Shown here: positions 1 to 36,575 of the stretch, one piece after another
How the letters are laid out: every line of letters begins with the position of its first letter
How positions within the stretch are numbered: position 1 is the first letter of the stretch
NCBI RefSeq assembly: GCF_000317205.1
Contig: NZ_AJLK01000172.1
Coordinates: 1 to 36,575 of the forward strand
Source of the DNA: Fischerella muscicola PCC 7414
GTDB lineage: Bacteria > Cyanobacteriota > Cyanobacteriia > Cyanobacteriales > Nostocaceae
DNA length: 36,575 bases
Direction of reading: 5' to 3'
Position numbers and translations under genes: made by a program
Notes under the pieces: generated by a model
What the model was told of the DNA's origin: nothing
The model's database searches: none
What the model saw: only the letters and a program-made list of their open reading frames with translations

Positions 1-30
1 TTCAAGTGTGCTATCTAACAGGGAATTTAG

Positions 31-127
31 CCCAAAATCCCGCCCTCAAATAAATTTGGAGCGTGGGGCTAAAACCCACTCCAAGTGGGTTGAAGGGCTT
101 ATTGATTCAGTCTACTTAAAGTAGACT
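31..127. repeat. Intergenic repeat, copy 1 (shared with 31052-31112)
   Basis: A 25-base segment at 31-55 recurs at 31052-31076 with one difference. In both copies it is followed by the palindrome AGTCTACTT-A/T-AAGTAGACT-type sequence (here 109-127). Between them this copy carries a hairpin, ACCCACT-CCA-AGTGGGT, at about 74-91. The stretch from 1 to 339 holds no convincing gene. It contains this repeat and, further on, the leuA terminator. Confidence 0.7.
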
Positions 128-271
128 TTGACTATTAGGGCGCTGTTTACTTGCAGGCTAGTTAATTGCTTAGTCTGGATAATATTTATCGAACTCACGT
201 TAATTTTAATCATGCTTTCTCAGAAAGGGTGCGTTTTATAATAGACCTCCAGCAAGATCCATAAGGCAATG

Positions 272-333
272 ACATTTCCAAAAATGAAGCGATCGCTCTT
301 TTAGCCTAGAAAAACAAAAGAGCGATCGCCTTC
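272..333 (-). terminator. leuA rho-independent terminator
   Basis: Just after the leuA stop codon (minus strand), arms at 316-333 and 286-302 pair over about 17 bases, with one bulged base. Each arm contains a HIP1 octamer. On the minus strand the hairpin is followed by ATTTTTGG. The position directly behind leuA supports a terminator, although the long HIP1 stem could also be a recombination product. Confidence 0.65.
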
Positions 334-339
334 AATTAC

Positions 340-2040
340 CTACAAATACAACTTTAGTATCTCTGCTTGCATTTGTGTATTTACACCCAGCAATGCCCGA
401 TTAACTGCACTTAATATTGCCAATATCGAAGCAGTGACGATATTAGAATGAATACCTACACCGTGCAATGAACCTGGAATAAAATCACCTGCAATTTCAA
501 CATAGGCGATCGCATCTGCGTTACTACCACGATTGCGCGATCGCTCTTCGTAATGATGAATTTGCACACCCAAACCTAAAGCATTGACAAAAGCGTCAAT
601 AGGCCCATTGCCTCGACCGTGAAGTGTGATCGTTTTCTCATGCAGTTGCAATCTGACTGAAATATTTTGCACTCCACTATAATCATCAGTTTCAGATAAG
701 TAATGAGTCATATACTTCAGTGGCGTGCAAGCTTGCAAATACTCTTGCTCAAATAGCTGCCAAATCTCAGCAGAAGACATTTCCTTCCCAGAAGCATCCA
801 TTGCCTTTTGTACAGCTTGACTAAACTCTATCTGCAAGCAGCGAGGCAACACTAAATCATAATCCCGTTCCAACAAAAAGGCGATCCCACCTTTCCCTGA
901 CTGGCTGTTCACCCGCACTACAGATTCATAAGTGCGTCCCACATCTGCTGGATCGAGGGGTAGATATGGAACTTCCCACACTGCGTCAGGTTTTTGGACA
1001 GCAAAGCCTTTTTTAATGGCGTCTTGATGGGAACCGGAAAAAGCGGTAAATACTAAATCACCGACGTAGGGATGACGGGGATGAATGGGTAATTGCGTGC
1101 AATCTTCAATGATTCTCGCAACTTCGTTGATATGAGAAAAATCTAACCCAGGATGGATGCCTTGAGTGTAGAGATTCATTGCCAGGGTGACTACATCCAC
1201 ATTGCCAGTGCGTTCGCCATTGCCAAACAAACAGCCTTCAACTCTTTCTGCACCTGCCATTTGGGCTAGTTCTGCTGCTGCTACTGCACAACCACGATCA
1301 TTATGGGGATGGACACTGAGAATCACGCCATCTCTGGGAGTTAAATTGCGGTGCATCCACTCTACTTGATCGGCAAATATATTGGGTGTGGTGACTTCGA
1401 CACTTGCAGGTAGATTGATAATAGCTTTGTGCTGTGGTGTGGGTTGCCAGATATCTAAAACAGCATTGCAGATTTCTTGAGCAAAGTCTAATTCTGTAGC
1501 TGTAAAGATTTCGGGTGAATATTGAAATTGCCAGTTTATATCTAGTTGTTCTGCTGCCAACTTTGTAAATAGTTTTGCTGCTGAAACAGCCAAATTAATT
1601 GTTCCCAGACGATCTAAACCAAAAACAACGCGACGAAATACAGGAGAAGTGGCATTATACAAATGCACGATCGCTCGTTTTGCTCCCTTTAAAGCTGCAA
1701 AGGTGCGACAAATTAATTCTTCTCTAGCTGGTGTTAAAACTTGAATAGTAACATCATCAGGAATTAATTCCTGTTCTATCAAATATCGAACAAAATCAAA
1801 CTCAGTTTGTGAAGCGGAAGGAAAAGCGACTTCTATTTCTTTGCAACCAATGCTTACCAAAAGCTGAAACAGACGTAACTTGCGCTGAATATTCATCGGT
1901 TCAATCAACGCCTGATTCCCATCTCTTAAATCAGTACTTAACCAAATTGGGGGATGAGTAATTGTTTTATTTGGCCAGGTGCGATCGCTTAAACTAATTG
2001 GTGCAAATGGGCGATATTTTGTTGCAGGATTCTTTAACAC
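340..2040 (-). CDS. leuA: 2-isopropylmalate synthase, type 2 (LeuA)
   Basis: Condenses acetyl-CoA with 2-ketoisovalerate, the first committed step of leucine synthesis, in the cytosol. The 566-residue protein has the HMGL-like TIM barrel: STDLRDGNQ near residues 35-43 (metal-binding Asp40), HPHNDRG (His244, His246, Asn247) and GNGERTGN near 272. The last ~140 residues form the LeuA dimerisation/allosteric domain ([15 protein letters not shown]), so leucine feedback is expected. The N-terminus ([16 protein letters not shown]) is that of the yeast/actinobacterial type 2 family, not the shorter type 1 usual in bacteria. The start is GTG, with AAAGG about 11 bases upstream. The gene is preceded by a Leu-rich ORF at 2034-2192 that overlaps its first codons and contains a terminator, suggesting control by leucine supply. 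The family call is secure. Whether this is the only LeuA of the genome cannot be seen. Confidence 0.93.
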
Positions 2041-2192
2041 GTTCGTTTTTTCCTTTGTTGTTGATCATTGTTGTGAGGCGTTGTGGCAAAAGCTATCGCA
2101 GAAAAAATAGGGTTATCAGGTTGCCACTTTGTCCAAACCTGAGAACCCACAGATAGTCGTAGTAATGCCTCAATTGTTAGATGTAGTTGCAT
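2034..2192 (-). CDS. Leucine-rich upstream/leader ORF of leuA
   Basis: A 52-codon ORF beginning [13 protein letters not shown]. Five of its first 13 codons are Leu, and four of these are CTA (codons 3, 5, 11 and 13; TTA at 10). A good ribosome site, TTGGAG, lies 6 bases before the ATG. The ORF runs through an intrinsic terminator (2101-2148) and stops at TAA 2036-2034, overlapping the leuA GTG (2040) by seven bases. I do not recognise a protein family. The Leu bias, terminator and overlap suggest a regulatory ORF that links leucyl-tRNA level or translation to leuA expression. Unlike a classical leader peptide it does not stop before the terminator, so coupling by re-initiation is an alternative to attenuation. 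Confidence 0.55.
2101..2148 (-). terminator. Intrinsic terminator inside the leuA leader
   Basis: On the minus strand GGGTT-C-TCAGGTT (2148-2136) pairs with AACCTGA-T-AACCC (2122-2110), 12 pairs with one mismatch around a 13-base loop, followed directly by TATTTTTTC. It begins only two codons after the last Leu codon of the upstream ORF. A ribosome stalled at Leu11-Leu13 would cover its 5' arm and let transcription proceed into leuA. Confidence 0.65.
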
Positions 2193-2690
2193 AAGAATCT
2201 CCAAGTGAAAATTTCAAATAGTTTTAGGTAGACAAACTCGTAACCATTAGGCAGCTTTTGCACTATAGACAAAGAAGTGCATGGTAGTGAGACTACCGTG
2301 CTTGTACAAACTGCAACCTTTAATGCTATTTAAATAGTGATTAATTATTAGCTGATTAATCAACTAACGTTTATCTGTTTTGAAAAGTTAAACGCTGAGT
2401 TTAACTTTCTGGAAGCTTGATTTGAGAATATGTGAAATCTATTTGCGCGCTAGGCGCAGTAGCAGCCCTAGCCCTACTAGGAGGCTAGAAATTAGTTGTA
2501 GAGGTAGCTGCTTGAAAAACATAGTTTTAAACAATTAACACATACTACAGAGAATGATAAAGCCTAGAGAATAAATAGGTCAAGTTATACCATTTTAGAT
2601 TTTGGATTGGAAATTGCTTTGTGCATCTGAGTTGGTGTCAATCCATCTATCGCCATCATCTTGGAAATTGGGATTCACAGCATCTGCTGA
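2193..2690. other. Non-coding leader/intergenic region upstream of leuA
   Basis: No gene seen. The region contains a strong hairpin at 2279-2301 (GCATGGTAGT-GAG-ACTACCGTGC; perfect on the plus strand with one G-U, one mismatch on the minus) and a perfect 10-base inverted repeat at 2384-2408 (AAAGTTAAAC-GCTGA-GTTTAACTTT). Neither is followed by a U-run. They may be part of the leuA 5' leader; no clear promoter was found. Confidence 0.4.
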
Positions 2691-2799
2691 GTAGTACTCA
2701 ATTACATTGATTGTGATAGGCTGCGAGATCCCAGATTTTTTAAAAAAGTCGGGGATCTCGCCCCTCGCAAAGAGTCAGAACTTATCTGGCCAAGTAGTA
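2691..2799. repeat. MITE-like palindromic repeat, copy 1 (inverted relative to copy at 9801-9912)
   Basis: The left end GTAGTACTCAATTACAT, the core palindrome (ATCCC-AGATTTTTT / AAAAAAGTC-GGGGAT, about 2728-2756) and the right end CTTATCTGGCCAAGTAGTA match the reverse complement of the element at 9801-9912 along its length. The terminal repeats are more degraded here. It lies between aroF and the leuA leader. No coding capacity. Confidence 0.7.
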
Positions 2800-2841
2800 A
2801 GTAAAATTCTTCAGCTACCCAGCTAGCAACATTCCCCAATT

Positions 2842-3717
2842 TTAAGCCGCAGACCAACAAAGAGGGGTAGGTTCTAAACCTACCCCTACTTCTTCTAAAA
2901 TACTGCGTCCAACTGCTGCTGCTACTGGCTTTAAACTATCAACTAAATCCACCATATCTTCTAAAGACAAGGCTTGACGGGCGTCAGAAACGGATTTTTC
3001 CGGTTCTGGGTGACATTCAATAATTAAACCATCTGCACCACAGGCAACAGCAGCCCTCGCAACAGGTGCTACTAACTCTCGCTTACCAACTGCATGGGAA
3101 GGATCTACAATCACGGGTAAGTGGGTGATTTGCTTGAGTGCTGCTACTGCTCCTAAATCCAACACGTTGCGGGTATAGTTATCAAAACTACGGATACCCC
3201 GCTCACACAACACTACATCTGGGTTGCCGTGGCTTAAAATATATTCGGCTGCCATAACAAATTCTTCAATTGTCGCTGCTAAACCACGTTTGAGGAGAAT
3301 GGGTTTACCAGCTTGTCCTAAAGCTTTGAGTAAATCGAAGTTTTGCATATTGCGACTACCTACTTGCAGCATATCAGCGTGTGCAGCAACTACTTCGATT
3401 TGAGAGATTGTCATGACTTCAGTTACAATTGGCAGATTATAACGCGATCGCACTTGTGCCAAAATCTTCAATCCCTCCTCGCCCATTCCCTGAAAAGCAT
3501 AGGGAGAGGTACGAGGTTTATAAACACCACCACGCAAAGCATTTACAGATGCAGGAGATAGCTTTTGGGCAACAGTCTCCATTTGTTCGGTGTTTTCAAC
3601 TGTGCAAGGTCCCCCAATAATTACTACTTCTTTACCACCAAAAGCAACTGTTTGAGAAATTTTCACAGTGGTTTGATGGTGAGAATGGGGTTTAGCGGCT
3701 AATTTGGCATTGATCAT
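2842..3717 (-). CDS. aroF: 3-deoxy-7-phosphoheptulonate (DAHP) synthase, type I-beta
   Basis: Joins phosphoenolpyruvate and erythrose 4-phosphate, the entry step of the shikimate pathway to Phe, Tyr and Trp. The 291-residue barrel carries GGPCTVE (metal Cys38), RGGVYKPRTSPYAFQG (62-77), QVGSRNMQNF, LLKRGLAAT, CERGIRSF, DPSHAVGKR and IIECHPEPEKSVSDA, the KdsA-like I-beta pattern. The start at 3717 is chosen because AGGAGA lies 8 bases before that ATG. An in-frame extension to 3822 would be translated from simple-repeat DNA. The protein lacks the N-terminal ferredoxin/ACT-like regulatory domain of the Thermotoga enzyme and any chorismate mutase domain, so obvious allosteric control is missing. 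The 400-base leader with two aromatic leader peptides and terminators is a likely substitute. Confidence 0.93.
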   Translation of the reverse strand: MINAKLAAKPHSHHQTTVKISQTVAFGGKEVVIIGGPCTVENTEQMETVAQKLSPASVNALRGGVYKPRTSPYAFQGMGEEGLKILAQVRSRYNLPIVTEVMTISQIEVVAAHADMLQVGSRNMQNFDLLKALGQAGKPILLKRGLAATIEEFVMAAEYILSHGNPDVVLCERGIRSFDNYTRNVLDLGAVAALKQITHLPVIVDPSHAVGKRELVAPVARAAVACGADGLIIECHPEPEKSVSDARQALSLEDMVDLVDSLKPVAAAVGRSILEEVGVGLEPTPLCWSAA

Positions 3718-3740
3718 CTTCCGGCTCTCCTGAAAAATAG

Positions 3741-3780
3741 AGTAATGGTTAGTAGTTAATGGTTGGTGGTTGATTGGTAG
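3741..3780. repeat. Heptamer short tandem repeat (STRR)
   Basis: A run of degenerate GGTTAGTAGTTAATGGTTGG-type heptamers between the second aroF attenuator and the aroF ribosome site. The same sequence style recurs in at least eight other gaps of this window. Confidence 0.6.
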
Positions 3781-3827
3781 GGGTACAAAGCTTTGGGCAT
3801 GTACAGTAGTCATTCCAAACAACCAAG

Positions 3828-3863
3828 AAAAAACAAAACCCGGAACCTTGGTGAAGTTCCGGG
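3828..3863 (-). terminator. aroF attenuator terminator 2 (proximal)
   Basis: Minus strand: CCCGGAAC (3863-3856) pairs perfectly with GTTCCGGG (3846-3839) around a 9-base loop, followed by TTTTGTTTTTT (3838-3828). This is a textbook intrinsic terminator lying 110 bases upstream of the aroF start, inside its leader. It would stop transcription before aroF unless its 5' arm is captured by the upstream segment GTTCCGGG at 3900-3893. Confidence 0.88.
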
Positions 3864-3910
3864 TGCTGGCGTTTCATCGGCATGACACTTTACCCGGAAC
3901 TTGTTCTGGG
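3856..3910 (-). promoter_or_regulatory. aroF attenuator 2: protector (1:2) and antiterminator (2:3) segments
   Basis: Four mutually complementary segments in transcript order: 1 = CCCAGAAC (3910-3903), 2 = GTTCCGGG (3900-3893), 3 = CCCGGAAC (3863-3856), 4 = GTTCCGGG (3846-3839). 1:2 pairs 7 of 8, 2:3 is a perfect 8 of 8 antiterminator, and 3:4 is the terminator. Segment 1 lies in the leader-peptide codons right after the last Trp, and segment 2 ends at the leader stop codon. A ribosome stalled on aromatic codons would cover segment 1 and free 2 to pair with 3. This is the trp/phe operon logic. Confidence 0.8.
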
Positions 3911-3949
3911 CCAAAAGTAAAAGTAAAACCAGCTACCGAAGTAAATCAT
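3890..3949 (-). CDS. Aromatic leader peptide 2 of aroF
   Basis: A 19-codon ORF, MIYFGSWFYFYFWPRTSSG, with nine aromatic residues in its first 13 (Phe 4, Tyr 3, Trp 2). AAGGAGA (3967-3961) is a strong ribosome site 12 bases before this ATG. A second ATG at 3960 opens a four-codon ORF overlapping it by ATGA. The stop codon falls exactly at the edge of antiterminator segment 2. Codon content, position and the following terminator identify it as a leader peptide that senses charged Phe/Tyr/Trp tRNAs rather than a functional protein. Confidence 0.85.
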   Translation of the reverse strand: MIYFGSWFYFYFWPRTSSG

Positions 3950-3966
3950 GACGATGGCATTCTCCT

Positions 3967-4000
3967 TAAAAAACAAAAACCGCAGAGTTTGCTCTGCGGT
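3967..4000 (-). terminator. aroF attenuator terminator 1 (distal)
   Basis: Minus strand: ACCGCAGAG (4000-3992) pairs perfectly with CTCTGCGGT (3987-3979) around CAAA, followed by TTTTTGTTTTTT. It sits directly before the ribosome site of leader peptide 2, leaving no room for a promoter between the two. The aroF transcript must therefore read through it. Confidence 0.85.
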
Positions 4001-4047
4001 TCACCGGGCGGTTTCCATTAGGAAACTAAATTCACTCCCGGTGAACC
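3998..4047 (-). promoter_or_regulatory. aroF attenuator 1: competing hairpin
   Basis: GGTTCACCGGG (4047-4037) pairs perfectly with CCCGGTGAACC (4008-3998), enclosing a second stem GTTTCC-TAAT-GGAAAC (4026-4011). Its 3' arm shares three bases (4000-3998) with the base of terminator 1, so the two structures compete for the stem next to the U-run. Its 5' arm is made of the last codons of leader peptide 1, so a ribosome reaching that stop codon would block it and favour termination. Confidence 0.65.
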
Positions 4048-4088
4048 ACCCTAAACCAGTAATAATAGTAGGAATTGCTGCTAAACAT
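4032..4088 (-). CDS. Aromatic leader peptide 1 of aroF (Tyr-rich)
   Basis: An 18-codon ORF, MFSSNSYYYYWFRVVHRE. Six consecutive aromatic codons (four Tyr, Trp, Phe) sit just before the 5' arm of the competing hairpin, and the ORF is followed by terminator 1. An in-frame TAA lies five codons upstream of the ATG, so this is the full ORF. No good Shine-Dalgarno is visible, which is not rare in cyanobacteria. The bias to Tyr differs from leader 2 (Phe/Trp/Tyr mix), suggesting the two attenuators respond to different shortages. Confidence 0.78.
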   Translation of the reverse strand: MFSSNSYYYYWFRVVHRE

Positions 4089-4136
4089 GTGCGAGGTGCT
4101 TTATTTGAAAAATTTAATTTAGACCTATATCCAAGA

Positions 4137-4165
4137 ACGATAACAGACGGTTTGAGTATCGTCAA
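4137..4165 (-). promoter_or_regulatory. Candidate promoter of the aroF leader transcript
   Basis: Minus strand TTGACG (4165-4160), 17 bases, then TATCGT (4142-4137). Initiation would fall near 4130, about 40 bases before leader peptide 1 and about 410 before aroF. The -35 box is good and the -10 box weak, so this is a position-based suggestion. Confidence 0.35.
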
Positions 4166-4202
4166 TACCTTTTCCGGAAATAGCAAGAAGGATAAGAAAT
4201 GA

Positions 4203-4654
4203 AAATATTGAGAACGGCAATAGAAAAGTATAAAATATTTGTTTTTTTACCTACGTAAAATCTAGAGAATCCAGTAGATGGCCCCACAATCTAAAATAAA
4301 CGATAGACTCATTACAATGTTGAGGTTCAAAAGTAGTTGTGTGCTTGCGTAGATACTAAGCAGCTTGTTATTAGACATATCGCTCTCAGAAATTTAAGAT
4401 GCCTATGTTAGTGTACTGACATAATTCAATAGCAAGTAGGAGCGAAGCATTTGTACGAAGATATTTAGTTTTGAACTAAAAGATACCCAGCCCATAGCTT
4501 CGCCCGTACAGTAGATAGTGGTTAGTAGTAGGTAGAAACACACAGCTTTTCCTGCGTACAGTAGCTAGTAGAACCAAATAACAAACAATCAACAACTAAC
4601 AACTACCAACTAACTATTTTGATTAATTCTCGGCTGAATTCTAGTGATTGTATT
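4203..4654. other. Intergenic region with simple repeats
   Basis: No gene seen. From about 4516 to 4616 it is built of GTACAGTAGATAGTGGTTAGTAG and AACAATCAACAACTAAC-type heptamers (STRR), ending just before the next gene. Confidence 0.5.
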
Positions 4655-5146
4655 ATGCCTAGCTCCAAATCCAACATTTTAGCCACATCATTTGACTATA
4701 AAGGAGTTTATCCCTGTCCAGTTTGTCATGTTGGCAAGATTAGTAATATGCCATTGATGGAGGCAATGTCTTGTGATTTTTGCCATCAGATTTTCACTGT
4801 TAATTTAGAACAGCAACAATTAGTTCTACCTTCTAGACAACCTCCTTTAATTTGGCGTTGGAATGGCTTTAACTGGACAGAAGCTCATTTAGAAGGAGTA
4901 GAATTTGGTTGGAGTTATGTGGTAGCAGCAATTGCTTTTATATTTCTGCCTACTGCTTTAATTGGAACAGTAGCTTATATTTTTCCGCCACATCCATATG
5001 CCCCTTTATCTTGGGTTCCATATATCTGGACGATATTAACTTTTTTGTCACATTTCGCAATTATTGTGTGGCTTTTGATTGAGATTTATCAGATTCCAGT
5101 GAGGGCATATTTGCGAGCTATGCGACAACGTTTAATTGATCGCTAA
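4655..5146 (+). CDS. Zinc-ribbon membrane protein, unknown function
   Basis: A 163-residue protein. The N-terminal cytoplasmic part has two CxxC pairs (Cys21/Cys24 and Cys40/Cys43) that look like a zinc ribbon. It is followed by a Trp-rich linker (IWRWNGFNWTE) and two hydrophobic segments, about residues 86-110 and 118-145, with a basic C-terminus (RAYLRAMRQRLIDR). The reading frame is open a little further upstream (TTG at 4619), but the ATG at 4655 is preferred because the upstream codons start within the simple-repeat tract. I do not recognise a named family. It resembles uncharacterised cyanobacterial proteins. It converges tail-to-tail with a small minus-strand ORF. Confidence 0.75.
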   Translation: MPSSKSNILATSFDYKGVYPCPVCHVGKISNMPLMEAMSCDFCHQIFTVNLEQQQLVLPSRQPPLIWRWNGFNWTEAHLEGVEFGWSYVVAAIAFIFLPTALIGTVAYIFPPHPYAPLSWVPYIWTILTFLSHFAIIVWLLIEIYQIPVRAYLRAMRQRLIDR

Positions 5147-5386
5147 ATTATAGTATTGTAATGTCTCAGCTACAGCAAAGCGTATCTCAGCATTGCTACT
5201 ATTTTGAAGCATTTTTAAAGCAGCTGCGATCGCTTGGTCAGGATAAATTAATTGTCCCAGTTGTTTGACATAGTAAAGCTGTGCAAAAGGTTTTTCTTGG
5301 GGTAGCTGGGTAAGCACATACTCTTTGTATTTTGCTAGAAAGTGGTTCTCAAAGCCCAGCGCCTGCTCACACAAACCGCGTAACAA
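5132..5386 (-). pseudogene. HEAT-like fragment, probably a gene remnant
   Basis: An 84-codon ORF starting at TTG. Its last ~40 residues (PDQAIAAALKMLQNSSNAEIRFAVAETLQYYN) look like one HEAT repeat. There is an in-frame stop shortly upstream and no other start codon, so this may be the surviving C-terminus of a longer HEAT-repeat protein. It overlaps the end of the preceding plus-strand gene by 15 bases. Confidence 0.35.
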
Positions 5387-5802
5387 CTGTCGCTGATCTT
5401 TCTCTACTGGTACTATCTATCCAAGGATCACAGCTACTAGCAAAAAATTAATAGTAGGAAAAATTGTATTTTAAAGTACTGGACTTAAACCTAAAAATAA
5501 GTAAGCTTACTGTTAAAATCAAACTATTGAGCGTGTGACGCAGGTAAATCTGGCTTGATTTTTGGTAATACAGGCATTACAAAAAATTGATAATCAAGTT
5601 GACTAGCTAAAGCAATTGTTACAATTTCTTAGACAATCCTATCAGAGCAGAGCAGTATGACATTGCTCTAACTGTCGCCAAAGCAACAGAAAAACTGCGA
5701 ATTTCAGCTGAAATATTCCCAATAGCAGAAACACTAGACAAAGAATTTAGCTGATAGTTGGTTGCATCACTCATAATTAAGTTGATTATTACCAAAAGTC
5801 TT
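5387..5802. other. Gap with possible gene remnants
   Basis: No intact gene. Two short protein-like stretches remain without starts: on the plus strand about 5625-5754 (ending AETLDKEFS then stop) and on the minus strand about 5527-5620 (ending KPDLPASHAQ then stop). Both could be decayed gene ends; I cannot name a family for either. Confidence 0.3.
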
Positions 5803-6654
5803 ATGAGAGAGCTGGAGCGGTATTATCGGGTGTTAGAGTTAGAGCCTGGAGCAAGCCTAGAGGAGGTGAACCAGGCTTACAAAGACTTGGCTTTTATTTG
5901 GCATCCCGATCGCATCCCCCTAGAAAATCAGCGTCTAAGAGAAAAGGCGCAAAAAAAGTTACAAGAAATTAACGAGGCTAGAGAAAAATTGCGCTCTCTC
6001 AAAACCAAGCATCAAATTCCCCATCATTCCCATCACTCCCATCACTCCTATCACTCGTATCAGCCTTATCAGCATCATTCCCCACCACCCCCACCAAAAA
6101 AGCCACAAACAAAAACTACCTATCAATCAGCAAACCCTCAATCAGTAAACCCTCAATCAGCAAACCCTCGCTCAGCAAATCCTCAATCAGCAAACTCTCA
6201 ATCAGCAAACTCTCGTTCAGCAAATCCTCAATCAGCAAATCCTCAATCAGCAAACCCTCAATCACCAAACTATGAACCACCCAAGCAAAACCCAGACTTG
6301 AGTGGCAAAGATTTTAGCCATGCCAATTTAAGTAATAAAGACTTATCTGGCAGAAACTTGAGTTACGCCAACTTGAGTGGTGCAAATCTCAGTGATGCTT
6401 TTATGCATAAAGTCGTCCTCAGAGGTGCGGATTTATCTGAAGCCAACTTGTTTAGGGCTAACTTACTTTTGGCAGATTTGCGAGAAGCTAATCTCCGGAA
6501 TACTAACTTAATTGGTGCTGACTTGAGTGGTGCTGATTTGCGTGGTGCTGACTTGACAGGCGCACGTGTTCGTTCTGGCGATCGCTTACTCGTAAAACTG
6601 ATTGGTGCTAACCTAAGTGGTGCTATCATGCCCGATGGCAATGTTCATGACTGA
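5803..6654 (+). CDS. J-domain protein with His-rich linker and pentapeptide repeats
   Basis: A 283-residue predicted Hsp70 co-chaperone-like protein. Residues 1-65 form a J domain with the diagnostic HPD at 34-36 (WHPDRIP). About 73-92 is His/Tyr-rich (HHSHHSHHSYHSY), then a proline run. About 107-155 is a tandem NPQSA five-residue repeat encoded by 15-bp DNA units. The C-terminal ~115 residues are pentapeptide repeats of the A(D/N)LSG type that fold into a right-handed beta helix. The J domain should stimulate DnaK ATPase, with the helix as a targeting or scaffold surface; that division of labour is inference. The ATG at 5803 is chosen over the TTG at 5758 because the J domain begins directly after it. 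J-plus-pentapeptide fusions are a cyanobacterial theme. Confidence 0.85.
   Translation: MRELERYYRVLELEPGASLEEVNQAYKDLAFIWHPDRIPLENQRLREKAQKKLQEINEAREKLRSLKTKHQIPHHSHHSHHSYHSYQPYQHHSPPPPPKKPQTKTTYQSANPQSVNPQSANPRSANPQSANSQSANSRSANPQSANPQSANPQSPNYEPPKQNPDLSGKDFSHANLSNKDLSGRNLSYANLSGANLSDAFMHKVVLRGADLSEANLFRANLLLADLREANLRNTNLIGADLSGADLRGADLTGARVRSGDRLLVKLIGANLSGAIMPDGNVHD
6121..6272 (+). repeat. 15-bp coding tandem repeat (NPQSA)n
   Basis: About ten copies of a 15-base unit close to CAATCAGCAAACCCT, in frame, varying mainly at third positions and CAA/CGC/CGT. It makes a disordered Asn/Pro/Gln/Ser/Ala linker. Copy number is probably variable between strains. Confidence 0.85.
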
Positions 6655-6740
6655 TAATGGTTGATGGTTGGTTGTTGGTGGTTGATTGGAATAACCAACA
6701 AACAACAAACAACTAACAACAAACAACTAAGAAAAACTCC
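6655..6740. repeat. Heptamer short tandem repeat (STRR)
   Basis: GGTTGTTGGTGG units followed by AACAAACAACTAACAAC units, so the tract could fold on itself. It fills the gap between the J-domain gene and the SDR gene. Confidence 0.6.
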
Positions 6741-7568
6741 ATGAATATAACAATCATTGGTTGTGGTTATGTAGGTTTGAGAGTTGCTCAATATTGGCAG
6801 CAAGAATGTAATTTTATTGTCACTGCAACCACAACCACTCCTGAACGAGTTGCAGAACTAGAAACTATCGCCCAACGAGTGATAGTCTTACAAGGCAATG
6901 ACTTTGAGAAGCTAAAATCAGTTTTAAAAAATCAAGATGTTGTACTTCTGAGTGTTGGTGCAAAAGGACCTAATACTTATGAAGAAAGCTATTTACAAAC
7001 TGCTCGTAATTTAATTTCAGCTTTAAAGCAAACTCCCAGTGTTCAACAACTAATATATACCAGTAGTTGTTCTGTATACGGCGAACAAAATGGTGCATTA
7101 GTAGATGAAGAAACACAAGTTGCACCAACAACTCCTGGTAGTGAAATTCTCTACGCTACTGAGCAAGAATTACTTTCAGGATCTAGTGATAATCTCCGTG
7201 TGTGTATTTTACGTTTGGGGGGAATCTATGGTCCTAATCGAGAACTAGTAAAAATATACAGCCGAATTGCTGGTACAACTAGTCCTGGAAATGGTGAAGA
7301 ACCAGCAAATTGGATTCATGTTGATGATATTGTTGCTGCTATAGAGTTTGCCCGTCGTCATCGTTTGCAAGGAATTTATAATCTAGTTGATAACGATGAA
7401 TTGACAACTAGAGAAGTATCTGATCGTGTATGTGAAATACATAATCTGCCCAAAGTTACCTGGGATTCTTCCTTAAGTAGCAAGCGTCCATACAATGCCA
7501 AGATATCAAATAAAAAAATAAAAGAAGCTGGATACGAATTCATTCATCCCCAGATGATTTTTTGTTGA
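6741..7568 (+). CDS. NAD(P)-binding atypical SDR (epimerase-like)
   Basis: A 275-residue Rossmann-fold protein. GCGYVG (7-12) is the dinucleotide-binding loop, and TSSCSVYGEQNG (107-118) with GGIYGPNRE are typical of NAD-dependent epimerase/dehydratases. The catalytic YxxxK is altered: Tyr138 is followed by Glu142 instead of Lys (YATEQ). This places it with the atypical YeeZ-like SDRs, whose substrates are unknown. It is the first of two closely spaced plus-strand genes, 21 bases before the next. The family is secure; the reaction is unknown. Confidence 0.8.
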   Translation: MNITIIGCGYVGLRVAQYWQQECNFIVTATTTTPERVAELETIAQRVIVLQGNDFEKLKSVLKNQDVVLLSVGAKGPNTYEESYLQTARNLISALKQTPSVQQLIYTSSCSVYGEQNGALVDEETQVAPTTPGSEILYATEQELLSGSSDNLRVCILRLGGIYGPNRELVKIYSRIAGTTSPGNGEEPANWIHVDDIVAAIEFARRHRLQGIYNLVDNDELTTREVSDRVCEIHNLPKVTWDSSLSSKRPYNAKISNKKIKEAGYEFIHPQMIFC

Positions 7569-7589
7569 TAATCTCAGAAATCCTATCTC

Positions 7590-8501
7590 ATGATTACTCA
7601 AAATCAAACAGCATCTTCCACCCAGTTTTACACTTGGCAAAAGTACCGTTGTGCTTACGCAGTTCATCAACCAACCAATGCCACGCCTACTGGTATACCC
7701 CTGCTATTAATTCATCCTATTGGCGTAGGTTTATCGCGGCAATTTTGGCAACGTTTTTGTAATGAATGGTATCAACAACAATACCAAAATTTAATTTATA
7801 ACCCTGATTTACTCGGTTGTGGTGAAAGTGATCAGCCTCATATAGCTTACACCCCCAGTGATTGGGCAGAACAATTACAATTCTTTTTAAAAACAGTTGT
7901 ACAAAAACCTGTGATTGTGATAGTCCAGGGTGCTTTATTCGCAGTTGCCATTGAATTAGTCAAAAAAGAACCAAATTTAGTCGCAGGGCTAGTATTAGCA
8001 TCTCCTCCAGCTTGGCCTTTGATCACAAAAGAATTACCAAAATGGCAACCAAAATTAATTTGGAATCTGTTAGATTCGCCCTTAGGTAATATATTTTATC
8101 GGTACGCCCGGAGAGAAAAATTTTTGCGTGATTTTTCAACTAAACAACTTTTTGATCTCAAAGAAGACGTTGATTCAGAATGGCTGAATACATTGCGTGC
8201 AGGCGCGCAAAATACTGCTAGTCGCTATGCTGTTTTTTCATTTTTAGCTGGGTTCTGGTTACAGGACTATAGTCATGCGATCGCTACCATTAATCAACCC
8301 ACATTAGTAGTTTTGGGTGAACATATATCGAGTATTGCCAAAGAAGGTAAAAAACTCGAACCAGATGCATGGTTGTCTGATTACCTTACAGCTTTACCCC
8401 AAAGTCGTGGGATAAAAATTTTTGGGCGCAATGTTTTACCATACGAATCTACGGCTGAATTTGTGAAGGCAATATCACCGTTTATAAATGAATTTTCTTG
8501 A
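7590..8501 (+). CDS. Alpha/beta-hydrolase fold protein, apparently catalytically dead
   Basis: A 303-residue protein with the hydrolase scaffold: LLLIHPIGVGLSRQFW in the oxyanion-hole position (38-53), NPDLLGCGESDQP (71-83) and TLVVLGEH for the late strand. The nucleophile elbow, normally GxSxG, reads VQGAL, putting Gly114 where Ser should be. The C-terminal catalytic His position reads GRNVLP (Asn281). With both residues gone, hydrolysis is unlikely and a binding or structural role is more plausible. It probably shares a transcript with the SDR gene (21-base gap). The sequence is otherwise intact, so this is a maintained variant rather than a decaying gene. Confidence 0.78.
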   Translation: MITQNQTASSTQFYTWQKYRCAYAVHQPTNATPTGIPLLLIHPIGVGLSRQFWQRFCNEWYQQQYQNLIYNPDLLGCGESDQPHIAYTPSDWAEQLQFFLKTVVQKPVIVIVQGALFAVAIELVKKEPNLVAGLVLASPPAWPLITKELPKWQPKLIWNLLDSPLGNIFYRYARREKFLRDFSTKQLFDLKEDVDSEWLNTLRAGAQNTASRYAVFSFLAGFWLQDYSHAIATINQPTLVVLGEHISSIAKEGKKLEPDAWLSDYLTALPQSRGIKIFGRNVLPYESTAEFVKAISPFINEFS

Positions 8502-8523
8502 GGTTATAACTCTATTAGAGACT

Positions 8524-8591
8524 ATTTATAAAGTAAATCTTAAGTAGGATAAGCAAAAAGCGGCGAGTGATTTTATTTTTACTTTATAAAT
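8524..8591. repeat. Inverted repeat in intergenic gap
   Basis: ATTTATAAAGTAAA (8524-8537) and TTTACTTTATAAAT (8578-8591) are a perfect 14-base inverted repeat 40 bases apart. Similarity extends outwards imperfectly (TAGAGACT / ACCTCTTA). It could be a small MITE or a weak bidirectional terminator. Confidence 0.55.
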
Positions 8592-8638
8592 AACCTCTTA
8601 GAAGCTTAACTGAAATTTAAATTTAACGAAACAAGAGT

Positions 8639-8720
8639 TAGTAGTTAATGGTTAGTAGTATTTAGTTTTTTGTTGGTTGTTTGGAACCAACAATCAACAA
8701 CTAACAATCAACAACTAACT
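8639..8720. repeat. Heptamer short tandem repeat (STRR)
   Basis: GTTAGTAGTTAATGGTTAG units followed by AACAATCAACAACTAAC units, reaching to four bases before the start codon of the next gene. Confidence 0.6.
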
Positions 8721-8723
8721 GTT

Positions 8724-9788
8724 ATGCAAATTGACTTTCATCATGGTGTCACCTACGTAGTCGCACGACTAGCCGGATTTGAACATAAAGCTGCTAGTAT
8801 CATTGCATACTGCGCTCAATACGTAGATGATGCCACAAATGCAGGGATCATCCGCTTTGATAACGGTGCGCTGTATAGGCGCATCAGTTCCGCCCACAAA
8901 ATGCTTAACTACCGCAACTTCCAAGAACTGGCAAATCATCGGGTTTGGATTCCCTTTCATTTTCTACCCGGAAATGGTGGCAAAAAAGTAGGAGAATATC
9001 TGACGAGTAGCTTTATTGACAAGCTTATCTGTCGTCCTAACAGCTACGTAGCTCAGGATATGGTGAATGAATGCATTCGTCACCGTGATTCTATCTATGG
9101 ACTGCATCGCCTTGGGGTCACTATGCATGTATATGTAGATACGTGGGCGCACCAGGGATTTGCTGGTGTAAATCATCGAGTTAATGAAGCTAAAAAGTTG
9201 GTTGATGAATATGGCAATCCTGATCGCAGTCTGATGGATCGTCTCAAAAATTACTTTGTCAGTGAAGCTTTACCTCTGGGACATGGGGCAGTTCTGAGTC
9301 ACCCAGACAAACCCTACTTACGTTGGGGTTACACCAATGGACGGGGTGAGAAAATCACTAGGGATAATCCGAAAGATTTTTTGGAGGCGGCTGAGTGGAT
9401 GTGTAAAGCTATGCAGCGCTATATAGTAGGCAATCCAGATGCAGATGTACCAGGATTGCCTAAATCTGACCGAGATACAATAGCTTCCATGCTCCAAAAT
9501 ATTACTTATAACAAAGGTAGTGTTAGACACCAACAATGGTTGCAAGCGATCGCCGAAGGTAAATTTAGTTTTGGTAAAGAATATGTTACTTATATCCCTA
9601 AAGGCAAAAACTCTTGGAAATATCTAGCCCTTGGTACAGAAGAACATATAGACCGAGACAACGAAATATTTTCCTACCACACCACCTTTTTAGCTAGCGA
9701 TTGGAAACTATTTCACGATGCCTTAAAGGCACATCATTTTTATATTATTCACGAGTTATTACCTAAATACGATATCTGTGTTGCTTGA
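8724..9788 (+). CDS. DUF6765-like protein (S1/P1-nuclease-like His-rich)
   Basis: A 354-residue protein starting MQIDFHHGVTYVVARLAGF, with the conserved early His-His and many further His/Asp/Trp residues (TMHVYVDTWAHQGFAG, PLGHGAVLSHPDKP, SYHTTFL, HHFYIIHELLP). The pattern (AYCAQYVDDATN followed by DTWAHQGFAG) is what I associate with DUF6765 and resembles zinc-dependent phospholipase C/P1 nuclease helical folds. Metal binding is likely; activity is unproven. No signal peptide is seen. The ATG at 8724 is chosen; the 54 bases before it in the same frame are simple-repeat DNA. Confidence 0.7.
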   Translation: MQIDFHHGVTYVVARLAGFEHKAASIIAYCAQYVDDATNAGIIRFDNGALYRRISSAHKMLNYRNFQELANHRVWIPFHFLPGNGGKKVGEYLTSSFIDKLICRPNSYVAQDMVNECIRHRDSIYGLHRLGVTMHVYVDTWAHQGFAGVNHRVNEAKKLVDEYGNPDRSLMDRLKNYFVSEALPLGHGAVLSHPDKPYLRWGYTNGRGEKITRDNPKDFLEAAEWMCKAMQRYIVGNPDADVPGLPKSDRDTIASMLQNITYNKGSVRHQQWLQAIAEGKFSFGKEYVTYIPKGKNSWKYLALGTEEHIDRDNEIFSYHTTFLASDWKLFHDALKAHHFYIIHELLPKYDICVA

Positions 9789-9800
9789 TACTATTTCCAT

Positions 9801-9912
9801 AGTAGTACTCAACCACATAAGTTCTGAGGAGTTGCGAGGGGTCAGATCCCCGACTTTTTAAAAAAGTCGGGGATTTCCCAACATATCAAAATCAATGTGG
9901 TTGAGTAGTAGT
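9801..9912. repeat. MITE-like palindromic repeat, copy 2
   Basis: A 112-base element with perfect 13-base terminal inverted repeats TACTCAACCACAT (9806-9818) and ATGTGGTTGAGTA (9895-9907). The central hairpin ATCCCCGACTTTTT/AAAAAAGTCGGGGAT lies at 9846-9874. It is an inverted relative of the element at 2691-2799. It lies between two convergent genes and could serve as a terminator. Confidence 0.75.
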
Positions 9913-9960
9913 GAGATTAATAAAGATTGTCTTTTTCACCACAAAGACACCAAGAAAAAT

Positions 9961-11055
9961 TCATTTCAAGGCTGACACGTTAACAGGAGTATCCAAATCA
10001 CTATTGTTGGCTAACAAAAGATTAGTAGCATTCACAACAACTTGTGCAGCTGCTGTGAAAAAGGAGCGTTCAATATTCAAGGGAGTATCGCTAGCTTGAT
10101 GATAGTGGGGAGTACGGAGATTAGCTGTATCTGTTACTAGTACAGCACCCACCCCTTGCAACCAGAAAGGCGCATGATCGCTACGTAGGGTATCTGGGGT
10201 GAGCAAGCCTTTGAGAGGAACTGGCAATGTAAATATAGGTGGTAGATTTTTGCTCACCTTTGCCAGGGAGGAACGCGAGAGCAAATGTGAGTTTTCAAAA
10301 GCCTTCAGCATTGGTAAATGTTCTGTATCGCCCACTACTGCCAGAAAATCTCCTTTGTCGCTGGGTGGGGTTATTGGTAAATTGGCAGGATATTGCTGGC
10401 AACCAGCAGTGTAGCAAGCGTAACCAACCATATCCATAATGATTGCACCGTGTAAGTTTTGTAGGTTTGCTACTTTGGCTGTAAAGGCTTGACTCCCTAG
10501 TAATCCTGCTTCTTCTTTGTCAAAAAATGCTAGTTGTAATGTCCGGGGTGTGGGACGAGAACCCAGTAACCGAGCAATTTCCAACGCCACAGCAACACCA
10601 CTAGCATTGTCATCAGCACCAGGGGAGATAGCAACGGTGTCGTAATGTGCGCCTACTAAAATTGCTCCTGCTGTTTTATCAGTTCCTTGGCGTTCAGCAA
10701 AGATGTTAACGCCTTCGGAGAAGTTTTGTAGTTGGGGTTTCCAGCCAAATTTTTTCAGTTGGGAAATTATATAAGTGCGGGTACGCGATCGCTCTGTATT
10801 GGTGTAGCGTTTAAAATTTAAGTTTTGAATATGGGCAAATAGCTTTTGTCCTGACACTTGGAGGGGAGAAGACACGGAGATCACCAAAGGCGGGGATGCT
10901 TTGAGCTTTTCAACATCTTGCTGCGCTGGATCTGAATTTTCTACGTTCACAGTTTCGATCACAGCTGATTGCTGATGTTGTTGCCATAACCCGCTACTAC
11001 CTATCGCCGCAAATGCCACCACTACTGCCAGCAGCAACCAAATCCATTTTTTCAT
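9961..11055 (-). CDS. Secreted or membrane-anchored M28 family aminopeptidase
   Basis: A 364-residue predicted zinc peptidase acting outside the cytoplasm. A hydrophobic N-terminal segment (residues 4-18, WIWLLLAVVVAFAAI) serves as signal peptide or anchor. The M28 metal and catalytic motifs are in order: GAHYDTV (His137), GADDNASG (Asp148/149), FDKEEAGLLGS (Glu181/182), MDMVGY (Asp208) and a late TPHYHQASDTP His. Together they predict a two-zinc exopeptidase that frees N-terminal amino acids from peptides. Length and motif order are normal. The gene is single and convergent with the preceding gene. Confidence 0.88.
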   Translation of the reverse strand: MKKWIWLLLAVVVAFAAIGSSGLWQQHQQSAVIETVNVENSDPAQQDVEKLKASPPLVISVSSPLQVSGQKLFAHIQNLNFKRYTNTERSRTRTYIISQLKKFGWKPQLQNFSEGVNIFAERQGTDKTAGAILVGAHYDTVAISPGADDNASGVAVALEIARLLGSRPTPRTLQLAFFDKEEAGLLGSQAFTAKVANLQNLHGAIIMDMVGYACYTAGCQQYPANLPITPPSDKGDFLAVVGDTEHLPMLKAFENSHLLSRSSLAKVSKNLPPIFTLPVPLKGLLTPDTLRSDHAPFWLQGVGAVLVTDTANLRTPHYHQASDTPLNIERSFFTAAAQVVVNATNLLLANNSDLDTPVNVSALK

Positions 11056-11163
11056 CCTTCAACCTTAAAATTGACCGATGATTCCTCAATGGTACATGCC
11101 CCTAGATTTATCTATAGGAATCAATTCAAAACCCAAAATTGTTTGACTTTTCCAAAAAAAAGC

Positions 11164-11192
11164 TTGACAATTTCCAATGTATTGGGCATAAT
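11164..11192 (+). promoter_or_regulatory. Promoter of tRNA-Asp
   Basis: TTGACA (11164-11169), a 17-base spacer and CATAAT (11187-11192) form a near-consensus housekeeping sigma promoter. Initiation would be about 10 bases before the mature tRNA. Confidence 0.75.
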
Positions 11193-11210
11193 TAAAAAGT
11201 TGCAAATCAA

Positions 11211-11284
11211 GGGACTGTAGTTCAATTGGTTAGAGCACCGCCCTGTCACGGCGGAAGTTGCGGGTTCGAGCCCCGTCAGTCCCG
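11211..11284 (+). tRNA. trnD: tRNA-Asp (GTC)
   Basis: A 74-base cloverleaf. The acceptor stem GGGACTG/CAGTCCC has discriminator G. The anticodon arm is CCGCC-CTGTCAC-GGCGG with anticodon GTC, and the T arm is GCGGG-TTCGAGC-CCCGT. The 3' CCA is not encoded. Confidence 0.97.
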
Positions 11285-11697
11285 TTAAAGCAAGATGCTA
11301 GCCATAAAGCTAAACTTGAATATGCTTATCAAGTATTATAGCTACAACTAGCGTAACAAAAGTAAACAGAAGTTATGCACTGTTACATTAGATGACGGCT
11401 GAAAGCGCCCCACTGGCAGCGCCCCACCTGCGATGAATATAAAGAAACACTTTTTCCTCCCCTACATCCACGTTCATTCAGAGGAGTTAATTTCCTTCTG
11501 CTTTGAAAGTAACCTCACCTCCTCCCCTCTCCGTGAGTTCACCAGAGGGGTGTCCTCTCTTGACGGGGTGAGGTTTTTGATGGCAAAGCTCGTGAAATTT
11601 TTTCATCAGCACTGCCTTCTGGCAACTAAGCCTCCTGCCTCCTGGAATAACCTACAATGATCATGCTTTGCCATAATCAATAATTAGCGAATTTGCT
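11285..11697. other. Gap between tRNA-Asp and gltX with hairpin repeat
   Basis: No gene seen. GCGCCCCAC occurs twice close together near 11405-11430. A long hairpin at about 11511-11574 (AACCTCACC...GGTGAGGTT outer stem; CCCCTCT...AGAGGGG inner stem) is followed by TTTTTG and could terminate plus-strand transcription. It has the look of a dispersed Nostocales repeat. Confidence 0.5.
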
Positions 11698-13140
11698 GTG
11701 ACTGTTAGAGTACGTATTGCCCCCAGTCCAACTGGAAACTTACATATTGGTACAGCAAGAACGGCTGTATTTAACTGGTTGTTTGCCCGTCACCACGACG
11801 GAAAGTTCATATTGCGGATTGAAGACACAGATCAAGAGCGATCACGTCCCGAATATACAGAAAATATTCTCCAGGGTCTGCGCTGGCTAGGATTAAACTG
11901 GGATGAAGGGCCTTTCTTCCAAACCCAACGTCTAGAGATTTATAAACAAGCGGTACAAAGTCTCTTAGATCAAGGACTAGCCTATCGCTGCTACACCACT
12001 GCTGAAGAACTAGAAGCATTACGAGAAGCCCAAAAAGCTAGAGGTGAGGCTCCTCGTTATGACAATCGTCATCGAAATTTGACACCAGAACAAGAAGCTG
12101 CATATAAAGCCGAAGGGCGTAGCTTTGTAATTCGTTTCAAAATTGATGATGACCGAGAAATTGTTTGGAATGACTTGGTAAGAGACAAAATGGTGTGGCG
12201 GGGTAATGATTTGGGTGGTGACATGGTCATTGCTCGCGCCGCAGCCGATGGTATTGGTCAGCCTTTGTATAACTTTGCTGTGGTGGTAGATGACATAGAT
12301 ATGCAAATTACCCATGTCATTAGGGGAGAAGACCACATCGCCAACACTGCCAAGCAAATTCTACTTTATGAAGCCTTTGGCGCAAAAGTACCAGAGTTTG
12401 CCCATACACCCTTAATCTTAAATCAGGAAGGACGCAAGCTTTCTAAACGAGATGGCGTCACCTCTATTTCTGACTTTAAACAAATGGGCTTCACTGCTGA
12501 AGCTTTGGTCAACTACATGACATTGTTGGGTTGGTCGCCTCCTGACTCGACCAAAGAAATTTTTACTTTGTCAGAAGCAGCCCAACAGTTTAGCTTTGAA
12601 CGTGTGAATAAAGCAGGTGCAAAGTTTGATTGGGCAAAGTTAGATTGGATCAACAGTCAGTATATCCACGTAATGCCTGTAGACAAACTGACCGATTTAT
12701 TGATTCCTTATTGGGAAGAAGCTGGGTATAAACTGACTAGAGGACGGGAAGAACGTTCTTGGTTAGAAAAACTAGTAGTTTTAATTCAACCTAGTTTGAC
12801 TCGGCTTGTGGATGCTGTAGCTATGAGCAAACTGTTTTTCACCGATGCAGTGGAATATAGTGAGGAAGCTACTGTGCAACTCAAACAAGAAGGTGTTGCT
12901 AGTGCGATAGAGGGGGTGATTGCTGCACTACAGAATCAACAGGAATTCAACGAAGCCAGCGCCCAAGATATTATCAAGCAAGTAGTCAAACAGCAGAACG
13001 TCAAAAAAGGTTTGATCATGCGTAGTTTGCGAGCAGCTTTGACTGGAGACATGCATGGTCCTGATTTGATTCAATCGTGGTTGCTACTGCATGAGATTGG
13101 GTTAGATCAGCCGCGCTTAGTTCAAGCAACAGCAAAATAA
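11698..13140 (+). CDS. gltX: Glutamyl-tRNA synthetase
   Basis: Class I synthetase (480 residues) that charges tRNA with glutamate, needed for translation and, through glutamyl-tRNA, for chlorophyll and phycobilin synthesis. It has [12 protein letters not shown] (the HIGH motif at 16-19), [14 protein letters not shown], and KLSKRDGV (247-251, the KMSKS equivalent). The C-terminal helical anticodon-binding half is complete. The start is GTG at 11698; the conserved [11 protein letters not shown] begins immediately, so no other start fits. Length is normal for a bacterial GluRS. It is probably transcribed alone. Confidence 0.96.
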
Positions 13141-13261
13141 AAAATTATGAATTCCAAATTCGGAATTTATAGTCCCAAATGCTGAATAGGATTGATTCTT
13201 GACTAACCTAATAAAGTCCTGAGGGGGGTGAATAATATTTCCTGATTAGGGAACATATGTA

Positions 13262-13287
13262 GTAGGGGCGCGACTGTGCGCCCCTAC
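13262..13287. repeat. Palindromic GTAGGGGCGC hairpin
   Basis: GTAGGGGCGC-GACTGT-GCGCCCCTAC, a perfect 10-base stem downstream of gltX. There is no T-run directly behind it, so it is more likely a dispersed palindromic repeat than a strong terminator. The remainder of 13141-13452 shows nothing else. Confidence 0.6.
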
Positions 13288-13452
13288 CACTATTTAGTAA
13301 AAAAACTTTTTATGACAAAACAGAACACAAAGATATTATTTGTCGTCTATATTTTTGATATCTGAGCAATTTCCCTCAATTTAGGAACTTGGTATGTAAA
13401 ATAAGTGTCACTAATAACACTGAGAAAATTTTAGACAATCATCTAAATTAAA

Positions 13453-13956
13453 ATGCCAAGAAAAGTAATAAATCTGGGAATAAAATTGTCGTTGACGATC
13501 GCCAGCATCCTGATCGCATCAATAATTAAGACGGTAGCAGTTGCAGACGAAACACCAACACCACCACCCATCTTTGGCGATGTCAGCATCAATCCCAAGT
13601 TTCTTCCAGATCCTTTTGAGGTTCGTGGGATGAGTGGGGGTTCATTACCAGGAAATCAAGTTGTTGGTAAAAGCGAAACTTCCACAGGCGCATGTACAGG
13701 ATTTGTTGATCAAAAACCAGACCATCATCTGGAGTTAGGAAAGAAATTTGACTACCTAAAACTGCAAGTAGACAGCCCTGAGGACACAACCTTGATAATC
13801 ACTGGCCCTGGTGGCACTTGGTGCAATGACGATTTTGATGGTAAAAATCCTGGTATTGTTGGCGAGTGGCTACCCGGAACTTATCAAATTTGGGTTGGTT
13901 CCTACAATAAAGAAGAGTATTTTCCTTATACTCTCAAAGTTACAGAAGCAAAATGA
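13453..13956 (+). CDS. Secreted protein with PPC-like beta domain, unknown function
   Basis: A 167-residue protein. Residues 1-31 are a signal peptide (basic MPRKVINLGIK, hydrophobic core, cleavage probably after AVA). The mature part ends with a beta-rich stretch, TTLIITGPGGTWCNDDFDGKNPGIVGEWLPGTYQIWVGSYN, similar to bacterial pre-peptidase C-terminal (PPC) domains that follow exported enzymes. Two Cys (TGACTG and TWCNDD) may form a disulphide. It is likely a small periplasmic or outer-surface protein. No named family is recognised. It precedes ftsH in the same direction with a 262-base gap. Confidence 0.72.
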   Translation: MPRKVINLGIKLSLTIASILIASIIKTVAVADETPTPPPIFGDVSINPKFLPDPFEVRGMSGGSLPGNQVVGKSETSTGACTGFVDQKPDHHLELGKKFDYLKLQVDSPEDTTLIITGPGGTWCNDDFDGKNPGIVGEWLPGTYQIWVGSYNKEEYFPYTLKVTEAK

Positions 13957-14218
13957 AAATTGTTAGTGGTTAGTGGTTGGTGGTAATTATCCCACTCCCA
14001 CTTTCTTTTTTAGTGCTTTGTATTAGAATTAAGTTAAATTTAATTAAGATTATTTTTGGCGCCATGGCTTTGCCATGTAGCTCTCTTAGCTGCATGGCTA
14101 ACTGCGTCAAAATATTCAGATAAAACAAAATGGATTTATAAATATCCGTTTCCCAGCGATATCGTGATGGAATGACATCGCTGATTAGTTGTATATCGGC
14201 ATCTAGAGGCAAAACAAG
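13957..14218. other. Gap upstream of ftsH
   Basis: Starts with a short GTTAGTGGTTAGTGGTTGG heptamer tract (about 13962-13985). Hairpins built from GCCATGGC/GCCATG occur near 14060-14099. It probably contains the ftsH promoter, which I could not pinpoint. Confidence 0.4.
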
Positions 14219-16105
14219 ATGAAATTCTCCTGGAGAGTCCTAGTTCTCTGGACATTGCCAGCTCTGGTAATTGGCTTTTTCTTCTGGCAGGGTGCATTTG
14301 CTGGCGCTCCTGCGGATATGGGTAGAAATACAGCCAGTACACGTATGACCTATGGTCGCTTTCTGGAATATTTAGATGCTAATCGCGTCACAAACGTAGA
14401 TTTCTATGAAGGCGGCAGAACAGCAATTGTGGAAGCTGTAGATCCGGATCTCGACAATCGTGTCCAGCGAGTGCGGGTAGATTTGCCAATCAATGCTCCT
14501 GAGCTAATTACCAAGCTCAAAGATAAGGGAGTGAGTTTTGATGCCCACCCGATGCGAAATGACGGTGCTATCTGGGGACTTATAGGAAATCTAATTTTTC
14601 CAATCTTGTTGATTACTGGATTGTTCTTTTTGTTCCGTCGCTCCAGCAACTTACCTGGTGGCCCCGGTCAAGCCATGAGCTTTGGTAAATCTAGAGCTCG
14701 TTTTCAAATGGAGGCTAAGACTGGAGTTAAATTTGATGATGTTGCTGGAATTGAAGAAGCCAAAGAAGAACTCCAAGAAGTTGTTACCTTCCTCAAACAG
14801 CCAGAAAAATTTACTGCTGTTGGCGCCCGTATTCCTAAGGGAGTCCTGTTAGTAGGGCCTCCTGGTACTGGTAAGACTCTATTAGCAAAAGCTATTGCTG
14901 GAGAAGCGGGGGTTCCCTTCTTCAGTATCTCTGGTTCAGAATTTGTAGAAATGTTCGTAGGTGTGGGTGCATCCCGCGTCCGTGACTTGTTCAAAAAAGC
15001 CAAAGATAACGCCCCCTGTATCATCTTTATCGATGAAATTGATGCCGTTGGTAGACAACGGGGTGCTGGTATTGGCGGTGGTAACGACGAACGGGAACAA
15101 ACCCTCAACCAACTACTGACAGAGATGGACGGTTTTGAAGGTAACACTGGCATCATTATTATTGCTGCCACCAACCGTCCCGACGTATTAGACGCAGCAT
15201 TGTTGCGTCCCGGACGTTTTGACAGACAAGTAACTGTCGATGCACCAGATATTAAAGGGCGTTTGGAGATTTTAAAAGTTCACGCCCGCAATAAGAAATT
15301 AGACCCAAGTGTGTCTTTAGATGCGATCGCTCGTCGTACTCCTGGGTTCACCGGTGCCGATTTAGCCAATTTACTCAACGAAGCTGCCATTCTCACCGCT
15401 AGACGCCGTAAAGAAGGCATCACCCTGACAGAAATTGATGATGCTGTGGATCGGGTAGTTGCTGGGATGGAAGGTACACCCCTGGTAGATAGCAAGAGCA
15501 AGCGTTTAATTGCTTATCATGAAATTGGCCATGCCTTGGTGGGAACTGTCCTCAAAGACCATGACCCAGTACAAAAAGTTACTTTGGTTCCACGGGGACA
15601 AGCACAGGGTTTAACTTGGTTTACTCCCTCTGAAGAGATGGGTTTGATTACTCGTTCTCAAATCAAAGCCAGAATTACAGGTGCTTTAGGTGGTCGTGCT
15701 GCTGAAGATGTGATTTTTGGTAGAGATGAAATCACTACTGGTGCTGGAAACGACCTGCAACAGGTGAGCAACATGGCCCGGCAAATGGTAACTCGCTTCG
15801 GGATGTCTGACTTAGGCCCTCTTTCCTTAGAAAGCCAGACGGGTGAAGTATTCTTGGGTCGGGACTGGATGACTCGTTCTGAATACTCAGAAGCGATCGC
15901 AGCCCGGATTGATGCACAAGTCCGCACGATTGTGGAAGAGTGTTATGAGAATGCCAAGCGGATTATGCGTGAAAATCGCACTCTTATGGATCGTTTGGTG
16001 GACTTGCTGATTGAGAAAGAAACTATCGACGGCGAAGAGTTCCGTCAGATTGTGGCTGAGTACACTCTTGTGCCTGAAAAGCCCCAGTTTACACCAATTC
16101 TTTAG
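14219..16105 (+). CDS. ftsH: ATP-dependent zinc metalloprotease FtsH (FtsH2 type)
   Basis: A thylakoid/plasma-membrane AAA+ protease, 628 residues. The N-terminus [29 protein letters not shown] is close to cyanobacterial FtsH2, which with FtsH3 removes photodamaged D1 during photosystem II repair. TM1 is at about 5-28 and TM2 at about 121-139 ([19 protein letters not shown]). Walker A GPPGTGKT is at 213-220, Walker B IIFIDEID at 268-275, followed by the SRH ([19 protein letters not shown]). Zinc site HEIGH is at 434-438, with a later metal Asp in the [13 protein letters not shown] region. All catalytic residues are intact. Assignment to FtsH2 rather than another paralogue rests on the N-terminus. 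It is followed by its own terminator. Confidence 0.95.
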
Positions 16106-16140
16106 GTTGGTTGAGTTTTTAACTTAATAATTTTTAGTTT

Positions 16141-16178
16141 CCCCGCGTCTATAAATACAGACGTGGGGATATTTATTT
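16141..16178 (+). terminator. ftsH terminator
   Basis: CCCCGCGTCT (16141-16150) pairs with AGACGTGGGG (16159-16168), 10 pairs including one G-U around an 8-base loop, followed by ATATTTATTT. It lies 35 bases after the ftsH stop. Confidence 0.75.
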
Positions 16179-16313
16179 GAAACTTGATGTCAGCAGCGAC
16201 AAGAATTATGTTTTTTAGGTATCGAACACCGATGGACACTGATAGATTATTCGTGTGTATTTATGGTGGCTGTGGGTGTTTGTTGATGCAGACAGCATTA
16301 AATTAAGTTTTTG

Positions 16314-17366
16314 TCAATAAACAAAGAATTTGTCCCAGGGAATGTCTACAGGGGCGTCATGGTAGACAATATCAATCATCGTCAGCAGTAAAGGTAGGGC
16401 TTTAGCGTCTAAATTGCCTTGCTGTATCATGTTTTCTACTGTTGGGGCGATCGCTAAAGCTAAGGAAGCACCTTCTATGGTATCGTTGGGCATATACTGG
16501 GCTTTTGCTTGACTGTAGGGCATACCTAAACCTAAAAGACGACCCATGCGGCTATTGCGTCCGCCCTGACAGGTAACGTACAAATCACCAGCACCAGGAA
16601 GGGTGTAGACGTTGTGGAGTTTTCCTCCCATCTTTTCTACTAAATAAGCTGTTTCTAACATGCCTTGGGCAAAGATAGCCGCAGCGAGGTTGTGCATTTC
16701 CGCGCTATTCTCTGCTTTGCCTGCTTTTTCTAGGAGTCCAATCACCAATCCGACAGCGAGAGCATAGACATTCTTCATGGCGACACACACTTCTGTGCCA
16801 ATCATGTCGGTATTAGTCCAAACGTGATAGTAAGGTGTACGTGCTAACCCAACCAGCCAGTCTAGTAAGGCTTGATTTTGATTTGTAAATACTACACAAG
16901 TATGACGACGGGCAGCTAGTTCTTGAGCAATAGAAGGGCCGCCAATAGCAGCAATTTGTACTTGATCCCGATACTCAATAGGCAACCCAGCCCTAAGAAC
17001 ATCAGGTAATATAGATAACTTTTCGCCATCACCCGCCAATCCCTTTGTTACCATCAAAATAGGAATTTTCGGTGACAACAAATTGCTAAGGGCTTCCGCT
17101 ACCCAGTTGATACCGTGAGAGTTAACACCGATGACCAATAAATCCGCACCTGTTATTACTTCACCCAATTGATCATGGGTATAAGCTTTAACGCTTTCAG
17201 CAACACGGATGCCTAAGCGTGGATGGGGATAACCAGCTTGAAGCTTAGTAATAATGTCATTGTCTAAATGTGTACCGACCAGATGTACGATATGTCCGTT
17301 ATCTGTCAAGGGGACACTAACAGCAGTTCCCATGACCCCAGCACCCAAAATTACTATTTTCGCCAT
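16314..17366 (-). CDS. gpsA: Glycerol-3-phosphate dehydrogenase [NAD(P)+], GpsA-like
   Basis: Reduces dihydroxyacetone phosphate to sn-glycerol 3-phosphate for lipid synthesis. The 350-residue protein begins with a Rossmann motif, ILGAGVMGTA (Gly8, Gly10, Gly13). It continues with VTKGLAGDGEKL, IGGPSIAQELAARRHTCVVF, EVCVAMKNVYALAVG (catalytic Lys) and PGAGDLYVTCQGGRNSRMGRLLG, the standard GpsA order. GAGVMGTA replaces the usual GAGSWGTA, and the protein is slightly longer than typical GpsA, so it may be a paralogue with a different role. It is the last gene of the long minus-strand block, 35 bases behind the hydrolase gene. Confidence 0.85.
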   Translation of the reverse strand: MAKIVILGAGVMGTAVSVPLTDNGHIVHLVGTHLDNDIITKLQAGYPHPRLGIRVAESVKAYTHDQLGEVITGADLLVIGVNSHGINWVAEALSNLLSPKIPILMVTKGLAGDGEKLSILPDVLRAGLPIEYRDQVQIAAIGGPSIAQELAARRHTCVVFTNQNQALLDWLVGLARTPYYHVWTNTDMIGTEVCVAMKNVYALAVGLVIGLLEKAGKAENSAEMHNLAAAIFAQGMLETAYLVEKMGGKLHNVYTLPGAGDLYVTCQGGRNSRMGRLLGLGMPYSQAKAQYMPNDTIEGASLALAIAPTVENMIQQGNLDAKALPLLLTMIDIVYHDAPVDIPWDKFFVY

Positions 17367-17401
17367 CTTGTTCTATTACTCCACGGTTGCTATTCAAAAA
17401 A

Positions 17402-18145
17402 TTAACTGCTAGTTAATGCTTTAGCAAGAAGGTCAGGATAAGACAGATGGGGGCAATGTCCAGAAGCTAGTTCAATGGCATCGACTCCTAAGCGCTTGCG
17501 TGTAGCGTAACGTGACCATGTAGGAGATATGATTCGGTCATTGGTACAAACAATATATTTACGCTCAACCTTTGGCAAAGCTTTGAGAGGATTCGTTTCA
17601 AAAATATATGCCATGGATTGTTGCGAACGACTTTTTGAAATTGCCCACTGTGCTACATTCGGTTGACAGTCATGATAGAACAAATCCATTAATACTGCTG
17701 CGTCTGAAAAATCTTTCCCTACGGAAGCTGGTTCAAACATACCAGGCTCATTGTGGAACTGTTGGAGTTTACTTGGGTCTTTTGGCTGGTAATTTAATGA
17801 TTTGAGCGTATCAGCATCAAGATGATGAGAAAATTGGTCGAGTGTACTAATTCCAGGATAGGGAATCAGTCCACCCACAAACACTAGTTGACGCACTTTT
17901 ACTGCTTCTGCAACTAGGGGAATTATTGTACCAGCCATTGAGTGACCGACTAGGACAATATCATCATCAGTTTTGGGCAGCGCTTGAATTACTACATCCG
18001 CAAATTGGGACAAAGTAGCAGATGCATTTTCAATTGGTAAATCCATTGCTACAGTTTTGTGACCCTGTGCTTCTAAGTAGGGAATTAGCAAATCCCAACA
18101 CCAAGCGCCTTGGAAGGCACCATGAACTAGACAAAAAAGACTCAT
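17402..18145 (-). CDS. Alpha/beta hydrolase (esterase-like)
   Basis: A 247-residue hydrolase with an intact triad: oxyanion HGAFQGAWCW (8-17), nucleophile elbow VGHSMAGT (Ser69) and SGHCPHLSYP (His230), with the acid probably in IVCTNDRIISP. The pattern resembles plant methylesterase/hydroxynitrile-lyase-like esterases (EstC, SABP2). The substrate is unknown. The start at 18145 is chosen because the conserved hydrolase N-terminus (LFCLVHGAF) follows at once; the in-frame extension to 18244 would overlap the upstream DUF928 gene. The 55-base spacing suggests co-transcription with DUF928. Confidence 0.82.
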   Translation of the reverse strand: MSLFCLVHGAFQGAWCWDLLIPYLEAQGHKTVAMDLPIENASATLSQFADVVIQALPKTDDDIVLVGHSMAGTIIPLVAEAVKVRQLVFVGGLIPYPGISTLDQFSHHLDADTLKSLNYQPKDPSKLQQFHNEPGMFEPASVGKDFSDAAVLMDLFYHDCQPNVAQWAISKSRSQQSMAYIFETNPLKALPKVERKYIVCTNDRIISPTWSRYATRKRLGVDAIELASGHCPHLSYPDLLAKALTSS

Positions 18146-18200
18146 ATCAATTGAATAGTGGGAATGGTGGACGAGATATAACTTCAACAACCAAGAAAAT

Positions 18201-18998
18201 TCATGGTTGAACCAATGGTTGAACCGCCAACTCACCCAAGCCAACCCCAGCTAATAAATCTCTCCAATGTGTTTGCAATGTACGATTTTGAGGATTTGTC
18301 TGGCGCAATTGTCCTAGTGTAGTGAGGGCATCGTACCAAAAGCCATTCTCAGCATAAATCGCAACCTGTTGTAATGGCTGTGCTTTTTGTAACTGCTTAA
18401 CTAAGCTTTGATTGGGGTTTAGGCGGACAATTACTCCTTCTACATAAATTGGGGTTGATTGCTTTTGGGGATCACAGTAAATATTCAAGAACCAACGGTA
18501 CTGTTTACCTACTTGCAATGACGGAGTGTTTTCGGGTACGGGAACTTTGATAATACCTGCTTTTGCTGGTAGAGCGATCGCACTGTTATAAACTGAATCT
18601 TTGGTTTGATCATCCAGTAGGACAAACTCAGCTGGATAGCCAGAACTCTTGGTGTATGGTAGATAAAACCATAGCTGAGGGTGCGCTTCTGTGGTTAAGC
18701 CCCAAACATTTGTTACCGATGCTGGCTGCTCAGTCAGAGGTACTAAAGCAGTTAAGGGTGGTTTAACATCGGGACAACTACCTCTTCTGGCTCCACCGAA
18801 ACGGCGACCTCCAGGAGCAGGACCAGGCGGCAAATTGGGCAAATCAACCTTTATAGTTCCGCTTTTAGGAGGCTGGGGTGAGGTTGGTTGTGAAGGTTGA
18901 GTTGGTATTGACTGCGCTACAACCAAGGAGAAACTATTCAGTAAGCTGGTGCTACTAAGGGTAAATACTAAAATAATTTGATTTAAATTTAACTTCAT
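18201..18998 (-). CDS. DUF928 family exported protein
   Basis: A 265-residue protein. Residues 1-29 are a signal peptide (NQIILVFTLSSTSLLNSFSLVVAQ). A Pro/Gln linker follows, then the DUF928 core: LTALVPLTEQ, VWGLTTEAHPQLWFYLPYT, AEFVLLDD, IIKVPVP, YRWFLNIYCDPQ, VEGVIVR. It ends with an alpha-helical segment (AENGFWYDALTTLGQL). GGAG lies 6 bases before the ATG. DUF928 genes are typically found beside CHASE2/CHAT and DUF1822 genes in cyanobacteria, as here. The function is unknown. It is predicted to act in the periplasm or cell envelope, possibly as ligand or partner of the CHASE2 domain (inference). Confidence 0.85.
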   Translation of the reverse strand: MKLNLNQIILVFTLSSTSLLNSFSLVVAQSIPTQPSQPTSPQPPKSGTIKVDLPNLPPGPAPGGRRFGGARRGSCPDVKPPLTALVPLTEQPASVTNVWGLTTEAHPQLWFYLPYTKSSGYPAEFVLLDDQTKDSVYNSAIALPAKAGIIKVPVPENTPSLQVGKQYRWFLNIYCDPQKQSTPIYVEGVIVRLNPNQSLVKQLQKAQPLQQVAIYAENGFWYDALTTLGQLRQTNPQNRTLQTHWRDLLAGVGLGELAVQPLVQP

Positions 18999-19095
18999 AA
19001 AATCTCCGTAATTTTAGTGTTTTTTATAGAAGAAAGCGTAATTTAGTTATCAGTTAACAGTTATCAGATTCTATTAATCACTGCGGCTGGTGCTG

Positions 19096-19152
19096 ATTCC
19101 TAACAACCAACAACCAACTACTAACCACTAACTACTAACCAACAACCGACAA
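19096..19152. repeat. Heptamer short tandem repeat (STRR)
   Basis: AACAACCAACTACTAACCACTAACTAC units in the gap between the CHAT-CHASE2 gene and the DUF928 gene. Confidence 0.6.
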
Positions 19153-19156
19153 CAAA

Positions 19157-21484
19157 TTACTCTTTACTAATTGCTGTCATACCTGCTGTTGCTATAAGTG
19201 CTAAAGCTGATGGAACAAAAGGAACCCAATACCCTTGAATGAATAAACCAAAGCAGAAAATATAAAGAATCCCGCAGCCAACTACAACAAAAATTAGCAA
19301 GCGTGTCCAAGAGTGTCGCATTTGCCAAGCTAGTAATCCTCCTGCTACTGACCAAACCCAAATCCACATGACTTCAGCAAAGGGATTCCATGACCGCAGG
19401 AGTGGACGACCGTCTAAAACTGCACTGAGAATTTGGCTAACCATGTGAGCTTGTACTAATACTCCTGACATTTGTTTGTCTAATTCAGTACTATAGGGTG
19501 TAGCCCAATAATCTGGAAAATCACCTTTAGCAGTGACACCAATCAAGACTATTTTGTTTTTGATCGCGTTGGGGTTAATTGGAGCAGATAAAAGTTGTGT
19601 CAATGACACTTGTTCAGCAATTCGCTTTGAGGAACGGTAGTTGAGTAAAATTTGACCACCGTTAGTATCAATACCTTGATAACCGCCTGTTCGTGGTTTT
19701 AAGAGTGATAAATTAACATCACCAATTTGGAAATCACCTGTGGGAGTAAATTTTGGTTTAATTCCTTGGGCCTCTAAATAGCGCAGTGCTAGCTGTAAGC
19801 TAAGAGAATAGGAAGCAGGACAAGGTGAGGTTGGTTCTTGGTTCATAAATAGCAAATGCCGACGTACCACCCCATCAGCATCATGAACAAAGTCACTAAA
19901 ACCTAAGCGGGATTGGGGAATTTCTGGAGGTGGTTCGATACCACTAGTATTGATTGTTGCATCGCTACCTTTGCAGACTCCTACTAAGTTGTCTGTTTGC
20001 TGGAAACGATTCTGTAAATTTGCTGACTCCGCTGGAAAATCACGGTAAATATCTAGACCGATCGCTCGCGGTTGATGCTGCTGAAGTTTCTCCAAAACTT
20101 TGTTCAGAGTTTGATCAGACACAGATGTCCCTTTCAAAGATTCGCCTCTGCGACGTTGCGCTGCAATATCAGCATCTCCAACGGTTACTAATAATAGACG
20201 TGGATCAGGATCTTCATTGATGAGAACTGAACGCGATCGCATCATCAAATCAAAGGCTTGTAAATCCCAATTTTGTAAGACTTCTAAAAATTTCAAGCCA
20301 GTAGGAATTGCAGTAATAAAGACACTATTAATGAAAAAATAAATAATTATACGTAATAAATTAGAAGAACTATAACTTCGTTTGACAGGGTTGTGTGGAG
20401 CAACCCAACCTGTGAACTCTTGCCAAGTGGGAGGTATTTCTGCCAAATTCTGAAAAATTACTGGTAGCCAAGTAGCACAAGGAAATCTATCTTCTAAGCC
20501 TTGCAATCTTTCCCGTGCCTCTCGCACTGCTAAGTATAAAGGTTCACCATTAGCAAACCCATCCAGAAAATACTTCAAAAATTCCTGTGCGACTAAATCT
20601 GGTACAGGTTCGCGCATCACGATCATCTGAGGAATGTGCAGATTGGCTAGTTTTTCTGCTAGTCCTAAGCCATCACAGGAGTTGAAAATTGCCAACTGCA
20701 AGCCTCGTTCCACTGCTTTTTTTAAGGCGTATTTTAATTCGTCAATTGTGAGACTATCAGTTTTATTTAAATAAATCTTGCCGATGCGATTATTTCCTTG
20801 ACTAGAACTGTGTCCAGCGAAAAACAGAATATCCCAGTTTTTTTGCCAAAGACAATCATTTAATTCCTTACGCTGTGGTTCAACTAAAAAGCTGACTTCC
20901 GCTGTGGGTAATGCTTGGAGTAAAGCTTGATCTGTCTGAGTATCAATCCCTTGACTATTACCAATAATTGCTAAAATATTTACTTTTTTATTATGGGTTT
21001 TCTTGGCAGCAATGCGCTCGTATCTTGGAGGTGCGATGGCAATTTCCGCCTTGGGGTAGCGTTCCAGCACGTCCCAAAGATGCCAGGGCAAACGCTGCAA
21101 TTCGCGATTTTCTGTTTGTAAAATGACTCGTACTATATCCGTAGGCAATAATCTTTCTAGCCATTTTTCACGGACAGGACGAAACTCCGCAGCTAGTAGC
21201 CAGGAATTAAGATGCGATCGCAATATATATGCAGTTTGATCACACTCTTTGACTATCGATACATTTGTTACTTGTACCTTGTCAGCAGATAAGCGATAAC
21301 GGTTGTCTAACCTCGAATAGCTAGACTGCCACTCTTCATATTTGTGTAATAATTCTGTTGCTGGTGGTAATCTACCTGCAATTTCGGAATCAGGTAACTT
21401 ACCTTCTTCACCAATTTGTAGGGTAACGGCAAATCCTTGCTCAAAGCTACCGTCAGCAAATTTTAGAACTACTAACTTACCCAT
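19157..21484 (-). CDS. CHAT protease - CHASE2 sensor membrane protein
   Basis: A 775-residue two-part signalling protein. The N-terminal ~370 residues form a cytoplasmic CHAT (caspase-like) domain with an intact diad: FFAGHSSSQ (His225) and FNSCDGLG (Cys270). TM1 is near 390-410 (LLRIIIYFFINSVFITAIP). Residues ~420-690 are a CHASE2 sensor (FDLMMRSR, LLLVTVGDADI, IGLDIYRDFP, ADGVVRRHLLF, IKNKIVLIGVTAKG) predicted outside the membrane. Three C-terminal TM helices follow, about 700-772. An extracytoplasmic signal would thus control an internal cysteine protease. The start at 21484 is preferred; the in-frame extension to 21586 runs through GATGGGGAGATGGGGG simple repeat. It sits between DUF1822 (105 bases upstream) and DUF928. 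Confidence 0.88.
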   Translation of the reverse strand: MGKLVVLKFADGSFEQGFAVTLQIGEEGKLPDSEIAGRLPPATELLHKYEEWQSSYSRLDNRYRLSADKVQVTNVSIVKECDQTAYILRSHLNSWLLAAEFRPVREKWLERLLPTDIVRVILQTENRELQRLPWHLWDVLERYPKAEIAIAPPRYERIAAKKTHNKKVNILAIIGNSQGIDTQTDQALLQALPTAEVSFLVEPQRKELNDCLWQKNWDILFFAGHSSSQGNNRIGKIYLNKTDSLTIDELKYALKKAVERGLQLAIFNSCDGLGLAEKLANLHIPQMIVMREPVPDLVAQEFLKYFLDGFANGEPLYLAVREARERLQGLEDRFPCATWLPVIFQNLAEIPPTWQEFTGWVAPHNPVKRSYSSSNLLRIIIYFFINSVFITAIPTGLKFLEVLQNWDLQAFDLMMRSRSVLINEDPDPRLLLVTVGDADIAAQRRRGESLKGTSVSDQTLNKVLEKLQQHQPRAIGLDIYRDFPAESANLQNRFQQTDNLVGVCKGSDATINTSGIEPPPEIPQSRLGFSDFVHDADGVVRRHLLFMNQEPTSPCPASYSLSLQLALRYLEAQGIKPKFTPTGDFQIGDVNLSLLKPRTGGYQGIDTNGGQILLNYRSSKRIAEQVSLTQLLSAPINPNAIKNKIVLIGVTAKGDFPDYWATPYSTELDKQMSGVLVQAHMVSQILSAVLDGRPLLRSWNPFAEVMWIWVWSVAGGLLAWQMRHSWTRLLIFVVVGCGILYIFCFGLFIQGYWVPFVPSALALIATAGMTAISKE

Positions 21485-21589
21485 AGTTGAAAAAGATGGG
21501 GAGATGGGGGAGTGGGTGGAGTATGAGGAGTGGAGAACGATTAAGAACTTTTGACCGTTGACACTTGACCATTGATCCTTAACCATTGA

Positions 21590-22558
21590 CTAAATGACAA
21601 AATGTTCTTTTACACAGGCATCATAGAGTGCTACTTGAACGGTAAATTCTTCTTTGGGTTCTCCTCTGAACTTTAATTGAATATAATTATCTGCACTTCT
21701 AGCTTGGGCTTCTAAAAATACTGCTCCTGATTTGTTTAAAACAGTGAGTTGCACTCCTGGGGTGAGGTAATTTTGATTGTTAGCAGGATACAGTTGTACG
21801 AGAACGCTGGTTTGTTGATCTGCTTGGGGGCTAATTTCTACAACCAACATAACGAATTGGTTGGCAATCTGGATTCCTAAGTCAATTAATTTTCCTCGTC
21901 TCACCACTGTTTCTTGCTGATTATTAGTTTCATCTTCGAGCAAGTTGCCACTTCTGAACGCAAAAGCTGGAGCTATTTCTGGTTGATTCCACAAGGATTC
22001 TATGGTTTGCCATCCTGCTTCAAATATACCTGTAAACCATTGGCTCAAATTTACCAATTCTGGAACTGGTAATGTAAAAGTAGGTGCTAGGTGTTCAATT
22101 AAATCTTCCAACGGTTGCAGTTGAGTTAAAGGTATCTCTTCGGTGGCGACACTAGGGAGAAATCCTAGTAATTTTGCCTCTTGCAGAGATTCGTCTACTT
22201 GCACAAACACGTAACCTACTCGTTCTTCCCAAGTTTCAGGCGGAACATAACCAATTTGTTGATCCAATAGTACAGGGCGACATTCCAAACGCCCAATTCC
22301 TGGCAACTCCAAATCAGCTACATCAGCACACAAACGCATAATCGGATTCCAACTGTCGCTTGCTTTCAAATCAGTAGGAAGACCCATCATTTGTAAATAA
22401 TCATTAACTGCTAATACACACAGGGTATTTAAACGGACTCGTTCCGCAATCTGCGGATATGGTAGTTGATGAGCAAACTGCTGGGCAGTAGTGCGGGCCG
22501 CTTGAGTGATGGGCAGTGTTAAAGCAATATCATCAAATTTATAGGTTTGGTGTGACAT
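21590..22558 (-). CDS. DUF1822 family protein
   Basis: A 322-residue soluble protein with the DUF1822 pattern: an N-terminal helix and the segment RVRLNTLCVLAVNDYLQMMGLPTDL, then LECRPVL and ERVGYVFVQVDESLQEAKLLGFLP. A C-terminal beta-rich part follows (GKLIDLGIQIANQFVMLVVEI, VLVQLYP, YLTPGVQLTVLNKSGAVFLEAQAR, IQLKFRGEPKEEFTVQVAL). No signal peptide or TM is seen. It typically precedes CHASE2-CHAT genes, suggesting an adaptor or substrate of the CHAT protease; no biochemical role is known to me. It is 105 bases upstream of CHAT-CHASE2 in the same direction. Confidence 0.85.
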   Translation of the reverse strand: MSHQTYKFDDIALTLPITQAARTTAQQFAHQLPYPQIAERVRLNTLCVLAVNDYLQMMGLPTDLKASDSWNPIMRLCADVADLELPGIGRLECRPVLLDQQIGYVPPETWEERVGYVFVQVDESLQEAKLLGFLPSVATEEIPLTQLQPLEDLIEHLAPTFTLPVPELVNLSQWFTGIFEAGWQTIESLWNQPEIAPAFAFRSGNLLEDETNNQQETVVRRGKLIDLGIQIANQFVMLVVEISPQADQQTSVLVQLYPANNQNYLTPGVQLTVLNKSGAVFLEAQARSADNYIQLKFRGEPKEEFTVQVALYDACVKEHFVI

Positions 22559-22784
22559 GGATCATTCCCCAAGGTTTAATGCTGCTGTATATAGGTCGCG
22601 CTTAATAACAAAAATTACGCAAAAAAATAATTTTATTTTTAAGTAATTGGTGATTAGTAGTTTGTAGTTATTAACTAGTAACTAATTTACGTCTAATGTG
22701 AACTGAAGAAGCAACATAAATGGGTGTGGGGGTGTAAGGGCGTAGCCTACACCGTAGACACGGATTTGTACTTCTGCCTCCTAC

Positions 22785-25358
22785 TTACAACCAATTTCCA
22801 ATCAATACGTAAGCTGACCAAAAGCCAGGAGCATTGTAGTTGGGATGTTTGAGCAATTGTAGCTGGGCGCGACGCAAAGCTTCGGCTTTGGTAATTTTGG
22901 CTTCTTTGAGTTCTCGGTAAAAAGCACCAACAAATTGAGCAGTGGATTCGTCATCAATCTGCCACAGAGAAGCGATCGTACTGCGTGCGCCTGCACGTAC
23001 AGCAGCTCCTGCTAAACCAAGAGCTGCACGTTTGTCTCCTACTGCTGTCTGACATGCACTTAACACTAGTAGTTGTAATGCTTCGGGTCTAATATTATCC
23101 CGATTGCGAAGGATACTGTCAAATTGAGTCACGTTAATTGGGCCATCGGCAGCTAAAATAAATGTCTGATCAGCACGGGAACTAAACTGACCGTGAGTTG
23201 CTAAATGCACTACGTTAAAAGGTGTAGTGTTTACTTTTTTCTTTAGTTCTTTACTTGTAAATTGTCGATCTAATAGGTTGGTTGTTGATATGCCTGCTTC
23301 ACTAATTAACTCAATTTCTGTCCTGATCGCGGGTAGGGGTGCGAAGTCGGAGTATGCTTGTGGTGGTTGAGTTAACCCGGCAGTTAGGGCTTGCAGCTGC
23401 TGTCGCTGTAGTGGTTTGGGATCAAGGAGTTGCAAACCGACACTCAGGGCAGTTGCGTATTTTTCTACTAAATATTGTTGACCATTATATAGAGAAGACA
23501 TTGGTAAATTACGCAATGCTCCATCTAGTACAAATACTAAAGTGTTTACCCCACTAGCTGATAATTGTGATTCAATTGGTTTGATTAGCCAGTTGTAAAC
23601 TTGCTGTGACTGGGTGCGCGTGGCTTTGATTGCTGCCGGATTAACAAGATTTTGTCGCAGTTGGCTAACTATTTGCTCTACTTCTGTTTGGGAAATCTGG
23701 GTGCTGTAGTGTCGTAGGGGTTGTTTAGGAATTTTGACAATTACCTGTAGTTCGTCAGGAAGAATAATTGGGTATAGAATGGCAGCCGTCGGATTTTCTT
23801 TATCTACGACTTTGTCTAATAGTATACGCTGTCCTTGAAGACATGCTTCACGGAAGAAGTTATCTAATTCGGCAATTTGCAGGGCTTCAATCCTTTGGCG
23901 TGCTTTTTCTAAAGTTTTTTCTTCTGGTTGTATTTGTTGAGTATCTAACAGTAATTGTACTGATTCTCGATACACTGGTTCGACGCTGTCGCGAAAGCTA
24001 AATTGTACTTCTCGGTTAACTGCTACCAAGTCGTTACGAATCGATTCGAGGGTTTGGACTGCCAAATCATAAGCTGCGATCGCTCTTGGAATATCCCCTT
24101 GTACTTTGAGTAATCTGCCTAACTGCCATTGCCATTTATAAGCAATATCGGGTGCATTACTACTCTGTGCTAAAAGTAATGCTTGCTCTGTCAACTTTTG
24201 TGCTTCTGACCATTGTCTGGTATGTTCATACAGACTACCTAGAGTTCCCAAAGCATAAGCTAAGGAGCGTTGATCGTTTAAACTGCGCGCTTGTTGTACG
24301 GCTTGGGCAAGGATTTGGGCAGGGGAAAGAAGATGATGGGGTGAATTTTCTTTCTCGTCTCCCAATTTGACGAGATTCTGAGCAAAATTGATCTGGGCGT
24401 AAACGCTGGCGCGACTGGGGGGAAGTTGGTCGAGTTGGGATTGAATTTGTGGTACTAATGTTAAAGCAGCTGTTGGTTTTTGCTCCTCAATGAGCAGACT
24501 GAGAAGATTAAGCTGGGCTTGAACCTTTAACAGAGGCGAGGAAGTTTCTTTAACTGTTTGTTGATAAAAGTTAATTGCTTGTTGTGTCTGTTGGCGATCG
24601 CGGGCGTTGTTACCTAAACTAAAAAGACTCGCGGCAATATAATTAGGTGATTTTAAGCGTTTGGCTACTGCCAAACTTTCTTCGAGGACTATGTGAGATT
24701 GTTGTAATTTGCCTACTAGTTGTAGGACATCACCTAGCGATCGCAACATCACTGCTTTTTCTAGGGAGTCACTTTGCGATCGCAATGTCTGGTTTACTTG
24801 TAATAGTGTTGCTTCTGCCCGACGATAAAATCCGCTCGAGATTAATGCTTGGGCTTGATTGATTTGCGATCGCACTACACCATTTTGATCATTTGCTTTA
24901 CTATAAATATCTCCCGCTTGCTGCCAAGTTTGCAAGGCATCTTCTGGTTGTCCCATTGCAAGTTGCAGACGTCCTTGAATATCGAGAGTTTGAGCTAAAA
25001 TTATGCGATCGTCTATGCTTTTGAGAAGATTTAAGCTTTCTGTAATTGCTTGCTTGGCTTGATTCCATGCACCAAGTTGTTGGTAAGCAAGAGAAAGGTT
25101 ACTCAAAGTAGCAGCCAGTCTTTTTGTATCACCCTGCTGCCGATAATTTTGGGCTGCTTGCTGCAATATTTGTACTGCTTGTGCAAACTGTCCACTGTCG
25201 TAGAGTGTTTTTCCTTGTTGTAAAGCAGAAGAGATGGTGGGGGAAGTAGAAGGATTGGGAGTTGGAAGTTTTGCTAAAACTGGTGAAATACTGATGCATA
25301 GTAAAGCAGTCATCAGAACCAGTGCTAAGAAGCGGAATGTCTTCTTTTTTGGTGTCAT
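22785..25358 (-). CDS. Exported TPR-CHAT protease
   Basis: An 857-residue protein. The N-terminus MTPKKKTFRFLALVLMTALLCISISPVLA is a clear signal peptide, so the protein is predicted outside the cytoplasm. Residues ~45-430 hold about nine TPR units (QQGKTLYDSGQFAQAVQILQQAA, LSNLSLAYQQLGAWNQAKQAI, LGTLGSLYEHTRQWSEA). The C-terminal ~300 residues are a CHAT domain with an intact diad: VHLATHGQF (His722) and LSACQTAVG (Cys769), plus ALGLAGAAVRAGARSTIASLWQIDD. TPR-CHAT is the architecture of the caspase-like protease of Craspase, but no CRISPR locus is present here. It lies 226 bases upstream of DUF1822 and probably belongs to the same functional module. Confidence 0.9.
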   Translation of the reverse strand: MTPKKKTFRFLALVLMTALLCISISPVLAKLPTPNPSTSPTISSALQQGKTLYDSGQFAQAVQILQQAAQNYRQQGDTKRLAATLSNLSLAYQQLGAWNQAKQAITESLNLLKSIDDRIILAQTLDIQGRLQLAMGQPEDALQTWQQAGDIYSKANDQNGVVRSQINQAQALISSGFYRRAEATLLQVNQTLRSQSDSLEKAVMLRSLGDVLQLVGKLQQSHIVLEESLAVAKRLKSPNYIAASLFSLGNNARDRQQTQQAINFYQQTVKETSSPLLKVQAQLNLLSLLIEEQKPTAALTLVPQIQSQLDQLPPSRASVYAQINFAQNLVKLGDEKENSPHHLLSPAQILAQAVQQARSLNDQRSLAYALGTLGSLYEHTRQWSEAQKLTEQALLLAQSSNAPDIAYKWQWQLGRLLKVQGDIPRAIAAYDLAVQTLESIRNDLVAVNREVQFSFRDSVEPVYRESVQLLLDTQQIQPEEKTLEKARQRIEALQIAELDNFFREACLQGQRILLDKVVDKENPTAAILYPIILPDELQVIVKIPKQPLRHYSTQISQTEVEQIVSQLRQNLVNPAAIKATRTQSQQVYNWLIKPIESQLSASGVNTLVFVLDGALRNLPMSSLYNGQQYLVEKYATALSVGLQLLDPKPLQRQQLQALTAGLTQPPQAYSDFAPLPAIRTEIELISEAGISTTNLLDRQFTSKELKKKVNTTPFNVVHLATHGQFSSRADQTFILAADGPINVTQFDSILRNRDNIRPEALQLLVLSACQTAVGDKRAALGLAGAAVRAGARSTIASLWQIDDESTAQFVGAFYRELKEAKITKAEALRRAQLQLLKHPNYNAPGFWSAYVLIGNWL

Positions 25359-25440
25359 AAATTTGAGTCAGTCAGTCTCTTCCCACTCACAGAATATCTA
25401 GTTAACGAACCGCGAAGACGCGAAGGACACAAAGATTTAA

Positions 25441-25479
25441 AGTGGTTAGTGGTTGGTGGTTGGTGGTTGGTGGTTGTAC
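25441..25479. repeat. Heptamer tandem repeat (TTGGTGG)n
   Basis: Consecutive GGTTGGTGGTTGGTGGTTGG heptamers, one of the cleanest STRR tracts of the window, between the mscS-like and TPR-CHAT genes. Confidence 0.7.
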
Positions 25480-25557
25480 CAGACGTGCCATGGCACGTCT
25501 GTACAGTGGTTAGTAGTTAATAGTCTTTACTCCTCACACTCCCAGACGCTTCAAACA

Positions 25558-25672
25558 GCGCATCTCCCCATCTCCCCATCTCCCCACTGCCCCTAATCCC
25601 CACTCCCTTGGGGGAGTGGGGGCCGGTGAGTTCCCCATCTCCCCATCTCCCCATCTCCCCACCTCCTTGATC
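25558..25672. repeat. Octamer tandem repeat (CTCCCCAT)n with hairpin
   Basis: Two clusters of CTCCCCAT octamers flank a hairpin, CCCCACTCCC-TTGG-GGGAGTGGGG (about 25599-25622). The tract ends at the stop codon of the mscS-like gene. It may terminate or attenuate minus-strand transcription toward TPR-CHAT. Confidence 0.65.
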
Positions 25673-25674
25673 CC

Positions 25675-27342
25675 CTACTTCACCGATTTCCCATTTCTAT
25701 TAATTTCTTGAGTTAAGCGCAATAATGCTTGTTCTATTTCTGGTGAAAGTTTGATGGGTAAGTCGCCAGTACGCATATTTAAGTCTCTTTGGGGGAAGGG
25801 AACTTCAATGTTGTGTTTTCGCAAAGTGGCTTCGATGAGAAAATAGATGTCGCTTTTGATCGGTGTTTGTTGGTGGGGTTTGTCAATCCATACTAGGAGT
25901 TCAAAGTCTATGGCGCTTTCACCAAATCCTTTGAAGAATACTTGGGGTTGGGGTAGTTTTAAAACTTCAGGATGAGCAACGGCAGCTTCAATGAGTGCTG
26001 TTTTTACTAAGTTTACATCTGAACCGTAGGCAACACCTACTGGTAGATGAATGCGAGAAACGGGGTTGCGATGACTCCAGTTAATGACTTCTGTCTCTAA
26101 GAAGCGGGAGTTGGGGACGATAATGGAAATGCGGTCTAGGGTGCGAATTACTACACTACGCGCCCCGATATATTCTACTGTCCCCATGTATTCGCCTACT
26201 TCGATGAAGTCACCAACTTGGATGGGACGTTCAAATAATAGTACAATTCCACTACCAAAGTTTTTAGCAATGTCTTGGAAACCAAAGCCAATTCCCACGC
26301 CCAAGGCACTGGCTACTATTGTTAGAGAACTGAGGTCTAGTCCCCAAATTTGTAGCAAAACTATTGTACCGAAACTAATAAAGGCATATTTGCAAATAAT
26401 TGCGATCGCTTCTTGCGCTCCTCTACTGATGCGTGTCCGATGTAAAATGCGGGAGCGTAATAAATTTGTTGTTGCGCCTGCAAAGATAATTAGCCCCAAA
26501 AGCAAGACAATTAAGATAAAGATGTCTGTGAGTGAATAGGCTTTTTGTCCCAGAGAAAAGATGGGAGAGGTGAGGCTAGTAACTATGCTGATGGCAATGT
26601 TATAACTCCACTGCCGGGTGAGGGGAAATAGATTAGTAATATAAAGGGAGACTCCAACCCACAGTAGAATTCGCGACAACAGTAAACTTCCTTTGAGTAG
26701 GAGTCTAGATGTATTTTGGACTTGGTTGTCACTTGAGGAGTTAGCCGAAACTAGCATTTGCGAAACTCGGCGCTGGGTGAGTTGCCATAAAATTCCCAAC
26801 AACCGATTTACGCCGACAGCCATCAACACGATCACAATACTCAGTATTGATGTATTGCGAATAAATTCTGCGCCTCTCTCACTTTGCGCTTTTTGGATCG
26901 CATCTTCAATTTCTTGTGCCCAGATTCTAGCTTGTTCTTCCGGACTAGCAGCAGAAACTGCATCGTTCTGGGTGACAGTCAACAAATATCGACCGTTAAC
27001 TAAAATAATGGGAGAATCGTTGCGTTGTTGAATCTCTATATCAGGCGCTTCTTGGGATTTCACAACTGCTTGCAATTGAGAACTAATGAAATTAGCTCGT
27101 TCTTGAGCTTTCGATTGTTCGTTACTGCTGACTCGAAATACCAACCGACCATCTACTGCAACTGGTGCATATTTTACAGATGATTGTGCTTGTACAGATG
27201 TTAACAGGAAACTGATCGACAATATCAATACAATCAGAGTTGTCTGAATAAGTTGGGAGTACCGAGTCTGAGGGAACTTACGATTTTTTCTCATTTTTAC
27301 CGAGAGTTGCTGACGAGTGCGATCGCGTTTGATGGAACTCAT
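25675..27342 (-). CDS. MscS-type mechanosensitive channel with N-terminal extension
   Basis: A 555-residue membrane channel expected to release solutes on osmotic downshift. There is a signal-like hydrophobic segment at about 31-52 (IQTTLIVLILSISFLLTSVQAQ), then a periplasmic domain of ~115 residues. Several TMs follow (about 168-185, 218-236, 272-292, 316-335). The MscS pore helix and vestibule are clear: LTIVASALGVGIGFGFQDIAKNFGSGIVLLFERPIQVGDFIEVGEYMGTVEYIGARS is the hallmark region, described here by its ends. The C-terminal alpha/beta part is complete. The start at 27342 is chosen; Met17 is an alternative. It leads the minus-strand block, 316 bases before TPR-CHAT. Confidence 0.88.
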   Translation of the reverse strand: MSSIKRDRTRQQLSVKMRKNRKFPQTRYSQLIQTTLIVLILSISFLLTSVQAQSSVKYAPVAVDGRLVFRVSSNEQSKAQERANFISSQLQAVVKSQEAPDIEIQQRNDSPIILVNGRYLLTVTQNDAVSAASPEEQARIWAQEIEDAIQKAQSERGAEFIRNTSILSIVIVLMAVGVNRLLGILWQLTQRRVSQMLVSANSSSDNQVQNTSRLLLKGSLLLSRILLWVGVSLYITNLFPLTRQWSYNIAISIVTSLTSPIFSLGQKAYSLTDIFILIVLLLGLIIFAGATTNLLRSRILHRTRISRGAQEAIAIICKYAFISFGTIVLLQIWGLDLSSLTIVASALGVGIGFGFQDIAKNFGSGIVLLFERPIQVGDFIEVGEYMGTVEYIGARSVVIRTLDRISIIVPNSRFLETEVINWSHRNPVSRIHLPVGVAYGSDVNLVKTALIEAAVAHPEVLKLPQPQVFFKGFGESAIDFELLVWIDKPHQQTPIKSDIYFLIEATLRKHNIEVPFPQRDLNMRTGDLPIKLSPEIEQALLRLTQEINRNGKSVK

Positions 27343-27439
27343 ATTCCATCATTCAAAAAGCCTGACAGTTCACTTCCTCAAAAGTTTCTCATTTTTTGCT
27401 CATAACTTGGAAATTAATTCCAGCTGGAGTTAAATTCAT

Positions 27440-28270
27440 ATGTTGACAAAAATTTTATTGAGTATTGCTGTATTACTAGCGGTCGCATTCTTAATATTAG
27501 TAGTTATAAGAATTAAAAATGACAGTGAAGTCAGTAAAATCTGGCAAGAACTTGCAGATTTACCCACAGAAAATGTTTTTACAGAAGACATGGTTGCTGG
27601 TTTACCCAACCCTGTGCAGCGCTACTTTTTACATGCGATCGCACCAGGAACCCCTTTGGCGTCTTCGGTAACTCTGGAAATGAGTGGTAGTTTTAGGTTG
27701 GGAGAAGATAAACCTTGGGTTCCCATGCAAGCCAAACAGAGAATTTCACTGCTCAAGGGTTTTGTTTGGAAAGCTACAATTGGACGTGGTTTGTCTCAAT
27801 TTGTGGGTGCTGATTACTACATTAATGGAACGGGTAGAATGCGGTTTTCTCTTTGGGGACTAGTTCCTCTAGTAAATGCTCATACTCACGATATTGCTCG
27901 TTCCAGTATTGGCAGGCTTGCAGGCGAGTTTGTCTGGCTACCTTCTGCCTTGCTACCTCAACAAGGTGTTATTTGGCAGGCTATTGATGAGAGGACTGTG
28001 CAAGTAAGTTTTGTGATTAATGATGAACCTGTGACACTCACGCTGGTTGTAGACGCCGATGGCAAAATTTTAAAGCTTTCTCTGCCACGTTGGGGAGATA
28101 AGACAGAGGATAGTAGTTGGCATTATATTCCATTTGGCGTAGAATTTCAAGCAGAACAAAAGTTTGGTGGCTTCACAATTCCATCCCAGATGAACGCGGG
28201 TTGGTGGTTTGGTACAGAACGTTATTTAGAATTCTTTCGCGCCACAATTGCAAAGGCTGAGTTTGAATGA
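27440..28270 (+). CDS. DUF6544-like protein
   Basis: A 276-residue protein with an N-terminal TM helix (about 4-24) and an otherwise soluble beta-rich body. LPNPVQRYFLHAIAPGTPLASSVTLEMSGSF, WVPMQAKQRIS, GFVWKATIG, GTGRMRFSLWGLVPLVNA, RLAGEFVWLPSALLP and TIPSQMNAGWWFGTERYLEFFRATI follow the DUF6544 pattern as I know it. The function of the family is unknown. It is divergent from the mscS-like gene with about 97 bases between starts, so the two promoters share that gap. Confidence 0.72.
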   Translation: MLTKILLSIAVLLAVAFLILVVIRIKNDSEVSKIWQELADLPTENVFTEDMVAGLPNPVQRYFLHAIAPGTPLASSVTLEMSGSFRLGEDKPWVPMQAKQRISLLKGFVWKATIGRGLSQFVGADYYINGTGRMRFSLWGLVPLVNAHTHDIARSSIGRLAGEFVWLPSALLPQQGVIWQAIDERTVQVSFVINDEPVTLTLVVDADGKILKLSLPRWGDKTEDSSWHYIPFGVEFQAEQKFGGFTIPSQMNAGWWFGTERYLEFFRATIAKAEFE

Positions 28271-28318
28271 AACTCACAAGGACAGATCAAATTGCGATCG
28301 CTTAATCCATTGATTTGA

Positions 28319-28762
28319 ATGCCAGTTTTCAGTTATAAACATTTATGCTGGAATGCTCGTGAAATGATGAGAGAATCTGGTAACTGCAAGCTGACGATTA
28401 CTATCGATGGGTTAAAAAATCAGCGTGGTCAAATCTGCCTGAATCTATTCTCTAATAGTGAGGGCTTTCCCACTAGTGGCGATCGCGCTTTGCAATCTGC
28501 ATCTATCAAGATTACAGACACTGCACCTACTGTCACGTTTCAGAATTTGCCAGCAGGCAAGTATGCGGTTGCTGTGATTCATGACGCCAATTGTGACGGT
28601 AAACTCAATTGTAATTTTTTAGGCATTCCTACCGAAGGTTTTGGGTTTTCCCGTAACCCCAAAATTCGTATAGGTTCACCTGAATTTGCAGAAGCAGCGA
28701 TCGTTGTGGAAGGTGCAAATACTCACATTCGGATTCAGATGCGGTATCTGTTGGGCAATTGA
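28319..28762 (+). CDS. DUF2141 family protein without signal peptide
   Basis: A 147-residue protein. The body LTITIDGLKNQRGQICLNLFSNSEGFP, TVTFQNLPAGKYAVAVIHDANCDGKLNCNFLGIPTEGFGFS and NTHIRIQMRYL match DUF2141, a small beta-sandwich family usually exported. Here the N-terminus (MPVFSYKHLCWNAREMMRES) is not a signal peptide. A TGA lies in frame directly before the ATG, so no signal sequence can be recovered upstream in frame. Met16 or Met17 are alternative starts. It may have lost its export signal. It lies 48 bases after the DUF6544-like gene. Confidence 0.75.
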   Translation: MPVFSYKHLCWNAREMMRESGNCKLTITIDGLKNQRGQICLNLFSNSEGFPTSGDRALQSASIKITDTAPTVTFQNLPAGKYAVAVIHDANCDGKLNCNFLGIPTEGFGFSRNPKIRIGSPEFAEAAIVVEGANTHIRIQMRYLLGN

Positions 28763-28824
28763 GGGGTAATGTTAAGCTGCTCTAGATTTAGAATGGTACT
28801 CGTAGTCTATAAACATTGTTCGTG

Positions 28825-29121
28825 TTAGGTTCGCGTTTGCCATGCTTTTGGATCTCTCGGGGCGTGAAAAATTGCTGTTACAATCACCCGACTCGATACA
28901 ATACGGTAGTACACAGCATACGGAAAGCGTCGTACTACAGCTCGTCGTACATCACGATAGACAACTGCGTACGACTCTGGCATCTGGCAAATTCGATTTA
29001 GCATTTCATCCACACAGTCTAAAAACTCGTCGCCAAGTCCTGGCTGCTGGTTGTCGTACCAAGTATATGCCTCATTGAGTTCTTCGCGAACCTCTGGACG
29101 AAACACCAATACATAATTCAT
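28825..29121 (-). CDS. ParE/RelE-type toxin
   Basis: A 98-residue toxin of a type II toxin-antitoxin pair. The fold signatures VFRPEVREELNEAYTWYDNQQPGLGDEF, YAVVYRDVRRAVVRRFPYAVYYRI and VIVTAIFHAPRDPKAW are typical of the RelE/ParE superfamily (ribosome-dependent mRNA cleavage or gyrase inhibition; which one cannot be told). Its start overlaps the antitoxin stop by four bases (ATGA, 29118-29121), the usual translational coupling of such operons. Confidence 0.9.
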   Translation of the reverse strand: MNYVLVFRPEVREELNEAYTWYDNQQPGLGDEFLDCVDEMLNRICQMPESYAVVYRDVRRAVVRRFPYAVYYRIVSSRVIVTAIFHAPRDPKAWQTRT

Positions 29122-29342
29122 TGTTGACTCTTGATCGAAGCCTTAATATCTTCCCATGTCAGGACATCATTGGGATTAGCCTCATAGTCAGTAATTCGAC
29201 GATCAAGTTCCTGCTTTTGCACTTCCGTCAGATCAGGATAAGCTTGCTCTGCGGCAATACTATCCCAAATCGCTTGCACAAGACGAATCCGATCTTCAAC
29301 GCTAAGGGCTGTAATCTCGTTTAAAGTAGCTGTGATGTCCAC
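29118..29342 (-). CDS. Antitoxin of the ParE/RelE pair (addiction module component)
   Basis: A 74-residue protein. ITALSVEDRIRLVQAIWDSIAAEQ followed by LTEVQKQELDRRITDYEANPNDVLTWEDIKASI is the pattern of the short antitoxins (CHP02574-type) that precede ParE/RelE toxins. It should neutralise the downstream toxin and repress the operon. Confidence 0.88.
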   Translation of the reverse strand: MDITATLNEITALSVEDRIRLVQAIWDSIAAEQAYPDLTEVQKQELDRRITDYEANPNDVLTWEDIKASIKSQQ

Positions 29343-29383
29343 AATAACTTACCTAAATGTAAATAACAGGCAAATGGTACATA

Positions 29384-29713
29384 TTAAATATAACGGACAG
29401 GGTTTTGCCCATCAAATTGAACGCTGCAATTTACAATATGAGCGTCTAAAAACTTCACAACAAGTCTGCCATCGTCTCTTCGATAACTTATGTTTCGGTT
29501 ATCACGAGAAATTAAATCAAGATTCTGAATATTTGAAAAGCCATCAGACTGCTTGCTAAGACTAAGATAAACTTCAATATATTCTTGCATAGCAGCAAAA
29601 GCTACTTTGTAAAGAGTATTAGATTCTGTAATCTCAGTCTTGCTACTCTCAGAGAACTCAAGGTCTTCTTCCATAGATCCAATACTCTCCAATTGGTGTA
29701 CCTGCACCTTCAC
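29384..29713 (-). CDS. Hypothetical protein, possibly truncated
   Basis: A 109-residue ORF beginning at GTG. The frame stays open about ten further codons upstream (ELEEAVGFYRN) to a TAA, without another start. No family is recognised. The C-terminal half (SYRRDDGRLVVKFLDAHIVNCSVQFDGQ) looks protein-like. It sits directly upstream of the toxin-antitoxin operon (41 bases before the antitoxin start) and downstream of a decayed ORF, so it could be the tail of a broken gene. Confidence 0.4.
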   Translation of the reverse strand: MKVQVHQLESIGSMEEDLEFSESSKTEITESNTLYKVAFAAMQEYIEVYLSLSKQSDGFSNIQNLDLISRDNRNISYRRDDGRLVVKFLDAHIVNCSVQFDGQNPVRYI

Positions 29714-29769
29714 GTTTCGATAAAATCCAACGGCTTCCTCTAGTTCTTAGTAACTTTATTTGTGTTTTC

Positions 29770-29949
29770 TCAAAACCTATTTATTCCAGCAGAGATAGAG
29801 TAAGTTGACCTGTGGGAATATGTATTCCATAAAGATATGCAATATCCAGCGATAAAATTTGCCCATCTGTGAATAGGATGACGTGAGCTTGTAAGATTGG
29901 TTGGTGCAAGAGCAGAATGTATGGGATCGGTAAAAAGAGAGAGCTGCAT
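29770..29949 (-). pseudogene. Fragment, possibly the N-terminus of a DNA methylase-like gene
   Basis: A 59-codon ORF. The start (MQLSLFTDPIHSAL) and SSRHPIHRWANFIAGY read like the beginning of a larger enzyme; the PIHRWxNFIAG motif reminds me of some site-specific DNA methylases. After FIAGY the frame degenerates, while the overlapping frame becomes protein-like (SLDIAYLYGIHIPTGQLTLSLLE, then stop). This suggests a frameshift and loss of the remainder. Family naming is tentative. Confidence 0.3.
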
Positions 29950-30167
29950 TACCTAGTTATAATTTTGGGGTTTAGAGTTATTCTTCAGAAGCAAATAACT
30001 CTGACACAGTAACATACCACGTAATACTGCAAGGGATAGCCTAAAAAATAAAATTACAGTAGTGGCGTGGTACAGCTAAAATAGTGCATTAATAAACCGT
30101 ATGAGGCAAGAGAGAACACACCAGATAGAAGAGACATTTATTGCTTTTAGCCTTGACACGCTAGTAC
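29950..30167. other. Intergenic region, nothing recognised
   Basis: AT-rich, no gene, no convincing promoter. It precedes the palindromic repeats from 30168. Confidence 0.4.
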
Positions 30168-30273
30168 GGTGTGTTAGGCGCGCATTTTGATCTAGTTTTT
30201 CACGCAAAAATTCTATAAGCGCCTAACGCACCACCAGATCACATGGTGCGTTAGGCTGAAGCCATAACGCACC
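30168..30273. repeat. GGTGCGTTA palindromic repeats (pair)
   Basis: GGTGTGTTAGGCGC (30168-30181) and GCGCCTAACGCACC (30219-30232) are a 13-of-14 inverted repeat. Immediately after comes a second hairpin, GGTGCGTTAGGC-TGAA-GCCATAACGCACC (30245-30273). A third copy of the same unit is at 31271-31302. This is a dispersed palindromic family. Confidence 0.75.
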
Positions 30274-30292
30274 CTACTTAAGATTTACTACC

Positions 30293-30769
30293 TTAGTCTG
30301 TAGGTTCTCCCCAAGGAATTCCAGCGAAAAAATCCTTTATTTCTCTAAGTAAAAACAGAAGATTCTTGATTCGATCTTTCGAGGATTCGTCATTTGAACA
30401 AATTTCTCGAAGGTGCTGAATATACTCTTGAAACTTCCCTTCAATCCCATTAGCACCTTGTTCAAATTTTTTAGTAGTATCTTGCCAGTACTCGTCAATG
30501 CCTTGTAGAAATTTATCTAGCACTTGTTGGTCTTCAAAGTGGCTAACAATCTTCTTTGCCAAACGACGTTCCCAAGATTCTCCGAATAGTGACCAGCCAA
30601 GGGAGACAATAGCAGCAAATAGTCCAATTCCTAATGTGATTGGGCCACCAATAGCAGCAACAAAAGACACGACAGTTGCTACTCCACCGCTAATACTTAT
30701 ACCCAGCATAGATAGAAGGCTGACAAATTTAGCAACAAATCGGCTCACATTGCGATTGTATCGGCTCAC
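30293..30769 (-). pseudogene. Dynamin-like protein C-terminal remnant
   Basis: A 158-codon ORF with GTG start. The hydrophobic hairpin (GISISGGVATVVSFVAAIGGPITLGIGLFAAIVSLGWSLF) followed by WERRLAKKIVSHFEDQQVLDKFLQGIDEYWQDTTKKFEQGANGIEGKFQEYIQHLREI is what I know from the C-terminal membrane-paddle and trunk of bacterial dynamin-like GTPases. No GTPase domain is present: upstream the frame enters a 21-bp tandem repeat encoding RYIRN(V/A)T heptads and ends at a TGA (30908-30910). It is either a 5'-truncated pseudogene or a small membrane protein that lost its GTPase. Confidence 0.5.
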
Positions 30770-30971
30770 ATTGCGATTGTATCGAGTTACATTGCGAATG
30801 TATCGGGTCGCATTACGAATGTATCGAGTTACATTACGAATGCATTGGGTCGCATTACGAATGTATCGAGTTACATTGCGAATGTATCGGGTCGCATTAC
30901 GAATGTATCAAGTCACATTGCGATTGTATCGACTTACATTGCGATCGCATCAAGTTATAGCAATCTTAAAT
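30741..30971. repeat. 21-bp tandem repeat array
   Basis: Ten consecutive 21-base units (30741-30950), each close to CGAGTTACATTGCGAATGTAT, plus a degenerate eleventh (30951-30971). There are no spacers, so this is a minisatellite and not CRISPR. Units alternate between CGAGTTACATT and CGGGTCGCATT types in the middle. The unit is a multiple of three, so both strands read open through most of it: (RYIRNVT)n on the minus and (LRMYRVT)n on the plus strand. Confidence 0.9.
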
Positions 30972-30977
30972 GAGGTC

Positions 30978-31010
30978 AGATCCCCGACTTTTTCAAAAAG
31001 TCGGGGATCT
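30978..31010. repeat. Core palindrome of the MITE-like repeat
   Basis: AGATCCCCGACTTTTT-C-AAAAAGTCGGGGATCT, a perfect 16-base inverted repeat. It is identical in core to the elements at 2691-2799 and 9801-9912 but without their flanks. Confidence 0.75.
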
Positions 31011-31051
31011 TGTGGTTCACGAATGATATAGGAATGCTAAATATCCTTATG

Positions 31052-31112
31052 CCCAATATCCCGCCCTCAAATAAATAGCTGGCTCATAGCTTAAGTCTAC
31101 TTTTAGTAGACT
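31052..31112. repeat. Intergenic repeat, copy 2 (shared with 31-127)
   Basis: The 25-base segment at 31052-31076 matches 31-55 with one difference, and the palindrome AGTCTACTTTTAGTAGACT is at 31094-31112. The interior hairpin of copy 1 is absent here. Directly afterwards comes TCAGGACTTACGCAAAA, another motif commonly dispersed in cyanobacterial genomes. Confidence 0.7.
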
Positions 31113-31270
31113 CATCTTTATCAGGACTTACGCAAAATACCTCTCCAACTCTTTTTCCTCTGTGTTCTCTGTGCCTCTGTGGTTTTATAGCGGTTTGCAA
31201 TTAGGTGTGGGGAGAAAAACGAACACAGATGAACACAGATGCACACCGATAAAGAGGAAAGCAGATTTTT

Positions 31271-31302
31271 GGTGCGTTAGGACTAACGTCCATAACGCAC
31301 CC
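31271..31302. repeat. GGTGCGTTA palindromic repeat, third copy
   Basis: GGTGCGTTAGGAC-TAAC-GTCCATAACGCACC, the same family as the hairpin at 30245-30273 with a different loop. It lies downstream of malQ and could act as a terminator for it. Confidence 0.7.
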
Positions 31303-31348
31303 TACCAATTTCTCTTGCTATCCAAACAGGAAAGCACACCATCAAAAC

Positions 31349-32869
31349 TCAACGGCTGTAGAGTTGTGTCATCTCTAACAATCGTTGACTTAATTCTGAT
31401 GTCAATAAATCTGAACTGGTGTAACGCCAACGCCAGTTACCTGCGTTCACACTCGGATCGTTCATCCTAGCGCTGTTATCTAAACCCAAAATATCTTGGA
31501 GGGGAAGAATTGCTAAATCAGCAACAGATGCTAATGCTGTGCGAATGAATTCCCAGTTGATTTCCAATATTTCTTCTGGCGAATCGTAACCCAGATATTT
31601 CGCAACCATTTGCTTTTCTTCGGGTTTAGCTCCCTCTTGCCACCAACCTATTGTAGTTTCGTTATCGTGGGTTCCTGGATAGACGACGCAATTTTTCACG
31701 TAATGGTGGGGTAGGTAAGCATTGTCTGAACCACCACCAAAAGCAAATTGCAAGATTCGCATTCCCGGAAAATCAAAGCGATCGCGCAATTCTTCTACTT
31801 CTGGTGTAATAATACCTAAATCTTCTGCCATTACGGGTAAACTACCTAAGGTTGTTCCCAGAGTTTCAAAAAATTCGACTCCTGGTGCTTTCACCCACTC
31901 GCCATTAATAGCTGTTTCTTCCCCGGCGGGTACGCGCCAGTAAGCTTCAAAACCCCGGAAATGATCAATCCTGACAATATCTACGTATTGTAATGTGGCT
32001 CGGAAGCGTTCGATCCACCAGGCAAAGTTGGTGCGTTGCAATTTCTCCCAGTCGTATACAGGATTACCCCACAATTGCCCAGTTGCGCTAAAGTAATCTG
32101 GTGGCACACCCGCAATATAAGCAGGTTCTAGGGTTTGGGAGTCGAGTTGAAAAATCTCAGGATTTGCCCACACGTCAGAACTGTTGTGACAAACGTAAAT
32201 CGAGATATCCCCGACTATTTGGATGTTTTTGCCGTTGGCGTAGGCACGCAGGTGTGACCACTGCTGAAAAATTTTAAATTGTAGAAATTTATGGTATAGT
32301 ATACTGTCATGAAATTCTTGGGCTGCGGCTTGCAAGGCACTAGGTTCGCGGCGAGCGATCGCACTTTTCCATTGGCTCCAAGGTTTGCCATCGTTTGCTT
32401 CTAGTAGTGCCATGAACAAGACGTAATCGTCGAGCCAAGCCGATTGCATCTGACAAAATTGTTCGTACTCAGGGTTCGATTTATCGCTTAAGGAATGCTG
32501 AAAGCGTTCATAAGCAAGACGGAGAATACTCATTTTGTGAGGAATGACTGCATCGAAATTAACTCTATTAGGGTTGTCATCTGCACTTTCTGGTGGCAGC
32601 GTCAATTCCTCTTGAGATAGTAAATTCTCTTGTACCAACTGCTCTAGACTGATCAAGAGTGGATTTCCAGCAAAAGCACTAAAATTCATTGTATAGGGTG
32701 AATGCTCATAGCCTGTGGGTCCCAAAGGCAATATTTGCCACAGTCTTTGGCCACTTCTCTGCAAGAAATCCACAAACTCGTAAGCCGAATGACCTAAATC
32801 ACCAATGCCAAATCGACTGGGTAGAGAAGTAGGATGTAACAAAATTCCGCTTGCTCTTTGAAAGCTCAT
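31349..32869 (-). CDS. malQ: 4-alpha-glucanotransferase (amylomaltase)
   Basis: GH77 enzyme of 506 residues that transfers maltosyl/glucan units between alpha-1,4-glucans, linking glycogen breakdown products to glucose and longer chains. The start RASGILLHPTSLPSRFGIGDLGHSAYEFVDFL and SPYTMNFSAFAGNPLLISLE are diagnostic. The catalytic regions VRIDHFRGFEAYW (nucleophile Asp), VMAEDLGIITPEVEELRD (acid Glu) and PGTHDNETTIGWW (Asp) are intact. GAGGA lies 8-9 bases before the ATG at 32869; a GTG directly before it (32872) is a possible alternative. It is divergent from treS with about 110 bases between starts, suggesting coordinated control. Confidence 0.95.
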   Translation of the reverse strand: MSFQRASGILLHPTSLPSRFGIGDLGHSAYEFVDFLQRSGQRLWQILPLGPTGYEHSPYTMNFSAFAGNPLLISLEQLVQENLLSQEELTLPPESADDNPNRVNFDAVIPHKMSILRLAYERFQHSLSDKSNPEYEQFCQMQSAWLDDYVLFMALLEANDGKPWSQWKSAIARREPSALQAAAQEFHDSILYHKFLQFKIFQQWSHLRAYANGKNIQIVGDISIYVCHNSSDVWANPEIFQLDSQTLEPAYIAGVPPDYFSATGQLWGNPVYDWEKLQRTNFAWWIERFRATLQYVDIVRIDHFRGFEAYWRVPAGEETAINGEWVKAPGVEFFETLGTTLGSLPVMAEDLGIITPEVEELRDRFDFPGMRILQFAFGGGSDNAYLPHHYVKNCVVYPGTHDNETTIGWWQEGAKPEEKQMVAKYLGYDSPEEILEINWEFIRTALASVADLAILPLQDILGLDNSARMNDPSVNAGNWRWRYTSSDLLTSELSQRLLEMTQLYSR

Positions 32870-32980
32870 CACAAAATCCTCAGTTTTTCGGTATCAGGTA
32901 ATACAAAAAGGTCTAAAAATTCAAACAAAGCTGCGAGTCCCCCTTGTACAATAACTTATTGCCAATAGGTTGTATAAACT

Positions 32981-35900
32981 ATGCAAAATCCGATTTTGAA
33001 GGACGATCCGCTTTGGTTTAAAGATGCTGTAATCTATGAAGTGCCTGTACGTGCTTTTGCCGACAGTGATAGCGACGGCATTGGCGATTTTTGTGGGTTA
33101 ACGCAGAAGTTAGATTATCTGCAAGATTTGGGAGTCACAGCAGTTTGGGTGCTGCCCTTTTTCCCCTCGCCGTTGCGCGATGATGGCTACGATATTTCAG
33201 ATTACACTAGTGTCAATCCCATCTACGGTAATCTAGAAGACTTTAAGGCTTTTTTAACAGCTGCCCATGAGCGCGGTATTCGCGTCATTATTGAGTTAAT
33301 TATCAATCACACCTCCGATCAACACCCTTGGTTTCAACGGGCAAGGCGATCGCCTGCGGGCAGTTCCGAGAGAAATTTTTACGTTTGGAGTGACACTCCT
33401 GAAAAGTACCAGGACACGCGGATCATCTTCAAGGATTTTGAAACCTCTAACTGGACATGGGACCCAGTAGCAAAGGCGTATTATTGGCATCGCTTTTATT
33501 CTCACCAACCAGATTTAAACTTTGAAAACCCAGAGTTACAGCAAGCACTGTTTAATGTGGTGGATTTTTGGTTAGAGATGGGGGTCGATGGACTGCGTTT
33601 AGATGCAGTGCCTTATCTTTATGAACGCGAAGGAACTAACTGTGAGAATTTACCAGAAACCCACGAGTTTTTAAAGAAATTACGGCGACATGTAGACGCC
33701 AAGTTTCCCAACCGGATGTTACTGGCAGAAGCAAATCAGTGGCCCGAAGATGCGGTAGAGTATTACGGGCAAGGGGATGAGTGCCACATGGACTTTCACT
33801 TTCCCCTGATGCCACGGTTGTATATGGCGCTGCACATGGAAGATAGCTTCCCAATTATTGACATTTTGCAGCAGACGCCACCAATTCCCGATAACTGTCA
33901 GTGGGCGCTATTTTTACGTAACCACGATGAACTGACTCTGGAAATGGTTAGTGATGAAGACCGGGATTATATGTACAAAGTCTACGCCCAAGACCCCCAA
34001 GCCCGGATCAACTTGGGTATTCGTCGCCGTCTAGCGCCGTTGATGGGTAATAACCGTCGCCGGATTGAGTTGATGAATGCTTTGTTAATGTCTTTACCAG
34101 GAACACCCGTATTGTATTACGGTGATGAGATTGGTATGGGGGACAATATTTATTTGGGCGATCGCAATGGTGTGCGTACGCCGATGCAGTGGAGTCCTGA
34201 CAGAAACGGCGGTTTTAGTAGTGCCAATCCCCAAAGGCTTTATGCTCCCTTGATTGTAGACCCAGAATACCACTACGAAGCAGTTAACGTAGAAGCACAA
34301 CGGGCAAACCCAAATTCTCTGTGGTGGTGGACTAAACGACTAATTGCCACCAGAGGACGCTATCAGGCTTTTGGTCGGGGTACGTTTGAATTTTTGTATC
34401 CAGAAAACCGCAAAGTCCTAGCTTTTACTCGCAACTACAACGATGAACACATTCTCGTGGTGGCTAATCTCTCGCGGTTTGTGCAGACTGTGGAATTGGA
34501 TCTGTCTGCATTCAATGGCATGGTTCCGGTAGAAATTTTTGGTCGCAACGCCTTTCCGGTAATCACTGAATCTCCTTACTTCCTCAGCTTGGGGCCCCAT
34601 GCATTCTACTGGTTTACCCTGCAAATGCAACCCAGCTTTACCTGTCCCATCCGCAATCCCAACCAAATACCTAAACTTATAGTCAGTGGCAAGTGGCAGA
34701 ATGTTTTTGCCAAAGGTGAGGCGAGAACAGCACTTGAAAGTATACTGCCAGATTATCTGTGTAGTTGTGCTTGGTTCGATGGCAAAACACGCATTATCCA
34801 AGCTACCCATGTTACAGAAGCAATTCCTGTGAGTCACGATGGCACCCAGGCGTATATTGTTTTACTGCGGGTAGACTACACAGAAGGCGATCCCCAAACT
34901 TATGTTCTCACCCTTGCTTACGAGACAGATGGCGTTGGTAGCGAACGTTTCAGCTCTCACATCGAACAGATCGTAGCCCAAATATATGTCCAGGGTAAAC
35001 AAGAAACCGGAGTCTTATTTGATGCTTTAGGGCAAAAAGACTTTTTGCATATCCCCTTGGATGCGATCGCTCATCATCATACCTACGAAGGTATGCAGGG
35101 TAAATTGGTAGCAACATCTACAGAACATTTTTCGGAAATTCTGACTTCCGTTAGCGACCAAAGCAGCAATGTTTCCTTGGAACCCCATTTACTCAAAGGC
35201 GAACATACTAACACGGGCATTATCTATGGCGATCGCCTGATTTGTAAAATCTTCCGCAAAGTCGAGGCGGGTATTAACCCCGATCTCGAAATTGGTCGCT
35301 TTCTCACCGCAACTTCAGTTAAAAAAGGTATACCCCAACTAGACCACCTAGCCCCTGTTGCTGGTGCATTAGAGTATCACTGTAAAGGTTCTGCACCAAT
35401 GACATTGGGGATCTTACGAAAATATATCCCTGAGGTTTGCGATGCTTGGTCTTATACCATAGACAGCTTGCGTGACTTTTTTGAACTAGTTCTGCCAAAA
35501 TACGCAGACATCACTGATATTGAGCTACCCCCCTCCTTGTTGCAAGCAGCGCTATATATTCCAGTCCCGGAAATGGCTCAAGAATTCATGGGTAATTACC
35601 TCTTGGCGGCTGAATTGCTGGGACAACGGACTGCGGAATTACACATAGCACTAGCATCAGACTCGGAAAATGTAGACTTTGCACCAGAGCTATTTTCTTC
35701 TTTCTACCAGCGCTCAATCTACCAATATATGCGGAATCAGGCAGGACAAACAATACTGCTATTAAATAAACATTTGCAGCAATTGCCCAATGATGTCCAA
35801 CCTTTAGCAAAATTGGTGATCAACCAACGCGAGCTGATTTTGGGACGCTTTCAGGAAATATTGAATCACAAAATTACTGCCATGCGGATTCGGTGTCATG

Positions 35901-36355
35901 GCAACTATTCCTTAGAGGAAGTGTTGTACACGGGTAAGGATTTTATCATCATTGATTTTGAGGGTAACTCAGAACGCCCCTTGAGTGAACGTCGAATGAA
36001 GCGATCGCCTCTACGAGATGTTGCCTCGATGCTAGAATCTTTTTACTATGCCAGTCGTGTGGGTCTGCGTAACGAAGAAGAAAGCGGTATCTTGCGTCCT
36101 GATGAGCTACCACTGGCACAACATTGGCAGCAGTTTTTCTTCTGTTGGTCTAGCGTCGCCTTTTTAAAATCCTATCTGATCACCTCAGATCACGCAGCTT
36201 TCATACCCAAGCATCCCAGAGAGTTACAAGTCCTCCTAGATGCTTTCTTGTTAGAGAAAGTCATTTTGGAGTTAGACTACGAACTCAGAAACCGTCCGGA
36301 TTGGATCGAAATTCCTTTACAGCGAATTTTGGATTTGTTGCAAAACTCGAAGTAA
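32981..36355 (+). CDS. treS: Trehalose synthase - maltokinase fusion (TreS-Mak)
   Basis: A 1124-residue two-domain enzyme. Residues 1-~560 are a GH13 trehalose synthase that interconverts maltose and trehalose: DPLWFKDAVIYEVPVRAF start, GLRLDAVPYL (nucleophile Asp208), LLAEANQWPE (Glu250), RNHDELTLEM (Asp316). From ~575 on a maltokinase-like domain follows (LESILPDYLCSCAWFDGKTR; IYGDRLICKIFRKVEAGINPDLEIGRFL), which should make maltose 1-phosphate for GlgE-type glucan synthesis. The kinase catalytic loop, normally HGDYHLGQ, reads HGNYSLEE (973-980), so Asn975 replaces the expected catalytic Asp. The metal Asp motif IIDFEG and SPLRDVASML remain. Kinase activity is therefore doubtful while TreS looks intact. 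It is divergent from malQ. Confidence 0.92.
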   Translation: MQNPILKDDPLWFKDAVIYEVPVRAFADSDSDGIGDFCGLTQKLDYLQDLGVTAVWVLPFFPSPLRDDGYDISDYTSVNPIYGNLEDFKAFLTAAHERGIRVIIELIINHTSDQHPWFQRARRSPAGSSERNFYVWSDTPEKYQDTRIIFKDFETSNWTWDPVAKAYYWHRFYSHQPDLNFENPELQQALFNVVDFWLEMGVDGLRLDAVPYLYEREGTNCENLPETHEFLKKLRRHVDAKFPNRMLLAEANQWPEDAVEYYGQGDECHMDFHFPLMPRLYMALHMEDSFPIIDILQQTPPIPDNCQWALFLRNHDELTLEMVSDEDRDYMYKVYAQDPQARINLGIRRRLAPLMGNNRRRIELMNALLMSLPGTPVLYYGDEIGMGDNIYLGDRNGVRTPMQWSPDRNGGFSSANPQRLYAPLIVDPEYHYEAVNVEAQRANPNSLWWWTKRLIATRGRYQAFGRGTFEFLYPENRKVLAFTRNYNDEHILVVANLSRFVQTVELDLSAFNGMVPVEIFGRNAFPVITESPYFLSLGPHAFYWFTLQMQPSFTCPIRNPNQIPKLIVSGKWQNVFAKGEARTALESILPDYLCSCAWFDGKTRIIQATHVTEAIPVSHDGTQAYIVLLRVDYTEGDPQTYVLTLAYETDGVGSERFSSHIEQIVAQIYVQGKQETGVLFDALGQKDFLHIPLDAIAHHHTYEGMQGKLVATSTEHFSEILTSVSDQSSNVSLEPHLLKGEHTNTGIIYGDRLICKIFRKVEAGINPDLEIGRFLTATSVKKGIPQLDHLAPVAGALEYHCKGSAPMTLGILRKYIPEVCDAWSYTIDSLRDFFELVLPKYADITDIELPPSLLQAALYIPVPEMAQEFMGNYLLAAELLGQRTAELHIALASDSENVDFAPELFSSFYQRSIYQYMRNQAGQTILLLNKHLQQLPNDVQPLAKLVINQRELILGRFQEILNHKITAMRIRCHGNYSLEEVLYTGKDFIIIDFEGNSERPLSERRMKRSPLRDVASMLESFYYASRVGLRNEEESGILRPDELPLAQHWQQFFFCWSSVAFLKSYLITSDHAAFIPKHPRELQVLLDAFLLEKVILELDYELRNRPDWIEIPLQRILDLLQNSK

Positions 36356-36575
36356 TTAGGTTGGTGTAGATCAACGTATTTCTCGTGTTCGCTATTAGTG
36401 ATTAATGGTTAGTAGTTAGTGGTCAACAACCAACTACTAACTATTAACTGAGTAAAATTTTGGGTAAATTTTTGAAACGCAGTCTCGATGAAAAAAGTTT
36501 CACAGCCATGCATGAACGTTGGTACACAATCTTGCGATGAAAATTCCGCTTCCCCCTATTGCCTATTTTCAAACT
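36356..36575. other. Downstream gap with heptamer repeat; possible partial ORF
   Basis: GGTTAGTAGTTAGTGG units followed by AACAACCAACTACTAAC units (36397-36448) form an STRR tract. From ATG 36488 a frame stays open to the window edge (MKKVSQPCMNVGTQ...), but 29 codons with no ribosome site are too few to call a gene. Confidence 0.4.

Follow-up and report, generated by a model that had tools for sequence, protein, structure and literature searches.

A tandem aromatic leader upstream of aroF in Fischerella and other cyanobacteria, very likely a double ribosome-mediated attenuator

The aroF gene of the cyanobacterium Fischerella muscicola PCC 7414, which encodes a type I-beta DAHP synthase, is very likely preceded by two ribosome-mediated transcription attenuators arranged in series. 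The window, meaning the whole stretch of DNA that was analyzed, comprises positions 1-36,575 (36,575 nucleotides) of contig NZ_AJLK01000172.1. The ORFs, the terminators, the competing pairings, their conservation and covariation, the placement of the control codons, and the missing domain of the enzyme are all computed; translation of the leaders, ribosome stalling, termination, and the logic of the series are inferred. The evidence is comparative and computational, with no transcript, ribosome, or reporter data behind the attenuation model. An initial annotation, made from sequence alone, had placed two aromatic-rich ORFs, two terminators, and two competing hairpins in this region, and these held. 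It read them as leader-peptide attenuators stacked in series upstream of an aroF whose product has no regulatory domain. That reading is supported by comparison, with translation and termination still inferred, and the check that the annotation proposed on relatives was passed, as aromatic codons are kept and the stems carry compensatory changes. All leader features lie on the minus strand, in the order promoter-like site, leader peptide ORF 1 (LP1), leader peptide ORF 2 (LP2), and aroF:

4165-4137, minus strand: promoter-like site TTGACG-17-TATCGT (pattern scan and comparative enrichment upstream of LP1)
4088-4032, minus strand: LP1, MFSSNSYYYYWFRVVHRE, stop TGA (ORF list; conserved in relatives)
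4047-4037, minus strand: arm A of antiterminator 1, GGTTCACCGGG, within LP1 (folding and alignment)
4026-4011, minus strand: inner hairpin GTTTCC...GGAAAC within antiterminator 1 (folding)
4008-3998, minus strand: arm B of antiterminator 1, CCCGGTGAACC, whose AACC doubles as the base of terminator 1 (covariation)
4002-3977, minus strand: intrinsic terminator 1, with a T tract to about 3967 (pattern scan, -16.3 kcal/mol; covariation)
3967-3962, minus strand: AAGGAG, the likely LP2 ribosome-binding site, immediately past the T tract (sequence reading)
3949-3890, minus strand: LP2, MIYFGSWFYFYFWPRTSSG, stop TAA (ORF list; conserved in relatives)
3902-3892, minus strand: arm A of antiterminator 2, AAGTTCCGGGT, at the end of LP2 (folding and alignment)
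3864-3854, minus strand: arm B of antiterminator 2, ACCCGGAACTT, which is the 5′ arm of terminator 2 (folding and alignment)
3864-3838, minus strand: intrinsic terminator 2, with a T tract to about 3827 (pattern scan, -16.7 kcal/mol; covariation)
3717-2842, minus strand: aroF, type I-beta DAHP synthase of 291 amino acids without the ferredoxin-like domain (Pfam, nearest structures)

In each ORF the final codons double as arm A of the antiterminator, which pairs as GGTTCACCGGG:CCCGGTGAACC in LP1 and as AAGTTCCGGGT:ACCCGGAACTT in LP2. The overlap of antiterminator and terminator in unit 1 is the AACC at the terminator base, only four or five bases, so that folding of a shortened terminator remains possible. 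In unit 2, arm B of the antiterminator and the 5′ arm of the terminator are the same sequence, wholly common to both structures. LP1 has no obvious Shine-Dalgarno sequence. The linker from the LP2 stop to arm B (3889-3865) is strongly conserved, reading ATAGCGTCATG...ACGC in most Nostocales sequences; a small internal hairpin is predicted within it in the window, and it has no role in the model.

In the proposed mechanism, a ribosome supplied with ample charged aromatic tRNAs would pass the aromatic codons of LP1 to the stop codon and cover arm A; arm B would then be free, terminator 1 would fold, and RNA polymerase would stop near 3967. When charged tRNA-Phe, tRNA-Tyr, or tRNA-Trp is short, the ribosome would stall within the aromatic block, shortly before arm A. 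Arm A would pair with the emerging B, the base of the terminator would be removed, and the polymerase would continue. At LP2 the polymerase would then meet a second switch of the same kind, whose antiterminator and terminator have the whole of B in common. Full aroF expression would require read-through at both units and, if both respond to the same signal, would follow the product of two read-through probabilities.

This arrangement resembles the enterobacterial trp, phe, and his attenuators in its short ORF of control codons, competing antiterminator, intrinsic terminator, and biosynthetic target, and differs from them in having two units in series, each with three aromatic codon kinds. The E. 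coli attenuator design includes a protector (1:2) hairpin. The aroF leader, in contrast, has no supported hairpin of this kind: in unit 1 the candidate is 87.6% paired and shows no covariation beyond shuffles. The untranslated RNA is therefore predicted to favor antitermination at unit 1. The anatomical criteria of a classical attenuator, namely the ORF, the antiterminator, and the terminator, are met twice over, and the leader is inferred to work like such an attenuator, doubled.

Conservation in close relatives was assessed with an AroF protein search, from which the best 80 loci from other genomes were taken, by their titles mostly Nostocales. The nearest is that of Fischerella thermalis PCC 7521 (98% AroF protein identity). 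At least 448 nt upstream are kept in 77 of the 80 loci, and three are cut within 102 nt of the gene. LP1 is present in 76 of the 77 and LP2 likewise in 76, with the LP2 of L008 and the LP1 of L066 set by hand before counting; the upstream region of the exception (L072) is masked, and the end of LP2 is still present there. The usual leader sequences of relatives are MLNTNSYFYFWFRVVHRE and MTYFSSWFYGFYFWPRVSSG, and the stop codons of the two leaders mostly lie 142-149 nt apart, the largest distance being 361.

The tandem leader is spread widely across cyanobacteria. Covariance models R1 and R2, built from the Nostocales alignments without aroF, were run on 388 cyanobacterial genomes and matched at least 141 and 117 of them, respectively, with one match per genome; the first unit (R1) was found in 72 of the 160 genera sampled. 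These genome counts are lower bounds, given the Nostocales-derived models, rough E-values, and strict filters in large scans. Both models match in 111 genomes, in every case (111/111) on the same strand, with R1 ahead of R2 and 8-184 nt between them. An AroF match lies in the fetched stretch in 145 of the 147 genomes with either model, one of these genes being broken (G116). Of the two exceptions, one is a contig that ends before the gene, with both leaders visible by eye (L187); the other (G299) has an E-value of 3e-4, a stop within the aromatic block, and no AroF, and is possibly a relic or a chance match. In the reverse direction, a close AroF (at least 64% identity) occurs in 142 genomes, 141 of which have a model match; the remaining one (G321) shows both leaders by eye, with few aromatics in LP1. 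These 142 genomes were picked by hand, with the partial G003, G059, and G261 excluded and G313 (221 residues) retained.

An automatic ORF scan recovered both leaders in 128 of the 145 genomes. After hand corrections in six (G025, G040, G054, G193, G135, and G277), LP1 is counted in 140, LP2 in 137, and both in 133. The doubtful LP2 of G057 is among the 137 and was excluded from the LP2 alignment and from the codon-position counts. One duplicate LP1 was removed, and G128 and G299, with no AroF in the locus, are outside the ORF counts. A hairpin with a T tract follows 140/140 LP1 and 137/137 LP2, as found by a best-hairpin search without a shuffled control. The criterion for a tandem attenuator, two complete units in the same order and on the same strand that are kept in evolution, is met, with single-leader exceptions.

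A leader ORF is expected to carry clustered control codons that specify the end product, and this criterion is met, with aromatic fractions of up to 0.97 in LP1 and 0.98 in LP2. Upstream of arm A, the aromatic fraction of LP1 is 0.89-0.97 at codons 7 to 3, 0.71 at codon 2, and 0.05 at codon 1; from codon 0 on, within arm A, it is 0-0.04. The fraction in LP2 is 0.63-0.73 at codons 10 to 8 and 0.84-0.98 at codons 6 to 3, and the edge is softer, with values of 0.30, 0.15, and 0.16 at codons 2, 1, and 0. Between 44 pairs of sister genomes, 35 codon changes fall in the LP1 block, of which 27 keep an aromatic residue; for LP2, 41 of 71 changes do so, compared with 16-18% for random single changes. 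The positions in this comparison were chosen for being aromatic.

The position of the block was compared with a masking model in which the ribosome hides a footprint reaching from 15 nt behind the first base of the A-site codon to 12 nt ahead of it, the 12-nt leading edge being an assumption, and in which the RNA is cut before the 3′ arm of the terminator. For a ribosome stalled on LP1, the predicted number of A:B pairs is about 10 at codons 4-14, then 9.0 at codon 3, 5.6 at codon 2, and 1.4 at codon 1; for LP2 it is 6.5, 4.5, and 1.8 at codons 3, 2, and 1. With no ribosome in the model, A:B still forms (9.9 pairs for LP1 and 5.3 for LP2). The codon profile and the masking model together indicate that the aromatic block ends about where stalling stops sparing arm A. 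The codon-placement criterion, that a stalled ribosome leaves arm A free, is met as a prediction of this model and its assumed 12-nt edge.

The amino acid signal read by each leader bears on the logic of the series. One rival explanation holds that the attenuators are specialized, LP1 reading Tyr and LP2 reading Phe, Trp, and Tyr, so that together they form an AND gate over different amino acids. It is suggested by the window itself, where four Tyr codons stand in a row in LP1 and Phe and Trp abound in LP2, and the initial annotation had likewise described one leader as Tyr-heavy and the other as mixed. As a general rule this description failed, and the rival is unlikely, because codons for Phe, Tyr, and Trp are all present in 137 of 140 LP1 and 131 of 137 LP2, and because the YYYY run is a local Fischerella variant (relatives mostly have YFYFWF) at codons where F and Y exchange. 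All three codon kinds occur in both leaders in 127 of 133 genomes, and the mean Phe/Tyr/Trp codon counts are 3.2/1.8/1.2 in LP1 and 3.9/2.1/1.6 in LP2. Since both leaders hold all three kinds, the series is most readily understood as multiplying repression and sharpening the response to a shortage of any aromatic amino acid; that it does so, rather than reading different amino acids, is a likely inference.

A second rival treats the leaders as TnaC-like arrest peptides, with the ribosome responding to free aromatic amino acids rather than to charged tRNA. TnaC is an arrest peptide that responds to a free amino acid. Conservation of the leader peptides at the residue level could be taken in its favor. 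It is, however, very unlikely, as F, Y, and W interchange within the block, the spacers between them differ, and conservation at the C-terminus falls on the residues encoded by arm A.

Support for attenuation also comes from the stems, for which the criterion is that the mutual exclusivity of antiterminator and terminator be conserved by covariation. Two-sided stem changes within Nostocales are few (6, 2, 5, and 9 cells in four tests), and in one of the four tests the slid control exceeded the real pairing (14 vs 5). The Nostocales stems vary too little, and a diverse set was therefore needed. For LP1, 139 diverse elements were aligned with MAFFT without reference to structure. Antiterminator 1 is 93.6% paired in these 139 sequences, with two-sided changes at 8 of 11 pairs and 143 two-sided cells compared with 38.7 ± 5.7 in shuffles; when its partners are slid by one column, a control that preserves relatedness, pairing falls to 42-55%. 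Terminator 1 is 94.5% paired in the same set, with 7 of 11 pairs two-sided and 56 cells vs 14.2 shuffled. The shared AACC of LP1 shows the combinations T-A-T in 119 sequences, T-G-C in 11, C-G-T in 6, and C-G-C in 3, each of which can pair both ways. A separate observation concerns Nostocales alone, where the terminator 1 stem (window 3978-4001) is invariant at nine of its ten pairs in 75 sequences, including in the part not shared with the antiterminator.

The LP2 set consists of 135 sequences in their own alignment, evaluated with 300 shuffles. The A:B stem is 79.9% paired, with 123 two-sided cells vs a shuffle mean of 54 (maximum 80), and the B:D stem is 93.6% paired, with 97 vs 35 (maximum 55). 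Neither the number of pairs with two-sided changes (A:B 5 vs 4.6, B:D 3 vs 2.4) nor the number of pair types (A:B 20 vs 20.1, B:D 12 vs 11.7) exceeds shuffles in LP2. One of the nine columns shared by A, B, and D reads T-A-T in 46, C-G-C in 38, and C-G-T in 15 of the 135 sequences, which is the pattern that two exclusive pairings demand; the remaining eight show no full three-way swap to that extent. Placed on the AroF tree, this triple requires at least 3 changes among the 84 genomes with either state, compared with 27.5 for shuffled labels, and single pairs show 3 to 28 changes between standard types, one-sided changes included. The labels are clustered on the tree, and cell counts therefore overstate the number of independent events. 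The exclusivity criterion is met, with the overlap in unit 1 partial and the case for unit 2 resting on cell counts.

The predicted stabilities of the single hairpins depart from chance. Antiterminator hairpin 1 (4047-4037 with 4008-3998) folds at -27.0 kcal/mol (z -5.9) and antiterminator hairpin 2 (3902-3892 with 3864-3854) at -21.2 kcal/mol (z -4.5). When the two antiterminators and two terminators are folded singly, 0 of 200 shuffles is as stable in all four cases. At equilibrium the full first element adopts the antiterminator together with a shortened terminator, and the full second element adopts the terminator (z -2.1, with 5 of 200 shuffles as good). Since the second element prefers its terminator at equilibrium, switch 2 would depend on A:B forming first. 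A pattern scan of 3 kb on both strands found 6 terminator-like sites vs 2.2 expected. Rfam gave no match at E ≤ 1 within 3600-4400, and across the whole window at gathering score it gave only a tRNA at 11211-11284 and no regulatory RNA.

Single-leader genomes can be cited for a further rival, in which only one unit is regulatory, its companion being a relic or merely a terminator. By ORF scan, LP1 stands alone in six genomes (L165, L176, L179, L183, L207, and L151), five from one family and two read by eye, and LP2 alone in four, one of which (G326) has little upstream sequence; LP2 of G381 was seen by eye only. The partial overlap of antiterminator 1 with terminator 1 can also be cited for this rival. 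It is nevertheless very unlikely, as both models match in those 111 genomes and both units keep aromatic codons and covarying stems in the diverse sets. The existence of LP1-only and LP2-only genomes implies either that two units are not obligatory or that one is unrecognized there; the LP1-only genomes may represent an ancestral single unit or the loss of LP2. One genome of the window's family has a broken aroF (G116; L296, G116:C48). Its LP1 is intact on inspection, and terminator 1 and LP2 are lost; the ORF scan finds neither leader there, yet R1 matches. This natural loss fits the attenuator model.

Attenuation also presupposes transcription from upstream of LP1. A pattern scan found no excess of promoter-like sites in the region (7 vs 6.9 in shuffles), so the support for the site at 4165-4137 is comparative: a site matching at least 9/12 lies upstream of LP1 in 69 of 75 Nostocales sequences (window included) vs 10% of shuffles, and in 40 of 139 of the diverse set vs 7.4% of shuffles. 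The corresponding rival explanation places the aroF promoter downstream of terminator 2 and gives the leaders another role. The lack of excess in the region scan and LP2-aroF spacers of more than 250 nt in some Nostocales speak for it. Against it stand the enrichment upstream of LP1, the absence of any promoter-like site of 9/12 or better from the final 100 nt ahead of aroF (12 genomes were long enough there for this test), and a median distance from LP2 stop to aroF of 105 nt in 137 diverse genomes, which together make it very unlikely.

The enzyme encoded downstream of this putative double attenuator consists of a catalytic domain only. Pfam finds PF00793 and NeuB in the window AroF and no PF18152; the domain that is missing is thus the ferredoxin-like one, not the ACT-like domain whose absence had been annotated. 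PF18152 is full in two of the three paralogues in the same genome and partial in one (just below cut-off). The nearest solved chains are 1vs1, 1zco, and 4c1k, and the DAHP synthases of A. pernix (1VS1) and P. furiosus (4C1K) are listed as uninhibited by Phe, Tyr, and Trp (PMC6362186). These Pyrococcus furiosus and Aeropyrum pernix I-beta enzymes have a catalytic domain without a regulatory extension, as in the window AroF; they are archaeal, however, and the inhibition behavior of the cyanobacterial enzyme is inferred. PF18152 was absent from all eight leader-linked AroF of other genomes that were scanned, and 143 of 145 leader-linked genes leave no room for its 67 extra residues. Two leaderless enzymes (54-55% identity), from genomes without model matches, carry the ferredoxin-like domain. 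Six further genomes without model matches have no aromatic leader at their best AroF match, their domains being outside the scan. The other three DAHP synthases of the Fischerella genome have no short upstream ORF with five aromatics in nine codons. Control by the leader fits an enzyme without a feedback domain of its own, whose feedback insensitivity is inferred.

Two side observations concern these paralogous and distant genes. An aromatic-rich ORF lies 429 nt upstream of one of the two PF18152-bearing enzymes (G020). A DAHP synthase paralogue on contig G000:C81 (L001, L304) adjoins an anthranilate synthase family match, an arrangement that agrees with the redundant trp/aro cluster known from Nostoc/Anabaena (PMC1173090).

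A bolder reading treats the tandem leader as an old and widespread cyanobacterial stand-in for protein allostery. A subfamily lacking PF18152 would be placed under two attenuators of the same signal, with domain-bearing paralogues leaderless; feedback would have moved from the enzyme to the RNA, and the second copy would steepen a multiplicative response. We incline toward this reading by a narrow margin.

Tandem attenuators have an experimental precedent in Salmonella mgtCBR, where the signals are ATP and proline and the effects are additive (PMC3641672). Like the aroF leader, mgtCBR has one leader with two short ORFs, each part of an attenuator; its signals differ from each other and its hairpins are unlike intrinsic terminators, whereas both aroF units have the same control-codon kinds and terminator-like hairpins. 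The uORFC-13-1 motif, a predicted Phe-reading uORF upstream of Acholeplasma aroF (PMC8632094), resembles the aroF leader in placing a predicted uORF ahead of an intrinsic terminator, and the gene has the same function. It is a single unit with at least one Phe codon and 24 representatives, from Acholeplasma and environmental sequences only, in contrast with the two units, dense mixed aromatic blocks, and cyanobacterial hosts of the aroF leader. Merino's database predicts attenuators before I-beta DAHP synthase genes, as here, for example in Thermus, and two attenuator units were noted for the Streptococcus supraoperon (PMC1173090); the rows of its Table 7 that were covered, part of the table, include no cyanobacterium and leave the kind of attenuator unstated.

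The initial annotation knew of no double aromatic attenuator described in cyanobacteria, and no aromatic attenuator from this phylum was found in the titles and abstracts of the literature searched (open-licence only, with subscription papers and preprints mostly uncovered). A 2016 survey of leader genes stated that there were no reliable data on attenuation in cyanobacteria (PMC4833913), against which the aroF leader stands as a deeply conserved candidate. It makes directly testable how tightly cyanobacterial transcription and translation are coupled for attenuation, and would provide a clear example both of two attenuators that read the same signal in series and of RNA control paired with an enzyme without a feedback domain. 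It may also serve as a regulatory part for aromatic production in cyanobacteria.

Within the Fischerella genome, four F/Y codons followed by Trp occur at 23 places vs 14 for the reversed control pattern. Of the 23, LP1 and LP2 alone combine a short ORF and start codon with a strong terminator downstream, at -17.2 and -18.0 kcal/mol; the closest other candidate with a start codon reaches only -7.6. No third comparable unit was found by this pattern, which is blind to other layouts. Some aromatic-rich frames are present around the trpE and pheA hits of the same genome. Elsewhere in the window, an 11-pair palindrome at 2863-2887, inside the 3′ end of aroF, has a terminator-like score on both strands, and an ORF at 5758-6654, judged by reading only, begins like a J-domain and contains an array of NPQSA repeats as well as pentapeptide-like repeats.
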